This document shows positions 1 to 55,435 of a stretch of 55,435 nucleotides of DNA, piece after piece. Under the pieces are notes generated by a model that made no database searches, was not told the DNA's origin, and saw only the letters and a program-made list of their open reading frames with translations. The number at the start of each line of letters is the position of its first letter. Position 1 is the first letter of the stretch. The DNA is taken from positions 1-55,435 of the IMG/VR virus record IMGVR_UViG_3300006919_000067; one strand, written 5' to 3'. This DNA comes from a virus. The translations under genes were made by a program, and so were the position numbers.

Positions 1-737
1 ATTCTAAGACGATCTGCACCAGGAGATGTTAAGTTAGGCGTACTTCCTGAGTTGTCAAAAAGTGCAATATTATCTGCAGTAGTGACAATATCTTCTGTCA
101 CTTTAAATCCTATAACTCCTGTGAAGTCAGGTGAGTACTTTGAAAGAACTAATGTCTGAGCCTCAACCATAACTAGATGATTAGCAGCAAACGTGTCGAA
201 CTGTGGAACTTCAGCAATAGATGCCTTACCAACAGCATCGTTGACAGACTGAATGGTAATATTACCTAAACTTGTAGTAAGAGTTGCACCTGCTGCAAAA
301 GGTTTAGACACAGTAGTATTAGTTGCTGTAGAGGCTCCACCAGATTGACCTTTCGTCATTTTTACAAATATAGTATCAGGATCACTACCTGCAGCAGGTA
401 GTACCTCTTTTACGATTGCAAACAGATCTCCATCATTTATTTCAGTGCCTTTTAGTTGAGCATAGCCAACAGGTAAAGAGTTAACCTTAAGATAAGTATA
501 TGAGAATGCATTAACGCCTGAGGCTAAGTTACCACTATTATTGAAAATGGCACCTTCATTAACAATGAACTTAGAAAGTCTACCCAGTTCTTGTTGAATA
601 ATAGTCTGAGACTGTGTTAGTTCACGTGCCTGTAGTGCTCTTCCGTTATTAAACAGAATACGATGGTAATGATCACTATCTCTGAAATCATCATTGTATT
701 CGCTTAAAAATGTTGTACTAGTGAGATTAGTAGCCAT
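1..737 (-). CDS. DUF4815-type tail structural protein (3' end outside window)
   Basis: The reading frame starts at the ATG at 737-735 and stays open to the left edge, so only the N-terminal ~245 residues are visible. They contain the pattern HRILFNNGRALQARELTQSQ followed by IVNEGAIF near residues 27-65, which I recognise as the DUF4815 signature of T4-like marine phage structural proteins. It lies just downstream of gp8 in the baseplate/fibre block and is probably part of the baseplate periphery or tail fibres. Its exact role is unknown. Confidence 0.75.
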   Translation of the reverse strand, partial: MATNLTSTTFLSEYNDDFRDSDHYHRILFNNGRALQARELTQSQTIIQQELGRLSKFIVNEGAIFNNSGNLASGVNAFSYTYLKVNSLPVGYAQLKGTEINDGDLFAIVKEVLPAAGSDPDTIFVKMTKGQSGGASTATNTTVSKPFAAGATLTTSLGNITIQSVNDAVGKASIAEVPQFDTFAANHLVMVEAQTLVLSKYSPDFTGVIGFKVTEDIVTTADNIALFDNSGSTPNLTSPGADRLR

Positions 738-746
738 GGTTTACCC

Positions 747-2165
747 TTAAAGTTTAATAACGATTTTAATATCTTCAGTTTGGTCAGCGTCTCTTGCAAT
801 CTTTGCCTGATTATTTAGGAACAATAAATCACCTGAGAATATGTCTATATCTGGTTCAACCCTATCACCAATAGTAAACGATCCTGTTTTACCTGAAATC
901 GTGATTGTCTCACCAGTTCTAAATGGCGTGAAACCAGTTTCTTCATCTTGATGATACCATATAGTTGCGGAGTCGTCAAAGAAATCGATCCATGCTTGAG
1001 CATTACTATCACCGTTTACAGTAACATCATCTGCCCATGATAGTCCACCTGTAATAGGTGCTGTCAATACAAGTTGCTTAAGACCAAGACCTTCAGTAAG
1101 TTGGAACAGAGTTCCACTAGCAGAGTCTAAAATATTTTTTAGAAGACCTACTTGACGGTATTCATTATCTACCACCCACTTATTATTAACATTACCTTCA
1201 GGTTTAATGTTGAACATCATATTAGTGGATCTTAAATCTGTTCTTGCGTCTGCCCCTAGTCCACCTGTAGGTGCAAAAATAGGATACACTTCTGCATTGA
1301 TACCTGATGTTAAGTTAGTCTGATCTACTCTAACAGAAGCTTTATTGTAACCTGAACCTAAGACAGATCCAATGGAAACAAAAGCTCCCGCTCCTGCGCC
1401 TGTACCCACAGTATCGCTATCGCCAACTTCGACTGCTGCTAGTTTACCTGTAGCATCAAGTATTCCATGTGCTTTAGCACCACTACCATCACCAATAACC
1501 GTAAGAGTAGGGGCAGCAGAGTACACACCTGTGTTTGGTTCTACTCTATATCCAATAAGCTGACCATCGATTGCAGCATTCTGCACAGCAAGTTGAGGTG
1601 CCTCAGGGTCTGTTGGTTCTGCTGAATCCACAAACTTAACTGGCATAAAGTTAGAAGTTAAAAATCTGTTTGCATCTGCAGTTGTAATAGTGTACAAATA
1701 CTTCCAAATATATCCATCGGTTTCTACTGGCAAAGACGTGTTCGTATGATCAGGAACAAACTGTGACACAACTGCCGAACCAAAACTATTTTTACCTTGA
1801 CGAATACACACGTATACGTTATTATCAGCAGTTCTTACATAGTATGCAGGAGTTGGTTGACCTACAATATTATCGTTAAAAGCAGGATAAACTGTGTTGG
1901 TTGTCCAATCAGTTAATGGAACAACAAAAGAAAACGCTTCAACAGCTTTCACAGATTGAAGATTGTATCTAAATAAGCGGCGGTCTCTTTCGGTATTACT
2001 TGGATTTACAGTAACATCTGTGTTATCACCTGTTTGCCAAATCTGAGAGTGTCCTACACCAATGTAGAAATAGTTGTCAGAATCTCCAAGGGTTGTACCT
2101 TGGTTCTCATCAAATATTTGCTGTGCAAACTGTCTTTTTAATTTATCTGTAATAATTGCTGGCAT
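747..2165 (-). CDS. 8: Baseplate wedge subunit gp8
   Basis: 472 residues against 334 in T4 gp8. The N-terminus (MPAIITDKLKRQFAQ), the central DGYIWKYLYTI (T4: DGYVWEYLFEI) and the C-terminal ADQTEDIKIVIKL (T4: MDQTEEINILFTF) support gp8, a wedge protein that joins gp6, gp7 and gp10 in the T4 baseplate. The extra length lies around residues 205-285 in Gly/Ala-rich beta segments (AAPTLTVIGDGSGAKA, GSGYNKASVRV) that resemble the repeats inserted in gp53 of this phage. It sits directly upstream of the DUF4815 gene. Confidence 0.8.
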   Translation of the reverse strand: MPAIITDKLKRQFAQQIFDENQGTTLGDSDNYFYIGVGHSQIWQTGDNTDVTVNPSNTERDRRLFRYNLQSVKAVEAFSFVVPLTDWTTNTVYPAFNDNIVGQPTPAYYVRTADNNVYVCIRQGKNSFGSAVVSQFVPDHTNTSLPVETDGYIWKYLYTITTADANRFLTSNFMPVKFVDSAEPTDPEAPQLAVQNAAIDGQLIGYRVEPNTGVYSAAPTLTVIGDGSGAKAHGILDATGKLAAVEVGDSDTVGTGAGAGAFVSIGSVLGSGYNKASVRVDQTNLTSGINAEVYPIFAPTGGLGADARTDLRSTNMMFNIKPEGNVNNKWVVDNEYRQVGLLKNILDSASGTLFQLTEGLGLKQLVLTAPITGGLSWADDVTVNGDSNAQAWIDFFDDSATIWYHQDEETGFTPFRTGETITISGKTGSFTIGDRVEPDIDIFSGDLLFLNNQAKIARDADQTEDIKIVIKL

Positions 2166-2175
2166 TGTCTATTTC

Positions 2176-3177
2176 CTATACGACTGCGTATCCATAACCA
2201 CCGATAATATTCCAACCATTGTTTCCATCCCAAATAAGTTGTGCTGTATCTAATGGATCAAATTCTATACTAGTTCCTTGTGCAAATGTAGCAGGTGTTA
2301 ATGTTACTGTTCCAGACCCACCCCCACGTCTTGCAAATATTTTTATTTCGCCGTTAACTGTACCATCAGCTAGTGTGACTGTACCTGAAGAACTACCAGT
2401 TAACGATACAAACCCTGCACCAACAGGTGCTGCCGCACCATTAGCTGCAGTTATATAACTCATAGCAGCTTTGCTTATTTTTACAGATCCAGTTCCTTTT
2501 GAAACCAAATCTAGATTTATATTAGTATCAGATCCTATAGCTTCGACAATAGGTGCTGTACCTGCAGCCTGATCAGATATTTTAACATTATTTCTACTAG
2601 GGCTAAATGTATCAGTAAAAGATAATACCGCATTCCCAAGAGAGTCTGCTAAATATTCATGAACTCTAGGTCTTTGTACAACAGGAGAAGTCAGAGTTTT
2701 ATTTGTAATAGTTGCTGAGTTGTTATTTAAAACAAGAGTATCGCTATCCGTTAGACTAGGCACATTAAGATTATGATTTGCAGTTAAAGAACCTGCAACA
2801 ATAGAGTATTTGTGACTTGAGTTATCATCAAATATATTCATATTAAGCAGTGATGGATTGTTTAGTTGAGCACTGTCCAGAGTTTTATTACTCATAGTCT
2901 GAATGGCAGTATCTACTAAAACTGTTCCTGATGAATCTGGCAAGTCGATATTAACTTCAACATTACCACCAACAGCACCCAATTTAGTACGTGCTGTTGT
3001 ACCTAAAATATCTAATCCACTGTCTGTAAGTTGTGATGTACCTACGCCAATATTAGATCCACCTAAAACATTATATAGTTCTGTGAAGTTGGCATTGATC
3101 TTTATACCAGTAGTACGTAAAGTATCTCCTGTTCTGTCATTTGCAGAAAGACCTGTATTGATTGTTTGTTTCGCCAT
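2176..3177 (-). CDS. Tail fibre-like structural protein
   Basis: 333 residues. The N-terminus carries INTGLSANDRTGDTLRTTG followed by KINANFTELYN, a motif shared by many marine T4-like fibre and structural proteins. The middle consists of repeated short beta segments (TLDSAQLNNP, TLTSPVVQRP), and the Gly-rich C-terminus ends in WNIIGGYGYAVV. This is the layout of a trimeric fibre or collar protein with a C-terminal tip. A late promoter lies about 27 bp upstream of the start. The receptor and exact location are unknown. Confidence 0.6.
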   Translation of the reverse strand: MAKQTINTGLSANDRTGDTLRTTGIKINANFTELYNVLGGSNIGVGTSQLTDSGLDILGTTARTKLGAVGGNVEVNIDLPDSSGTVLVDTAIQTMSNKTLDSAQLNNPSLLNMNIFDDNSSHKYSIVAGSLTANHNLNVPSLTDSDTLVLNNNSATITNKTLTSPVVQRPRVHEYLADSLGNAVLSFTDTFSPSRNNVKISDQAAGTAPIVEAIGSDTNINLDLVSKGTGSVKISKAAMSYITAANGAAAPVGAGFVSLTGSSSGTVTLADGTVNGEIKIFARRGGGSGTVTLTPATFAQGTSIEFDPLDTAQLIWDGNNGWNIIGGYGYAVV

Positions 3178-3203
3178 AACTTACTCTCTAGCTTGATTTA
3201 TAT

Positions 3204-3211
3204 TATTTATA
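3204..3211 (-). promoter_or_regulatory. T4-type late promoter
   Basis: On the minus strand this reads TATAAATA followed by AT, the T4 late -10 element read by gp55 with the gp33 co-activator. The expected start leaves a leader of about 20 nt before the fibre-like gene starting at 3177. Confidence 0.75.
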
Positions 3212-4268
3212 CATGTTGGAATGGATAATGTGCCGAATCTGCAGCATTATCTGAATCGAATAATGTTGAGAACTTACCACCATCCATAGTAGATTGTACT
3301 GTAATGACACCATCTGAATCTTGGTCCATAGTGAGAACCAAACCATTTGCAGAGTCATCCATAAATGTACCTGAAAGACCCAAGATGTCATAAGCATCTC
3401 TTTCAGCATCCAAATCTTGGATTTGAATCTCGCCAAGGTCTCTGAACTCAGTTCCTGTTGCAAAACGTCTAATGCCTATGTCACTGTCTGCTAGAAGAAG
3501 TGTCATAGAAGTTTCTGCTTGCATACTCATCGTAGCGATTTCTTCAGAGAAGATTTGTTCTGTAACTGGATCTCCGATTTCATCTTGAATAATAGAAAGA
3601 CCTATATCATTAACAAGTTCTAATAAAAGTTCTGAACCAAGATATACACCTGCAGGATGAACAAATAGTTTATAGGTGTCAACCCAATCTTTAAGAGGAA
3701 GACCAATCCTAACCAATACTGACATAACTTGGTATAGTTTATCATCAGTAATAAACTTACGTGATTCAGGACCAATAACAGAGGCAAACTCTTTTATCTG
3801 TTCTCCACCTGTATTGATGCTATCCTGTTCATAATCAATAGCAGGACCGACTTTAAATATATTTTCTTTAGGATATAATATCTGTGGATCTTGTCCAAAG
3901 AAGCCTCTAAAGAACTGCTCAATACTGTACTTAGTACCTTTAGATCTGTAAAGAGTATTGGAAAACTTAATAGCTTCTCTTTTATTTAAGAAACCACCAA
4001 AGTATGCTTGACCCAGAAGAAGTTCGTCCTCAAGATATTGTAATAACTTATCAGGAACTTGTGTAGCATCTCTAGAAGAATATAATCTTTTTATTTGACC
4101 AGATGGGTTGTCTGCAGAATCCATGAACTCATAATACGCTTCAAATAAAGATTTAATATTTGGGAAATCTTCTTTGAAATATTCTGGCAATACATTATCA
4201 ATCTCATTTCTAAAGAGATTTAAGTCTGTACGATTATTGTCTAGTAATGTTTTATCTTGCTTTGACAT
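3207..4268 (-). CDS. T4-like marine phage virion structural protein
   Basis: 353 residues. The N-terminal region (NVLPEYFKEDFPNIKSLFEA, then YYEFMD) is typical of a conserved structural protein of marine T4-like phages encoded beside gp6. A helical, charged N-terminal half with FRGFFGQDPQILYP is followed by an acidic C-terminus (FMDDSANGLVLTMDQDSDG). Its first base overlaps the last base of gp6, which suggests translational coupling and a baseplate wedge role. I cannot match it to one T4 gene; a functional stand-in for part of gp7 is only a guess. Confidence 0.6.
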   Translation of the reverse strand: MSKQDKTLLDNNRTDLNLFRNEIDNVLPEYFKEDFPNIKSLFEAYYEFMDSADNPSGQIKRLYSSRDATQVPDKLLQYLEDELLLGQAYFGGFLNKREAIKFSNTLYRSKGTKYSIEQFFRGFFGQDPQILYPKENIFKVGPAIDYEQDSINTGGEQIKEFASVIGPESRKFITDDKLYQVMSVLVRIGLPLKDWVDTYKLFVHPAGVYLGSELLLELVNDIGLSIIQDEIGDPVTEQIFSEEIATMSMQAETSMTLLLADSDIGIRRFATGTEFRDLGEIQIQDLDAERDAYDILGLSGTFMDDSANGLVLTMDQDSDGVITVQSTMDGGKFSTLFDSDNAADSAHYPFQHV

Positions 4269-6274
4269 TAGTTTGTAGCACTTACGGTTACAGCAGTTGT
4301 GGTTGATCTATCAGCATCAAAGTTTAAAATCTCATTTCTTGTAGGAGCTAATGCACTTTGATTAGCTGGTACAGCAGCTAGTTTGATAAAAGTTAGTCCT
4401 GCAGATATACTTGTTGGATTAAAGTAGTTGATGGTGACCACCCCGGTTACAGGATTAAAGTTGCCAATGTTATCGACTAGTACAGTATTACCTGCAATAG
4501 AGATAATTTGAATGATGTTAGAACTTAGTTTGTTTCTGAGCACACAGGTTTGTGCCTGAAAGGTAAATTCATTACTAGTAATAATATATTGATCATCATC
4601 AGGTGCAGCAATAGCTACAGGATATTGTAACTGTTGACTAATAGAAACTTTTGTTGCAGAAAGTTTTGATCTAATGGTGGTGGTATTTTCTCCTGACAAA
4701 CTATTTAATACCATGAAGTTTGCAGCGTCATTGTACCTTTGACTTACAACAAAATCAACAATCGTATTGATATCATCAACAGATGTAGCATCAACATCTA
4801 AAAGTAAGCTATTAATAACAGAAATCAGAGTAGGCGCTGTGGGTGTGAACCTCTGCTGCATTCTAATGTTCGCTCTGGAAGACAGAATAGAAGTGGACGA
4901 TTCATCTACGAGAGATAAGACATTTGATCTTCTAAAGGCTTGTTTGAACCCACCAGTGTTATTAGTAAAGTAAGAAGATATTGTAGTGTTAACTTGATCT
5001 TGAACAGCATTCAAAGTTAAGTCTGTGAGTTTAGGGTTGAACTGGAAGAAAGTGTCTATTTCAATGAATGTTTCTATTGGATCAATAAATCTAATATTGA
5101 AGGATACAATAGAAAGTTGTGCTGCTAGTTCTCGTATCGCTTGCTTTGTGTTTGCAATGGTAGCTGCAGTCACATCATCTTCAAACAAGATTGATATGTA
5201 TACTGCACCAAACTCAGGTTCTACTGCTTCTTCCCCACCCCATGATGCAATGTCTTCAATAAGTGTAGAATAACTTTGCAGGATTAAGGACGAATAGTCC
5301 TCTGCAGTAACCATGCGGTTTTGAGTAGCATATTGGAAAGGTGCATTTTTACGAATAGATTCAATGCTTTCTTTTTCATCTCCACCGATAGAGTTGACAT
5401 ATGTTACAACATTTATATCAGAGGTTATAACACCTGATGTAAACTGAGAAACAGGAGTGAATACAGTAGCATTATTGGCAGCATTTCCTTTTACTGATAG
5501 ATATTCAACTTCAATACGATTACCTGCCTGTGGTGCTATACCAAATGTCTCTCCATCACCAAAGGATAGCTCAAAATATCCATTAGGAGATTCTTTTAAA
5601 ATGTAGATAGTAGAGTTAGAACTAATAGATGTAGCATTCACAATGTTTTGATACGTAGTAAAATCTACTGAGGTAGCACTGGTATATACTTTTATAGTAA
5701 CAGTATCAGCGTCTAAAGTACCATCAGGAATAACATAGACAGGATTATCTTCATATTCACCAACCAAAAATGTTTTAGTTTTCAATGTTCCTTCAAAAAT
5801 AGAAATACGATTAGAACCATCATTTGTTTTAAACTCATAAAATCCTGTTCCATCATCAGTTGCAGTGAAAGACTCTACGGTTTGAAACGTGTATGACACA
5901 TCGTCAACATTTGAAGTAAACTGTGTGTATGCAGGTAAAGATACTGTTTGCTCACGTCCTGCTGCATTAGTATTAAACGTAAGTCTAACCTTTGCTTGTG
6001 ATGCAGTATCTGTATCAGGAACATATCCAATACCTTCAGATAACGATACGACTGAACTTCTCAACTGTGCAGTTGGGAGATACGACTCGTTTAAAGCAAA
6101 GTTTGCAATCAAAGCATTTAAGTGCGTGTTATATGCCAACACATCAAGAATATTTGACAAGCCTGATGCCTCAAAGTTATAGTCTTTGAATTCATCTTTA
6201 TTAGCAAGATAGTCTTTTAGATTACTCTTGATATTATTAAAGTCTAAGGCTGATGATTTAATCGTTGTTGCCAT
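4268..6274 (-). CDS. 6: Baseplate wedge subunit gp6
   Basis: 668 residues, close to T4 gp6 (660). The N-terminal segment (NFEASGLSNILDVLAYNTHL followed by NALIANFALNESYL) is the hallmark of the gp6/J-like wedge family. Later blocks GYFELSFGDGETFG and MVTAEDYSSLI fit the same fold. Gp6 dimers form the continuous ring that stabilises the baseplate inner wedge. It is packed between gp25 (1 bp gap) and the downstream structural gene (1 bp overlap). The C-terminal ~150 residues are less conserved to my eye. Confidence 0.85.
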   Translation of the reverse strand: MATTIKSSALDFNNIKSNLKDYLANKDEFKDYNFEASGLSNILDVLAYNTHLNALIANFALNESYLPTAQLRSSVVSLSEGIGYVPDTDTASQAKVRLTFNTNAAGREQTVSLPAYTQFTSNVDDVSYTFQTVESFTATDDGTGFYEFKTNDGSNRISIFEGTLKTKTFLVGEYEDNPVYVIPDGTLDADTVTIKVYTSATSVDFTTYQNIVNATSISSNSTIYILKESPNGYFELSFGDGETFGIAPQAGNRIEVEYLSVKGNAANNATVFTPVSQFTSGVITSDINVVTYVNSIGGDEKESIESIRKNAPFQYATQNRMVTAEDYSSLILQSYSTLIEDIASWGGEEAVEPEFGAVYISILFEDDVTAATIANTKQAIRELAAQLSIVSFNIRFIDPIETFIEIDTFFQFNPKLTDLTLNAVQDQVNTTISSYFTNNTGGFKQAFRRSNVLSLVDESSTSILSSRANIRMQQRFTPTAPTLISVINSLLLDVDATSVDDINTIVDFVVSQRYNDAANFMVLNSLSGENTTTIRSKLSATKVSISQQLQYPVAIAAPDDDQYIITSNEFTFQAQTCVLRNKLSSNIIQIISIAGNTVLVDNIGNFNPVTGVVTINYFNPTSISAGLTFIKLAAVPANQSALAPTRNEILNFDADRSTTTAVTVSATN

Positions 6275-6275
6275 T

Positions 6276-6722
6276 TTATCTTAACCTTGATAGTGAAGTT
6301 GTGAATGTTACAACTTCTTCTGTGTTTATAACTTGAAACTCTATGTAAATACTTATAGAGTTTCTTTCCTCTTGATAGTTTACTGACACTTCTCTTACAA
6401 TCGCTCTTGGTTCATAAGCATTGATAGCTCTTATTATGTTTTCACGTGTCTCTTCTTCAACCTCATCGTCAGCAAGTTCAAATAATAATGCTCTTATATT
6501 ACCGCCATAAAAAGGCTCAAACGGCTTTTCGAAATAGTCTGTCAAAATAAGATTTTTTACAGCTTGCTTTACAGCAGCCGCTTCTTTTTTAACAAATATT
6601 TCTCCATTTGTTTTAGCAGTAAAAGACAGATCTATATCTTTATATTCTTTACGTCTACTACCGATTAAAGTAGATTGACTAAGATTACCATCTTCCTTTG
6701 CTAATACTCTAGTTGTTGCCAT
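6276..6722 (-). CDS. 25: Baseplate wedge subunit gp25
   Basis: 148 residues against 132 in T4. It has the gp25/lysozyme-like wedge pattern: YKDIDLSFTAK at the N-terminus, VKNLILTDYFEKPFEPFYGG in the middle, then INAYEPRAIVREVSV. Gp25 links sheath initiation to the wedge and is conserved in contractile injection systems. A late promoter sits 23 bp upstream, so gp25, gp6 and the genes after it probably form one late transcript. Confidence 0.88.
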   Translation of the reverse strand: MATTRVLAKEDGNLSQSTLIGSRRKEYKDIDLSFTAKTNGEIFVKKEAAAVKQAVKNLILTDYFEKPFEPFYGGNIRALLFELADDEVEEETRENIIRAINAYEPRAIVREVSVNYQEERNSISIYIEFQVINTEEVVTFTTSLSRLR

Positions 6723-6744
6723 TAGGTCTTCTCTATTTTACTGT

Positions 6745-6752
6745 TATTTATA
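6745..6752 (-). promoter_or_regulatory. T4-type late promoter
   Basis: TATAAATAAC on the minus strand, about 23 bp before the gp25 start codon. It overlaps the last codons of the upstream hub gene, so the late message for gp25-gp6 can start separately from the hub genes. Confidence 0.75.
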
Positions 6753-9180
6753 ATGATTTTGCGAAGGAAACATCAAAACCTGCGTTCCAAGTTCCTGCAG
6801 ATCCTGCACCATTTTGTCTCCAAGTACTCTCATCATAATGAATAAATTTTTCATAGCCGCCAATACCAGGACGTATTCCTTTTGCTTTTGCGTTACGCAC
6901 AAGAATACGAATATAACGCTGATACAAGGAATAGTTATCTTCTGGGTTAACCCTCTTTCCTGCCAACAATAAGAAGTGATCTGCCGCTTCTCCTTTTGGA
7001 TGATTTTGAGTTCCAGTATCCCTTTTGGCTCTACCGCCATTTGAAGTTATCTGCGCAGTATATTCCTGACCAAGTTCACGAACAGCAGCCGCAATCGCAT
7101 CAACAATATTTTGATTAGGCCAATTTATTCGGTCTGGTCCTCTAGAGTGAGTTACAACACCATCACTTGGTGGAATGGCAGACCGTTCTATTGCACGTGC
7201 TTTTAACGTTTCATTATCTTCTAACAAGCATTCGATTAGCTCACCTTCAGATAACAACTGTCTATTATATTCGGTAGAAACTTTTCTGTTAAATCTTCCT
7301 GTCCAGTTGTCATCAAGATCAGGCATTATTAAAATAAGTCTTGCCTTTAAAACAGGCTGATCGTTTTTACACTCTAAGGTATCATACGACAAAATCATTT
7401 CGTCAAAGAAACTCACATCTTTTACATACTCTGCGATATCAAACAAATCTAAGTTGTTTTCTGCACCACTTTGATCAATCGCTTTGTATACTACAGCCTT
7501 GCCTTTAGATTTAAAATCGTTTATGCTTTTCGGTGTTATCACTTCAGATGGACCAGGTTTGTAAATACCTTCTGATACAACTAGGTTTATACCTTTAAAC
7601 CTATCAGTATTAGCTTGTACCTTTTTCAATATAAGACTGTGTAAGTATAGGTTTCTAGCAAGATCTCTTTTCACAGACAAAGACTTAATAAACTTAAGGT
7701 TTGTCGCATCCTCTGATCCCAAAAACTTTGCTATGGCAATATTATCAGACAACTTAGTTTTTATAGTAATATCATCTTGCTTTAGTGGATTGTATTTATC
7801 TTCAGGAACAATACTTACTACATTGTTTTTGGGTATATATGTTGCAGCAAGTCTAGGCGAGTAAATACTTACAGGCTTATTACCTAAGATAGGAGTAGAC
7901 TCTTGCTTTACTGTTCTACCAATCCGTTTAGGAGTTGGATTATTATATTCAGAACAAATAAGATTTTCTTTAAGTAGTTGGCCCATAAACTGTGTGTTGC
8001 CTGAGTTAGCAGCATCTCGTAGCTTTGATCTAGCCTTGGCAGTAGTCATTTCTCCTTTAGAAATACCACCATAATCTTTTGACTTATCAATAAAGTTTTT
8101 GATATAGTCACCCTTATCAATAAGAACTTTACGGATACCTGCACGTGACTTAGTAAGTAAAGTATTAATCAACGTTGATGTTGGAGTTGTCATTACAGGT
8201 GTATCAGATGTCAATGATCCACCATCAGAAGTTGCCGCCTCACCATACGTTTGACTCTTGGTTCCTTCTGCAGTACCTTTGAGATCACCAGTAAATACAG
8301 TTGCAGTTACACCTCTATCAAATATAGCTCCATTTCCAACAAAGTCAACTCCTGTACCCCCAATCGTTCCAGATCCACCTAGCACACTCATATCGTTAGC
8401 AGAAATAGTTACGTTGTTAGATGCAATGTTGGCATAGTCCTGTGAGGTAATGTTCATTTCACCACTAGAGAATAACCCAACATTACCATTCACATTGTAG
8501 TCAAGATTACCCTTGACGTTGTGTTGATGCCCACCCAAGAACACATCTGTGACTAGACCAGTTGAATAGGTTGTTATTGGACCTGTAACAGAAGTCTGTG
8601 ATCCGTTACCAACATTCTTTTCTTCTGATCCCTTTATGGTCTCTACCTTGTTACCATTTACTGTAACATTATAATCTAAGCAATCAACGTTAAACTCTCC
8701 TACAACCTTTATGTTTAGGTTGCCTTTATATACCAGTTGTGCATCACCTTCAACGATAACATCATTTGTACCACCTATGACTTCTACCTTTTTATTCTTC
8801 GTGCTAATGATAATACTGCCATCAGGAGATAGTTCTATACCACTGCCTTCAAAATGTTTGATAAGAATGCGTTCATTACCATCAGTGTCATCAACTTCCC
8901 ATACATGACCCTTCTCAGATTTAGAAACTTGATTCTTACCATAACTAGAAGATATCTTATCGCCTGAGGCTATTTCCATGCCATCGTATTGTGCAAAAAA
9001 CTCTAGATCGTTTCTAGCAACGCCTCTTGCTTCCTTTGCAATATTGCTTGAAAAGAAATATCCTGTCTCAGGATACTTGCCTGTAGGATCTTCAGGAAGA
9101 TTTGAAACCTTATCAGACGCTCTACGATCAATGGCTTCTTGAGGAAGTGATGATAGATTATTTGGATATTCAATAGCCAT
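6748..9180 (-). CDS. Baseplate hub needle-like protein with C-terminal M15-type peptidase domain
   Basis: 810 residues. Residues ~100-290 form a repetitive beta-rich stretch (NLDYNVNGNVGLFSSGEMNI, NVTISANDMSVLGG) like the gp5 C-terminal beta-helix/VgrG spike. The C-terminal ~120 residues carry a zinc D,D-/L,D-peptidase pattern: H727 and D734 in NHPKGEAADHF, then H781 in KFIHYDESTWRQ. This matches the M15 H-x6-D...H-x-D arrangement. It probably punctures or trims peptidoglycan at the tail tip. It follows the gp5-like and amidase-like genes in one overlapping cluster. Needle-plus-peptidase is inference; the motif is visible. Confidence 0.72.
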   Translation of the reverse strand: MAIEYPNNLSSLPQEAIDRRASDKVSNLPEDPTGKYPETGYFFSSNIAKEARGVARNDLEFFAQYDGMEIASGDKISSSYGKNQVSKSEKGHVWEVDDTDGNERILIKHFEGSGIELSPDGSIIISTKNKKVEVIGGTNDVIVEGDAQLVYKGNLNIKVVGEFNVDCLDYNVTVNGNKVETIKGSEEKNVGNGSQTSVTGPITTYSTGLVTDVFLGGHQHNVKGNLDYNVNGNVGLFSSGEMNITSQDYANIASNNVTISANDMSVLGGSGTIGGTGVDFVGNGAIFDRGVTATVFTGDLKGTAEGTKSQTYGEAATSDGGSLTSDTPVMTTPTSTLINTLLTKSRAGIRKVLIDKGDYIKNFIDKSKDYGGISKGEMTTAKARSKLRDAANSGNTQFMGQLLKENLICSEYNNPTPKRIGRTVKQESTPILGNKPVSIYSPRLAATYIPKNNVVSIVPEDKYNPLKQDDITIKTKLSDNIAIAKFLGSEDATNLKFIKSLSVKRDLARNLYLHSLILKKVQANTDRFKGINLVVSEGIYKPGPSEVITPKSINDFKSKGKAVVYKAIDQSGAENNLDLFDIAEYVKDVSFFDEMILSYDTLECKNDQPVLKARLILIMPDLDDNWTGRFNRKVSTEYNRQLLSEGELIECLLEDNETLKARAIERSAIPPSDGVVTHSRGPDRINWPNQNIVDAIAAAVRELGQEYTAQITSNGGRAKRDTGTQNHPKGEAADHFLLLAGKRVNPEDNYSLYQRYIRILVRNAKAKGIRPGIGGYEKFIHYDESTWRQNGAGSAGTWNAGFDVSFAKSL

Positions 9181-9181
9181 A

Positions 9182-10678
9182 CTAGTTTCCTAAACCATCT
9201 ATTATTTGTTTTTGTGTTAAGGGTGGAGACTTTCTTGGATTATAGTCTTGTATATTTTCTTTTCCAAACCAAATCTTTGCAGCATTTTGCACATCCCACC
9301 ATGGAGATTCTGTTGTACTTAGAATATCATATAATGCCAATGTCTGTATACCAGGTTTTACATTGTAAATAGCTTCCATAACCTTCTTTACAGTTTTTAT
9401 TTGTGTCGAGTTTACTTTCCATTCAAGTTCTTCAAGAGCAATCAATATGGTTCTTTCAGAATGATCAGGTAGTTCGCCATAATATATTCCTGTACCCTTT
9501 ATCTCTAACGGTCTACCTCTATACAAAATACCCGCTTGATCTATGAAAAAATGAGGTTCTAATCCTTGATTATAATCGTTAACAAATACTTGGTGATATC
9601 CTTCAACAGTACCCTTGCCATCGCTTGCTGATACAGACCAAGCTTCCCAAACCATTTGAGTAACATCTCTTTTTAGATTTGCTACTTCTGTTTCAACTTC
9701 TGATATGTCTTCAACAGAATCGAATATTTTTGTATTAATGTTTGTTGTACTTTCTCTCCAAACATTAATATAGTTATCAGTTCTTTTTGTGGGTATGTCT
9801 ACGCTAACTGCAGTTGGTTCTAATGCTTTAGACGCTCTATTATCTATTTTTAGTATGACTTCTCGTAACTCTGCATCTGATTTATCAGAATACTTTTTCA
9901 AGATAGAAACAGCTTTATCTATATCACCTTTTTGTCTAAGCTCTACAATATCCTTTATATCATCAGATGGAATAGCTAATAAAACATCTCCTTTTTTAGC
10001 GACAGATCCTAAGAGAGTTTCTGTTGATTGAAAAGTTTTTTCTACTAGGTTTTCAACCAAACCTGAAAATCCAGAAAAAGAATTATTTACTAGTTTATTT
10101 AAAGATGATACTTGACTTATAAATGTGTTTGATGCTAATGAAGATAATCCTTTAGTAGTGTTTAAAACATCTCCTAGTACGTTGTCAAGTATGTCATCTC
10201 TTGCAAGTTCTGTCGCAACATTATCTCCAACAATATTTGTTATTTGGGCTGAACTTGCTGTGGTTGTGGATTTAACAACCTCTGCCAAAGCTTCAGGAAA
10301 TGGTGCAGAAATAGCAACATCTAAAAACCCATCTTCTGAAAGTCTACTATCTCCTGTAATGGTGGATAAATCTGTAGCATCAGATCCAACTTTTTTTATT
10401 AGTTCATCTTTCTTAGCACTAGAATCTAACTGCACCACACCAACTTTCTTTTTTATCTGATTAGGAACAGATCCATCAACACTCGATATTATGTCTCTAT
10501 CAGAGCTAGTGACACTTTTGAAACCCCCTGATGTAGAGTTATCAGGTTTATACTTAAAGCTAAATGCCGTGTCAAAAACTTCATTCAATATATTAGTATT
10601 TTCACTAGAGGCTTCTAGATCTAATAATCTTTCTATAGCATTGATACCGTCTTGTAACTTCTCCTTTGGTAATGCCAT
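9182..10678 (-). CDS. Hub-associated protein with a degenerate amidase (PGRP-like) C-terminal domain
   Basis: 498 residues. The N-terminal ~300 are helical and low in aromatics. Residues ~338-470 look like an amidase_2/PGRP fold: VEGYHQVFVN, EPHFFIDQAGILYRGRPLEI, then ILIALEELEW. The usual zinc ligands seem lost: the first VHHT-like strand reads MVWEAWS, and the final His/Cys loop reads LALYDILSTTESPWW. It may therefore bind rather than cut peptidoglycan, or use other residues. It is encoded between the gp5-like lysozyme and the needle/peptidase protein. Confidence 0.6.
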   Translation of the reverse strand: MALPKEKLQDGINAIERLLDLEASSENTNILNEVFDTAFSFKYKPDNSTSGGFKSVTSSDRDIISSVDGSVPNQIKKKVGVVQLDSSAKKDELIKKVGSDATDLSTITGDSRLSEDGFLDVAISAPFPEALAEVVKSTTTASSAQITNIVGDNVATELARDDILDNVLGDVLNTTKGLSSLASNTFISQVSSLNKLVNNSFSGFSGLVENLVEKTFQSTETLLGSVAKKGDVLLAIPSDDIKDIVELRQKGDIDKAVSILKKYSDKSDAELREVILKIDNRASKALEPTAVSVDIPTKRTDNYINVWRESTTNINTKIFDSVEDISEVETEVANLKRDVTQMVWEAWSVSASDGKGTVEGYHQVFVNDYNQGLEPHFFIDQAGILYRGRPLEIKGTGIYYGELPDHSERTILIALEELEWKVNSTQIKTVKKVMEAIYNVKPGIQTLALYDILSTTESPWWDVQNAAKIWFGKENIQDYNPRKSPPLTQKQIIDGLGN

Positions 10679-11607
10679 TAACCTGCTCCTGACGATATTA
10701 AGTTGTTTTCTGCAGATGCCCTTAAAGAAGCTTGATAACCATCATATGCTTCTCTTGCTGCCAAAGGTCTTCTAGGATAACCTTCTTCTGCAGCCCTCTC
10801 ATATCTATGAAAGAAATGATAAGTAGAGTTCATGTCATTTTTCGGACCATCAAAGTTAGCGATATTAGCAGGGTTACTTAAATGATCCCAACATCTATGT
10901 GTACGATTTGTTTTCATGTCAAATATAAGGAACTTTAACTGTAAGAATAAATCATATGGATCTTCGTTTAGTTCTGCAGCATATGCTTCTACGCTTTGCC
11001 ATCTTCCCCATTTGGAGTTCCACTGAGCTATACCTCTAGAATCTTCTTTTTCATTTTGAAGTTTAGCATTAGGATCAAAGTTACTTTCAACCTCTAAGTT
11101 TCCACATACCCCTGCAGCCGCTTTTATTGGTAAACCATTACTAACTAAAAAATCCATAACAAGAACTCTTAACTCTGCAACCTCTGCATTACCATTTCTA
11201 TAGATTTGTTTTTGTTGTTCAGTAACAATAACTCCTTCTTTACCAATGTTCTTTGTGTCTAGAAGATTAACTCTTCCACCCTCTGCAGCCGCCCTTACTT
11301 GTGGTGAAGATGGTTGTTCGATATGGCTCATAGATCCAAGTATGATAGGATTTTGCGAAGTTACACCATCTAAAAAGAAACCAAATACCAATGCACTATT
11401 CTTTAGTTGAGGTATTTTACCTACGCCTGATACACCACCTTCTGTAGTCGGTAACATCGTTTCTGCCCATGGCAAATATTTATTTTCAACTTCTTCAGAA
11501 TGAATGCCATATATTCTAACTTGAAATCTACCAGCCTCATCAGGATCTTGACTACTGATAATCCTACCTACAAACCATCGGATGTTGTCACCATAATATT
11601 CGTTCAT
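10678..11607 (-). CDS. 5: Baseplate hub gp5-like protein with OB fold and tail lysozyme domain
   Basis: 309 residues against 575 for T4 gp5. Residues 1-95 resemble the gp5 OB fold (RWFVGRIISSQDPDEAGRFQ, VFGFFLDGVTSQNPIILGSM). Residues ~140-260 match the Phage_lysozyme2 tail lysozyme pattern AAGVCGNLEVESNFDPNAKL then GIAQW, with E174 the likely catalytic acid. The beta-helix of T4 gp5 is absent and appears to be supplied by the 810-residue protein two genes downstream. The start overlaps the end of the gp27-like gene by 4 bp. Confidence 0.75.
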   Translation of the reverse strand: MNEYYGDNIRWFVGRIISSQDPDEAGRFQVRIYGIHSEEVENKYLPWAETMLPTTEGGVSGVGKIPQLKNSALVFGFFLDGVTSQNPIILGSMSHIEQPSSPQVRAAAEGGRVNLLDTKNIGKEGVIVTEQQKQIYRNGNAEVAELRVLVMDFLVSNGLPIKAAAGVCGNLEVESNFDPNAKLQNEKEDSRGIAQWNSKWGRWQSVEAYAAELNEDPYDLFLQLKFLIFDMKTNRTHRCWDHLSNPANIANFDGPKNDMNSTYHFFHRYERAAEEGYPRRPLAAREAYDGYQASLRASAENNLISSGAG

Positions 11608-12959
11608 TCTTGAATACTCCGACTTGCAAGTTTACTTAAATCTAAAGCGACTGTGTGTCTTTCCCCAACAACATCAAAGCAATGACGTTTTGCCAATATT
11701 ACAAAATCACCAGATCTCTTTTCATCGATTGTAGTGTTTGTTCTAATATCAGTGTTGTTTCTTTTGACATTCATACTAACTTGATGCCCCACACATGTTT
11801 TTATATTATTTACAGAGAAAAGTAATCCTGGCATGTTTATCGAATATATGTTTTTCAGTAAATGACTAATAACACTTTTTCTTATCATAGTATATATTTC
11901 TGCTGCAGGATATGCTTCCTGACTAAATCCATTCGTGTCATTGTAAGGCTGTGAAGTAACTCTAGTTACTACTTTAGTATTGTAATCAGTAATAGACTTA
12001 TTATTTAACTTTGATGGATCTGCAATAAACTTTTTATCAAAGGCAATAAAGTTTTGTTCTCTAGGGAAAATTTCAGCTTCTGTTAGTCTAGCAAACCAAT
12101 CTCTCATATCTAGATGAAAGTTAAATGGAGATCCAGTAGTAGCATTGACAGAGTTATATTGCGCCCCCATACCACCATCTAGTGCTATCTCTAAAGTGTT
12201 TTCTAATAATCCTAAATCTAAATTGGTTATATTTACAGCTTGTGATTCAATATCGCTTTGAACGGTATTGAACTGATCAAACACGAAAGGTCTATCTTTA
12301 TTAAAAGATTCTTCTTGTATTATGGTTTGTAAGTCAGTGAGATAAAACTTATTGTCGATAACAGAGGAATATAAAAAGAATGGCAATCCACTCTCTGTAG
12401 TCATTTTACTTAATACTGTATCAATAGCACTCAAAGGATCTTGAAAAGGCACAATGTATCTAAATGCTTGTTGGAAGGAAGAAACTTTACTTTCTATAAC
12501 AACCTCTCTACCAAGCTTGTCTTTTGCAATAGCTGATATGATTTCTTCACCAGTTCCAGTATATGCCTTACTAAACCTAATGAGATCGTTGTAAAACTTT
12601 ATATCTTCTATTAAGGCTATCGACAAAAAAGAAGATTGATCATTGGTCTTTATATTGTCAGTAATCTCTTCGATTAGAAAAGTCTTTGTTATCACTCCTG
12701 ATGATTTATCAGGAGACTCAAACTCAACAACAACCTTTTCAGTACCCACAAGATCAGCTACCCTATAAATGTCTAAATCATCTTGAATGATTATACCGCC
12801 TGTTAGATATCCCTTAGATAAGTTTTCATATATATTAACCTCAACAACAACGCCAGACTTACCATTCCCTGAAAGAAACAAGGGTTGATTGTATCGATCT
12901 GCTTCCAATCGAATACTAATAATCTTAAGCTGTTCTGCTGATACTAGTGGAGTTGCCAT
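11604..12959 (-). CDS. 27: Baseplate hub gp27-like protein
   Basis: 451 residues (T4 gp27: 391). The N-terminal half (LKIISIRLEADRYN, VVVEVNIYENLSKGYLTGGI) looks like the first tube-like domain of gp27/gpD-type hub proteins. The FEAS-type second barrel would be residues ~90-200 (LIEDIKFYNDLIRFSKAYTG). The position immediately before the gp5-like gene matches the trimeric gp27-gp5 complex of T4. I rely on context as much as on sequence. Confidence 0.62.
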   Translation of the reverse strand: MATPLVSAEQLKIISIRLEADRYNQPLFLSGNGKSGVVVEVNIYENLSKGYLTGGIIIQDDLDIYRVADLVGTEKVVVEFESPDKSSGVITKTFLIEEITDNIKTNDQSSFLSIALIEDIKFYNDLIRFSKAYTGTGEEIISAIAKDKLGREVVIESKVSSFQQAFRYIVPFQDPLSAIDTVLSKMTTESGLPFFLYSSVIDNKFYLTDLQTIIQEESFNKDRPFVFDQFNTVQSDIESQAVNITNLDLGLLENTLEIALDGGMGAQYNSVNATTGSPFNFHLDMRDWFARLTEAEIFPREQNFIAFDKKFIADPSKLNNKSITDYNTKVVTRVTSQPYNDTNGFSQEAYPAAEIYTMIRKSVISHLLKNIYSINMPGLLFSVNNIKTCVGHQVSMNVKRNNTDIRTNTTIDEKRSGDFVILAKRHCFDVVGERHTVALDLSKLASRSIQE

Positions 12960-14018
12960 TTAACTTCTCAATAGTTTTTGAAATTCACTGCTTACCTGTG
13001 CTGCAACACTTGGCGTAAATATGTTAATGTTTCTTAGTTCATTATTTGTAGCTATCAGTCTATCTAGATATGTGACAGGTATTTTATTTAGTTGTCCAAC
13101 TTGATTATCAACACCACCACCAATATTAATATTTAAATCAACAATATTTTGATTAGTGTCAGTATAATACGCAGCAGCATTATATTGCAAAGTGCTATCA
13201 GAAGTGATTAAACTTCGGACCAAATCGTCATCCCACAATAATACATTAGGTTCATTGGGTTGTGAAAAAATAGTAGTATTTCTAGGCAGTGTGAAAGAAG
13301 ATATTTGTGCAGTTGCTGTTGCCTGTGTTCCATTTGCAATATTTGGTTCTGATATGGTTATTGTTGGAGCACTAGTAAACTCTTCACCACCTGTCAATAC
13401 AGCTATTGATTGTATTGTTTGAGAAGTAAGTATAGTATCCCCATCAAGATAGGTCATAATTGCTTGCGCAGTTGCACCCTTACCACCACCACCCGATATG
13501 GTTACTGTGGGTGGAGACGTGTAACCACTGCCCCCATTAGTCAGTGTTATTGACTTAACATCAATAATAGGTTTAACTGTAAGTTGACCAAGATCATAGT
13601 TCTTCTCTAATATTTTAGCCTTAAATGCTGTTCCAAACTCATCAAGATCTGATCTATCCGCAACAACATCGCCAATATAAAACTCTCCATGCATTCGTGA
13701 CGTGGTATTGATTACTCTATTAGGATAATAAAGCTTTGCAGCATCATAAACCTCTAGACTACTCATAGGCCAGCCTTGCTTGCGAAGATCAGAGTTCAAT
13801 AAGAAAAATGTCCAATAAAAGTCAGAGGTTCCATATAACTCATACGAAAGAACATCAGGTCTTTGACCATCTTGAATATAATACTTTTCATAGAAGGACG
13901 CATCATCAGCTATTTGATCGATGAGATCAATATAAGTCGTAAGGTTGTGGAACGTGGTATCGAATGTTTCGTTACCAAAGTTATAAGCCACTGTGGGAAA
14001 GTTTCTAAAAAATGACAT
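12960..14018 (-). CDS. 53: Baseplate wedge subunit gp53 with inserted beta repeats
   Basis: 352 residues, far longer than T4 gp53 (196). Residues ~25-105 match gp53: ASFYEKYYIQDGQRPDVLSY then ELYGTSDFYWTFFLLN. The C-terminal RLIATNNELRNINIF resembles the T4 C-terminal segment (ENEKLRQIKII). The extra ~150 residues hold two related Gly-rich units at ~156-187 (NGGSGYTSPPTVTISGGGG) and ~204-238 (GGEEFTSAPTITIS). Gp53 joins neighbouring wedges in the ring. Confidence 0.8.
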   Translation of the reverse strand: MSFFRNFPTVAYNFGNETFDTTFHNLTTYIDLIDQIADDASFYEKYYIQDGQRPDVLSYELYGTSDFYWTFFLLNSDLRKQGWPMSSLEVYDAAKLYYPNRVINTTSRMHGEFYIGDVVADRSDLDEFGTAFKAKILEKNYDLGQLTVKPIIDVKSITLTNGGSGYTSPPTVTISGGGGKGATAQAIMTYLDGDTILTSQTIQSIAVLTGGEEFTSAPTITISEPNIANGTQATATAQISSFTLPRNTTIFSQPNEPNVLLWDDDLVRSLITSDSTLQYNAAAYYTDTNQNIVDLNINIGGGVDNQVGQLNKIPVTYLDRLIATNNELRNINIFTPSVAAQVSSEFQKLLRS

Positions 14019-14019
14019 A

Positions 14020-14982
14020 TTATCCTGCCCCTGCTGATATTACATAGTTTGGATTATCTATTGCAGTAACCTCACTTATAATATCTCTCTTAGTCAATGC
14101 TCTTTCTTCTACAAATGATAGTGAAATGTCTGTTTCTTGGAAGTTACCGTCCTTGTGAAAAGCCATACCTGTCGCATTATACACAACATCAACGTTAGCC
14201 AAGAAAGATGGTAATATCTTAGTTGCAACTCTTTTATTGTCATAGAACATTTTTATGTTGAACTTACTAGGAAATCTCAGTGCTGCATTCAATCCCTCAT
14301 CAGAAGTATCAGGATACATTTCTTCTCTAAAGAACTGAACTATCTGTTTGACTTCCTCTGCCTCTACTTGAGAAGTTGGAATCATTTTAAATGTAAACCT
14401 AAACTGTCTAACTCCAATGCCTCTGAGAGTAGATCTTCTGTTAGGGTTCAATGCAATGCCTGTTGTAGTTTCAATAGCACCTTGAACTTCAGGACTAAGC
14501 TTACTAGATAAACGAAGTGCTGCAACCTGTGCGCCCTCACTCTTAAGTCCTACATTGAAAGCCTCTTGTATTGAAGCAAAGTCTGGTGTGATATTATTTT
14601 TTATCGCACCAAGAACTGCTCTCCCACTAGCATTCGGATCTCCCAAAGAGTTTGCTGCTGCAGAACCTATGATACCAAGATCAACATTAGTGTATTCAAT
14701 GTTATCCTGAAACTGTAAGGTTGAAGGTAAATACATTGTAGCCTTACGCCCACTACCAACACGTGTAGGTATATTTCCTCTGACTGTTTTTTGTTGTCCT
14801 TTGAATCCTGTTTCAGGCTGTGTTGCACGTTCTCTATTAGTTGTTTGAGAAGCCGCTTCAACTAAGCCACTGAACACAGTTTCAGGCAGAGTCTTATAGT
14901 TCTCTTGAATAGCCTCAAAAGTTATCCTACCCTTGTAACCATCATCTTCTAGAGGAAACTTAAAGTTTTTCTTGTATGCCAT
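14020..14982 (-). CDS. 48: Baseplate tail tube cap gp48
   Basis: 320 residues (T4 gp48: 364). The C-terminal block VVYNATGMAFHKDGNFQETD then SLSFVEERALTKRDII is typical of the gp48/gp54 family that closes the hub and seeds the tail tube. RQFRFTFKMIPTS around residue 195 is the tube-like beta strand. It is the first gene of the minus-strand baseplate block; a late promoter lies 31 bp upstream in the divergent intergenic region. Confidence 0.75.
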   Translation of the reverse strand: MAYKKNFKFPLEDDGYKGRITFEAIQENYKTLPETVFSGLVEAASQTTNRERATQPETGFKGQQKTVRGNIPTRVGSGRKATMYLPSTLQFQDNIEYTNVDLGIIGSAAANSLGDPNASGRAVLGAIKNNITPDFASIQEAFNVGLKSEGAQVAALRLSSKLSPEVQGAIETTTGIALNPNRRSTLRGIGVRQFRFTFKMIPTSQVEAEEVKQIVQFFREEMYPDTSDEGLNAALRFPSKFNIKMFYDNKRVATKILPSFLANVDVVYNATGMAFHKDGNFQETDISLSFVEERALTKRDIISEVTAIDNPNYVISAGAG

Positions 14983-15012
14983 CTGCCTACCTAAATATAA
15001 AAAAGTTTCTAT

Positions 15013-15020
15013 TATTTATA
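15013..15020 (-). promoter_or_regulatory. T4-type late promoter for gp48 and the baseplate genes
   Basis: TATAAATAAT on the minus strand in the 46-bp divergent gap between gp48 and gp4. It would transcribe gp48, gp53, the hub genes and onward. The plus-strand gp4 ribosome site (AAGG) directly abuts it. Confidence 0.75.
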
Positions 15021-15028
15021 AGGTATCT

Positions 15029-15520
15029 ATGGCATATTCTGGCAAGTATAATGTTAAAAACCGTTCTAAGTACAAAGGTGATGCTGATAATGTAGTCTTT
15101 AGATCTCTTTGGGAAAGAAATGCGTTCAAGTGGTGTGATGATGCAAAGGATATTGTCGCATGGTCTAGTGAAGAAGTTGTAATACCTTACTTCTATGAGG
15201 TTGATAAGAAGTACCATAGATACTTCATGGATCTTAAGATCACATACAAAAATGGGAAGACAGTTCTAGTTGAAATAAAACCTAATAAAGAAACTGCACC
15301 ACCTAAGTTCAATGGTAGAAAGTCTAAAAGATATATTAGTGAAGGAATGACCTATGTAAAGAATATGAACAAGTGGGCTGCTGCACAAAACTATGCTGCA
15401 GATCGTGGATGGGGATTCCAAATTTGGACTGAGAATGAACTCAGTGCCATGGGTATCTTACCTAAACCAAAGAAAACTATAAAGCCCTTGAAGCCACTAC
15501 GCAAACCTAAAAAGAAATAG
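15029..15520 (+). CDS. 4: Head completion protein gp4
   Basis: 163 residues (T4 gp4, also called gp50/65: 150). MAYSGKYNVKNRSKYKGD aligns with T4 MAYSGKWVPKNISKYRGD, and RYFMD and VEIKPNKET are also conserved. These belong to a nuclease-like fold (WE, then D and EIK). I chose the ATG at 15029 rather than the upstream in-frame 14972 because it gives the conserved N-terminus and has AAGG 5 bp upstream. Gp4 acts after packaging so that the head can accept a tail. The C-terminus is a Lys/Pro-rich tail. Confidence 0.9.
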   Translation: MAYSGKYNVKNRSKYKGDADNVVFRSLWERNAFKWCDDAKDIVAWSSEEVVIPYFYEVDKKYHRYFMDLKITYKNGKTVLVEIKPNKETAPPKFNGRKSKRYISEGMTYVKNMNKWAAAQNYAADRGWGFQIWTENELSAMGILPKPKKTIKPLKPLRKPKKK

Positions 15521-15535
15521 TTAAGGAAAATAAAA

Positions 15536-16123
15536 GTGAAGATATTCATAGATTGTGGAGCAAATAAAGGTTCCGACATTGATATGTTTAAGATTAATCA
15601 TAAGGATCATCAATCGTGGAGAATGATTGCTTTTGAACCTAATCCTAAATGTGTTGATTATATGTTACTTAACGGCAAGTTAGATAATGTCGAACTTATT
15701 GAAAAGGCAGTTTGGATTGAAGATTCAACTATGACTTTTAATATTGGATCTAACACTAAATCTAGCACACTTAGATCAGATAAAAAAACACACATGTCTA
15801 ATAAAAAAATGACTGTTAAAACGGTTGATCTTTCGAAATATGTTTCTCAGTTCAATGAAGAAGATTATATAATACTTGCTTTAGATGTTGAAGGTGCTGA
15901 GTATGAAGTTCTAGAAAAAATGTTAAAGGAAAAGATAATTGATTTGGTTGATGAGATATATGTAGAATTTCATACTCAGAAAATGAAAAATAGTAAAGAG
16001 GACAACTTACAACTTAGACAAGATAAAATCACAGAACAACTAATAGAGAAACTAGGTTCAGATAATGTTTATATTCATGAAGGTCATAACGCTAAGAAAT
16101 TCAAAACACTAGTCAAAACATAG
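15536..16123 (+). CDS. FkbM-type SAM-dependent methyltransferase
   Basis: 195 residues, GTG start with AAGG about 10 bp upstream. FIDCGANKGSDIDMF (motif I), IAFEPNPKCVDYM (acidic loop, motif II), TVDLSKYV and ILALDVEGAEYEVLEKM give the FkbM methyltransferase pattern. These enzymes O-methylate sugars or similar acceptors. It is inserted among head and tail genes on the plus strand, away from the glycan operon at 35-47 kb. The substrate is unknown. Confidence 0.8.
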   Translation: MKIFIDCGANKGSDIDMFKINHKDHQSWRMIAFEPNPKCVDYMLLNGKLDNVELIEKAVWIEDSTMTFNIGSNTKSSTLRSDKKTHMSNKKMTVKTVDLSKYVSQFNEEDYIILALDVEGAEYEVLEKMLKEKIIDLVDEIYVEFHTQKMKNSKEDNLQLRQDKITEQLIEKLGSDNVYIHEGHNAKKFKTLVKT

Positions 16124-16154
16124 TATACTCACCCACCTCAAAGACCTCTCTTTA

Positions 16155-16182
16155 ATTATATACATTTTTAATGATTCGTCAA
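16155..16182 (-). promoter_or_regulatory. Sigma70-type promoter pointing antisense to gp4
   Basis: Minus strand: TTGACG (-35), 16 bp, TATAAT (-10). It has the same TTGACGAATCA start as the promoter before the RNase H gene (49446-49473). No minus-strand gene starts just downstream, so a transcript would run antisense through the methyltransferase and gp4 before reaching gp48. Confidence 0.6.
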
Positions 16183-16195
16183 CCCCTAAAATAGA

Positions 16196-16203
16196 TATAA
16201 ATA
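16196..16203 (+). promoter_or_regulatory. T4-type late promoter abutting the next start codon
   Basis: TATAAATAAC on the plus strand. With usual T4 late spacing, transcription would start at or within a base or two of the A of the ATG at 16209, giving a leaderless message. Alternatively this gene is expressed mainly by read-through from gp4. Confidence 0.65.
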
Positions 16204-16208
16204 ACATT

Positions 16209-16793
16209 ATGGCAAACTTATTTAAAAACCTAGAAATAGAAGCATTCAGAGCAGGTATCACCCCTAGATCAAAAGAGTCTAGGGATTGGTTCCGTAAAAG
16301 GCTTTCTGGAATTAAAAAAATAAACCGTAACGAATTGATGAAAGATGAATCAATAAATCTTAAAAATAGAACTTTGGTTGGTTCTATGCAGATGTTTTTT
16401 TATGACCCCAAGCACAAAGATACGTTGCCATACTACGATAGCTTTCCATTAGCTATTGTTATTGGTCCTGCTAAAGGTGGGTTCCTTGGACTAAACCTTC
16501 ACTATTTACCGCTTCCATTAAGAGCAAAATTCTTAGATGCACTTATGGATGTTACAACCAACAACAAGTTTAACGATAGCACTAAGTTTGATATTACCTA
16601 TGATATGCTAAAAGCTTCGACTAAGATGAAATATTTTAAGCCTTGTGTGAAGCATTATTTAAGTAAACATGTAAGAAGTAGATTTGCTAGAATACCTGCA
16701 CCCGAATGGGAAATTGCAACGTTCTTACCTACTGCTGATTGGCAGAAAAGCACCCAAACCAAAGTTTGGAGAGACTCAAGGGGAATGATTTAA
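16209..16793 (+). CDS. Conserved T4-like virion assembly protein (head/tail completion type)
   Basis: 194 residues. MANLFKNLEIEAFRAGITPR and FFYDPKHKDTLPYYDSFPLA then FLGLNLHYLPLPLRAKFLD are blocks I recognise from a conserved protein of marine T4-like phages encoded with tail and neck genes. The C-terminal VRSRFARIPAPEWEIATFLP is also conserved. It is probably a completion or end-protection factor in the gp2/gp3 position, but I cannot assign it to one of these. Its stop overlaps the next ATG (TAATG). Confidence 0.6.
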   Translation: MANLFKNLEIEAFRAGITPRSKESRDWFRKRLSGIKKINRNELMKDESINLKNRTLVGSMQMFFYDPKHKDTLPYYDSFPLAIVIGPAKGGFLGLNLHYLPLPLRAKFLDALMDVTTNNKFNDSTKFDITYDMLKASTKMKYFKPCVKHYLSKHVRSRFARIPAPEWEIATFLPTADWQKSTQTKVWRDSRGMI

Positions 16794-17512
16794 TGGCTAG
16801 TGTCGATCAATTAAAAAGCTTAGTGTCTAGAAAAGATGGTATAGCACGTCCAAACGTATTCAGAGTTAAGCTACCATCAATCCCTGGTGCTACCTCCGAA
16901 GAAGTAAACTTGCTCTGTAAGGACGTTGTATTGCCCGGTAAGCAGGTTCTGACGAATGAACGCAGGATTGGTATGCAAATGCAAAAGGTTCCTTATGGGT
17001 ATGCCGTTACAGACATTTCTATGACCTTCCAAGTTTTAAATGATTATGGTATCCGAAAGTACTTTGATACTTGGCAAAGTCTTGCTGTAGATCAAGATGG
17101 GCAGACAGCAGGATACCTCAGAGGCAAAGAAGGATATGGAAAGCAGATTGTGATTGAACAGTTGAAGAAAGGTATTGGTCTTCCTGTTTACTCCACACCT
17201 CTTGGCATTCCTAAACTACCATCAGAAATACAGAATAGATTGCCTAAGTTTGGTCCTATTGATCTTGCACAAGGTCAGTTTGACTTGGACTTTGTGACAG
17301 GTGATGATGTAATATATTCGTGTACGTTGTTTGATGCATTCCCCACTACCATGAACGATATTCAGTTGAACAATGATGTTGATGGTGTCGTGGAGTTAAA
17401 TGTGCAGATGTCATATACAAAATGGATTCCAAATGAAGTTGAAGCTACAAGTAACGTAGAAAAGTTTTTGACAACTCAAATAGGAACAGCAATAGGAAGA
17501 GTATTTAATTAA
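16793..17512 (+). CDS. Tail tube-like protein (gp19/gp54 family)
   Basis: 239 residues starting at the ATG at 16793 that overlaps the previous stop; an upstream in-frame start at 16739 would add only a read-through of the preceding gene. RPNVFRVKLPSI, LCKDVVLPGKQVLTNERRIG and DISMTFQVLNDYGIRKYFDT fit the tail tube fold shared by gp19, gp54 and the gp27 domains. The C-terminal YTKWIPNEV closes the sheet. Context beside gp26 and the tape measure suggests the tube initiator (gp54-like) rather than the main tube protein. Confidence 0.6.
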   Translation: MASVDQLKSLVSRKDGIARPNVFRVKLPSIPGATSEEVNLLCKDVVLPGKQVLTNERRIGMQMQKVPYGYAVTDISMTFQVLNDYGIRKYFDTWQSLAVDQDGQTAGYLRGKEGYGKQIVIEQLKKGIGLPVYSTPLGIPKLPSEIQNRLPKFGPIDLAQGQFDLDFVTGDDVIYSCTLFDAFPTTMNDIQLNNDVDGVVELNVQMSYTKWIPNEVEATSNVEKFLTTQIGTAIGRVFN

Positions 17513-17524
17513 AGGATGAAATGA

Positions 17525-18232
17525 ATGGCACTACCTAAACTAAATGATAAACCAAAGTATGAACTTGTTATACCTTCGTCACAGCAAGCCGTTAGATTTA
17601 GACCATATCTCGTAAAGGAAGAGAAGGTCTTGATGTTAGCAATGGAGAGTGAAGATCAAACACAAGTCTTTAATGCTATTGCAGACACTATTGAAGCTTG
17701 TGTCGAAGAACCAATAAGCAAAAGAGCACTGACTAGTTTTGATGTTGAATATATGTTCGTTAAGATTAGATCTAAGTCTGTGGGAGAAAATATAGAACTA
17801 AAGCCTAAATGTGAACATTGTGAAGCTGAAAATGAAGTAAAGATTATTCTTGATGATATAACTTTGGATATGCCTGATGTTGATTATGTTATAAAGTTAA
17901 ACAACGATATTAGTATTAGGATGCAGTATCCGACATACCTTAGTATTATGGATTTGGCTAGTCTTGATGTGAAGTCTAATACAGAACAAACATTTGCAAT
18001 GATTTTAAAGTGTATTGAATCTGTTATGACTGAAGATGAAAATATGCCGTTTAAGGATGAAACTTATAGTTCTCAGATGGAGTTTGTAGAGTCTTTAAGT
18101 TCTGAACAGTTTGATATGATTAGGAAGTTTATTGAGACCATGCCACAAGTGACCTATGATGCGTCATATGAATGTGTTGGGTGTCAAAAGAAAAATGAGT
18201 TAGTTTTGAAAGGTATGAATGATTTTTTTTAG
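17525..18232 (+). CDS. 26: Baseplate hub/tail assembly chaperone gp26
   Basis: 235 residues (T4 gp26: 208), T4_baseplate family. VRFRPYLVKEEKVLMLA near residue 23 and the central YPTYLSIMDLASLD are typical. Two CxxC pairs (C96/C99 in KCEHCEAE and C217/C220 in CVGCQKKN) look like a split zinc knuckle. The gene ends in a run of eight T immediately before TAG, where a -1 shift would join it to the next frame. This is the placement of the G/GT chaperones of other tailed phages, just before the tape measure gene. Confidence 0.8.
   Translation: MALPKLNDKPKYELVIPSSQQAVRFRPYLVKEEKVLMLAMESEDQTQVFNAIADTIEACVEEPISKRALTSFDVEYMFVKIRSKSVGENIELKPKCEHCEAENEVKIILDDITLDMPDVDYVIKLNNDISIRMQYPTYLSIMDLASLDVKSNTEQTFAMILKCIESVMTEDENMPFKDETYSSQMEFVESLSSEQFDMIRKFIETMPQVTYDASYECVGCQKKNELVLKGMNDFF
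18223..18229 (+). promoter_or_regulatory. Candidate -1 ribosomal frameshift site (T TTT TTT before TAG)
   Basis: In the gp26 frame the codons read GAT TTT TTT TAG, so the slippery heptamer T-TTT-TTT is in register and followed at once by the stop. A -1 slip continues as TTT TTA GTA into a frame open to 18426 that has no ATG before its middle. No clear downstream stimulatory hairpin was seen. Confidence 0.62.
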
Positions 18233-18255
18233 TATCTCTTTCCCATGATAACTTG

Positions 18256-18426
18256 GTGAACTACTATCAAGTTAATTTTCAGTTGATACAGAACCACAAC
18301 TATTCTTTAGATGATGTTGAAAATATGATGCCTTGGGAAAGAGAAATCTACTTAGCTATGTTGATCGATCAAATAGAAGAACAAAGAAGAGAAGCTGAAA
18401 GGCAGAAGATGAGCAATGGCAGATAA
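18256..18426 (+). CDS. 51: gp51-like hub assembly protein, probably the frameshift extension of gp26
   Basis: The frame is open from 18223 to the TAA ending at 18426. Its product contains VNYYQVNFQLIQNHNYSLDD and NMMPWEREIYLAMLIDQIEE, a pattern I associate with the short gp51-like hub assembly factors of marine T4-like phages. There is no ATG before the internal MMPWERE; the only independent options are TTG at 18253 or GTG at 18256, with no good ribosome site. A -1 frameshift from gp26 is the better explanation. It overlaps the tape measure start by 11 bp. Confidence 0.6.
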   Translation: MNYYQVNFQLIQNHNYSLDDVENMMPWEREIYLAMLIDQIEEQRREAERQKMSNGR

Positions 18427-20212
18427 TTTTGACAAACTTGTTAAAGCATTAGTTGAGAACAACAGATCTCAAGACGAAACAACCGATTCTTTAAATAAAC
18501 TTCATAAGACAATGGCTGATCAGTTTGTATTTATGCAACGTCAGGTAAAGGATGAGGAAGAAGCTAGAAGAGAAAAGGGTAAAGATAAAAGAAAAACTCA
18601 GGCTTTGCCTAAGAACTTAAAAGATTTGAACAAACAGTTAGGTCTTGGTGCTATTGGTGGATTAACAGGGATTTTGCTACCACTTACAGCAGGATTAGCG
18701 TCATTAAATCTTGCCATGGAAGGTTTGAGGGGATGGGAACTTAAAGCTATTAAGAACCTTAAAGTGTTAGATACTTTTGGAGATATTGCTCAGAAAGGCG
18801 CAATAGCTATCAAGGACAACTTATTGCGCTTAGTATTTGGTATTGGCCCAAGTGGATTACTACTTGAGGGGCAAGGGAAAAAGGGTGATTTGACTAAAGT
18901 TTTGACGGTTAATGAGGCTGTTCAGAGAAGAATAAACAATATAAGAACTTCTTTTTTAAATATGTTTGGAATTGGTGCAGATGGTAGACCCATACAATCC
19001 CCAAACAAAGGATTTAAAAAATCTTTCTCAGGCTCTGTGATCACAAAAGCAACCGATGCAATAGGAACTTTACTAAGCCCAATAGCGGATGTATCAAAAG
19101 CTATTACTGGATACATGGGTGGTGGCGGTAAGGCTTTATTTAATTGGATAGGAACTTTAGCCAAAGGCTCTGCTGGATGGTTAAGTGTTATAGGTAAAAT
19201 ACTAAAACCTATTGGGTTTATATTTTCTATAAAGGCCGCATACGATGATTTTGTGACTAGTGATAAAACTTCTCTATTAGAAAAAAGCACTGATGCTATA
19301 GGAGCCTTCTTTGGAGACTTTATTGGTGCTCCTATTGAATTACTAAAAGATTTACTTTCAGGGGCATTCAAGCTTGTAGGATGGAATGATGAGGCTAAAA
19401 CACTTGATAATATTGATCTTCAAAAAGGAATCACTGAAGCTTTCCAAGCAGTGTTAGATATCCCAAGAGAGTTGTTCAATTGGGTAGGAACTTTGTTTAG
19501 TGATCCTGCAAAAGCTGGTCAAATGGCTTGGAATACATTCTTAGCAGGATTAGGGCTTGCCGCTGATACCTACAGTACACTTGTAGATATAATGCTCTGG
19601 CCTGTCAATAAATTCTTCGGTTGGATTGGAGAATTGTTAGGGTGGAAAGATCCAGATAGCGAAGATATGGATATTAGAGCAACAGTTACTGGTTGGGTAA
19701 CAGACTTCTGGAATTTTCTTACAGGGTTTTTACCGAATATTAGTCAAATAGCATCCGACTTAACTACGTCTATTACAGCCATGTTACCTGATTGGTTGAA
19801 GGATAGTTTGGGATTAGGAACAGATTCGATTGAAGAAGATGCCGCCAATAAATTGAAACAACAGGGTTTGATAAAACAAATATTACAAGCTGATCTTAAT
19901 CAGGATGGTATTTTAACTAAACTAGAAGCTGAGAAATTTGGACAGCAGGGCATGGGTGCGGCTGATTCTTTGGCAGCATCGATAAATGCCTTGAATACTT
20001 TAAGAGGTGGTACATTAGGATCTTCTGCAGAGTTGATGAAGAATGGTCAAATGGTTATTATAAACAACGTTGATGCTTCTACAAACTCAGGTGATACCAC
20101 TTCAGTTTCTAATAGTAATGCCGGCGCAGGAAGCAGCGCATTGAGTGCTATGGATTTGATGTACTTCAGGCGAGAGATGAAGGATAATATGATACACAAC
20201 CCTAGAAGATAA
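18416..20212 (+). CDS. 29: Tail tape measure protein (gp29-like)
   Basis: 598 residues, near T4 gp29 (590). It has a charged coiled-coil N-terminus (to ~residue 70), a hydrophobic stretch at ~76-100 (LGLGAIGGLTGILLPLTAGL) and further amphipathic or hydrophobic segments at ~235-330. The position right after the chaperone pair fits a tape measure/hub ruler. Residues 493-504 (DLNQDGILTKLE) form a perfect EF-hand calcium-binding loop (D1, N3, D5, G6, E12). Assignment is by position, length and composition rather than close sequence match. Confidence 0.68.
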   Translation: MADNFDKLVKALVENNRSQDETTDSLNKLHKTMADQFVFMQRQVKDEEEARREKGKDKRKTQALPKNLKDLNKQLGLGAIGGLTGILLPLTAGLASLNLAMEGLRGWELKAIKNLKVLDTFGDIAQKGAIAIKDNLLRLVFGIGPSGLLLEGQGKKGDLTKVLTVNEAVQRRINNIRTSFLNMFGIGADGRPIQSPNKGFKKSFSGSVITKATDAIGTLLSPIADVSKAITGYMGGGGKALFNWIGTLAKGSAGWLSVIGKILKPIGFIFSIKAAYDDFVTSDKTSLLEKSTDAIGAFFGDFIGAPIELLKDLLSGAFKLVGWNDEAKTLDNIDLQKGITEAFQAVLDIPRELFNWVGTLFSDPAKAGQMAWNTFLAGLGLAADTYSTLVDIMLWPVNKFFGWIGELLGWKDPDSEDMDIRATVTGWVTDFWNFLTGFLPNISQIASDLTTSITAMLPDWLKDSLGLGTDSIEEDAANKLKQQGLIKQILQADLNQDGILTKLEAEKFGQQGMGAADSLAASINALNTLRGGTLGSSAELMKNGQMVIINNVDASTNSGDTTSVSNSNAGAGSSALSAMDLMYFRREMKDNMIHNPRR

Positions 20213-20238
20213 AGGATGACCATTTCTGATCATCCTTT
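20211..20238. terminator. Bidirectional hairpin between convergent operons
   Basis: AAAGGATGA and TCATCCTTT form a 9-bp perfect stem around a 10-nt loop, right after the tape measure stop. It lies between the plus-strand tail genes and the 3' end of minus-strand gp32. There is no long T tract, so efficiency is uncertain. The remaining ~80 bp before gp32 show nothing further. Confidence 0.6.
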
Positions 20239-20317
20239 CGTAGGGTCTTCTGTGTACTGTTTTGTATCGAGTCTTACTCTGCATACAGGCGAGTGTGATT
20301 ACTCTACAGCGTTGCCT

Positions 20318-21235
20318 TTAGCCTTCTGCAGCAAGTTTAGCAAAGTACTGCATCGTATCGTCCTCTTCCATTGAGGACTCTGCAGTAGCCGCTACAGGCG
20401 CAGGAGTAGATGCAGCAACAGGTGCCGCTTTTGTTGTAGGCTCATCCCATGGAATGTTGTTATCCAAAGCTTCTACTTGTTTACGTGTAGCAGGAGTTGA
20501 TTCTCCCAACACAATCGCTAAACGAGCCTTTAGCTCATCATAGGATTTGTAGTTCTTTGGATCTGTCCATTCTGACATATCATGTTGCTTGTTATAGATA
20601 GCCTCTAGATCATCATCACTACCTGCCATAGCAGATGGTGACTTGAATGAAGAAGCATCATAGTTGATGTAGCCTTCAACCTTACGGATCTTTACCGTAA
20701 AGTCTGCACCCTTCCACATGTCAAATGGATTGATAGGTGCTTCATCAGGAAACTGTGGTTGCATAGTATCCATGATTTTATCAAAGATCTTCTTACCAAA
20801 ACGATACAGCTTGACCTGCCCTTCGTTCTCAGGGTTCGATGGATCAGAAATAATCAGAACGTTTGCGACATAACGTAGATTACGCTTACGCTCACGTACT
20901 GTTGCTTTGGCTTCATCAGAGCCATCTTCGTTCCACAAACGTGAGTTTGCTTCTGCCAATGGATCAGGCATACTGATAGAAGTAAGAGACTTCTCTACAT
21001 ACCACTGACCTGTTGGCCCCTTGAAGAAGTGATCCCAATAGCGTACCCATGGAGTAGGCGCATCAGCCGCTCCCGGTAAGAAACGAATAACAGCATAGCC
21101 GTTACCTGCTTTATCTCTAGTGGGTTGCCAGAAACGTTCATCATTACGATTTTCCGTTTTCTGTTCACCGCCTGATGCAGCCTGTACTAGTGCTGACAAA
21201 TCGGTGCGGCGGTTCTTTAGTTCTGCGAATGACAT
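20318..21235 (-). CDS. 32: Single-stranded DNA-binding protein gp32
   Basis: 305 residues (T4: 301). LKNRRTDLSALVQAASGG is the N-terminal cooperativity (B) region. YVANVLIISDPSNPENEGQV then YRFGKKIFDKI matches the T4 core ([20 protein letters not shown]). The C-terminus is acidic (MEEDDTMQYFAKLAAEG). There is no cysteine anywhere, so the T4-type His-Cys3 zinc site is absent. A consensus sigma70 promoter and a TATAAATA element lie upstream. It coats ssDNA during replication and recombination and in T4 represses its own translation. Confidence 0.92.
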   Translation of the reverse strand: MSFAELKNRRTDLSALVQAASGGEQKTENRNDERFWQPTRDKAGNGYAVIRFLPGAADAPTPWVRYWDHFFKGPTGQWYVEKSLTSISMPDPLAEANSRLWNEDGSDEAKATVRERKRNLRYVANVLIISDPSNPENEGQVKLYRFGKKIFDKIMDTMQPQFPDEAPINPFDMWKGADFTVKIRKVEGYINYDASSFKSPSAMAGSDDDLEAIYNKQHDMSEWTDPKNYKSYDELKARLAIVLGESTPATRKQVEALDNNIPWDEPTTKAAPVAASTPAPVAATAESSMEEDDTMQYFAKLAAEG

Positions 21236-21294
21236 ATTTGTATTTCTCCGTATCTTAATATGTATTATTGTATTTCTTGTTATCCACGATTCTC

Positions 21295-21323
21295 ATTATA
21301 TAGAAGTATTTATATAATGTCAA
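21295..21323 (-). promoter_or_regulatory. Consensus sigma70 promoter for gp32
   Basis: Minus strand TTGACA, 17 bp, TATAAT: a perfect match at both boxes with ideal spacing, 60 bp before the gp32 ATG. The gene should be transcribed by the host polymerase early in infection. Confidence 0.85.
21307..21314 (-). promoter_or_regulatory. Possible late promoter inside the gp32 sigma70 promoter
   Basis: TATAAATA on the minus strand lies in the spacer of the sigma70 promoter. Its predicted start would be a few bases upstream of the sigma70 start, so gp32 could be made both early and late. It could also be chance in an AT-rich spacer. Confidence 0.45.
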
Positions 21324-21868
21324 GTTCTTTTATATATCCATGCAACTAAAACTTCTCTGTTACCCTGTAGAACTTTGTTCACCTGATGATCTCTAAAAGA
21401 TGTAAAGAATATTGTTTCACCGACATCTAAACTTACATTATGCCCTATGTTGTACTGATCCCATATAATAAAATCTCCACCTCGTAAATCATCAGACTTA
21501 CTAATGATGGTTGATGTAGAAAATACTCTACCATTAGGATCACGTTCTCCATCTATTTTTATATGGTCATGATGTCTTACAAAGTGATCGCCTTCTCCGT
21601 ATTTCAAATAGTTAAACTCTTTAACAATATAATCAGCAGGATTTAAAGTGCTATCCCAAATTGAAATCATGTCTGTTAAAGATTTGGTTATTTCTGGATA
21701 ATGGTCTGGGTTAATATTATTTTTATATTTAGTTGACCTAGCAGATTTATCTATTTTCGATTTATTATCTCTATAAACTCCGGCGAGACTAAAAGAAGAT
21801 TTATCATCTCTCATATCGTATAAAGATTCGATGTTTAAATCTTTTCTTTTTATATAAAGCTTATTCAT
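21320..21868 (-). CDS. 2-oxoglutarate/Fe(II)-dependent oxygenase
   Basis: 182 residues. The double-stranded beta-helix pattern is visible: H99-x-D101 in FVRHHDHIKID, the distal H161 in SFRDHQVNKVL and R171 (GNREVLVAWIY), which would bind 2-oxoglutarate. GGDFIIWD precedes the distal His as in prolyl-4-hydroxylase-like enzymes. Such enzymes are common in marine T4-like phages; the substrate is unknown. The gene is between gp32 and gp33 and its 3' end touches the gp32 promoter. Confidence 0.78.
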   Translation of the reverse strand: MNKLYIKRKDLNIESLYDMRDDKSSFSLAGVYRDNKSKIDKSARSTKYKNNINPDHYPEITKSLTDMISIWDSTLNPADYIVKEFNYLKYGEGDHFVRHHDHIKIDGERDPNGRVFSTSTIISKSDDLRGGDFIIWDQYNIGHNVSLDVGETIFFTSFRDHQVNKVLQGNREVLVAWIYKRT

Positions 21869-22059
21869 TAGTCTACAGGCAACATATTCTGTCTTGGTAA
21901 ATAGTTCAGATTCATTGCTTCAGCCTCAAGCTTATCTTTTATTGTCGGTGAGATGAACTTACGTACATCTTCTAGATCTACTTCTATATCACTGCAAATA
22001 TGAATAACAGCATCCATGTAAGATGACCTATGATTTTTTACTGTTTTTTCTACTAGCAT
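21868..22059 (-). CDS. 33: Late transcription co-activator gp33
   Basis: 63 residues from the ATG at 22059. MDAVIHICSDIEVDLEDVRK and PTIKDKLEAEAMNLNYLP fit the short gp33 homologues of marine T4-like phages, which bridge the RNA polymerase beta-flap and the sliding clamp to activate gp55-dependent late promoters. T4 gp33 is longer (112). It overlaps the upstream 175-residue gene by 32 bp and abuts the oxygenase gene. Identification rests on the LEAEAxxLNxLP pattern and on location beside gp32. Confidence 0.65.
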   Translation of the reverse strand: MLVEKTVKNHRSSYMDAVIHICSDIEVDLEDVRKFISPTIKDKLEAEAMNLNYLPRQNMLPVD

Positions 22060-22555
22060 TGTGAACTTCGTTTTTGTTAGAAATGTTTCTTCCTGCATTA
22101 TCCTCGTCTGCCAATTCTTGTGTGTATTTACCGCCGATATCAGGATACCATACCCCGACTGTTCTTTTAGGAGTTCCATCAGGATAATATGCCATTGCCA
22201 CACACTTATACCCTACAGCATGTTGTCTCTCAGATCCCCATCTACTATCAGAATATATTCCAGTTCTCAGATAGTTTTGTAGGTTAGCTAAGTAAACCTC
22301 TTCAAGTGTGTATGCTGCTCTCTCTTTTGCATCCTTTGAGTTTTTCCATTTTCTCATGGACTGCATTTTAAGTTTAGTATTATTAATCCAACCTCGCACA
22401 CGTGGTGGAGCAAATGGATCTGTGTCAGGCAGGTTTCGAATAGACGCATCTATAGACAGTTGCTTAGATGGTGCCTTTGCTTCTCTTGCCTTGGCTAAAC
22501 GTTCACGCAACTCTTGACGTTTCTCTTCTGAAAGCTGTCGTTTTTTTCTTGGCAT
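22028..22555 (-). CDS. Conserved hypothetical protein upstream of gp33
   Basis: 175 residues from the ATG at 22555 (GGAG 8 bp upstream); an earlier in-frame start at 22603 would lie within the promoter. The N-terminus is highly basic (MPRKKRQLSEEKRQELRERL), followed by VRGWINNTKLKMQSMRKWKN and a C-terminal domain with WGSERQHAVGYKCVAMAYYP then GTPKRTVGVWYPDIGG. The basic N-terminus suggests nucleic-acid or polymerase contact, but I recognise no family. A sigma70 promoter precedes it. Confidence 0.7.
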   Translation of the reverse strand: MPRKKRQLSEEKRQELRERLAKAREAKAPSKQLSIDASIRNLPDTDPFAPPRVRGWINNTKLKMQSMRKWKNSKDAKERAAYTLEEVYLANLQNYLRTGIYSDSRWGSERQHAVGYKCVAMAYYPDGTPKRTVGVWYPDIGGKYTQELADEDNAGRNISNKNEVHNASRKNSKKS

Positions 22556-22575
22556 ATCAAATCTCCATAATAATA

Positions 22576-22604
22576 TAATATCAGAAATATTAGGTAGTGT
22601 CAAT
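22576..22604 (-). promoter_or_regulatory. Sigma70-type promoter
   Basis: Minus strand TTGACA, 17 bp, TATTAT, just upstream of the 22555 start. It drives the hypothetical gene and probably gp33 and the oxygenase. The -35 overlaps the 3' end of the upstream small membrane gene. Confidence 0.78.
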
Positions 22605-22812
22605 CCTCATCAAGACGTAATATTTCTGTGTCACCATTTTCATCAGTTCTATGTTTTATGAATCCTTGATCACATAAGTATACAATGGTATGCTCAACAG
22701 TCTCTTCTTGTTTTTTATTTGACCACAGATAGCCAATCATAAATGCACATACAGAAGCTAGTGCTAAAAGAACCCATTGCATAATCTCAGGATTGCTGAT
22801 TAGTGATGACAT
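22600..22812 (-). CDS. Small single-pass membrane protein
   Basis: 70 residues. One membrane segment at ~12-29 (WVLLALASVCAFMIGYLW) is followed by a short basic turn and an acidic cytoplasmic-type tail (RTDENGDTEILRLDED). The predicted order is an outside N-terminus and inside C-terminus. It overlaps the end of the glycosyltransferase gene by 26 bp. Function unknown; a role in the host envelope is possible. Confidence 0.65.
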   Translation of the reverse strand: MSSLISNPEIMQWVLLALASVCAFMIGYLWSNKKQEETVEHTIVYLCDQGFIKHRTDENGDTEILRLDED

Positions 22813-23506
22813 ATTTTCTTACCTTTTCTAAATCATTAGTTACAAGTGAGTTAGGTCCACCTGTATTACGTGAAACTTGTTGCCAGTTGGATAGTGTCAC
22901 TAACTTCTTGTGATAGTGATATGCTATCTGTTGACCAAGACCTTCGTATCCTAAACACAATGTGCTATGACGAATCGTTTCAAACACATAGTCTACTGGC
23001 ATCCTATAATCAACCATTTTTATAGGAATGTCAAGCTCTTTTATGAAATTATTGAAAGTATCTTTATTTATAGGCATTTTATCATGGGCCACAGGAGTAA
23101 GATTGTTCCATGGTGTCCACACACAAAGATACTCTAGATTGAAAGATTGATGTACAGGAATAAGTTTAGGATGACCTATTTTCTCGCTAACAATCTTGGC
23201 ATGTTCTTTACGTAAAAAGTTTACATATCTATTTGCATATTTTTCAAGTCTACAAATCTCGACTGTATATGGTATACAGGTTGTGATATAGTGCCGTAAT
23301 ACATTGTGTAATATATCTCTATACATCAAAGCATCAACACTAGGTTCTATCACATATCGAACAGAGACCTTTTCTCCTATAAGATATCTAATAGATTTTG
23401 CGTATGCCATGGTTCTTATAATATCACCATACCCATAGGAGTTTTGAGTGATGATTTCATATCCATCATCACTCTCTTGAAGCTTTATATCTTTTTTTAA
23501 TCCCAC
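22787..23506 (-). CDS. GT-B-like glycosyltransferase (paralogue of 44631-45452)
   Basis: 239 residues, GTG start overlapping the upstream stop. The N-terminal NSYGYGDIIRTMAYAKSIRY resembles the G-x-GD donor-side loop of GT9/heptosyltransferase-like enzymes. The C-terminal HSTLCLGYEGLGQQIAYHYH is the nucleotide-sugar-binding part. A second copy of this architecture (CCLSYEGMWHYISKN) lies in the glycan operon. The two share VxYRxP then xxxI spacing before the YEG motif. Donor and acceptor are unknown. Confidence 0.58.
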   Translation of the reverse strand: MGLKKDIKLQESDDGYEIITQNSYGYGDIIRTMAYAKSIRYLIGEKVSVRYVIEPSVDALMYRDILHNVLRHYITTCIPYTVEICRLEKYANRYVNFLRKEHAKIVSEKIGHPKLIPVHQSFNLEYLCVWTPWNNLTPVAHDKMPINKDTFNNFIKELDIPIKMVDYRMPVDYVFETIRHSTLCLGYEGLGQQIAYHYHKKLVTLSNWQQVSRNTGGPNSLVTNDLEKVRKYVITNQQS

Positions 23507-23718
23507 TCGTTATCCCACTTTGTGGTTTGATGATAGACTTCGCCGTAATACTCTTTAGCATATTTAGGTGCATCAGAATAGAAGATATTGTAGAGATCCT
23601 TATCTTCATCTTCTTTTTTATTTTGATTTCGTTTTATGCCAGCTTGCTTCTTTTGCTTTCGCATAAAATCTTCATGTTGCTTTTTCAGTTCAGCTACGAA
23701 TGTATTCATACCAACCAT
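23497..23718 (-). CDS. Small basic hypothetical protein
   Basis: 73 residues, Lys-rich N-terminal helix (VAELKKQHEDFMRKQKKQAG) and aromatic, acidic C-terminus (YYGEVYHQTTKWDNEWD). The start may be the second ATG (23709), because AGAGG is only 3 bp before the first. It overlaps both neighbours by 10-29 bp, so it is translated as part of the chain. No family recognised. Confidence 0.5.
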   Translation of the reverse strand: MVGMNTFVAELKKQHEDFMRKQKKQAGIKRNQNKKEDEDKDLYNIFYSDAPKYAKEYYGEVYHQTTKWDNEWD

Positions 23719-23878
23719 TATCCTCTAATCGATTCTTGAAGAGTATAACCTCTTCTGTATCTAATGTCAACTCTGTTTTTTTACATTTGTTAACAAACTC
23801 ACGTAGGGTCCAAAACCCCATACCATTATTGACAACACTATAGTGCTTGTCTTTATATCGATCATTCTTATAAATCAC
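23690..23878 (-). CDS. Hypothetical protein
   Basis: 62 residues with a GTG start that overlaps the upstream gene by 11 bp. It contains GMGFWTLREFVNKCKK and ends RLEDNGWYEYIRS. Its small size and aromatic content suggest a compact helical domain. I recognise no family. It is placed by its overlap with genes on both sides. Confidence 0.45.
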   Translation of the reverse strand: MIYKNDRYKDKHYSVVNNGMGFWTLREFVNKCKKTELTLDTEEVILFKNRLEDNGWYEYIRS

Positions 23879-24290
23879 GATAAGGATCTTTCACTTTATA
23901 TGAAGTATCAGGATTTTTGTTCTGATTCTTCTGTAGTTCTTTTACACCCAAAGCATGCATGAAGCTAGGATCAGCCATAAGGATATCAATAACCTTTTCC
24001 CAATCCTGTATCTTTCCTTCAACATACTGCAATCGTCTGTCCATGTGTTGGACTTGATATTCTGACATAATCATTTTCTCCAATTCTTGAATATATTCTG
24101 CAGCCTTCCAAGCATAGTGTTCAGTACATCTAGACTTCCACTCTTCTCCTGCTTTATTTTTTAGTTTTTTTACCCACTCACTTTGAACAGTACGAGGAGT
24201 AATACCCCATCGTACATAGTTATCTCCCTTATCAACAACATCATGCTCATTTTCTTCTTTTTCGAAGCCATGGGTATTATGGGTTATCAT
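23868..24290 (-). CDS. Hypothetical helical protein
   Basis: 140 residues. DNYVRWGITPRTVQSEWVKK is followed by long charged helices (YIQELEKMIMSEYQVQHMDR, then VEGKIQDWEKVIDILM). A coiled-coil dimer is plausible. Its ATG shares bases with the stop of the upstream 115-residue gene. No recognised function. Confidence 0.6.
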   Translation of the reverse strand: MITHNTHGFEKEENEHDVVDKGDNYVRWGITPRTVQSEWVKKLKNKAGEEWKSRCTEHYAWKAAEYIQELEKMIMSEYQVQHMDRRLQYVEGKIQDWEKVIDILMADPSFMHALGVKELQKNQNKNPDTSYKVKDPYRDL

Positions 24291-24637
24291 TATGCTACCT
24301 CTTTAAATCCAAAGTTTGCTACAACGTGACGGTTACCATCTTCGTCTTCGATAAGGTCACCAACAGACACAGAAGCCATACGACCCAAACGAGTGATCTG
24401 AGACTCAGGACCAATGTTGCCAACTTGAAAAACCTCATCTAAGCAAGTAGCTTCGATTTGAGCTACACCAGTATAAAGATTTTCATACAGAGCTTTTTCA
24501 ACAAGACCTACCATTTTCTCACCACGGAAGTCCATAGCCATATCTGACTTGATATCACGCTTCATGCTTTTTGTGCCAGCATTGATACCTGCGATTTCAT
24601 CATCTGTGTAACGGATTTGATAAACTGTGTATTGCAT
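24290..24637 (-). CDS. Conserved T4-like marine phage hypothetical protein
   Basis: 115 residues. The start MQYTVYQIRYTDDEIAGINA, the middle LDEVFQVGNIGPESQITRLG and the end SVGDLIEDEDGNRHVVANFG are a set I know from conserved hypothetical proteins of marine T4-like phages. Function is unknown. It is the first gene of a minus-strand run of four; the upstream 50 bp carry GAATGATTCGTAATG, like the leaders at 26748 and 35420. Confidence 0.65.
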   Translation of the reverse strand: MQYTVYQIRYTDDEIAGINAGTKSMKRDIKSDMAMDFRGEKMVGLVEKALYENLYTGVAQIEATCLDEVFQVGNIGPESQITRLGRMASVSVGDLIEDEDGNRHVVANFGFKEVA

Positions 24638-24673
24638 TACGAATCATTCCTTCTATCTACACTACCTTTTTAA

Positions 24674-24681
24674 TATAAATA
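24674..24681 (+). promoter_or_regulatory. T4-type late promoter abutting a glycosyltransferase start
   Basis: TATAAATA on the plus strand; the ATG at 24689 is only 8 bp beyond it, so a late transcript would begin at about 24687. Either the message is practically leaderless or translation starts at an internal ATG (24704 or 24716). Confidence 0.6.
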
Positions 24682-24688
24682 GAGGTAA

Positions 24689-25351
24689 ATGTCAACCCTT
24701 AAAATGGATGTGAATATGTTTAAAACGATAATGATTAGAATTCCTAACAATCCAGTTTCAGAGCGTTATGCCCAGAAAGCTAGTGCTTCTTGGGAAGGAT
24801 TTAATCTTAGATATTATGACGCTATTACTCCTGAGACTTTATCAGCACAATCTGGTTTGACATTCGGAAAAAGAGGTAACGATAGAGAACTAACTGATAC
24901 TGAAAAGGCTTGTTTCTATAGTCAATACAATCTATGGAAAAAATGTGCTGCTGAGAATGTTCCTATATTAATATTAGAACATGATGCATGGTTACAAAAA
25001 CCTTCTGCTATCAACTTTAATCCTGATCTGCAAGTTCAGTTTTTTGGTCAACATGCCATGGAAGCAGTTATGTTTCATCCTCATTTTGCAAAAAGAATAT
25101 TAAATCACGTTGCAAAACATCCTGTGTCAGGTCCAATGACATTAGTTGATGGATTGTTAGGATACTTTCACAGACAAGAACAAAGTAGGTATGGTATCCC
25201 ACACGCTAGGTATATGGGTAAACATGCTCCTGTCCATTCGCTAATAGATCCAAATATTGGAACCACTGTGCAACATCCATCAGGAACAACAGTAGATAGA
25301 TTAAAAAAAGATAAAGATTTGTTTAGATTAGTTGACCTTAATAATATTTAG
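24689..25351 (+). CDS. GT25-like glycosyltransferase
   Basis: 220 residues from 24689; the conserved domain begins at MFKTIMIRIPNNPVSERYAQ (ATG 24716), which may be the true start because the late promoter abuts 24689. LRYYDAITP, TDTEKACFYSQYNLWKKC and ILILEHDAWLQKP form the GT25 pattern, with EHDA where the family usually has EDD/EDDA. It is isolated on the plus strand among minus-strand genes. Four more proteins of this type are in the operon at 36.7-43.2 kb. Confidence 0.72.
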   Translation: MSTLKMDVNMFKTIMIRIPNNPVSERYAQKASASWEGFNLRYYDAITPETLSAQSGLTFGKRGNDRELTDTEKACFYSQYNLWKKCAAENVPILILEHDAWLQKPSAINFNPDLQVQFFGQHAMEAVMFHPHFAKRILNHVAKHPVSGPMTLVDGLLGYFHRQEQSRYGIPHARYMGKHAPVHSLIDPNIGTTVQHPSGTTVDRLKKDKDLFRLVDLNNI

Positions 25352-25357
25352 AAACTG

Positions 25358-25960
25358 TCATCTGTAATATCCTATTGTCATAAATCTTGTATAGTTAGGC
25401 ATTTTCTGAGAGTCAGTAAAAAGTCTGTGGTTTAAGTTATTTTTATTTGCTAACTCTTTGGCGCTATTCACACAGTTTATATGTTCTATAATGTTTGTAT
25501 AGTCGTTGGATTGTAGAGCATAGGTAGGTCCATATACTGCAGGAATATCCTTCATGTGTTCACAACTAGTGTTAATGATTAGATCATATGACTCATGGTC
25601 TGAAAAATCTTCAGCGTTCATTATAATACTGCTATAGTTTTTAGGCATAGCATTAATTTCAAAATAAAGATCTCTATGATGATGGCATGATTGGTTAATA
25701 TCTAAGAAATCCCAATAATCAACACTACAGTATGTGTTCATTAGTTCATATAGAAGACATCCATTCCAACTACCTAAAACGAGAACCTTCTTCCAATTCA
25801 TATTAATATTTGATATTTCTTCAACCAACCATTTCTTGCATCTGATTTGATTTGGTCTAAAACTTTCGACAAACTCTGCAATACTTTGTTTTGAGAAATC
25901 TTTCATATCAAACATATGAAAGCCAGCGTTTGCAAATCGCCCTAAAACTTTTTCATCCAT
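25358..25960 (-). CDS. Class I methyltransferase-like protein
   Basis: 200 residues. KKVLVLGSWNGCLLYELMN is the SAM-binding strand and loop, DFLDINQSCHHHRDL the acidic second motif, and YDLIINTSCEHMKDIP the fourth strand. It lacks the full GxGxG glycine set, so it is a divergent Rossmann methyltransferase. The 3' end faces the GT25-like gene across 6 bp, and the 5' end overlaps the SDR gene by 8 bp. Substrate unknown; a sugar is plausible by context. Confidence 0.6.
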   Translation of the reverse strand: MDEKVLGRFANAGFHMFDMKDFSKQSIAEFVESFRPNQIRCKKWLVEEISNINMNWKKVLVLGSWNGCLLYELMNTYCSVDYWDFLDINQSCHHHRDLYFEINAMPKNYSSIIMNAEDFSDHESYDLIINTSCEHMKDIPAVYGPTYALQSNDYTNIIEHINCVNSAKELANKNNLNHRLFTDSQKMPNYTRFMTIGYYR

Positions 25961-26438
25961 CAGGCATTACCTTTACTTCACCTATGTACATTTTATTGTT
26001 CACAGTATTATATATTAGTTCTGCAACATTAGTTTGACTATCTGTCATATATCCAATATTAAAAATATACGATTTACATTTATTTTGCTGATATGCAATT
26101 TGCATATGGGCTTCATGTAGTGCTTTCTTATGAATAGCATATGGTTGTAAATAATCTCTAACACCTATAGAGGATAAACTACCAATGTTGATAATCTTTT
26201 TATCTTTGTCTTTCCACATATCATACACTGCATAGAGAAGATCTACTTGAGAATATCTATCGTATGCATTATTAATGAACACATCACATTCATCAATTCT
26301 TTCAATAATCTTATCGATTTTTCTTATATCAAATCCATTCGATCTACTCAGTCCAACAACCATATCAGATACAGAAAACCGCTCAAAAAGAGCGGCCCCT
26401 AATCCACGTGTATGTCCTGTTATTGCTACTCTTCGCAT
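25953..26438 (-). CDS. Short-chain dehydrogenase/reductase (SDR)
   Basis: 161 residues, shorter than usual SDRs (~250). VAITGHTRGLGAALFERF is the NAD(P) glycine motif, VFINNAYDRY the NNAG-equivalent, S near IINIGSLSSIG and YAIHKKALHEAHMQ the catalytic YxxxK. The missing C-terminal part is the substrate-binding region, so it may act on a small substrate or as a binding protein. It is coupled by an overlap to the methyltransferase and to a 59-residue upstream gene. Confidence 0.75.
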   Translation of the reverse strand: MRRVAITGHTRGLGAALFERFSVSDMVVGLSRSNGFDIRKIDKIIERIDECDVFINNAYDRYSQVDLLYAVYDMWKDKDKKIINIGSLSSIGVRDYLQPYAIHKKALHEAHMQIAYQQNKCKSYIFNIGYMTDSQTNVAELIYNTVNNKMYIGEVKVMPDG

Positions 26439-26605
26439 AGACTATCATACCGTTCTTTGAGTGCCATGAGCATACCATACGTTGCTCTAAGTCGGATGCA
26501 TTCTCCACGCCATGTTTCCACCATGCCCTCAGGTCCATCCGTGTTCTCTAGTATATAGTCAGCCCACTTAACACCATTGTCAAACGTAATACCTTCACCA
26601 ATCAT
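26426..26605 (-). CDS. Small hypothetical protein (59 residues)
   Basis: ATG at 26605 to TAG at 26426; the stop lies inside the SDR start region. Product: MIGEGITFDNGVKWADYILE, then PEGMVETWRGECIRLRATYG and an amphipathic C-terminal helix. Helix-rich, no family recognised. Its start shares a base with the stop of the 47-residue gene upstream, so both belong to the transcript from the promoter at 26776. Confidence 0.6.
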   Translation of the reverse strand: MIGEGITFDNGVKWADYILENTDGPEGMVETWRGECIRLRATYGMLMALKERYDSLCEE

Positions 26606-26748
26606 TACAGAGCTTCCAATTCTTTTTGAAAGTCACGTATCATAGCTTCAGCAGCAGCTACAGCAGCCATGTCAGGCTCATCCATTGCTAGATAAGTTTC
26701 GATGTTTTGGCGACAAGCGGCGATATAGTTCTCAAGCATTTCAATCAT
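26605..26748 (-). CDS. Small hypothetical protein (47 residues)
   Basis: ATG at 26748 with AGAGAG nearby; ends in TAA at 26605. The product (MIEMLENYIAACRQNIETYL, then DEPDMAAVAAAEAMIRDFQK) is a single acidic, Ala-rich helical hairpin. First gene after the sigma70 promoter at 26776-26804. Function unknown. Confidence 0.6.
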   Translation of the reverse strand: MIEMLENYIAACRQNIETYLAMDEPDMAAVAAAEAMIRDFQKELEAL

Positions 26749-26775
26749 TACGAATCTCTCTCTTGTTACATATAC

Positions 26776-26804
26776 AATCTAACAAAAGTTTATCTTAATG
26801 TCAA
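26776..26804 (-). promoter_or_regulatory. Sigma70-type promoter
   Basis: Minus strand TTGACA, 17 bp, TAGATT, followed by a leader TGTATATGTAACAAGAGAGA like that before the metalloprotease gene at 35420. Drives the small genes, the SDR and the methyltransferase. Confidence 0.75.
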
Positions 26805-26813
26805 GAAAAAAGT

Positions 26814-27212
26814 TTAGTAGGTGATAACTTTATTTGGCGTTTTGAAGTTTTTCTTACGCATGATTGTTTTCATTACAACGTCAAACTCATCCTTACGTTG
26901 ATCATAGGTAACTGCAACAGGAATGTTCAGATCTTTCTGAATGTCTTTTACCACTGCTTCAGCACCTGCGATACCCTTCAGAGACTTACCCTGCTTTGCA
27001 TAGATCTTCTTAATAAACTCAGCAAGCTCTTTCATGGTAATACATGGAGTGTTGCGTTCATCACTCATGCGATCTGCGAAGTGACGTGTGAAGTTAAAAT
27101 CAATATTAAACTTCTTGAATAGTTGATCAACAATCTTCTCAAACTGTTTGATCTGCTTCATACCTACAAGGTCACACTGTGCTTCCTGTAAGTGTTGTTT
27201 AAAACTAAGCAT
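26814..27212 (-). CDS. Conserved hypothetical protein
   Basis: 132 residues from the ATG at 27212 (AGGGAG 9 bp upstream); an ORF start at 27236 is less likely. MLSFKQHLQEAQ starts like several T4-like phage proteins. FNFTRHFADRMSDERNTPCI and MKELAEFIKKIYAKQGKSLK suggest a compact toxin-like or RelE-like fold, but I cannot confirm this. It overlaps the end of the P-loop gene by 8 bp. Confidence 0.6.
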   Translation of the reverse strand: MLSFKQHLQEAQCDLVGMKQIKQFEKIVDQLFKKFNIDFNFTRHFADRMSDERNTPCITMKELAEFIKKIYAKQGKSLKGIAGAEAVVKDIQKDLNIPVAVTYDQRKDEFDVVMKTIMRKKNFKTPNKVITY

Positions 27213-28116
27213 CCCAAGACACTCCCTTTGGTACATACGATTTGATCTTCATGCGAAGTTCTTTGTCTAGCTTTGCAGCAGGTGTTGGCGGTTTGCCTTG
27301 TCTCTTCACATAGAAGTAGTTCGCATCTTTGACATACATTCCACCCTTACCTGATTTCACAACATCTGTGTCCACACCAACCTTGTTGAATGCGAATGCG
27401 ATATCACCATCCATGTACTTGCGTAATCCCTTACCCATGTTCACAATGTCTCCCATGGTCTGTGACGCACCTCTATGAGTGTTTACAAGGATCTCTGTGG
27501 GAACTGTGCGAGAACGTGCAAGGTTCTGCGCCTTGGCAACTTCGATATCATTCACAACCCAAACTATGTGGATGTTCTCTTTTGCGTATCCGATAGACGA
27601 TACTTGACGTGTAAGCTTCTCTAACTTCTGCAAGTCTTTTAAAGTCACATCAAATATGATGTTTGGTTTTCTCTCAGGGTCTGCAGACAAGATAGATGTA
27701 TACAAAGCTTTCAGACGTTTGTTATCAAGTTTCAAGTAGTCTCCAATAATCATATGAAGCTTACCAACATTTTCAGGATCTTTTAGATTAGCAGCAAGGT
27801 TTTTAAGATCAAAGCCAAGTTCTTTCTTCACACGTTTTTGAATAGCAGGTGTAGCAGCCGCTAGTGTCTTCAGTGCATCAACATCAAAGGTGAACCCTTC
27901 GATGCCAACCAACTTGTCTTTGACGAAACCTTTACCTGATCCTGCACCACCTGCCATGATAACAACGTTACCAAACTTAGGATATGCCTTACCGCCAAAC
28001 GTGATGAGGGCTTCCATAAGTTCATCAAACTGTTCTTCGATGTATTCTTCACGAATAGGATCAGAAACAGTTTCCCCATAAATGAGTTCGTCTAGAAATG
28101 AAGAAAAGTTTTGCAT
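27205..28116 (-). CDS. P-loop kinase/zeta toxin-like ATPase
   Basis: 303 residues. FGNVVIMAGGAGSGKGFVKD (~48-66) is a Walker A motif. TFDVDALK follows with the DxD of zeta/kinase proteins, then NIIFDVTLKDLQKLEKL and a lid-like region around ARSRTVPTEILVNTHRG. The fold resembles zeta-toxin and Pnk-type kinases rather than AAA+ machines. The substrate is unknown. A late promoter precedes it by ~30 bp, so it may be a packaged or late-acting enzyme. Confidence 0.68.
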   Translation of the reverse strand: MQNFSSFLDELIYGETVSDPIREEYIEEQFDELMEALITFGGKAYPKFGNVVIMAGGAGSGKGFVKDKLVGIEGFTFDVDALKTLAAATPAIQKRVKKELGFDLKNLAANLKDPENVGKLHMIIGDYLKLDNKRLKALYTSILSADPERKPNIIFDVTLKDLQKLEKLTRQVSSIGYAKENIHIVWVVNDIEVAKAQNLARSRTVPTEILVNTHRGASQTMGDIVNMGKGLRKYMDGDIAFAFNKVGVDTDVVKSGKGGMYVKDANYFYVKRQGKPPTPAAKLDKELRMKIKSYVPKGVSWDA

Positions 28117-28145
28117 GTAGTTACCTTATAAAAATCTATTTCCTT

Positions 28146-28153
28146 TATTTATA
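28146..28153 (-). promoter_or_regulatory. T4-type late promoter
   Basis: TATAAATAAA on the minus strand, about 30 bp before the P-loop gene start at 28116, with typical leader length. Confidence 0.72.
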
Positions 28154-28157
28154 ACAT

Positions 28158-28718
28158 TTATTCTATTGGATTTCGATCTTCATCAACTTCAACTAAAGTT
28201 ATAGGACAATGAATATCAGTATAGTTATCCATATGCTCAAAGCCAAGTTCTGCTACGCCATCTTCATAGTCTTCAGCATATTTGTCTTGAACTTCTTCAA
28301 GCAACTCTTCTTGTTCTTCTTCTGAAAGATCATTTCCACCTATAAAGATATCCCAATCTTCCCAACAACCATCCCATGTTGAGTTCATTTCATATTGATA
28401 ATCTGACAACTCATGAAACGTACAAGCTTCACTGGTATCAGGCATAGCGTGTCCTATCATACCCTCTAGATCTTCTTCACCATAGTCATCTAAGACTTCT
28501 GCTAAAGACTTATAGTATTCTGCATCACCAACTTGATCGTTTGCCCATTCAATAACTTCTTCTTCAGTCTCAGGAACAAATACATCAAACTCACCCCAAC
28601 GCCAACCGATTTCTTTTCTGATCCACATATCTGGGGTATCCCCTTCCATCTTCTTACGGAAGGTATCGTACTCAACAACTGACTTTTTATAAGTCGGTTC
28701 AATCCTGTAAATTTTCAT
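28158..28718 (-). CDS. Acidic hypothetical protein
   Basis: 186 residues, extremely acidic (FVPETEEEVIEWANDQVGDA, DDYGEEDLEGMIGH, LSEEEQEELLEEVQDKYAED). It has conserved-looking Trp pairs (WRWGEFDVFV, WDGCWEDWDIFIGG). Such acidity resembles DNA-mimic or nucleoid-binding inhibitors, but there is no family match and this is only a thought. Its start overlaps the end of the upstream coiled-coil gene by 20 bp. Confidence 0.6.
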   Translation of the reverse strand: MKIYRIEPTYKKSVVEYDTFRKKMEGDTPDMWIRKEIGWRWGEFDVFVPETEEEVIEWANDQVGDAEYYKSLAEVLDDYGEEDLEGMIGHAMPDTSEACTFHELSDYQYEMNSTWDGCWEDWDIFIGGNDLSEEEQEELLEEVQDKYAEDYEDGVAELGFEHMDNYTDIHCPITLVEVDEDRNPIE

Positions 28719-29001
28719 TATTATTTTCCTCTATCATATCACTTGCTGCAGATGGGTTGTCAACAATATACTCTAATATATTATCAACTCTTTGATTCAC
28801 TGCTTCAATTCTTCTATCATGCTGCTGATCTACTGTCTCAGATCTAGCGGCAAAGGCTGAGTGTGTGCCGGCAAGATCAATGAAAGATTGTTCTTGCATT
28901 ACTATTTGAACTTCAAGTTCATGAATTTGTTTTGCTTGTTGCTCTACCTTACTACTTAATATCCAAAACGATATAGCTGCAAAAATACTTGTAGGGTCCA
29001 T
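28699..29001 (-). CDS. Small protein with N-terminal hydrophobic segment and coiled coil
   Basis: 100 residues from the ATG at 29001, chosen for AGGAG 8 bp upstream. A short hydrophobic segment (SIFAAISFWILS) is followed by a heptad-rich coil (SSKVEQQAKQIHELEVQIVM, then RIEAVNQRVDNILEYI) and a polar tail. The topology recalls inner-membrane lysis accessory (spanin- or holin-like) proteins, but there is no sure match. A candidate structured RNA lies upstream. Confidence 0.58.
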   Translation of the reverse strand: MDPTSIFAAISFWILSSKVEQQAKQIHELEVQIVMQEQSFIDLAGTHSAFAARSETVDQQHDRRIEAVNQRVDNILEYIVDNPSAASDMIEENNNENLQD

Positions 29002-29052
29002 GAGATATCTCCTTTTAAGTATATAGGTGTGGGCAGGATTTAGGAATACCTG

Positions 29053-29081
29053 CATCTACTCGCCTTGGACGCTCCTGTCAA
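29053..29081 (-). promoter_or_regulatory. Possible sigma70-type promoter
   Basis: Minus strand TTGACA, 17 bp, TAGATG, upstream of the 29001 start. The -10 is weak and the -35 lies inside the predicted stem of the structured RNA candidate, so one of the two readings may be wrong. Confidence 0.35.
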
Positions 29082-29160
29082 CTAGCTTTCGAACTACGAT
29101 GCATCTGCTAAGACAGGGGGCTACCCTCTTCTCGTATACCTTAGAGGCACGTCCACCTCT
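29066..29160. ncRNA. Candidate structured RNA with pseudoknot
   Basis: Relatively GC-rich gap between the ParB-like gene and the 29001 gene. Plus-strand coordinates: CCTGTC (29074-29079) pairs with GACAGG (29112-29117), extended by TAGC (83-86) and GCTA (107-110) with small bulges. AGAGG (143-147) pairs with CCTCT (156-160). The hairpin loop contains CGTCCA (150-155), complementary to TGGACG (66-71), giving a 6-bp pseudoknot. No ORF covers it. The strand is undecided because pairing works on both. Whether it is a ribozyme, a T4 RNA C/D-like stable RNA or an mRNA leader cannot be told. Confidence 0.4.
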
Positions 29161-29176
29161 TATTCAGTCACCACAT

Positions 29177-29196
29177 CCTCTCTCCGTCAAGAGAGG
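29177..29196. terminator. Hairpin downstream of the ParB-like gene
   Basis: CCTCTCT and AGAGAGG form a 7-bp perfect stem with a 6-nt loop (CCGTCA on the plus strand), 5 bp after the stop of the 29202-30194 gene. No T run follows in either direction, so it may be a weak terminator or part of the structured RNA next to it. Confidence 0.45.
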
Positions 29197-29201
29197 AAAA
29201 C

Positions 29202-30194
29202 TTATTTCAGTTTATCTATAGCAGATAAACCCGCATCATCTAAAGTCTTTGAACCAATAACTGCGCCATCAATAACCTCACTTTCTACTAGTGTGTTATA
29301 CTTGTCCACAATTCTTCTAGCAATAATAATATAGTCAGTGTTACCTGCACTGTTAGCGGTCCACTTATTGGCAGTTGTTTTATGGAAATAGTTTCTCATA
29401 AACTCTTTTAAACCTTTTGCCTTTCTAGCACCAAGATGTTTATCCATTAAGAAGTTTATAGCAGTCAGTGCAAAAACTAAAGATCCGTCAACATAAGATT
29501 TATCCCATTCATTTGTGTAAATCGGCTTTAAGAAATCTACAGCATTTTTTGTGTATCTTAAATTATACTTTGTGTATGCTGAACGCAGTTTCACCCACCC
29601 ACGAACTTCAATGCCATACTCTGTATCACCTAAGTTTTCTGCATAAACGCCAACGCCTATTAGAGACTCTTCAAACTTTATAGATTCTTCATCACCGTAT
29701 GCAATACCTGCTCTATACTTATCTAAGCCACTAGCATTTTTTCTGCTCATATTCAAGTCTTCAAACATTTGAGCCTCGACTTCAACACACCTCATATGAT
29801 CCCTATCAACAGGATGTTCATATAGAATACAAGGAACTTCAAACTCAAGACCTTCACCTAAGACAGACATAATAGCTTTGTGTTGACCATCTACTATAAC
29901 ATGTGTACCATTAGGGCGTTTCCAGACAACAAGAGGTTGTAGCAATCCTAGATTAACTCTCCTAGCTTTTTGAATAGTACTTTTACTAATAAATCTTTGA
30001 TATTTACGTTCACTATATAATAATCCAACAGGAAGTTTTTGATATGTACCCCCAACTCCTATTGAACCTTTATCAAACTTTATTTTTCCTGATTGTTCTA
30101 AATTGTTAGTTAGATCTTCTACACTCATAAGTGTATCGTCTTCGCTTAATCCAGAAATAAATTGACTATTGCTCATGTTGTTTATAAAGTTCAT
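29202..30194 (-). CDS. ParB-like nuclease domain protein
   Basis: 330 residues from the ATG at 30194 (AAGGAG 6 bp upstream); a longer ORF to 30296 has no ribosome site. Residues ~60-120 resemble the ParB/Srx fold: LQPLVVWKRPNGTHVIVDGQ then HKAIMSVL, with the DGQH box typical of ParB-domain phage proteins. The C-terminal half is helical (YRAGIAYGDEESIKFEESLI). Such proteins can act as nucleases, CTPases or DNA-binding regulators; the role here is unknown. The two tRNA genes lie upstream. Confidence 0.72.
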   Translation of the reverse strand: MNFINNMSNSQFISGLSEDDTLMSVEDLTNNLEQSGKIKFDKGSIGVGGTYQKLPVGLLYSERKYQRFISKSTIQKARRVNLGLLQPLVVWKRPNGTHVIVDGQHKAIMSVLGEGLEFEVPCILYEHPVDRDHMRCVEVEAQMFEDLNMSRKNASGLDKYRAGIAYGDEESIKFEESLIGVGVYAENLGDTEYGIEVRGWVKLRSAYTKYNLRYTKNAVDFLKPIYTNEWDKSYVDGSLVFALTAINFLMDKHLGARKAKGLKEFMRNYFHKTTANKWTANSAGNTDYIIIARRIVDKYNTLVESEVIDGAVIGSKTLDDAGLSAIDKLK

Positions 30195-30285
30195 ATTTTT
30201 CTCCTTTTTATAATGGCTAGAGTTTAACGTCATCGCACTGATGGACAAACTTATTTTGGCTACCTGACATGATACCCTCTTGAAT

Positions 30286-30361
<76 letters not shown>

Positions 30362-30368
30362 GTTATTG

Positions 30369-30445
30369 TGGCGAACACGGAAGGATTCGAACCCTCGACC
30401 TAGTGCTTAGAAGGCACTTGCTCTAATCCACTGAGCTACGTGTCC
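30369..30445 (-). tRNA. tRNA-Arg (TCT)
   Basis: Cloverleaf on the minus strand: acceptor GGACACG/CGTGTTC (one G-U), D arm AGCTCAGTGGATTAGAGC, anticodon arm AGTGC-CTTCTAA-GCACT (anticodon TCT), T loop GGTTCGAATCC, discriminator G and encoded CCA. It reads AGA, an Arg codon suited to this AT-rich genome. Confidence 0.95.
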
Positions 30446-30451
30446 ATTATA

Positions 30452-30643
30452 TTATTCAGTTGGCTTTTCAAGTTGCCAACAAACATTACCATCTCCATCT
30501 ATAAGAGCTAGTGTTCCTTCACCAGGAGGACGACAACCTTCGTCAATCATTTCCCACTGATAACCTTCTTGCTGTTGCGCATGAGAAAGAGCAAAAAACT
30601 CTTGATTATCATGAGCAAATAGTGCCAAAATTATTACTATCAT
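30452..30643 (-). CDS. Small protein with hydrophobic N-terminus
   Basis: 63 residues from the ATG at 30643 (GGAG 8 bp upstream); a longer ORF to 30688 overlaps the Fe-S gene. MIVIILALFAHDNQEF is a short hydrophobic start. The rest (EGYQWEMIDEGCRPPGEGTL, then DGDGNVCWQLEKPTE) has two Cys and looks like a small folded domain. No family recognised. It is 1 bp from the end of the A-type Fe-S gene. Confidence 0.55.
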   Translation of the reverse strand: MIVIILALFAHDNQEFFALSHAQQQEGYQWEMIDEGCRPPGEGTLALIDGDGNVCWQLEKPTE

Positions 30644-30644
30644 A

Positions 30645-30929
30645 TTAAACTCCAAAACTTTCACCGCAACCGCAGCTTGCGGTTGCATTAGGATTCACAA
30701 CTTTCAAATAAGAACCACCTAGTTCTTTTACATAATCAATAGTACAACCAAACACAAACATCTCTGCCATAGGATCAAGCCACAGATTTTCTATGGTGGG
30801 GTCTTTATCTGTAGTTCCCCACTCATACTGAAACCCTGCACAACCCCCACCCTTTACCGTTAGTGAAACATTAGGATCACCAACTTCTTTTAGATAAGAT
30901 TTAGCTGTATCGGTTATACTTATATTCAT
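30645..30929 (-). CDS. A-type Fe-S cluster carrier (HesB/IscA/ErpA-like)
   Basis: 94 residues. The cluster ligands are at the canonical places: C30 in VKGGGCAGFQYEW and C86/C88 in NATASCGCGESF. HesB-like genes are carried by many marine T4-like phages and could help build Fe-S enzymes such as the radical SAM protein at 43670-44641, though that link is inference. The ATG overlaps the stop of the upstream 66-residue gene. Confidence 0.88.
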   Translation of the reverse strand: MNISITDTAKSYLKEVGDPNVSLTVKGGGCAGFQYEWGTTDKDPTIENLWLDPMAEMFVFGCTIDYVKELGGSYLKVVNPNATASCGCGESFGV

Positions 30930-31126
30930 GAGAAATGTTGCTGTAGCATTTCAATACGATCAGTTGCAGCCGCCATCTTATCAAGTTCTTCTTGAATAGC
31001 TTCTACAATATCTGAGTGTTCACCAATACCCACACTCTGATTCATATAAACCATGATGTTTGTCTTGGCACGTTCTAACTCACCTTCAGCATGCATACGT
31101 GCAGCTTTTACTAGTTGTTCTTTCAT
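30926..31126 (-). CDS. Small helical hypothetical protein
   Basis: 66 residues, almost entirely helical: KAARMHAEGELERAKTNIMV then SDIVEAIQEELDKMAAATDR. I have the impression of a conserved short protein in marine T4-like phages but cannot name it. Coupled by a 4-bp overlap to the HesB-like gene. Confidence 0.6.
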   Translation of the reverse strand: MKEQLVKAARMHAEGELERAKTNIMVYMNQSVGIGEHSDIVEAIQEELDKMAAATDRIEMLQQHFS

Positions 31127-31137
31127 TATATTATCCT

Positions 31138-31581
31138 TTATTTTTTAAATGGAACCACATACCGTTTACCATCTATATAGAAGCGAATGGTAGAGTGGCT
31201 ATACACTTCAACATTAGTGTTCTGATATACTGTCATATCACCACAATGACGTTCAGTCTTGTACCCTGTAACCTTAGCACCCTTTGCACTTTCATTGGCT
31301 ACAATAGCACCACCTAGAGCACCAATCGCAGCACCACTATCTTTACCAGATGCAGTACCACCAATAAGACCACCTAAGATTGCGCCAAGTAATACGTCAC
31401 CACCAGAAGCTCCTTGGCTTTGCTGATAGATTGGAACCTGTACTTCTTGACATCGTGTTTCTGTCACAGGAACAGATTGTGTCACAATTTCTGTGTGGTC
31501 AAAAACTTTGACCTTTGTTACGTTTCCTGCCATGGCAGTACTAGAGGCCAAAGCAGCCACTAGTGCTAATGAATATTTCAT
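31138..31581 (-). CDS. Secreted glycine-zipper (17 kDa antigen-like) protein
   Basis: 147 residues. It has a Sec signal peptide (MKYSLALVAALASSTAMA, cleavage before GN), then a beta-rich domain with VTETRCQEVQVPIY, and a glycine zipper at ~68-93 (LLGAILGGLIGG, then GAAIGALGGAIVAN). The layout matches Rickettsia 17 kDa/SlyB-like surface proteins, but the mature N-terminus is not a Cys, so it is not a lipoprotein. It probably goes to the periplasm or outer membrane of the infected Gram-negative cell. Confidence 0.8.
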   Translation of the reverse strand: MKYSLALVAALASSTAMAGNVTKVKVFDHTEIVTQSVPVTETRCQEVQVPIYQQSQGASGGDVLLGAILGGLIGGTASGKDSGAAIGALGGAIVANESAKGAKVTGYKTERHCGDMTVYQNTNVEVYSHSTIRFYIDGKRYVVPFKK

Positions 31582-31591
31582 TGTGTTCTCC

Positions 31592-31963
31592 TTAAGAACC
31601 TGTTGTTAACTCAATGGTTCCATCTGAGTTCATTGTGAAGTCTTCAATGTAACGATGATGTGTACCTGACATAGCAATAACCCACTCAGCAGCTTTCCAC
31701 ATATCCAGCCAAGTATTACCTTGAATCTCTGTCTTGTACATGATACTAGACCGATTAGTTCCTTCTGTAATATCTTTTAAAAGATCTTCTGAAGTGGCAT
31801 CATAACGAATGCTTTCATATACGAGTTCTTTACCCTTCACATTGAGGGGCAAGTTACGATAGATTTCTTCTAACTCATAGATGGACCATACTGTATTTAG
31901 TCCTTCTTTGGAACGAATATCATCAAAATATTTCATCTGTTTTTCAAAAGTACTGTCAAGCAT
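31592..31963 (-). CDS. Hypothetical protein
   Basis: 123 residues. Segments FEKQMKYFDDIRSKEGLNTV, YELEEIYRNLPLNVKGKELV and TWLDMWKAAEWVIAMSGTHH with a short strand-rich C-terminus. No signal peptide and no catalytic motif that I recognise. It overlaps the upstream gene by one base and belongs to the transcript from the 32231 promoter. Confidence 0.6.
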   Translation of the reverse strand: MLDSTFEKQMKYFDDIRSKEGLNTVWSIYELEEIYRNLPLNVKGKELVYESIRYDATSEDLLKDITEGTNRSSIMYKTEIQGNTWLDMWKAAEWVIAMSGTHHRYIEDFTMNSDGTIELTTGS

Positions 31964-32205
31964 TAGTATACAATCTCCATTCCATTATCATATTCTTGAA
32001 GCCAACCACGGTCAATAGCGTGAAGGACAATAATATTTTTATAGTGTTCCGATAGCCAAATACCTTTTTTAACGGCCCATGCTTTCATGTCACTCTGAAC
32101 CATGCAAGATTGTTCACCTTGGGCAGGTGAAGCTTCAAGACGATTGATTTCTTCTTCAGCCATATCAAAGCCATTACGAGTTTCTTGAATCCAAGGTGTC
32201 ATCAT
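31963..32205 (-). CDS. Hypothetical protein
   Basis: 80 residues; the first of two adjacent ATGs gives MMTPWIQETRNGFDMAEEEI. The C-terminal half (SDMKAWAVKKGIWLSEHYKN then IIVLHAIDRGWLQEYDNG) suggests a small winged-helix-like shape. There is no clear family. First gene behind the sigma70 promoter at 32231-32259. Confidence 0.55.
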   Translation of the reverse strand: MMTPWIQETRNGFDMAEEEINRLEASPAQGEQSCMVQSDMKAWAVKKGIWLSEHYKNIIVLHAIDRGWLQEYDNGMEIVY

Positions 32206-32230
32206 GTATCTTTCTCTTTATTACAGAATC

Positions 32231-32259
32231 ATATTAGCAGAAGTTTAACTTGATGTCAA
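32231..32259 (-). promoter_or_regulatory. Sigma70-type promoter, repeat-leader copy 1
   Basis: Minus strand TTGACA, 17 bp, TAATAT, followed by TGATTCTGTAATAAAGAG. One of five near-identical promoter-leader units between 32.2 and 34.4 kb. Confidence 0.8.
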
Positions 32260-32262
32260 CCC

Positions 32263-32847
32263 TTAAGTTAACATTTCGTAGATTTCTTTCCAACCTTGAA
32301 CGACAGTAGCAGCACCATCATATCCTGCGTTGTGGTGGTGATCAATCAAGATCCCTTCCAAACCCAAGGTGATACCAAGGTCAACGTTCTCAGGCTTGTC
32401 TTCAACCCAAACACAACCACTACCTGCATAAGGCGCAAGAGCATCATCTTTGTCAGCACCTGTATCAAGGTAGACATACTTCTCAAAGACAGTGTTACCA
32501 AACAACTCCCGAAGGTTTTTGGTCCGTAAGTGTTGAGCATACTGATCGTTGCTCAAGCTAGTGATAGCATGAAAAGTAAAGCCATGTTCTTCATGAAGTT
32601 TCTTCACATACTTGATAGCATCCCGAAGGGGACCAAGCTTCCGAATGGCAGCACTCTCGTTGAACATCCGAACAAGCTTCTTAGCTTCAGCTTTTTCAAG
32701 ACCATACTTAAGATGCATCTTGTATTCGTTCTCTTGAACAACCTCATAACCATGCCGCTTCATCCAAGCGTCAAAGGCGTACTCCCAATCAAGGAGCACA
32801 CCGTCACAGTCAGTCAGGATTGTTTTATTACTTAATACGTGAATCAT
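32263..32847 (-). CDS. HAD-superfamily phosphatase
   Basis: 194 residues. ILTDCDGVLLDW has the HAD nucleophile D13 and acid D15. FHAITSLSNDQ contains the motif II region, and CVWVEDKPENVDLGITLG is the acidic motif IV. The layout fits small-molecule HAD phosphatases (5'-nucleotidase or sugar phosphatase); a nucleotide role is plausible in a phage but not shown. It has its own promoter (32877). Confidence 0.82.
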   Translation of the reverse strand: MIHVLSNKTILTDCDGVLLDWEYAFDAWMKRHGYEVVQENEYKMHLKYGLEKAEAKKLVRMFNESAAIRKLGPLRDAIKYVKKLHEEHGFTFHAITSLSNDQYAQHLRTKNLRELFGNTVFEKYVYLDTGADKDDALAPYAGSGCVWVEDKPENVDLGITLGLEGILIDHHHNAGYDGAATVVQGWKEIYEMLT

Positions 32848-32876
32848 TTATTTTCTTTTCTCTTTCTTACAGAATC

Positions 32877-32905
32877 ACAGTAGCATATTCTTGACTTGAT
32901 GTCAA
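32877..32905 (-). promoter_or_regulatory. Sigma70-type promoter, repeat-leader copy 2
   Basis: Minus strand TTGACA, 17 bp, TACTGT, followed by TGATTCTGTAAGAAAGAG before the HAD gene. The -35 overlaps the last codons of the upstream gene. Confidence 0.75.
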
Positions 32906-33315
32906 GCACTTTCTACTAGTTTATAGGGTTTATCCCACTTTCCGATATTGATATCAACATACCATGCAACATCAAAATAGTCGGTCATAATGTCGCTGTT
33001 GTTATACCAATCTGTACCATGCATAGCGTTTGAAAGTTCTTCGATAAAAGGCGCTGCCTCACCGTAGTTCTCAGGATAATTATGGTTTACTTGAATGTAT
33101 CCTTCATTGGCATAGTAAGGCATACCCCGCCGATCAGAGATTTCTTTGTTCTTAGCATTTGCCATGCCAATGAAATCAATCGGTCCTTCACGAACAGTGA
33201 CAACTAATGAGGAATGGTTATCAACACCGATAGAGCCTTTAACACCGTACTTCTTCAAAACATTTTTGATAGCAGGGGCAAGTTCTTTTTTCTTTGCTTG
33301 GGACATATAAGCCAT
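32902..33315 (-). CDS. Conserved phage hypothetical protein
   Basis: 137 residues. MSQAKKKELAPAIKNVLKKY and GSIGVDNHSSLVVTVREGPI form an N-terminal alpha-beta unit that I have seen in many phage small proteins; the C-terminus (SDIMTDYFDVAWYVDINIGK) is aromatic. No catalytic motif recognised. It is one gene of the short accessory block and has its own promoter at 33347. Confidence 0.65.
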   Translation of the reverse strand: MAYMSQAKKKELAPAIKNVLKKYGVKGSIGVDNHSSLVVTVREGPIDFIGMANAKNKEISDRRGMPYYANEGYIQVNHNYPENYGEAAPFIEELSNAMHGTDWYNNSDIMTDYFDVAWYVDINIGKWDKPYKLVESA

Positions 33316-33346
33316 TATATTCTCACTTTCTCTCTATTACAGAATC

Positions 33347-33375
33347 AATGTAGCATTTATTTAACTTGATGTCAA
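33347..33375 (-). promoter_or_regulatory. Sigma70-type promoter, repeat-leader copy 3
   Basis: Minus strand TTGACA, 17 bp, TACATT, followed by TGATTCTGTAATAGAGAG before the 33315 gene. Confidence 0.8.
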
Positions 33376-33381
33376 GTCTTT

Positions 33382-33585
33382 TTAACAAATCTCTTCTACG
33401 GTTACACGGTACATCTTACCGTTCTCGTCAGTCATATCAATAGTTTTCTTCGTGCTCATCATCCACCCCTGATCAGGATGAAGATCATATTTGACATTGC
33501 CAACTTTGGTGACAATGTTTTCGGATTGTTGAGACCAGAACTTATGGCTGATCTCATCAGCAATATAATCACAATAGGCAAGCAT
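33382..33585 (-). CDS. Small hypothetical protein
   Basis: 67 residues from the ATG at 33585, chosen for AAGGA 7 bp upstream; a longer ORF to 33681 lies inside the upstream gene. The product (YCDYIADEISHKFWSQQSEN then GKMYRVTVEEIC) has an alpha-beta look. No family recognised. It follows the 33596-33937 gene by 10 bp. Confidence 0.6.
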   Translation of the reverse strand: MLAYCDYIADEISHKFWSQQSENIVTKVGNVKYDLHPDQGWMMSTKKTIDMTDENGKMYRVTVEEIC

Positions 33586-33595
33586 ATTGATTCCT

Positions 33596-33937
33596 TTAAC
33601 GTAAATAGTTAGGACCAGTCCATTGAATGTTGTAGTCACCATCAACAACATTACCACGTGCTTTGTTACGTGCAGGAGCATTCCAACCTGCAGCTTTCAA
33701 GATGTCACCTTTACGAAACTTCTTGTCATCGTCAGTGTTGACAACGAAACCCCAAACGCAACCATCGTTTTCTTTGGTGATCTTGATATACTTCTTACCG
33801 ATTTTATAACCAAGACCTTCAGCAAACTCTTTGATCATCTTCTGACCAGTAACAGTATCTTTAGAACCACAACGCTCTTTGAAGCCAACGTAGTCAGCAG
33901 TGATATCGTTTAGTAGGTTTTGAACTTGAAGTAGCAT
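33596..33937 (-). CDS. Hypothetical protein
   Basis: 113 residues from MLLQVQNL (ATG 33937; AGGAG 8 bp upstream); the ATG at 33943 is too near the ribosome site. YKIGKKYIKITKENDGCVWG and FVVNTDDDKKFRKGDILKAA resemble a small beta-barrel, followed by a basic segment (ARNKARGNVV). Possibly nucleic-acid binding; no family recognised. Confidence 0.6.
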   Translation of the reverse strand: MLLQVQNLLNDITADYVGFKERCGSKDTVTGQKMIKEFAEGLGYKIGKKYIKITKENDGCVWGFVVNTDDDKKFRKGDILKAAGWNAPARNKARGNVVDGDYNIQWTGPNYLR

Positions 33938-33962
33938 AATCATTTCTCCTTATTACAGAATC

Positions 33963-33991
33963 ACTATAACATTTATTTAACTTAATGTCAA
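33963..33991 (-). promoter_or_regulatory. Sigma70-type promoter, repeat-leader copy 4
   Basis: Minus strand TTGACA, 17 bp, TATAGT, followed by TGATTCTGTAATAAGGAG, which also supplies the ribosome site of the 33937 gene. Confidence 0.82.
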
Positions 33992-33997
33992 GTCTTT

Positions 33998-34189
33998 TTA
34001 ACAAAAAACTTGAACATCATCTTCACCAGTACCACGTTTGAACATACCGATCTTTACGTTCTCTTGACCAAACTCAGTGACAGCATCTTCATATGTCATA
34101 GATGTTGACTTCCAACGCTTTGCAGCAACAACACCGTTACCAATGTAAATGCCTGTATTCCAATCTGGTTTCACTTGAGGTATCTTCAT
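33998..34189 (-). CDS. Small hypothetical protein
   Basis: 63 residues: MKIPQVKPDWNTGIYIGNGV then SMTYEDAVTEFGQENVKIGM. A compact alpha-beta domain; no family recognised. It overlaps the end of the 34186-34377 gene by 4 bp, so the two are translated together from the promoter at 34403. Confidence 0.58.
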   Translation of the reverse strand: MKIPQVKPDWNTGIYIGNGVVAAKRWKSTSMTYEDAVTEFGQENVKIGMFKRGTGEDDVQVFC

Positions 34190-34377
34190 ACGTCTACTCC
34201 TTCAATAACGTCTGCAGCTTTATCAAACCATTCGGTATAGGTTTCACCATCAAGCAGCACAGACCATTTCATATACATATCTGAGTCAATGAAGTTCCAG
34301 TTGATAGAACCATCAGTCTCAAGATTTTCATTAAGAGAAACAAAGTGTTTCATATTTTCAAGAAACTTATCATACAT
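34186..34377 (-). CDS. Small hypothetical protein
   Basis: 63 residues from the third of three consecutive ATGs (34377), which has AGGAG 8 bp upstream. MYDKFLENMKHFVSLNENLE is helical; the rest (NWNFIDSDMYMKWSVLLDGE) is aromatic and acidic. No family recognised. Confidence 0.58.
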   Translation of the reverse strand: MYDKFLENMKHFVSLNENLETDGSINWNFIDSDMYMKWSVLLDGETYTEWFDKAADVIEGVDV

Positions 34378-34402
34378 CATCATGTCTCCTTATTACAGAA
34401 TC

Positions 34403-34431
34403 AATGTAGCATTTATTTAACTTGATGTCAA
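34403..34431 (-). promoter_or_regulatory. Sigma70-type promoter, repeat-leader copy 5
   Basis: Minus strand TTGACA, 17 bp, TACATT, followed by TGATTCTGTAATAAGGAG. It lies just downstream of a strong terminator (34446-34473), so the block starts fresh here. Confidence 0.85.
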
Positions 34432-34445
34432 GTATTAAATTAAAT

Positions 34446-34473
34446 AAAAAAAAGAGGGCTGTTAACCCTCTTT
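34446..34473 (-). terminator. Rho-independent terminator
   Basis: Minus strand AAAGAGGG, 7-nt loop TTAACAG, CCCTCTTT, followed by more T (T8 in total). A textbook intrinsic terminator; its 5' arm contains the last codons of the 46-residue gene, and the TAA stop is in the loop. Confidence 0.9.
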
Positions 34474-34602
34474 CTCATCCTCTACTAAAAATCTTACAGT
34501 TACCAGATTTCCTCTACAATCTTCTGAGTATGTGTTTTCCTGCTTTATCATATACTCAATACCAAGATCATTCAAAGCTTTTCGCAGTTCATTAAGAGTC
34601 AT
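34462..34602 (-). CDS. Small hypothetical protein (46 residues)
   Basis: ATG 34602 to TAA 34462. MTLNELRKALNDLGIEYMIK then SEDCRGNLVTVRFLVEDEKE: an alpha-beta mini-domain with a sensible acidic end. The terminator overlaps its stop. The ribosome site (CAAGAA) is weak. No family recognised. Confidence 0.55.
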   Translation of the reverse strand: MTLNELRKALNDLGIEYMIKQENTYSEDCRGNLVTVRFLVEDEKEG

Positions 34603-34614
34603 TTCTTGACTGCC

Positions 34615-34791
34615 TCAACCATGCTCAAAGCGAATCCAAGAGTTGAGATATCCACTTCTTTCACTCCCTTCCAATCTTTGTCTAAGATCCGTCTCGCCAC
34701 TTCTACTACTGTCACGCCTAATCCATCCCTCTAAAGTTTCAGTTGTAATATCATCAATCGGACCATCATTCTTTGTATGATTGTCTGACAC
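34615..34791 (-). CDS. Small hypothetical protein (58 residues, GTG start)
   Basis: GTG at 34791, overlapping the end of the ligase-domain-like gene, to TGA at 34615. The product (SDNHTKNDGPIDDITTETLE then GWIRRDSSRSGETDLRQRLE) is hydrophilic and Arg/Ser-rich. There is no strong ribosome site, so it depends on translational coupling. Existence moderately likely; no family recognised. Confidence 0.42.
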   Translation of the reverse strand: MSDNHTKNDGPIDDITTETLEGWIRRDSSRSGETDLRQRLEGSERSGYLNSWIRFEHG

Positions 34792-35062
34792 TTTGCAATG
34801 CTCCTTTTATTCGTGTTGGGTATTCCCCTATGAATGTACCTGCCTCTAACATATCTATGCTTAGATGTTCCTTATGCATGTGCGTAATATTATCCCAATC
34901 TTTTAAAATCTTCTTGGCAAGTCTGTCAAACATACCATCACTGATTATGGGATTGTCTTCTTCATAATACGCATATGCCGCCATGAGATACCATGGTATT
35001 GACATATTAGTATTATCGTCACATATCTCCATACATGCTTTTTCTATTCCATTAATGTCCAA
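34766..35062 (-). CDS. Small protein resembling the NAD-dependent ligase Ia domain
   Basis: 98 residues with a TTG start (AGAGGA 8 bp upstream) overlapping the metalloprotease stop. LMAAYAYYEEDNPIISDGMF then DRLAKKIL resembles the YYxxDxPxISDxxYDxL motif of domain Ia, which binds the NMN half of NAD in bacterial ligases. No adenylation or BRCT domain follows, so it cannot seal DNA alone. It may be an NAD(H)-binding accessory or only a look-alike. Confidence 0.5.
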   Translation of the reverse strand: MDINGIEKACMEICDDNTNMSIPWYLMAAYAYYEEDNPIISDGMFDRLAKKILKDWDNITHMHKEHLSIDMLEAGTFIGEYPTRIKGALQSVRQSYKE

Positions 35063-35420
35063 CCATGTATTCCTCTAATAGTTTCTTCTCCATTGCATGG
35101 GCTTCAATCTCCTGCCAACGATCTTCATAGGCACTCTCAGTATCCATGATTAAACACTTGAGATATTGACTCACGTGAACAAGCTCATGTAGAACTGTAG
35201 TTATTAGATCTGTTATGGAAAGTGATTTGTTAAGACGAATAGTAAACTCATCATCGTCTTCGAACATACAATCGCCGCAAAGTCCTTCTTTGTTAATGGC
35301 TTGAATATTTATATAAACAGCATCTTCAGAAGGGAAAAGTTTTTGTGCTCCAAAAGCAATGACATCACAGATGAGGTCTTCTTTCTTTTTGGCAAACTTA
35401 CTTTCAAACTCAACGATCAT
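35052..35420 (-). CDS. Zinc metalloprotease-like protein (HExxH)
   Basis: 122 residues. TTVLHELVHVSQYL holds H78-E79-x2-H82, the zincin motif. The downstream RWQEIEAHAMEKKL carries a Glu (E104 or E106) suited as third ligand, as in gluzincins. A small single-domain peptidase or a structural zincin; the substrate is unknown. First gene after the promoter at 35447, with leader TGTATATGTAACAACAAGAG similar to that at 26748. Confidence 0.75.
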   Translation of the reverse strand: MIVEFESKFAKKKEDLICDVIAFGAQKLFPSEDAVYINIQAINKEGLCGDCMFEDDDEFTIRLNKSLSITDLITTVLHELVHVSQYLKCLIMDTESAYEDRWQEIEAHAMEKKLLEEYMVGH

Positions 35421-35446
35421 AGCGAATCTCTTGTTGTTACATATAC

Positions 35447-35475
35447 AGATTACACTATGGTAGCAGTGTTGTCAA
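35447..35475 (-). promoter_or_regulatory. Sigma70-type promoter
   Basis: Minus strand TTGACA, 17 bp, TAATCT. It overlaps the last codons of the glycan operon and drives the metalloprotease and the small genes after it. Confidence 0.75.
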
Positions 35476-36104
35476 GCTTTTTGTGGAACATAAACCTCAA
35501 CGTTATCAGGTAGTTGGATTTTAGATTGATTATGAATATGATGAAGAACAAACTGAGTGTTCTTGAACTCACCAAAAATACCGTTCCAGATAGGTCTCCA
35601 CCTGTCTGCTAGTCTTACGTTATTAGTGGCACCTCTGTCTGAGTTCAAAACAAAGTCTGTGTAGCTTCTCATGTTCATATCAAATATGGAATCAAATCCA
35701 TACATGTGAAGAATGTCAGGCTTCAGTCTGTTTGCAGTATAGTGTACTGCCATATGTCCACAGTTAAAGTTCGTGTACATATTACCTTCATTTTCGTTTG
35801 GAAACAACTTTGTGTATGGTGGTAGAACTGTATAGAACTCCTTGATCTTATGACCAAACCTCATCTTAAAGTTGCCTTTGTTTTGGTCATACCAGATCTT
35901 AGGTCTATACCCTAGTACCCAATCTCCGGGGATCTCTACGCTTCCTTCCGTGAGTGCAGCAGACATTTTGAAGTCTACGATACAAGAAGCATATAGATTT
36001 TCAATAGCCATTGGGGGTTGATTACAAGCTACTTTGATACCCTTCGCAGGTCTATATAACTGTGCTTGATCACCATTACCTATTACATGTGCAACTCTAC
36101 TCAT
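35472..36104 (-). CDS. GT42/DUF115-like putative sugar transferase
   Basis: 210 residues. AHVIGNGDQAQLYRPAKGIK then VACNQPP resembles the GNGPS...CNQF start of GT42 sialyltransferase-like and DUF115 proteins. The later HMAVHYTANRLKPDILHMYG then FDS looks like their acceptor-side helix-strand. It is the last gene of the operon, 4 bp overlapping the GT8-like gene. I rate the fold as likely and the donor as unknown. Confidence 0.5.
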   Translation of the reverse strand: MSRVAHVIGNGDQAQLYRPAKGIKVACNQPPMAIENLYASCIVDFKMSAALTEGSVEIPGDWVLGYRPKIWYDQNKGNFKMRFGHKIKEFYTVLPPYTKLFPNENEGNMYTNFNCGHMAVHYTANRLKPDILHMYGFDSIFDMNMRSYTDFVLNSDRGATNNVRLADRWRPIWNGIFGEFKNTQFVLHHIHNQSKIQLPDNVEVYVPQKA

Positions 36105-36712
36105 TTAATCGTCTCACTACTTATTATCTTTCTGACTTCTTCTTTTCCTTTGGCCCCTGTCCAATGCACTATCTTTGGATTATTTGGATTAGTGCCATCT
36201 ATAAAATCTATTCGTAAAGTGTTATATTCTCTTGGAAGGTCAGTTATATGTATCATCCTTTTCAAAGGGCTAGTTAGCATACTGTGTAGAACTTCTTGAT
36301 CACCGACAATTGGATTTAGTGCAATCTCTGATGCCCAATCCTGTAAGATCTGAGGTTTACCCTGAAAGGCAACCACACCTGAGTTATGCCATTTCTCTCC
36401 ACGTCTTTTAGACCATGGAACATCCTCTACCATTGCAAGCTTATTAGGTTCTACATGATCAAAGATGCCATCTATGTTCTGTTTTATATGCATGTCAATA
36501 TCAAGCCAACAAACTTTGTCAACCTTTGATGCGGCATCTAGCATAGCAAATGGCTTCTTGAACCAGTTTTTAGCGTTTTGAACTGGTGTAGAAAAATCAT
36601 CAAAGTCATAAGTCAGTATAGGAGTATCTGAGTTTTCATTAAAGTTTTTCAGAAACCAATCTAACATCCATACTGTGTTACTATCATAGCCAGTAATAAA
36701 AAGATTTTTCAT
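36101..36712 (-). CDS. GT8-like glycosyltransferase (GT-A)
   Basis: 203 residues. VDKVCWLDIDMHIKQNI has the DxD metal/nucleotide-sugar site (DID), and WHNSGVVAFQGKPQIL and PKIVHWTGAKGKEEV (C-terminal His ligand) complete the GT8-type pattern. It belongs to a set of three DxD proteins in this operon (also 40320-41123 and 41746-42546). Coupled by overlaps to both neighbours. Confidence 0.72.
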   Translation of the reverse strand: MKNLFITGYDSNTVWMLDWFLKNFNENSDTPILTYDFDDFSTPVQNAKNWFKKPFAMLDAASKVDKVCWLDIDMHIKQNIDGIFDHVEPNKLAMVEDVPWSKRRGEKWHNSGVVAFQGKPQILQDWASEIALNPIVGDQEVLHSMLTSPLKRMIHITDLPREYNTLRIDFIDGTNPNNPKIVHWTGAKGKEEVRKIISSETIK

Positions 36713-37359
36713 TATATATCCTCTAAGACATAATCCTTGTTGTACATATGTTTGGCTAAACAGCCTTCCGTTTTTTGGATTGTACTAAAAGTTTCTCTAA
36801 CTTCCACAGGCCAAGGATAGTATTCTTCTAAGAAAGGAAATGTTGTTTTATTTAAAAATAAGTCAGTAGGTCTCGCCTGTAGTCTTGCTTCTTCAACTAA
36901 TGCTTTGGCTCCTTTTGGATTTACTCTGTACGCATGTGCGCCTGGAAAATATGGCTTAGATGTCAGAGGTTGTTTTCCAAGCATGGAAGGTTGCATAAAC
37001 TTACCATATGAAGGTCTTCCAAAAGATATACATCCATCAAAAGAAATCTCAGGTATCGAGTCCATCACTACAGCATCATGTTCAAAGATTGTCACCTCTT
37101 CATTGCATTCTGCAGAAAACTGCCATATGGAAAAGTGAGAACAAAAGGCTGCACGTGCATTGTCTTCTCTAGAAAACCTATCTCCATAAAAGAGAGTGTC
37201 GTTTATTTTTTGTTCTTTCATGAAGTCTTTAGCTTCTGATGGTACAAACGCATCATAGTAATCAACCTCAAGATCAAACCTTGCGGCTGACGCTATACAT
37301 TTAGAAGCTGCTTCTAAAGATTTATCATTTTCACGAATAGTAATAACAAAGTTTTTCAT
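36712..37359 (-). CDS. GT25-like glycosyltransferase
   Basis: 215 residues. MKNFVITIRENDKSLEAASK then LEVDYYDAFVP, RAAFCSHFSIWQFSAECN and VTIFEHDAVVMDSIP: the GT25 pattern with the EHDA variant. YFPGAHAYRVNPKGAKALVE is the usual acceptor-side region. Sister of the genes at 24689, 37362, 39643 and 42506. Shares one base with the GT8-like gene downstream. Confidence 0.75.
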   Translation of the reverse strand: MKNFVITIRENDKSLEAASKCIASAARFDLEVDYYDAFVPSEAKDFMKEQKINDTLFYGDRFSREDNARAAFCSHFSIWQFSAECNEEVTIFEHDAVVMDSIPEISFDGCISFGRPSYGKFMQPSMLGKQPLTSKPYFPGAHAYRVNPKGAKALVEEARLQARPTDLFLNKTTFPFLEEYYPWPVEVRETFSTIQKTEGCLAKHMYNKDYVLEDI

Positions 37360-37361
37360 AG

Positions 37362-38204
37362 TTATCCTGTAGTTGTTGATTGTATACCCTGAAGTTCTGT
37401 AACGAATGGGTATATTTGTTTTAGTTGATTTGGAAAAAACTGCTTACACATTAAAGCATCATTAGGCCAAAGACCTATTTCGTCAACTTTTTTCAGAAGT
37501 TTTAATGCCATGCTAGGACTAATGACATATGCAGAGTTTCCTGCAATACCTTGTGGAGTATATTTGTCATCATCAACCCAAGGTGAATCACTAACCGTAT
37601 AACCATTAAAATCTTTTGCACTATTAATATTATTTTGTAGGTTAATAACAGATTCGTAATACTTTGCAGATTTTCTAGTAGCACCCCTTGGATTGTTAAG
37701 ACCAATGATACCGTGCTTATTTAGCTTCTCGTAGGTAGTATTACTATTACCATAAAGATCAAGCTTTCTTACAAACAAAGCATCGTGTTCTAAAACTACT
37801 ATAGGGAATCTCTGAGATGCACAAACCAACCAACATCTCATGTGAGAAACCATACACGAAATAACCTTATTGATATCTTTAGCAGCATACCCTGTCAAAT
37901 GTAAACCTGATTTAATGTCTATTCTTTTTTCCCCCGCTAACGGGTACGTCCAATCCATTTTTGTCTTGTTAAAATCTTTTAAATGCTCGTCTAAATTTGA
38001 GGGAGTTGTGGCAGGTAAAATAAATGGTATAAACCTACTACCAGTATCTTCAATAGATTTCACAACTTTTCTAGTAGCTGCTGTAGACGCAGAGTTGTTA
38101 ATATCAGATATAATAAAAGCAGGAAGTTTTCCTTTAGCCGACATCACAAAGGTTGAAGCCTTTGTTTTTGATATAACGCTATCTAATGAATCTCCTATAG
38201 ACAT
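37362..38204 (-). CDS. GT25-like glycosyltransferase
   Basis: 280 residues, longest of the set, with an N-terminal extension before SRFIPFILPATTPSN. VISCMVSHMRCWLVCASQRF and PIVVLEHDALFVRKLDLYG give the SH...W and EHDA signature. GIAGNSAYVISPSMALKLLK is the acceptor-side block. Two bp from the preceding gene. Donor sugar unknown. Confidence 0.75.
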   Translation of the reverse strand: MSIGDSLDSVISKTKASTFVMSAKGKLPAFIISDINNSASTAATRKVVKSIEDTGSRFIPFILPATTPSNLDEHLKDFNKTKMDWTYPLAGEKRIDIKSGLHLTGYAAKDINKVISCMVSHMRCWLVCASQRFPIVVLEHDALFVRKLDLYGNSNTTYEKLNKHGIIGLNNPRGATRKSAKYYESVINLQNNINSAKDFNGYTVSDSPWVDDDKYTPQGIAGNSAYVISPSMALKLLKKVDEIGLWPNDALMCKQFFPNQLKQIYPFVTELQGIQSTTTG

Positions 38205-38208
38205 ATCT

Positions 38209-38784
38209 CTACTTTCTTTTTAAAACTGTGTATCCAACATTTTTCTCGTTTCTCTCAACGATTCGCCAAGGATAATCAAGGCAAAAGTTTTGCAAACAAT
38301 CATATAGTCTACTGTCTTTTTTTCCATGCAAGATACTTGTATCGTGTGCTATGATATATTTATACGTATTAGAATGGTGTAAACGTAACTCTTGTATCAT
38401 ATGATTAGGATGATGTAAAGAGTCAATCATTAGCATATCCGTTTTGGTAGTTGACTTCATACTAAGAGAACTTACTTCTAGAACAGTCAAATCGATATCA
38501 TATTTCTCAGCATACTCTTCGGCTAGTGGTTTTAAGAACTTCTTATATCTACTAGTGTCAATATCAACTAGTTGAACACTCTCTGGCTTGCACAGTAAAG
38601 CAGTAGAAGCAGTACCACCCTGATGCGTACCTAGTTCCATATAGTACCTACACTCTGGCATATACTTTTTAATAGCATCATGAATGTCACAGTAGTGTTC
38701 GCCATGGGCTTCTACTTGCTGTCGAATGATTTCACTATTAAATTCCTCTAATGAAGTCACATGTCCTAGTTCAGAGTTTATCAT
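38209..38784 (-). CDS. Class I SAM methyltransferase (Methyltransf_24-like)
   Basis: 191 residues. CRYYMELGTHQGGTASTALL is the SAM-binding motif, VQLVDIDTSRY the acidic motif, and DMLMIDSLHHPNHMIQELRL the D/H motif common in sugar methyltransferases such as CmcI/rhamnosyl O-methyltransferases. YIIAHDTSI follows as in that family. Placed between GT25-like and GalE genes. Confidence 0.75.
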   Translation of the reverse strand: MINSELGHVTSLEEFNSEIIRQQVEAHGEHYCDIHDAIKKYMPECRYYMELGTHQGGTASTALLCKPESVQLVDIDTSRYKKFLKPLAEEYAEKYDIDLTVLEVSSLSMKSTTKTDMLMIDSLHHPNHMIQELRLHHSNTYKYIIAHDTSILHGKKDSRLYDCLQNFCLDYPWRIVERNEKNVGYTVLKRK

Positions 38785-38785
38785 T

Positions 38786-39643
38786 TTATACCTCGTATTT
38801 TATAGCGTCAATACACATATCTTCAAGTGATTTTTTTTGTTCAAAGTATTTGGATTTTATTGGAACAGTTGACACTGCAATGTCACCATCTCTTCTTGGG
38901 CCTTCAACTACTTCAAAGTTCGCTCTAGATACATTAGCCATAGTATCTATAACCTCTTTTACAGAGTATCCCTCAGGAGATCCTAGACAGTCAATCTCAT
39001 TAGTTGGATCATTCTCAGTAATCCTTAGGAGAGAGTCTACTATGTCTTTGACATGAGTGTAGTTCCTTATACATGTGCCATCTCTAGTGTCAAAATCTGT
39101 TCCATGAATATACAGCCTGTCAAACTTACCATTCACAACTGCTGCTGCCCTACGTATCAGATGACTATACTCATCATCATACTTTTGCATTCCATCATTT
39201 CCACTAACATTGTAAAACCTAACTAGGCTACACTTATCGTTAAACTGTTTTGCCACAAGTTCACCTGCATGCTTAGATCCTGCGTAAGGATTACTAGCAG
39301 GATTAAATGCACTTCCTGTAGAACAATATACAAAATGATTACATGGTGCCGAATCAATCACGTTCTTAGTTCCAACTACATTTGTCAAGTAATAATCATA
39401 AGGATCTTTTACAGAGTTTGGAACTTTAGTTCTTGCCGCAATATGAACGACTTTATCTACACCCACTATTTTATTTGATATAGGTTTACGAATATCCCAC
39501 TCTATGATCTTTGCACAGTATTTTTTCAAATCGTTCTGTTCGAGATTATAGTCTGTAGCAACAATGGTATGACCTGCCTCTGCAGCAACCTTTACAAAAT
39601 GAGCACCAACATATCCTGTTGCTCCTGTAACTAAAATTCTCAT
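38786..39643 (-). CDS. galE: NAD-dependent UDP-sugar 4-epimerase (GalE-like)
   Basis: 285 residues from the ATG at 39643; the longer ORF would need a TTG one codon earlier. RILVTGATGYVGAHFVKVA binds NAD, SNPYAGSKHAGELV contains the catalytic YxxxK, and CSLVRFYNVSG and DGTCIRNYTHVKDIVDSLLR are GalE hallmarks. It would supply UDP-galactose or a similar 4-epimer to the glycosyltransferases around it. Somewhat shorter than E. coli GalE (338). Confidence 0.82.
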   Translation of the reverse strand: MRILVTGATGYVGAHFVKVAAEAGHTIVATDYNLEQNDLKKYCAKIIEWDIRKPISNKIVGVDKVVHIAARTKVPNSVKDPYDYYLTNVVGTKNVIDSAPCNHFVYCSTGSAFNPASNPYAGSKHAGELVAKQFNDKCSLVRFYNVSGNDGMQKYDDEYSHLIRRAAAVVNGKFDRLYIHGTDFDTRDGTCIRNYTHVKDIVDSLLRITENDPTNEIDCLGSPEGYSVKEVIDTMANVSRANFEVVEGPRRDGDIAVSTVPIKSKYFEQKKSLEDMCIDAIKYEV

Positions 39644-40320
39644 CAATCAAAAACCCCTGAAGTAGTTGTAGGCACATATGTCAACTCAGTCTTTAAAGCG
39701 CCACGATGTGTATCCCATTGACTTTCATGTAGAGCATTACCACCAACAACAGCATTACCGTTTCTATATGGAGTAATCTTTATCTGTTCGTACAGATTAA
39801 TATATCTATTCATATTATCATGACCTGCGAATCCCACTTTATCATATATTGCATTATATTTCAAGGCATATTCAGGATTGCATGTATAGCCATGCGTTGC
39901 TTGTTCTCTAACGCAAAGATTGATAACTCTAGAAGTATATGGTTGGTTTAAATCTAAAGGTCTTCCAACTATGGCATCATGTTCTAACACTATAGCCGTA
40001 GAACCTGTTTCAATAATCTTTTTACGAACTTCATAATGACTCATTGTCATACATTGCTGCATAACAATCATTCTATTTTCTATTTCTTTAGTGGGTTCTT
40101 TACCTGCTTTTCTTCTGTAGTTACCAAGAAGTCTTTCTCTATAATCTTCTCTTACAGGCCAACCACCATAATATTTCTCTAGTGTATATGGTGTGATAGC
40201 ATCAAATAGTATAGGGTTTATATTATTTGCTCGACATGTTTCAACACACCTTTTAGTGAGTGCTTTAACTTTATCACTTTCAAATGTATTGATAGTTGTT
40301 ATGATATATGCATCAAACAT
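39643..40320 (-). CDS. GT25-like glycosyltransferase
   Basis: 225 residues. AYIITTINTFESDKVKALTK then PILFDAITPY, QQCMTMSHYEVRKKIIETGS and TAIVLEHDAIVGRPLDL. The SH...EHDA signature is conserved. ENRMIVMQQC replaces the acidic segment seen before the SH in paralogues. C-terminal PTTTSGVFD is similar to the end of the 37362 gene (TTTG). Adjacent to galE by a start/stop overlap. Confidence 0.73.
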   Translation of the reverse strand: MFDAYIITTINTFESDKVKALTKRCVETCRANNINPILFDAITPYTLEKYYGGWPVREDYRERLLGNYRRKAGKEPTKEIENRMIVMQQCMTMSHYEVRKKIIETGSTAIVLEHDAIVGRPLDLNQPYTSRVINLCVREQATHGYTCNPEYALKYNAIYDKVGFAGHDNMNRYINLYEQIKITPYRNGNAVVGGNALHESQWDTHRGALKTELTYVPTTTSGVFD

Positions 40321-41123
40321 TACTTAAGTCTCCATTCACTTTTAGGTTTGTTGACAATAGTATGATGCCAATCACCATCTTGATTATCTGCATTCCTAAG
40401 TTGTACATGACATAGCTTTGCGACTCTATCATCCCTACCATCAAATATAGGTCTAGGATCTTGTTTAGCATCTCCTGTATAATGGATTTGAGTATTCCAT
40501 CCGTTATACATTTCAGTAATATCCATATCTGCTATAATCATATTGGCATGAAGATAGTTCTGATCAAGTCGATAAAATCTAGGTAATGATGTTGCTGCCA
40601 TAAGATCTGTATATTCTCTAAACTTCACAAATCTTTTACGTGCCTTTTCTCTTCCTTTACGTGTATATACAACAACACCTGAGTTAAAGATTTTCATATC
40701 TCCATTATCATTTAGCGGCATATCTACTTTATATTTGTTTTTAAGATAACTATTCCATAGTTTGTCATGCTTGCTAGTGAATAAACCTTCGCCTTTTGAT
40801 CTAGATATTTCTTTGTGCTCTTCCCTGCACACTCCAATGTCAGCAATGTCTTGATCAAATATACTCTCAGATAAGTCTTGAACCGCAAATATATCTGTAT
40901 CAGCAAACAATATATTATCATATTCTTCAAACACTGGATTCCAAATAACTTCAAAGGCATTGTAGTACTGAGGTATATCTGTGTATTGGTTTGCCCAAGT
41001 TGGGTTTCGCTTGAACTGATATTCGGCACCAATCCTTTTGGCATACTGTTCCATATTGTGTACGCCATGCTCTACTGCAACACCAGGAATTCCCAACCAA
41101 TACTGATATACTAAGTTCTTCAC
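40320..41123 (-). CDS. GT8-like glycosyltransferase (GT-A)
   Basis: 267 residues, GTG start that overlaps the methyltransferase stop. YDNILFADTDIFAVQDL carries the DxD (DTD), FNSGVVVYTRKGREKARKRF the conserved N-SG block, and NTQIHYTGDAKQDPRPIF a possible C-terminal metal His. It closely parallels the 41746-42546 protein at the N-terminus (YQYW/YQVYTG, RIGAEY/RIGADY), so the two are paralogues. Confidence 0.72.
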   Translation of the reverse strand: MKNLVYQYWLGIPGVAVEHGVHNMEQYAKRIGAEYQFKRNPTWANQYTDIPQYYNAFEVIWNPVFEEYDNILFADTDIFAVQDLSESIFDQDIADIGVCREEHKEISRSKGEGLFTSKHDKLWNSYLKNKYKVDMPLNDNGDMKIFNSGVVVYTRKGREKARKRFVKFREYTDLMAATSLPRFYRLDQNYLHANMIIADMDITEMYNGWNTQIHYTGDAKQDPRPIFDGRDDRVAKLCHVQLRNADNQDGDWHHTIVNKPKSEWRLK

Positions 41124-41749
41124 AGGTCTAGTTCCATTTGTCTTTTCTGTTCTGCAGGAGATTGCGCTTCTATGACTGCAGAATGAAATGCACGAATATC
41201 TCCGGGTGTGTCAATGTTTTTGAATGCAGGTAATCCACTCTCTTGATATTTTTTTTCTCTTACATTAATATACCCTATTTCTTTCATGGTGTCAATAAGT
41301 TCCTGCTTACCCCAAATATGTTTATGCTCACCACCCTGCCACATAATACCTTCAGCGCATTGATCTTGCATACGCATAAACTCCGTACCTTTAGGCGCAA
41401 ACTTATGCTTTACCACATAAAAATGATAGTAATGTTTAACCCAAGGATGATTATCAAGATCTTCTTCTTGGCGCAGCCATTCTACAAACTCCATTGGAGG
41501 CCAAATGGTTCTGATAGTACCAAAGGGTTTCATTACACGAAGCATTTCTTTTAGAAAGTTGATACCTTCTTCTTTGGTCAAGTGTTCAATAAAATGTTCG
41601 TTGTAAACACCGCTATACGTCTTATCCTTTACGCCCCTCATAGGAAGGTCACGCATATCGTATACCATGACTCCCGGCATCTTTACATCACGCACAGCAT
41701 CCCAATTCAAACCACGCTGTTTAGAACCTGCTATTTCTAGAAATCTCAT
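41120..41749 (-). CDS. SAM-dependent methyltransferase (Methyltransf_11-like)
   Basis: 209 residues. The family's typical late strand is VYNEHFIEHLTKEEGINFLK then EMLRVMKPFGTIRTIWPP. The N-terminal RFLEIAGSKQRGLNWDAV and MVYDMRDLPM are the motif I and acidic motif. Such proteins are common in glycan clusters. Overlaps by 4 bp on both sides. Confidence 0.75.
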   Translation of the reverse strand: MRFLEIAGSKQRGLNWDAVRDVKMPGVMVYDMRDLPMRGVKDKTYSGVYNEHFIEHLTKEEGINFLKEMLRVMKPFGTIRTIWPPMEFVEWLRQEEDLDNHPWVKHYYHFYVVKHKFAPKGTEFMRMQDQCAEGIMWQGGEHKHIWGKQELIDTMKEIGYINVREKKYQESGLPAFKNIDTPGDIRAFHSAVIEAQSPAEQKRQMELDL

Positions 41750-42546
41750 CTCATATCCCTTATATCCACTAGCTTTGCTAGTTCTTCAATATTCTCACCT
41801 TCCATAGGCAAGACCGTCTTATGAAAGAAGTGAATAAAATGTGCCTCATGAAGTTTTTCATTAGGAACTGCATTATACAAACCATTCCACTTCCAATCTA
41901 GATGTTTTAATCGCATCTTCTCTTCCCTGATCCAAGTGTTAAGAAGAGTTTGATCTGTAGACCATTTCCATGCACCAAGACCATCAATGAATGGCTTGAA
42001 CCTTGGTCTCCTTAAAAACTGTGCAGGGGTTTCTCCATTTAAATATTTACCCATAGATTTATTCATGAGCATCATACCCATGTTAAAGAACTCAGCACCA
42101 TGCTTGTTCCATTTCCAATCTACATTTTTAATAGTGCCATACTGCATACGAGAATAGTTAGTTATCTTTTGCATATACTTTTGGCTTAACGGCATTTCTC
42201 TTTCGACAACACCTGCAAAGTCATAGGTATCATCAATCTCATCAAAGATATTAGGAGCATCTTCACGAATGTAAATATCACCATCTATCAAAGCAATCTT
42301 ATCATATGATTTGAAATATGCAAAAGCATTTTCTTTTTCGTAGATAGGAAGAAACCCACCATACTTACCATAGGATTCGTTTGATCTATTTGTTTGAAAT
42401 ATGTCAGGTTTTATCATAAGAATAGGATGCCGTTGCACAATATAGTCAGCGCCTATTCTTTCTGCGTATGCTTTAACTGATGCAGTACAAAAGTCGTAAA
42501 GTTTTTTACGCTTGCCTGTGTATACTTGATATATCAATGTTTTCAT
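41746..42546 (-). CDS. GT8-like glycosyltransferase (GT-A)
   Basis: 266 residues. YDKIALIDGDIYIREDAPNI holds the DxD (DGD). KHGAEFFNMGMMLMNKSMGK is the N-x-G block, and AHFIHFFHKTVLPMEG is the C-terminal H site. Paralogue of 40320-41123. The 41-bp overlap with the GT25-like gene upstream is the longest in the operon and suggests strong coupling. Confidence 0.72.
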   Translation of the reverse strand: MKTLIYQVYTGKRKKLYDFCTASVKAYAERIGADYIVQRHPILMIKPDIFQTNRSNESYGKYGGFLPIYEKENAFAYFKSYDKIALIDGDIYIREDAPNIFDEIDDTYDFAGVVEREMPLSQKYMQKITNYSRMQYGTIKNVDWKWNKHGAEFFNMGMMLMNKSMGKYLNGETPAQFLRRPRFKPFIDGLGAWKWSTDQTLLNTWIREEKMRLKHLDWKWNGLYNAVPNEKLHEAHFIHFFHKTVLPMEGENIEELAKLVDIRDMR

Positions 42547-43153
42547 AATCTTGTCCTATAAAGGTTCTGTACGGCGACTTGTGATCTATTGTATTTAGAC
42601 CATCTATAATGATCTGCTCTATATAGAAAAAGTCTTTCATTTCAGTTTGTCTTTTTAAGTTCATTATACTCATCAAGTGACCATCGCTATTTCTGTCTAC
42701 TGGCTGGCAAACCGCTCTTGCAACCAATCTCTCTGCTATAGGTGGGGTGATATAATAACCTGAACCAGGAGACATAACAGTAACACCATCAGGGTCTTTC
42801 ATATAAGATAGTATTTTATAGCCTTGCTTATCAAAGTTTGGAAGAGGTTTTGATAGCATAGAATCATGTTCAATAATCACTAATGGACCTTTTTTGATAC
42901 ATTGACACCAAAGATCGAAATGGCTATACCATACAGATTTTTCAGTAGCCGTGAAAGACTTAGTTCTGCCACGTCTTTTTCTACCAAAATTTAAAGTATT
43001 TCTATATACCAAGTCTTTAGGTGTTGTTGCATCGTGTAGTATAACTTTGATGCCATGTGTATTCCAACTAGGCATTACTGTTCTCATATACATTTGGGAA
43101 ACAGGATGATCTTTAATCTGGATCATAGCGACTTTATAGTTCTGGTTGGTCAT
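42506..43153 (-). CDS. GT25-like glycosyltransferase
   Basis: 215 residues. YKVAMIQIKDHPVSQMYMRT then FTATEKSVWYSHFDLWCQCI and LVIIEHDSMLSKPLPNF. It is closest to the isolated plus-strand gene at 24689 (shared PVSxxY, TxTEKxxxYSxxxLW and LxKP), so these two are the most recent duplicates. EHDS replaces EHDA. Confidence 0.75.
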   Translation of the reverse strand: MTNQNYKVAMIQIKDHPVSQMYMRTVMPSWNTHGIKVILHDATTPKDLVYRNTLNFGRKRRGRTKSFTATEKSVWYSHFDLWCQCIKKGPLVIIEHDSMLSKPLPNFDKQGYKILSYMKDPDGVTVMSPGSGYYITPPIAERLVARAVCQPVDRNSDGHLMSIMNLKRQTEMKDFFYIEQIIIDGLNTIDHKSPYRTFIGQDYENIDISSIHRQA

Positions 43154-43673
43154 GCATTCTAATCAGTTGATGAAAGTCATAATTAAGGATATTATTATTA
43201 TTGTATATGTAACTAAAATTAGTATTAAAACGTCTAAGTATTTTATTTGCTGTATGATGATTCATAATAAGTTTATGTCCATCATGTATATATCTAACAG
43301 GCTCGTCTTTATAATGTATCTCAATATCATCTTTAAAGTTACTAACATCAGCAAAAAGAATCATAAAGTGTTTCTTTAAAATCCTAGCTTTTCTTAATAT
43401 GGACAAATAAGAATACCACTTATAAAGTTGAGTAGTGCCTATATCACTAGCAGGAACATCAAGATAAAATCCCATGTCCTTCTGGATATCCTCAGGAGAC
43501 ATTTTACGAAGAACCATTGGAAGATCATTTACATATTGTACGGTAAAGCTATACCCAAATATCTCTAACCTTTTCTTTATATGTGAAAGGTTTATCATTT
43601 GTGGATCACTATTAGCATCACACATAATGAACACTCTAGTGTCTTTAGGTAGGTATAGAGGATCTTCTATCAT
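43134..43673 (-). CDS. Divergent GT25-like or unknown protein in the glycan operon
   Basis: 179 residues. TRVFIMCDANSDPQMINLSH is a strand-helix start. QLYKWYSYLSILRKARILKK then HFMILFADVSNFKDD sits where paralogues have SH...W...EHDA, but the EHD is FAD here. HDGHKLIMNHHTANKILRRF follows as an acceptor-like block. It may be an inactive or altered relative. Overlaps neighbours by 4-20 bp. Confidence 0.5.
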   Translation of the reverse strand: MIEDPLYLPKDTRVFIMCDANSDPQMINLSHIKKRLEIFGYSFTVQYVNDLPMVLRKMSPEDIQKDMGFYLDVPASDIGTTQLYKWYSYLSILRKARILKKHFMILFADVSNFKDDIEIHYKDEPVRYIHDGHKLIMNHHTANKILRRFNTNFSYIYNNNNILNYDFHQLIRMHDQPEL

Positions 43674-44641
43674 CTGTAATCATCCAAGTTAAACTTTGTT
43701 CCATACATTTTATAGTTTTCACGTCCATGATTAGTATACACTAAAACTTCAGGATCGTCAATCAAGAAGTCACAACTCTTGCAAAAGTCAGGATAGTCTC
43801 CTGTTTCATGTTGCTTTCTAAGCGTATTATATTCATCTCCATACCAAATCTCTTCAAGCGTGTTGAGCGAACCATGTCCTAGTACTGCCTCATCATCTCT
43901 TCCTAGCACTTGACAGCAAGGGTGAATAGCACCAGTGCTATTACCAAGACCTCCAGCCCTAATAACAATATCAGGGGAAAAGGGTCTACCACAAGTTTTC
44001 TTTTCACCACTTCTATCATACTCAGGATCATATACACCACTCCAATTATGCATCTTCCAAATCTCTGTCTGAACATTAGCAGACTTCACGATTTTCTTAT
44101 ACTCTTCAACTTCATGATCAATGTTATCATTATCAAGTATTAGGTGATATGTTGCAACAACACATTTCGATTTAGAACGAACAACGTAACGTTTCATTTC
44201 GTGAAGGTTAGATATTACCCTATAGAAGTTATCACTGTTCATCCACTCCTTGTATTTATCATAGTTGTACCCTACAATACTAAACCTAAAGAAATCTAAA
44301 CCTGCATCAACACATTCTTTCATGAAGTTACCATTCATACGGTATCCATTAGAAAAGATTACAGCTTGTGCGCCATACTTCTTAACCACCTCAATATACT
44401 TTGGTAGATCCATAGAGATTGTAGCCTCGCCAGATCCATCAAGATTTACAACATTCAGTCCTGCTTCTGCACACTCTGCAACATATCTTTCGAACTCTGC
44501 CAATGGCATCTTCTTCATCCAGTTTTTACCACGTGCGCCTGTAGTACCATCAGGATTAGTCTGTGGACACATCTGACAGGTGTAGTTACATCCACCTTGT
44601 ATTTCGATAACTGCTCTGTCTATTTGCATTTTACCATCCAT
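43670..44641 (-). CDS. Radical SAM protein with SPASM-type C-terminus
   Basis: 323 residues. CNYTCQMC (C18, C22, C25) is the CxxxCxxC motif for the catalytic 4Fe-4S cluster. NLDGSGEATISMD is the GGE-like motif. The C-terminal Cys set (C217, C242/C243, C287, C290) resembles a SPASM/Twitch auxiliary cluster. In glycan clusters such enzymes can dehydrate, epimerise or methylate sugars; in other settings they modify peptides. It is the only such enzyme seen in the window. The HesB-like protein could help with its clusters. Confidence 0.82.
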   Translation of the reverse strand: MDGKMQIDRAVIEIQGGCNYTCQMCPQTNPDGTTGARGKNWMKKMPLAEFERYVAECAEAGLNVVNLDGSGEATISMDLPKYIEVVKKYGAQAVIFSNGYRMNGNFMKECVDAGLDFFRFSIVGYNYDKYKEWMNSDNFYRVISNLHEMKRYVVRSKSKCVVATYHLILDNDNIDHEVEEYKKIVKSANVQTEIWKMHNWSGVYDPEYDRSGEKKTCGRPFSPDIVIRAGGLGNSTGAIHPCCQVLGRDDEAVLGHGSLNTLEEIWYGDEYNTLRKQHETGDYPDFCKSCDFLIDDPEVLVYTNHGRENYKMYGTKFNLDDYR

Positions 44642-45452
44642 TCACAAATCTAAAGAATATTTCTTTAAAGTTGTCTGCTTTTTCAGTTGCACTTTCTATC
44701 ATATAGTCAATCTTTTTAAGATCTCTATCTATATAGAACCCTTTATCTGTTACCACTGCAGCAGGAGTATGCCACTTAGAAATAGAAGAAGTGCCTATCA
44801 CTATATGAGGTTTAAAAAGATTCTTACTGATATAATGCCACATTCCCTCATACGACAAACAACACTCACAAGTTCTTATATGGTATAACGCTTCTCTTAT
44901 AGGAGTTCTATAATCAATCTCTGTCACGCTATATCCAAAGTCTTCTAACCTGTCGATAAGCCTTTGCCACTCCCAATCTAAAAGTATGTGTTTATCATTA
45001 TCAACTTGTTGGGTCATATTATTGGTTGGTCTCCACAAAACTATTTTTTTATTTTGTGATGGAGTAGATATTGTGGGATCTAATGCCCAATATCGATACA
45101 TCTCAGATCTCTTATATCTCGTAATACCTTGATAAAACTGCTTATATAATGCCGTATCAGTACTATTATAAACGTATTCAACATCAACTATATCTTTCCA
45201 CATATACCTGTCTCGAATATATTCGACTCTAGCTACAACTGCTTCAGGATCTTCATAGTGATGAACATAGTCTTTTGGATGATAAAAATGTAGTTGAAAC
45301 TTTGTTGGTTTTTGATTAACAAATGCTCTCATATAAGCAATGTTAAGACCATACATACTGTCACCAATACCTACAGTAGTTTTCCATCTAATAGTATCTT
45401 TACCGTGATTATCACGCCAATTGTTTATCCAATGATGCCACAGGTCGCTCAT
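44631..45452 (-). CDS. GT-B-like glycosyltransferase (paralogue of 22787-23506)
   Basis: 273 residues from the ATG at 45452; the TTG at 45464 is less likely. TTVGIGDSMYGLNIAYMRAF is the N-terminal GxGD loop, and NKKIVLWRPTNN then EALYHIRTCECCLSYEGMWH the C-terminal donor domain. Matches the order of the smaller homologue at 22787, including the YEG motif. Overlaps the radical SAM start and the 78-residue gene. Confidence 0.58.
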   Translation of the reverse strand: MSDLWHHWINNWRDNHGKDTIRWKTTVGIGDSMYGLNIAYMRAFVNQKPTKFQLHFYHPKDYVHHYEDPEAVVARVEYIRDRYMWKDIVDVEYVYNSTDTALYKQFYQGITRYKRSEMYRYWALDPTISTPSQNKKIVLWRPTNNMTQQVDNDKHILLDWEWQRLIDRLEDFGYSVTEIDYRTPIREALYHIRTCECCLSYEGMWHYISKNLFKPHIVIGTSSISKWHTPAAVVTDKGFYIDRDLKKIDYMIESATEKADNFKEIFFRFVNGW

Positions 45453-45648
45453 AATACTCAACAATCTCTTTCGCTAATCGCATGGCTTCATCAAAGTTTT
45501 TTCTAAATCTATTAGACTTATGACCGTTTTTAATAAAGTCCTTTAAGTTATGTATATTACCATCATAGCTTGGTAAATCGTAAGCCAGTCTAAATGAAAC
45601 CATTGATTCCCATTGGTATCTAAGATTTAAAATCATTTCAATTGTCAT
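45412..45648 (-). CDS. Small hypothetical protein of the glycan operon
   Basis: 78 residues: ILNLRYQWESMVSFRLAYDL then FIKNGHKSNRFRKNFDEAMR and LAKEIVEYYERPVASLDK. Basic and helical. It overlaps the methyltransferase by 11 bp and the glycosyltransferase by 41 bp. No family recognised; possibly an accessory subunit. Confidence 0.58.
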   Translation of the reverse strand: MTIEMILNLRYQWESMVSFRLAYDLPSYDGNIHNLKDFIKNGHKSNRFRKNFDEAMRLAKEIVEYYERPVASLDKQLA

Positions 45649-46243
45649 AGTTGCCTTCCATTTTAAATAATCCCATAATACCGGGAGATGTTATATCTTC
45701 TTTCATAAGAGAACTGTATTTTGTATTAGTGTAGAACCAATACTTAGGCTTGTATTTTTCACCCCACATTTTATTTTTTACTTTAGTTGCTCTGCGAACA
45801 TCTACTCTCTCAATATTATCTGCAAGAATATATCTTGGTTTTATCTTCATACACGAAGTAAAATCACGAAACGGTGCTTCACCATCATGCATACCATCAA
45901 CAAATATTAAATCAATATCTTTGTGACGATATTCTTTATCCCAAATGGGTTCTTTATAAAATGTGTGTTGTGGATAGAACTTTCGTATTTGTCTCGCATT
46001 TCTCGCAGAGACATCACTAGGATCATAGCTTTCTAAAGACACTAAGTTTTTAAATACATTCATCATTAAAAGAGATCCGTGTCCTGCAAACATTCCAATT
46101 TCTATAACACGTTTAGGGTTCACTATTTTCTGTATCTCAAGCCAAGCGTCAACCATATCTTTATTATTGAGATCAGTACCACCCCAACTATCTCTAGGCC
46201 AGTGTAAATAATGATCATCTATTCCTAAAATGTTCGACACCAT
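45638..46243 (-). CDS. Class I SAM methyltransferase (Methyltransf_24-like)
   Basis: 201 residues from the ATG at 46243 (GAGGATT upstream). KRVIEIGMFAGHGSLLMMNV is motif I, VSLESYDPSDVSARNARQIR the acidic motif, and IDLIFVDGMHDGEAPFRDF the DG-H motif as in the 38209 protein. YILADNIERVDV follows. A sugar O-methyltransferase is plausible. Confidence 0.78.
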   Translation of the reverse strand: MVSNILGIDDHYLHWPRDSWGGTDLNNKDMVDAWLEIQKIVNPKRVIEIGMFAGHGSLLMMNVFKNLVSLESYDPSDVSARNARQIRKFYPQHTFYKEPIWDKEYRHKDIDLIFVDGMHDGEAPFRDFTSCMKIKPRYILADNIERVDVRRATKVKNKMWGEKYKPKYWFYTNTKYSSLMKEDITSPGIMGLFKMEGNYDN

Positions 46244-46835
46244 AATCCTCAATCATCTCCCTGTCAACAGCGAACTCAAAGTTACTTGATATTATAGTTT
46301 TTCTTTGATTGCTTTTAATTTGAGGTGATCTATGATTTAAAAATGTGGGAAAGAATATCATATCACCTTCTTTCACGTCAAACTGACCAAAATTTAAAAA
46401 CTCTGTGGCTTCTGTCATTTCAGGTAGTTCAACATAATATACCATTGCCCAATGAGCATTATGTCCATGCCAACCAAAGCCTGAACCTTGTAGGTACTGT
46501 TGAAACCAATATATATTTTCTCTATCGCCTTTTTCCCTATTGATATTTTTAGATCTACAATAGTTGCCAAACATCTGTTCAAGTTCACTTATAGGATCAA
46601 AAACTATATGATCCATAAGTTTACTATATGTTCTAGGAGCGTTTTTTATGTCAAAATCGTAATAATAACCTTGAGGATTCAACTGAATGTTATTAATCTC
46701 TTTCATCTTCTCAATAGATTCTAACAGTAAAGGCTTCCAATAATCGTCATGATTATCTACAGAAAAAACATAAACAAAATCTGGAAGATTATCCTTGGAG
46801 TTGTTGGTTGTCAAGTTCGTCATGATCATACTCAT
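46215..46835 (-). CDS. 2OG-Fe(II) oxygenase-like protein
   Basis: 206 residues from the ATG at 46835; starts at 46829 and 46823 are equally possible because the N-terminus overlaps the upstream gene. GSGFGWHGHNAHWAMVYYVE has H-x-H/N, VKEGDMIFFPTFLNHRSPQI contains the distal FP...L-H, and RKTIISSNF the Arg, matching a cupin-like 2OG oxygenase family of marine phages. Possibly hydroxylates a sugar, a protein or another small substrate. Confidence 0.7.
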   Translation of the reverse strand: MSMIMTNLTTNNSKDNLPDFVYVFSVDNHDDYWKPLLLESIEKMKEINNIQLNPQGYYYDFDIKNAPRTYSKLMDHIVFDPISELEQMFGNYCRSKNINREKGDRENIYWFQQYLQGSGFGWHGHNAHWAMVYYVELPEMTEATEFLNFGQFDVKEGDMIFFPTFLNHRSPQIKSNQRKTIISSNFEFAVDREMIEDYGVEHFRNR

Positions 46836-46974
46836 CGTCAAACATTACTTCATTTAGCATCTGTTTATTTTCATTGCCCGATACTTCACGTATCCGTAAG
46901 TCTTTTGTTTGAGACTTGATTTTATTATTGCCACTTTTCTTGTTTCGTGGATCGTACCTAGAATATTTTGCCAT
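46789..46974 (-). CDS. Small conserved protein beside PhoH
   Basis: 61 residues. MAKYSRYDPRNKKSGNNKIK then TKDLRIREVSGNENKQML: a short charged protein that I recognise as regularly encoded next to phoH in marine T4-like phages. Unfolded or RNA-binding character from the basic N-terminus. It is the first gene of the glycan operon by overlap, so PhoH and the operon may be co-transcribed. Confidence 0.62.
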   Translation of the reverse strand: MAKYSRYDPRNKKSGNNKIKSQTKDLRIREVSGNENKQMLNEVMFDDEYDHDELDNQQLQG

Positions 46975-46985
46975 TTTAACCTCTC

Positions 46986-47681
46986 TTAGTATCCTAGCAT
47001 TTCTTTAGTCATTATATAATCCCTTACAAAATCAGAACGCACAATATCTTCCCATCCAAAATTTACTATAGAGAAGTTGCGTAACTGTTCCACAATCTGT
47101 AAAAACTTCATGATACCATTCTTTTCATCATCAAACTTAAAGTCGCTCTGCTTGTAATCACCACAGAAAATAATCTTACTATTCTTCCCCACACGTGTTA
47201 TGACAGAATCTAACTCATGAAAGTTCAGGTTCTGCATTTCATCTACAACTATAATACTGTTGTCATAGGTAGTTCCTCGAATAAAAGAAGTTGAATCAAA
47301 AGATATTTGACCTGAAGTTAGCATTTTATTATATGAAGATTTATCTCCAAATAGTTCGTGACATATGTTCTTATATGGAGAAGTGAATGCATCTTCTTTT
47401 TCTTCTTTAGTTCCGGGCAGGAACCCCATATCTCTTGTTGGAACCATAGATCTTATAATAACCAATCTATTATATTCTTGTGCCTCTAAAACATCTTCTA
47501 ACGCAAGGTACAATGCCATAAAGGTCTTGCCTGTACCTGCAGATCCTGTAAGAACTAAGTTATCACCATCATCCCATGCTGAATAAGCAGCTTCCTGAGT
47601 TGCTGTCAATGGATCATGCTGTAACAGATCAGCCAATCTAACAGTCATAGAGTTGTTCAAACTCTTCACACGTTTTGTCAT
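46986..47681 (-). CDS. phoH: PhoH-like ATPase
   Basis: 231 residues. NLVLTGSAGTGKTFMALYLA is Walker A, SIIVVDEMQNLNFHELDSVI Walker B, and KIIFCGDYKQSDF sensor I, the PhoH pattern. PhoH is common in marine phages; its role may be RNA-related NTPase activity rather than phosphate uptake. It lies 1 bp from the 77-residue gene and upstream of the glycan operon. Confidence 0.9.
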   Translation of the reverse strand: MTKRVKSLNNSMTVRLADLLQHDPLTATQEAAYSAWDDGDNLVLTGSAGTGKTFMALYLALEDVLEAQEYNRLVIIRSMVPTRDMGFLPGTKEEKEDAFTSPYKNICHELFGDKSSYNKMLTSGQISFDSTSFIRGTTYDNSIIVVDEMQNLNFHELDSVITRVGKNSKIIFCGDYKQSDFKFDDEKNGIMKFLQIVEQLRNFSIVNFGWEDIVRSDFVRDYIMTKEMLGY

Positions 47682-47682
47682 A

Positions 47683-47916
47683 TTATACGTCTATCTTACT
47701 ATCTTTGCCAGAACCAGATTTAACTTTTCGAAGAACGTCTTTCCAACCATCACCTGCCTTATTGTGAGTGGAACCATGCTGAGAAATAAACTTGGGAGTA
47801 ATCAGCTTTTGTTTCCACTCACCATTAGACAGAAGCTCTTCACGCTCTGCTAGAGATAAGATCATTTCTTTTTCTTCACTTGTAGACACATTTATCATTG
47901 TGTACGTAGGCATCAT
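47683..47916 (-). CDS. FmdB-like small conserved protein
   Basis: 77 residues; the second ATG (47913) gives MPTYTMINVSTSEEKEMILS and has the better 8-bp spacing to AAGG. The MPTYxxxN start is typical of FmdB-type small proteins of T4-like phages, here without the zinc cysteines. ITPKFISQHGSTHNKAGDGW is the conserved C-terminal part. Function unknown. Confidence 0.6.
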   Translation of the reverse strand: MMPTYTMINVSTSEEKEMILSLAEREELLSNGEWKQKLITPKFISQHGSTHNKAGDGWKDVLRKVKSGSGKDSKIDV

Positions 47917-47959
47917 TATAACCTTTTTTAATCAGATTGGCAACCCCAATCTTTACCTT

Positions 47960-48109
47960 TTATGCAGCTTCCAACTTAGACACTAGAAAATCTCTTTTTT
48001 TATTTAACTTTGAAACTAGGTCCATCTTACCTTTTTCCTTTACTTTACTTATGTATAGGTTTAATTCTTCTAAATCTTTTCTTAGTCTATCAAGTTGGAT
48101 TCTACTCAT
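47960..48109 (-). CDS. Small coiled-coil protein (49 residues)
   Basis: ATG 48109 with AGGAG 7 bp upstream, TAA at 47960. The product is one continuous charged helix (MSRIQLDRLRKDLEELNLYI then SKVKEKGKMDLVSKLNKKRD), likely a dimeric coil. Leader and spacing are good, so I judge it real. No family recognised. Confidence 0.62.
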   Translation of the reverse strand: MSRIQLDRLRKDLEELNLYISKVKEKGKMDLVSKLNKKRDFLVSKLEAA

Positions 48110-48136
48110 ACCTTCTCCTATATTACATATTACATA

Positions 48137-48571
48137 CTATTTAACTATTAAATCTGGAAATGCCTCCTGTACCAGTTTCTTTGTAATGCCTTTGACAGGC
48201 ATTTTCTTATTGATCATGCCAACAAGAAGTTCAGCATCTTTTGGATGTACTGTTTCTAACATATCCAAGAAGATCTTTTCTCTCTTGACTGCCGCCATTT
48301 TTGATCCTGGTCCATTAGGAATGAAGTACGCAAACTTTTTATTGTGTTGCATTAGATTAGATGGGGTGGATCTCTCATCAGCAGGTTCATATGGTGGCTT
48401 ACCATTAGGTAAGTTCCATGTAACTAAATCATCAAAAGTGCCACGCAATATGTCTTTCATGGCCCAATTATTTTGATTTGATTTTAAGATGTTTATTTTG
48501 TCTGTGCGACTTTTAGCTTTAGAAACTTGTTCTAAAATCTCATGTACATTATATGTGGTCTTATTTACCAT
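48137..48571 (-). CDS. Conserved protein of T4-like marine phages (DUF6433-like)
   Basis: 144 residues. ILKSNQNNWAMKDILRGTFD then DLVTWNLPNGKPPYEPADE is a pattern I recognise from this conserved family next to RNase H. FAYFIPNGPGSKMAAVKREK and DMLETVHPKDAELLVGMINK complete it. Function unknown; possibly linked to DNA replication by position. Confidence 0.7.
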   Translation of the reverse strand: MVNKTTYNVHEILEQVSKAKSRTDKINILKSNQNNWAMKDILRGTFDDLVTWNLPNGKPPYEPADERSTPSNLMQHNKKFAYFIPNGPGSKMAAVKREKIFLDMLETVHPKDAELLVGMINKKMPVKGITKKLVQEAFPDLIVK

Positions 48572-48572
48572 A

Positions 48573-49415
48573 CTAAATGAAGTCCTCTATATCCTCTAGT
48601 AACATTCGGCAACGTTTCTCTACAAAGTAGGGAAAGACTTTACCTCTGTTGTTCCACTTGTCTTGCTCTTCAAAACTATTTAGTATTTTAGATTTTACTG
48701 AACTAGGAGTTTCTTCTAAATCAATAAGTTTTTTATTGCGACAATAGTTCCTATACACTTCATCACCCATAGCTTTGATATCTTCTGTAAGTTTATCTAT
48801 AGTAGTTTGGCGCATAGGTGTTTGTCGGATGCCTTCTACAAAACAATCATCATTGCTTAGTACATTAGGAACACCATCTGATTGATCACCCTTTAAAATA
48901 AGTTCTAATAACTGTTTTCTAGGGTTACGTTCTACAACAAATGATTTCTTCAAAGGAGAGTACTGTTGAACATTAGGATGCTTTTGTAGTTGTGCAAAGT
49001 CTTTATCTGATGATACGATCATGATAGGTTCGTTCTTACCAAACTCCTGAGTTTCTTCTACAAGAGTTGCAATAACATCATCTGCTTCGCATTCTTCTAC
49101 TAACACAGTTTTATATGGAAAGTGTTCCCCAATCTCTTCATACACCTGATAGATGATCCTAAACAGTTCATCCCAATCAACGTTATCTTTCTTTCTATTA
49201 CTACCACGTTTAAACTTGTAGTTAGGAAAGAAGTCTTTACGCCAGTTCTTTCTACCATCACCACATACTACTATTTCACCATAGTTCTCTTTAAACTTAT
49301 TTCTATACATTCTAATATTATTCAAGATGAGATGACGAAAAAGATCTTCATTCATCTCATCTTTCTGTTGAATAATACTACCAATGGCTACTGCATTATA
49401 ATCAATTAATATCAT
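48573..49415 (-). CDS. rnh: RNase H / 5'-3' exonuclease (FEN family)
   Basis: 280 residues (T4: 305). MILIDYNAVAIGSI carries the N-terminal Asp, EIVVCGDGRKNWRKDFFPNY then KFKRG the DxR arch region, VEECEADDVIATLVEE the EADD metal site, MIVSSDKDFAQLQKHPNVQQ the SDKD site, and LILKGDQSDGVPNVLSND the GDxSD. It removes RNA primers at lagging-strand forks. A sigma70 promoter is directly upstream. Confidence 0.88.
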   Translation of the reverse strand: MILIDYNAVAIGSIIQQKDEMNEDLFRHLILNNIRMYRNKFKENYGEIVVCGDGRKNWRKDFFPNYKFKRGSNRKKDNVDWDELFRIIYQVYEEIGEHFPYKTVLVEECEADDVIATLVEETQEFGKNEPIMIVSSDKDFAQLQKHPNVQQYSPLKKSFVVERNPRKQLLELILKGDQSDGVPNVLSNDDCFVEGIRQTPMRQTTIDKLTEDIKAMGDEVYRNYCRNKKLIDLEETPSSVKSKILNSFEEQDKWNNRGKVFPYFVEKRCRMLLEDIEDFI

Positions 49416-49445
49416 ATACTATCCTGTCTCAAAAACCTTTAGTTT

Positions 49446-49473
49446 ATTATATACTATTTTACTGATTCGTCAA
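49446..49473 (-). promoter_or_regulatory. Sigma70-type promoter for RNase H
   Basis: Minus strand TTGACG, 16 bp, TATAAT, in the 54-bp gap; the same TTGACGAATCA box recurs in the antisense promoter at 16155-16182. Confidence 0.8.
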
Positions 49474-49946
49474 TACTCTTTATTCATTTTCTTCATTGCT
49501 GCCTCATAATCTTCTTGAGATACAATACCTTCTGCCAACAGTCTTTCTCTGTTTTTCATGTGTGCAGCCTGTGTATCCTCTTTAGACCCACCAAAGTAAG
49601 GAACACAGTGTCCTTCTTCGATCATGATATCAGTAACCTTACGTCCATCAGGCACACGAAAGTCTCCAAGGATACGTCCAAACTTACCCTTCATATCTTC
49701 GCCATGCTTGTTTTCTGTGGTGATTAGTTTGCCGCCATCTTTCATGAGTTCTTTCAGTCTAGCCTTTGCAGCCTCACCAAACAGATCTTCTACTCTGTCA
49801 GATGTGCGTGACTCAGGTGTATCAATGCCCATGATCCGCACTCTCTCATCTTTAAGACAAACACCAAATCCTAAATCGATATCAACATCAACCGTGTCTC
49901 CATCTAGAACCTTTATTACTGTTACGTCATATTCGTTGTGTTGCAT
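49470..49946 (-). CDS. Thermonuclease (SNase-like)
   Basis: 158 residues. VTVIKVLDGDTVDVDIDLGF holds the metal Asp residues, ERVRIMGIDTPESR the Arg and catalytic Glu, and KGKFGRILGDF the second Arg, the staphylococcal nuclease arrangement. No signal peptide. It would cleave host or unpackaged DNA/RNA in the cytoplasm, giving nucleotides for the reductase nearby. The ATG adjoins the stop of the GIY-YIG gene. Confidence 0.85.
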   Translation of the reverse strand: MQHNEYDVTVIKVLDGDTVDVDIDLGFGVCLKDERVRIMGIDTPESRTSDRVEDLFGEAAKARLKELMKDGGKLITTENKHGEDMKGKFGRILGDFRVPDGRKVTDIMIEEGHCVPYFGGSKEDTQAAHMKNRERLLAEGIVSQEDYEAAMKKMNKEY

Positions 49947-50357
49947 TTATTCTTTCCCTAATATGTGTTTACGATGTATCTTTCCTCCAATAAATGCATT
50001 ATAATACTCATCAGGCTTCAGGAGAACATCTCTCTCTAGCTGATATTTCATTTCATAGTAAGAGCATAGCCCCTTTGTCTTACAAAGTTTTAAGATCTCT
50101 CTGTTAAAGTTTTCTGCGCCTTTAGTTTCCACTAACATTTTTACTTCGGTACTGCTACCATAGTATTTACGCCAATCGCTCTCAGTGCGGCTCCTAACGG
50201 CTCTCTTGCGTGTTTTAGTGACAGGTAGCTTCTTTGGCTTCCAAAAAAACTTCTTGCCAATATATTTCATTCCAGTATCTAGTTCAGTGATTTCATACAC
50301 AAATCCCTGATATTCTTCAGGTGTTTCTTCAAACACTTTACCATTATAATACCACAT
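49947..50357 (-). CDS. GIY-YIG endonuclease-like protein (SegE type)
   Basis: 136 residues from the ATG at 50357. EYQGFVYEITELDTGMKYIG then KKFFW is the GIY-YIG strand pair, DWRKYYGSSTEV and FNREILKLCKTKGLCSYYEM follow the SegE-like domain, with a Glu in YYEMKYQLE. T4 Seg proteins are freestanding homing nucleases; here the gene sits inside a hairpin/late-promoter device (50362-50392), like T4 I-TevI regulation. An 8-residue upstream extension is unlikely because it falls in the hairpin. Confidence 0.72.
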   Translation of the reverse strand: MWYYNGKVFEETPEEYQGFVYEITELDTGMKYIGKKFFWKPKKLPVTKTRKRAVRSRTESDWRKYYGSSTEVKMLVETKGAENFNREILKLCKTKGLCSYYEMKYQLERDVLLKPDEYYNAFIGGKIHRKHILGKE

Positions 50358-50361
50358 AAAA

Positions 50362-50389
50362 AAATAGCCCTGCTGTTGCAAGGCTATTT
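50362..50389 (-). promoter_or_regulatory. RBS-sequestering hairpin (possible terminator)
   Basis: Minus strand arms AAATAGCCTTGC and GCAGGGCTATTT form a 12-bp stem (one G-U) with loop AACA, followed by four T (seven including the arm). The 3' arm contains the AGGG ribosome site of the endonuclease gene. The 5' arm overlaps the late promoter, so only read-through RNA can form the hairpin. Confidence 0.75.
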
Positions 50390-50392
50390 ATA
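50385..50392 (-). promoter_or_regulatory. T4-type late promoter within the hairpin arm
   Basis: TATAAATAGCC on the minus strand, immediately after the stop of the zinc-ribbon gene. With normal late spacing the RNA starts near 50379, about 22 nt before the ATG, and lacks most of the hairpin 5' arm. Confidence 0.72.
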
Positions 50393-50527
50393 CTAATCTT
50401 CTACTTCTTCAAACTCTATGGGAGATCCGCACATTGGGCAGTATTGTGGAACCTCTTCGCTATCTACCACTAATACCTGCGTTTCGGTCTCACAAGCGAT
50501 ACACTCTGCCCAATATTCTTCTTCCAT
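50393..50527 (-). CDS. Small zinc-ribbon protein (44 residues)
   Basis: ATG 50527 (AGGAGA upstream) to TAG 50393. Two CxxC pairs (ECIACETETQ and YCPMCGSPIE) separated by ~20 residues give a rubredoxin/zinc-ribbon knuckle. Acidic ends (MEEEYW, EFEEVED). It is the first gene downstream of the reductase and may be a redox or zinc partner. No named family. Confidence 0.7.
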   Translation of the reverse strand: MEEEYWAECIACETETQVLVVDSEEVPQYCPMCGSPIEFEEVED

Positions 50528-50561
50528 GTTCTCTCCTATTATTGGCTTGCTACTATATAGC

Positions 50562-52790
50562 CTAGAAGGTTATTTCACATGCGCCCCCTTGACACGCAAT
50601 AGCTCCCATAGTATCGATCTCAGTGAACCGCTTTTCATCTAGTTCTGATGAGAAGTCCACAGACTGAATATTCTGTTGTATCTTTTCCCACTTGTGAAGT
50701 AAGAACACATCTTTCAGACAATACTCAGTTTCCTTAAGATCTCCCATGAAGTAGTTATCAGCAAACTTGTTGAACCGTCTAATCCACTCAGCACGTAGGT
50801 CAGAGACTTCTCCTTGATACTCAGGTGGAGTTTGTGCAATCTGTGTTGCTTCCCATAGATCACGAAACCCTTGCTTACGAGTATCCACAATCAGACCTGA
50901 TGCAAACAAAGCAGCCTTGCCATACTTAGCAACAATCTGATCTTCTGTTAATACTTCTGTCATAGGTGCTTGGGCAAAGTCTTTATCACCCATACCTGCC
51001 AAGAAACTAATACCTGCAAAGTTGTGACGATTTTCAAACACATAGTCTTCTACTTCGTTCCACATATGAGGCAACACAGTTACAGTATTTGATACGTTGT
51101 GACGTGTCTTAGGGTTTGCACATAGCTCTACATTCGTACCTGCTTCTACCCAATTATTTTGCACAGTACTTACTTTCTCAAGTAATGCTTTACCATACAA
51201 CTCTTCACGATACAAAGATCCTTCAGGAGTGATGATTGGGAATGCTACACAGTAGTCTGTGCCATTAGCAGACCATACAGACTCTTCAACCATGTATGGA
51301 TTAGTTTTTGCCAACAACTGTCCTACCTCAGTTTCTTTGTTCAACTGAATGTGACGCAAGTAACGAGCACTATGCTCTGCATGAATACCAGAAGCAGTTT
51401 CTAATAGAACTGATGCATTACCTGATGGTTTAACACAAGTAGTACGTGCTGCAGGGTTGATACCAATCAATGCTGCAACTTCCTTGTTGACAGACTTAAC
51501 AATCTCTGCGCCTTGACGTTGAGTTTCTTCATCAAACAACACATTAGGATTATTCATCCAACCAGTTACAGACACGCCCAACAGTGCTTCACGCTCAAAG
51601 ATACGCTTGCTTGTTTCTGTTAGATATTTGAAATCAGTATAACCTGCTTGTAGTGTACCTAAGATTGCTCCTGCACGACATGCCTTAAAGAACTCATCTT
51701 GGCTTGTACACTTACCACCATTGATCTCTGTTAGGTTACATCCCTGCCAACCTGATTCTCCATCAATCTGCGGATACATGCCAATCTCAACACAAGGATT
51801 AGTCGTGATATCTCTGTCTTCGACAAAGAAAAATCCGGGCTCTCCGAACTCTTTGATCGAACCCATAATCTTTTTAAACTCTTCTCTAGTGATTTCGGAT
51901 CTGACGATAACTGCTGAATTATTGCTTCGGCCCCTTTGAGGGTTATCGATGAACCAGTTCCCTGTTTTGGCATTAATCATTTCCTCATCTTCGGGTGAGA
52001 ATAAACAGATAGTCGCACTACGTCTTACACCACCTGCTAGAACCGCATCTGCAGCATGCATGGCAATGTCATAAACCTCAATAGGCTTAAGCACATCACG
52101 CCCTGATAAAACAATAGTCTGTAGGATATGCTCAATCTTATCTAGTGCTCTACGTAGTGGTTCAGGGCCAGGGGCTTTAAATCCACCGTTGATCATGGCA
52201 CCCTTTGGACGCACTTGGTTTAAATCGAAATATACTTTACGTCCTTCCATTTCAGGAAACTGTCCACCACCCACAAAGTATGATGACATAAGCGCACCTA
52301 GCGCATCAGCCCAACCTTCAACAGAATCTTCTACGATCCAACCTTTGGCTTGCTTCTTACGTTCAGCTAAATTTGGCAACTTCTCCACATGATGCTTTTG
52401 CACAGAGAACCCTGCCCCTGCGCCACAGAGAAGCACGTAGAATAGCTCTGAAAAGAAACGTGGTCTATCGGCATAGGTTGACGTACAGTTATACATTCTC
52501 ATCATATGTTTGCGTAACTGATCTCCACCAAACTGTAGAGCACGTTGAGCACCTAGTGCATACTTTAACTTATAAAGAGATTCTGCCTCATTGATCATCT
52601 GATTAAGTTCAGGTGTCATCTTGTCTTTGTAGTAATCTCTGTGCATGTTCATAACACGACTTACAGACTCATCCCAACTCTCATAGCGTTCTTTGGTGTC
52701 ATCCCACCTACTGTATCCTTCATAAAATTTAGTTTTGGACATAAGACTTCTTGTGTCTCTATCCCTATTGTTGTTGACAAGTTTGAGCAT
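50562..52790 (-). CDS. nrdJ: Class II (B12-dependent) ribonucleotide reductase
   Basis: 742 residues, like monomeric adenosylcobalamin-dependent NTP reductase. MYNCTSTYADRPRFFSELFY then VLLCGAGAGFSVQKHHVEKL is the class II N-terminal block. NPCVEIGM with GWQGCNLTEING and TTCVKPSGNASVLL hold active-site residues. The C-terminal ACQGGACEITF supplies the exchange cysteines. No small radical-generating subunit is seen nearby, as expected for class II. It makes deoxynucleotides and needs host cobalamin. A sigma70 promoter (52872) precedes it. Confidence 0.88.
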   Translation of the reverse strand: MLKLVNNNRDRDTRSLMSKTKFYEGYSRWDDTKERYESWDESVSRVMNMHRDYYKDKMTPELNQMINEAESLYKLKYALGAQRALQFGGDQLRKHMMRMYNCTSTYADRPRFFSELFYVLLCGAGAGFSVQKHHVEKLPNLAERKKQAKGWIVEDSVEGWADALGALMSSYFVGGGQFPEMEGRKVYFDLNQVRPKGAMINGGFKAPGPEPLRRALDKIEHILQTIVLSGRDVLKPIEVYDIAMHAADAVLAGGVRRSATICLFSPEDEEMINAKTGNWFIDNPQRGRSNNSAVIVRSEITREEFKKIMGSIKEFGEPGFFFVEDRDITTNPCVEIGMYPQIDGESGWQGCNLTEINGGKCTSQDEFFKACRAGAILGTLQAGYTDFKYLTETSKRIFEREALLGVSVTGWMNNPNVLFDEETQRQGAEIVKSVNKEVAALIGINPAARTTCVKPSGNASVLLETASGIHAEHSARYLRHIQLNKETEVGQLLAKTNPYMVEESVWSANGTDYCVAFPIITPEGSLYREELYGKALLEKVSTVQNNWVEAGTNVELCANPKTRHNVSNTVTVLPHMWNEVEDYVFENRHNFAGISFLAGMGDKDFAQAPMTEVLTEDQIVAKYGKAALFASGLIVDTRKQGFRDLWEATQIAQTPPEYQGEVSDLRAEWIRRFNKFADNYFMGDLKETEYCLKDVFLLHKWEKIQQNIQSVDFSSELDEKRFTEIDTMGAIACQGGACEITF

Positions 52791-52871
52791 CTAGCACCTC
52801 TTTAAGTAAATAGTTGTTAATACCGCTAATCCGTATGACTAGCAGTCTAATGTGTTTTTTCTGATTGGTGT

Positions 52872-52900
52872 AGTATATAGTAAAAGAAAGAATCTTGCAA
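52872..52900 (-). promoter_or_regulatory. Sigma70-type promoter for the reductase
   Basis: Minus strand TTGCAA, 17 bp, TATACT, in the 138-bp gap; TSS near 52865 gives a ~75-nt leader ending in AAAGAGG. The rest of the gap is AT-rich with no other clear signal. Confidence 0.75.
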
Positions 52901-52928
52901 CTACATATTGTAATAAAAAATAATATTT

Positions 52929-53801
52929 TTATGTGTAATCATAAATTATTTGTTCAGTGTCCATATTAATATCAGTTCTGACTTTTACTTTAGTTTTATT
53001 TTTTATAAAGTCTTCTAATACGTCTGCCTGATATGCGTGAGCATCTGATTCCCAATGAAAGTTATCTTCACACTTAGTAAAGCATTCGTGTTCTAAGTGT
53101 TCATAGAATCCAGTTTCAAAAGGATCTTCAAGTAACCAGTTATCTAAATTTATTAGTTTGAATACTGGGTCTTCGGAAAAATCTTTTCCGATAGGATAAT
53201 AGTTCAAAATGACTAGTGGTATGTTATTAGATTCACATATTTGCTGTAAGTGTAAAAAGCTTTTTACGAAATCAAACTTCATGTATGTTCCAGTGTGATC
53301 ACCACAAGTTCTACGATCTACTATTATGGTATTTGTTTTAGTATTGATATAGTTTGTTGTTAAAGCCGTGGACTCAGTAGGTGAACCATAATATTCCATA
53401 TGCTGTTTCATTGCAGCATGTATCATAAACTTTCGATACTTACCCATCCATGAAATCTGACTTTCTAAATCGTTGATACGATGGGCTGCATGAAACCCTG
53501 TGGCAGGAACATATGCTCTATAAAAGTCTGTAGTCTGTAATACAATCATACTAGGTATTTCATATTTTGAATCAGGCGATAATGCCCATAACAAATATGT
53601 AATAGTATCATCGACTATGCTTTTATTGCATTTCCCAGACCAGGAAATATTATATTCCGACATATTAAATTTTGATGCTAATGCGACTGAATATCTACCT
53701 TCTAAGGGAACAACATATTCTTCTGGTTCCATTCCAAGACGTGGTTTTTTTACACGATGTTGTTCACCGTATGTAAAACTACAACCATTAAAAAATATCA
53801 T
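52929..53801 (-). CDS. SGNH/GDSL-like hydrolase
   Basis: 290 residues. FFNGCSFTYGEQ is the Ser-bearing block (GxS), MSEYNISWSGKCNKSIVDDT holds the Gly/Asn blocks, and CEDNFHWESDAHAYQADVLE the D-x-x-H plus late His (DNFHW...H). Such enzymes remove or add acyl groups on sugars, consistent with the glycan theme nearby. Its 5' end overlaps the carbamoyltransferase stop by 4 bp, so both are co-translated. Confidence 0.75.
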   Translation of the reverse strand: MIFFNGCSFTYGEQHRVKKPRLGMEPEEYVVPLEGRYSVALASKFNMSEYNISWSGKCNKSIVDDTITYLLWALSPDSKYEIPSMIVLQTTDFYRAYVPATGFHAAHRINDLESQISWMGKYRKFMIHAAMKQHMEYYGSPTESTALTTNYINTKTNTIIVDRRTCGDHTGTYMKFDFVKSFLHLQQICESNNIPLVILNYYPIGKDFSEDPVFKLINLDNWLLEDPFETGFYEHLEHECFTKCEDNFHWESDAHAYQADVLEDFIKNKTKVKVRTDINMDTEQIIYDYT

Positions 53802-55144
53802 CCAAAAACCTTAACATTATATTTGTTTTCAAATAAAATTCCATCATAACGATTATTACAGATAGGTTTTCCTCTAACATTAAGAGAAGTGTTTAGTAAC
53901 ATAGGAACTTTTGTACGTTCATAAAATTCTTCTAATATAGATCTTATGATAGATTTACAATCTTTTCTTACAATCTGAACTCTAGCAGTTCCATCAACAT
54001 GAGTCACTGATTTATAGTCGTGTTTTGCTTTTGAAACATATTGCATGTACTCGTTCATTGGACCTTCAAAATATTCATCAGCAAACTCTTCTAGTATAGC
54101 AGGAGCGAATGGTCTAAAAACTTCTCTTTGTTTTACTCTATTAACAGTATCTTTTATATCATATATAGGGTTAGCCAAGAAGCTCCGATTTCCTAACGCT
54201 CTGGGTCCAAACTCAGCTTTTCCGTGAATAACTCCACACATTCCCTTGTCTAGTAATATATTAACAACTCTTTTAGGATTTATATCAGTAATATTTTCAA
54301 ATCCAAGATAAGGATCTATCCAGTTTATTCTGTCTTTACCTGTGGCTAAAGCATAGCTTCTAGCAGCAGCGCCCAAAGCCCCACCACCATCCGTAGGGTT
54401 TATCGCTATCCACATGTCATCGAACAAATCACGAACCAAAGAATTGGCAACAACGTTTTGTGCAACACCCCCTGCATAGCAAAGCTTACTGCCATATTTT
54501 CTAGCATTCTTTGCTAGTCTAAGTATTTCTTGTTCTGCCCATTTCTGTACTGTAGCAGCAGCATCTTCTTTTTTTATACTTTTTAGGATTTTAACATTTT
54601 CAACATCTACATCAGCAGGTTCGCCAAAACTAGCCATCCCCATCACGATATATTCTTCTTCTAAAGGTTTATAACCCAATGCCTTTGTTGCCATTGCGTA
54701 TACTCCACCAATAGATTTTGGTATAACCTCTTCGTGTAATAGATTAAAGTTGTGGTCAAATATTGTTGCTGATTGATATTCTCCTGCCCCATCAATATTC
54801 AGCATTACAGTATCTTCACTTGAACTCCAAGGTCTTGTGTAGTATGAAGATGCGGCATGACTTTCATGATGCACCATACAACCAACTTTTGTGTTCACTT
54901 GAGTTTCGATATCTTGAATATTATATTCTTTAACATATGAATGATTCTTTCTAAGACTTGGATCTTCATACCAAGTCACAGAATCTTCTTTCGATATCAT
55001 GTCTATGAGTTTCCAATGAAGCGATGGATCATTTTTTCTTTTAGAAAATCTTTCGCTTTCTCCAACAAAACCTAAATCACCATTCTCTTCTACAAATGCT
55101 ATAGCTGCATTATGTAAACCACCACTAATACCACAATATTTCAT
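53798..55144 (-). CDS. Carbamoyltransferase (TobZ/NodU family)
   Basis: 448 residues. SGGLHNAAIAFVEENGDLGF then ESERFSKRKND is the N-terminal YrdC-like/ASKHA start, CMVHHESHAASSYYTRPW the metal-binding H..H site, GEYQSATIFD and LCYAGGVAQNVVANSLV the ATP part, and KAEFGPRALGNRSFLAN then FRPFAPAILEEF the C-terminal domain. It transfers a carbamoyl group from carbamoyl phosphate to a hydroxyl, often on a sugar. Probably acts on the same unknown target as the SGNH hydrolase. Confidence 0.85.
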   Translation of the reverse strand: MKYCGISGGLHNAAIAFVEENGDLGFVGESERFSKRKNDPSLHWKLIDMISKEDSVTWYEDPSLRKNHSYVKEYNIQDIETQVNTKVGCMVHHESHAASSYYTRPWSSSEDTVMLNIDGAGEYQSATIFDHNFNLLHEEVIPKSIGGVYAMATKALGYKPLEEEYIVMGMASFGEPADVDVENVKILKSIKKEDAAATVQKWAEQEILRLAKNARKYGSKLCYAGGVAQNVVANSLVRDLFDDMWIAINPTDGGGALGAAARSYALATGKDRINWIDPYLGFENITDINPKRVVNILLDKGMCGVIHGKAEFGPRALGNRSFLANPIYDIKDTVNRVKQREVFRPFAPAILEEFADEYFEGPMNEYMQYVSKAKHDYKSVTHVDGTARVQIVRKDCKSIIRSILEEFYERTKVPMLLNTSLNVRGKPICNNRYDGILFENKYNVKVFG

Positions 55145-55435
55145 TATTCTGTTGCAGTTTCCTCTTTAGGTTCCTCTGCCAAAGCATCTTCATAGTATCC
55201 AATGATAGCCTGTGTATCCTTGATATACCTACGCATTTCTGCAATACCAAGTGCTAGGTTTTCATATCCTTTTGGAGTAATAGCAAAGAAAACCACATTA
55301 CCAGTTTTTTGCTCTAGTTCTGCTAGTTTTTCTTCTAGGTTATCTTCTGTGACAACATACCAATCCACAGGTGGGAACTGTACCGCTTTTGGTCTTTCTT
55401 GGATAGGAATGTTTTGTTTGGCGTATTCAGTCTGA
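55144..55435 (-). CDS. Hypothetical protein, 5' end outside window
   Basis: The frame is open from the right edge (codon 55434) to 55144, so the N-terminus lies outside. A GTG at 55368 is only an internal valine codon (FPPVDWYVV). Visible product: YAKQNIPIQERPKAVQFPPV, then DWYVVTEDNLEEKLAELEQK and FFAITPKGYENLALGIAEMR with an acidic tail. It resembles short lysis-accessory-type sequences but I cannot assign it. Confidence 0.6.
   Translation of the reverse strand, partial: QTEYAKQNIPIQERPKAVQFPPVDWYVVTEDNLEEKLAELEQKTGNVVFFAITPKGYENLALGIAEMRRYIKDTQAIIGYYEDALAEEPKEETATE

Follow-up and report, generated by a model that had tools for sequence, protein, structure and literature searches.

A predicted late promoter overlapping a ribosome-site hairpin before a SegE-type nuclease gene in an uncultured marine T4-like phage

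In bacteriophage T4, a handful of genes carry a timing device in which a late promoter lies within a hairpin that also holds the ribosome-binding site. At gene e (lysozyme), the late promoter TATAAATA falls within the 5' arm and the Shine-Dalgarno (SD) sequence within the 3' arm; the early read-through RNA is blocked, and the late RNA starts within the stem (PMC3014915). The device has also been described on the GIY-YIG genes segB, I-TevI, and I-TevII, as well as on the HNH genes I-TevIII and Aeh1 mobE (PMC2988022, PMC3014915). Deleting the hairpin of I-TevI did not harm the viability of T4 (PMC3014915).

Here we describe a similar leader from a marine T4-like bacteriophage that has not been cultured (IMG/VR record IMGVR_UViG_3300006919_000067). 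We analyzed the whole stretch of 55,435 nucleotides, which we call the window. By its gene content, the window is from a T4-type phage: it encodes a T4-type RNase H and a gp2-like DNA end protector. The initial annotation spoke of a distant phage, which was an overstatement. It also proposed that a late promoter is embedded in a 12-bp stem that traps the AGGG ribosome site of a SegE-like gene. We confirmed each of these features, which lie on the minus strand, along with their coordinates and description.

The element is about 35 bases long and lies directly before the gene. It begins with an exact match to the T4-type late promoter consensus (TATAAATA, 50392-50385), which abuts the stop codon of a 44-amino-acid open reading frame (TAG, 50395-50393) and runs into the 5' arm of the hairpin, overlapping it. 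The hairpin (50389-50362) has 12 pairs, including one U-G pair, and a predicted folding energy of about -17 kcal/mol (-16.6). Its 5' arm is AAATAGCCTTGC (50389-50378), its loop is AACA (50377-50374), and its 3' arm is GCAGGGCTATTT (50373-50362). Within the 3' arm is the SD-like AGGG (50371-50368), and the ATG of SegE (50357-50355) is 10 nt further on. A tract of seven T's (50364-50358), which resembles the tail of a terminator, fills the spacer up to the ATG; its first three T's are themselves part of the stem, pairing with AAA in the 5' arm. We rejected an in-frame TTG at 50381 as the start codon because it is not conserved in relatives. A function on the plus strand is disfavored, as the minus strand carries the neighboring annotated genes and the hairpin, read on the plus strand, has a C-A mismatch and no long T-run. 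A search of Rfam gave only matches far below the threshold.

The gene (49947-50357, minus strand) encodes a SegE-type GIY-YIG nuclease, which is a DNA-cutting enzyme of 136 amino acids. Residues 2-123 match the whole domain of PF19835 (SegE_GIY-YIG; E = 1.9e-35; 122 bits, with the cut-off at 25) and include the motif GFVY...YIG. A search of PDB sequences with this protein gave no match. In phrog_447 and in many phage records, members of this family are labeled "NAD synthetase", apparently a misannotation that has spread from record to record.

On the minus strand, the gene order is ribonucleotide reductase (RNR; 50562-52790; PF17975 and PF21995), the 44-amino-acid cysteine-rich reading frame (50393-50527), the element, SegE, a staphylococcal-nuclease-like (SNase) gene directly after it (49470-49946; PF00565, E = 6e-11), an early-type promoter, and a T4-type RNase H (48573-49415; PF02739 and PF09293, with synteny). 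The early-type promoter (TTGACG-16-TATAAT, 49473-49446) matches the consensus at 11 of 12 bases. The relatives usually have a sigma70-like promoter before RNase H, with or without the SNase-like gene, which is found only in the nearer ones. Judging by their functions and promoters, the neighbors of SegE are probably early genes, and SegE and the SNase-like gene have the appearance of a late island surrounded by early-type genes on the same strand.

The order RNR, 44-amino-acid frame, SegE, RNase H is kept in most relatives, so SegE seems to be a long-standing resident and not a gene that invaded recently. Scattered insertion sites and presence or absence at homing sites, which are the marks of a mobile homing endonuclease, were not found: in most relatives, SegE lies between the 44-amino-acid frame and RNase H. 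In five contigs (L089, L095, L096, L112, and L122), there is a sulfotransferase-like gene between the 44-amino-acid frame and SegE. The hairpin element abuts the ATG of the sulfotransferase-like gene in these contigs, and SegE has no element there.

By itself, TATAAATA is not rare in the window (11 occurrences, with 6.9 expected). The combination of a late promoter, an overlapping hairpin of -15 kcal/mol or below, and a nearby ATG was found once, as compared to 0.005 expected per window from 400 dinucleotide shuffles. Just 1 of the 15 ATAAATA sites in the window has a strong hairpin, namely the one in the SegE leader, and this hairpin outranks every other terminator-like one in the 55 kb. Across 18 long records, we found six matches (versus two in a reversed control) and never more than one per record. 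A generally repeated terminator is therefore rejected.

T4-like phages reportedly also have promoter-terminator cassettes called PeSLs, which are said to have been described by Arbiol in 2010 and by Comeau in 2014. PeSLs are described as carrying an early promoter with a stem-loop and occurring in several copies around the genome. Like our element, they combine a compact stem-loop with a promoter between genes. Unlike them, the SegE element has a late promoter (TATAAATA) within the stem, its stem holds the ribosome site, and there is one copy in the window. We therefore do not consider it to be a PeSL.

We also ran our promoter-hairpin test on the T4 genome. Genes e, I-TevI, and segB ranked first, which matches the literature (PMC3014915, PMC2988022). 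The test is not fully sensitive, as it missed gene 49 and soc. T4 segE has a late promoter and no significant hairpin. In pelagiphage HTVC008M, the same test found no such element at p <= 0.01.

In so far as they can be read from the sequence, the SegE element has the defining features of the T4 device: the late promoter overlaps the 5' arm, and an SD (the moderate AGGG) is in the 3' arm. The layout is the same as in gene e, which lacks a T-run and encodes an endolysin instead of a nuclease. It is also the same in I-TevI and segB, which belong to the same nuclease superfamily (PMC2988022). Those two differ from SegE in their protein families and positions and in lacking a T-run, and I-TevI sits in a group I intron while SegE is a conserved neighbor of RNR and RNase H. 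The initial annotation pointed to the device on a GIY-YIG gene here; this association had already been described for segB, I-TevI, and I-TevII.

The late promoter of T4 is an 8-bp box that begins at -13 and ends at -6 (PMC2988020). Applying this numbering to TATAAATA predicts that late transcription starts at 50379, as the initial annotation had supposed. An RNA with this start would lack the 5' arm, so the hairpin could not form. The computed cost of opening the SD region is 15.3 kcal/mol in the read-through RNA versus 4.7 kcal/mol in the predicted late RNA.

The spacing of late promoters in marine phages offers independent support for this start site. The distance from TATAAATA to the ATG was 5-7 nt in 14 of 68 marine cases and mostly 20-45 nt in the others, with few between 8 and 19 nt; control motifs do not have this pattern. 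(T4's late promoters have no distance below 13.) The short class would fit messages that start at the AUG itself, which suggests that marine T4-like phages have leaderless late mRNAs. The window has a short-leader site on the plus strand (16196-16209), and its gene encodes the gp2-like DNA end protector. Other short-leader sites are in L278, L289, L290, L295, L300, L308, L310, L312, L329, and L333, and there are five in HTVC008M (L344, L348, and L349).

To see whether the hairpin is conserved, we compared the sequences upstream of SegE across 80 IMG/VR loci that encode the protein (70-99% identity). A search for compensatory changes in the stem had been proposed in the initial annotation, and they are there: across 19 distinct versions of the element, 93.2% of the cells in the helix are paired, and there are 14 double-sided changes. 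The covariation score was exceeded in 0 of 500 shuffles and was higher than for every slid register. By this measure, the hairpin is conserved as a structure. The two unpaired promoter bases before the stem (A and T) are conserved as well, with the T in 19/19 versions, and NATAAATA is kept in most of the hairpin-bearing relatives.

The stem and the promoter mostly occur together. Among 26 protein lineages, 12 have both and 12 have neither, with one having only the hairpin and one having only the promoter; this association is inflated because the two features overlap, and the lineages are not independent. The pattern that would have spoken against the initial annotation, a conserved promoter without the stem, was seen in one lineage only (L015/L030/L031/L038). 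The leader in this lineage is ATAAATAGCCTT-ATG, with the ATG 5 nt from ATAAATA, so it has a short-leader promoter in place of the hairpin.

If the hairpin is real, TATAAATA might still be just the A-rich base of the stem and not a promoter. This motif is common by chance in the AT-rich DNA of the window, and in some lineages the stem persists beside a non-consensus promoter (L051/L052/L057/L059 with ACTAAATA and L023 with TATATAG), which also counts against a timing function. On the other hand, the conserved A and T lie outside the stem, and the L030 type, in which the 3' arm has been lost, still has ATAAATAGCC, at a 5-nt spacing to the ATG that recurs before other genes. Also, ACTAAATA resembles the late consensus of Aeh1, which has a/gC at -13/-12 (PMC2988020). 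We consider it very unlikely that TATAAATA is not a promoter.

The initial annotation named the right family of mechanism and overlooked the T-tract. A stable GC-rich stem (-16.6 kcal/mol) that is directly followed by seven T's is what is seen in intrinsic (rho-independent) terminators. Could the element be just a terminator for the RNR unit plus a late promoter, with the A-rich 5' arm completing TATAAATA and with no translational role for AGGG? T-runs of at least five are present in 20/26 SegE leaders with the hairpin, and a few similar hairpins (L088, L103, L105, and L119) have no adjacent ATG. Terminators, too, usually pair a C-rich 5' arm with a G-rich 3' arm, so we dropped this orientation as proof of an SD role. 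In contrast to an ordinary terminator, the element contains a late promoter and abuts a start codon. The covarying stem persists without a T-run in L023, L047, L049/L050, and L241, where most still have SD-like bases in the 3' arm, and there is no other SD between the stem and the ATG. Furthermore, when we scanned for this class of hairpin without requiring a start codon, an ATG abutted the element in 48/52 contigs (many of them near-identical). A terminator without trapping seems unlikely to us.

Conversely, the hairpin might only sequester the ribosome site, as in T4 e and I-TevI, with the T-run being an incidental AT-rich spacer that does not cause termination. The T4 precedents do lack a long U-tract (T4 sequences; PMC3014915), and several lineages keep the stem without the T-run. 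However, among the SegE leaders, T-runs of at least five are found only with hairpins (20/26 with the hairpin versus 0/19 without), and in other late leaders they are largely found with hairpins too (7/12 versus 1/25). This makes trapping without termination less probable than not, if a more serious candidate than termination without trapping. Because the stem survives the loss of the T-run in several lineages, trapping of the ribosome site would be the common denominator. Because the only SegE leaders with T-runs are those that also have hairpins, termination is suggested to be a frequent addition that is real in many lineages, and the T-tract probably makes the hairpin in our window a terminator as well.

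We think it likely that the element is a compact timing gate, with a terminator and a ribosome-site trap for read-through RNA, and that late transcripts escape both by starting inside the stem. RNA polymerase that reads through from the RNR unit, the presumed source, would copy both arms of the hairpin. The hairpin and the T-tract should then end most of these read-through transcripts immediately ahead of the ATG, and AGGG would be hidden by the hairpin in those that escape, as the folding and the covariation suggest. Once the late sigma factor is active, transcription would start at about 50379, and the RNA without the 5' arm would neither terminate there nor hide the ribosome site. SegE, along with the SNase-like gene that follows, would be made late. 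The separate early-type promoter would restart transcription after these two genes.

Some observations count against a timing gate. The pairing of AGGG with the anti-SD is moderate (-3.9 kcal/mol, within a range of -1.4 to -7.3 for other genes in the window) and is 10 nt from the ATG. Also, about half of the related SegE lineages lack the hairpin. For this reason, and because T4 is viable without the I-TevI hairpin (PMC3014915), the suggestion in the initial annotation that the device controls toxicity is unproven.

That annotation also left open whether the device is convergent or inherited. Among SegE homologs, only a single marine clade has the hairpin. It is absent from the distant homologs in cyanophages, phiM12, Melnitz, and Moby. 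Given that neither these distant homologs nor T4 segE has the hairpin, descent from I-TevI or segB is disfavored, and the SegE element, which differs from the T4 device by its T-run, probably had a separate origin. More tentatively, and with the chances a little below even, we propose a three-in-one gate: the late promoter would be encoded in the stem of an intrinsic terminator, the 3' arm of this stem would serve as the ribosome site, and starting inside the stem would free the late RNA from both blocks. Such a gate would have evolved in marine T4-like phages separately from T4 and on the same two classes of genes, GIY-YIG nucleases and endolysins.

Similar elements are found before other genes in marine contigs. 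In L086 (3890-3925), a late promoter, hairpin, T-run, and ATG precede a GH19-type endolysin; L259 (upstream of 1501) has the same type of endolysin (76% identity) and a different stem. In L094 (9200-9230), the element is before an endolysin that is unrelated to L086's and is placed after nrd genes. Its presence before two unrelated endolysin genes parallels T4 gene e. L157 encodes an unrelated GIY-YIG endonuclease (phrog_314, NUMOD3; ATG at 3990, minus strand), and its gene is preceded by a late promoter in a hairpin whose 3' arm contains GGAG. A covarying late-promoter hairpin precedes some neck-protein genes (phrog_211; L263, L265, L267, L269, L270, L276, L285, and L340), and in other lineages of phrog_211 the leader is ordinary or belongs to the short class. 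In L131 and L210, the late promoter is inside a hairpin before a small protein (phrog_721), with AGGAG in the 5' arm and no SD trapped in the 3' arm.

The T4 device itself was known; here it is found as a new variant, often with a T-run, and it recurs before other genes of marine phages. Our results suggest that uncultured marine T4-like phages make recurrent use of a timing device known from a few T4 genes, and the natural compensatory variants of the stem offer testable material. They point to a very small switch, made up of a terminator, a promoter, and a ribosome site, whose output would be set only by where RNA polymerase starts. The signature of a late promoter overlapping a hairpin beside an ATG may flag genes whose expression is delayed, such as endolysins and nucleases.
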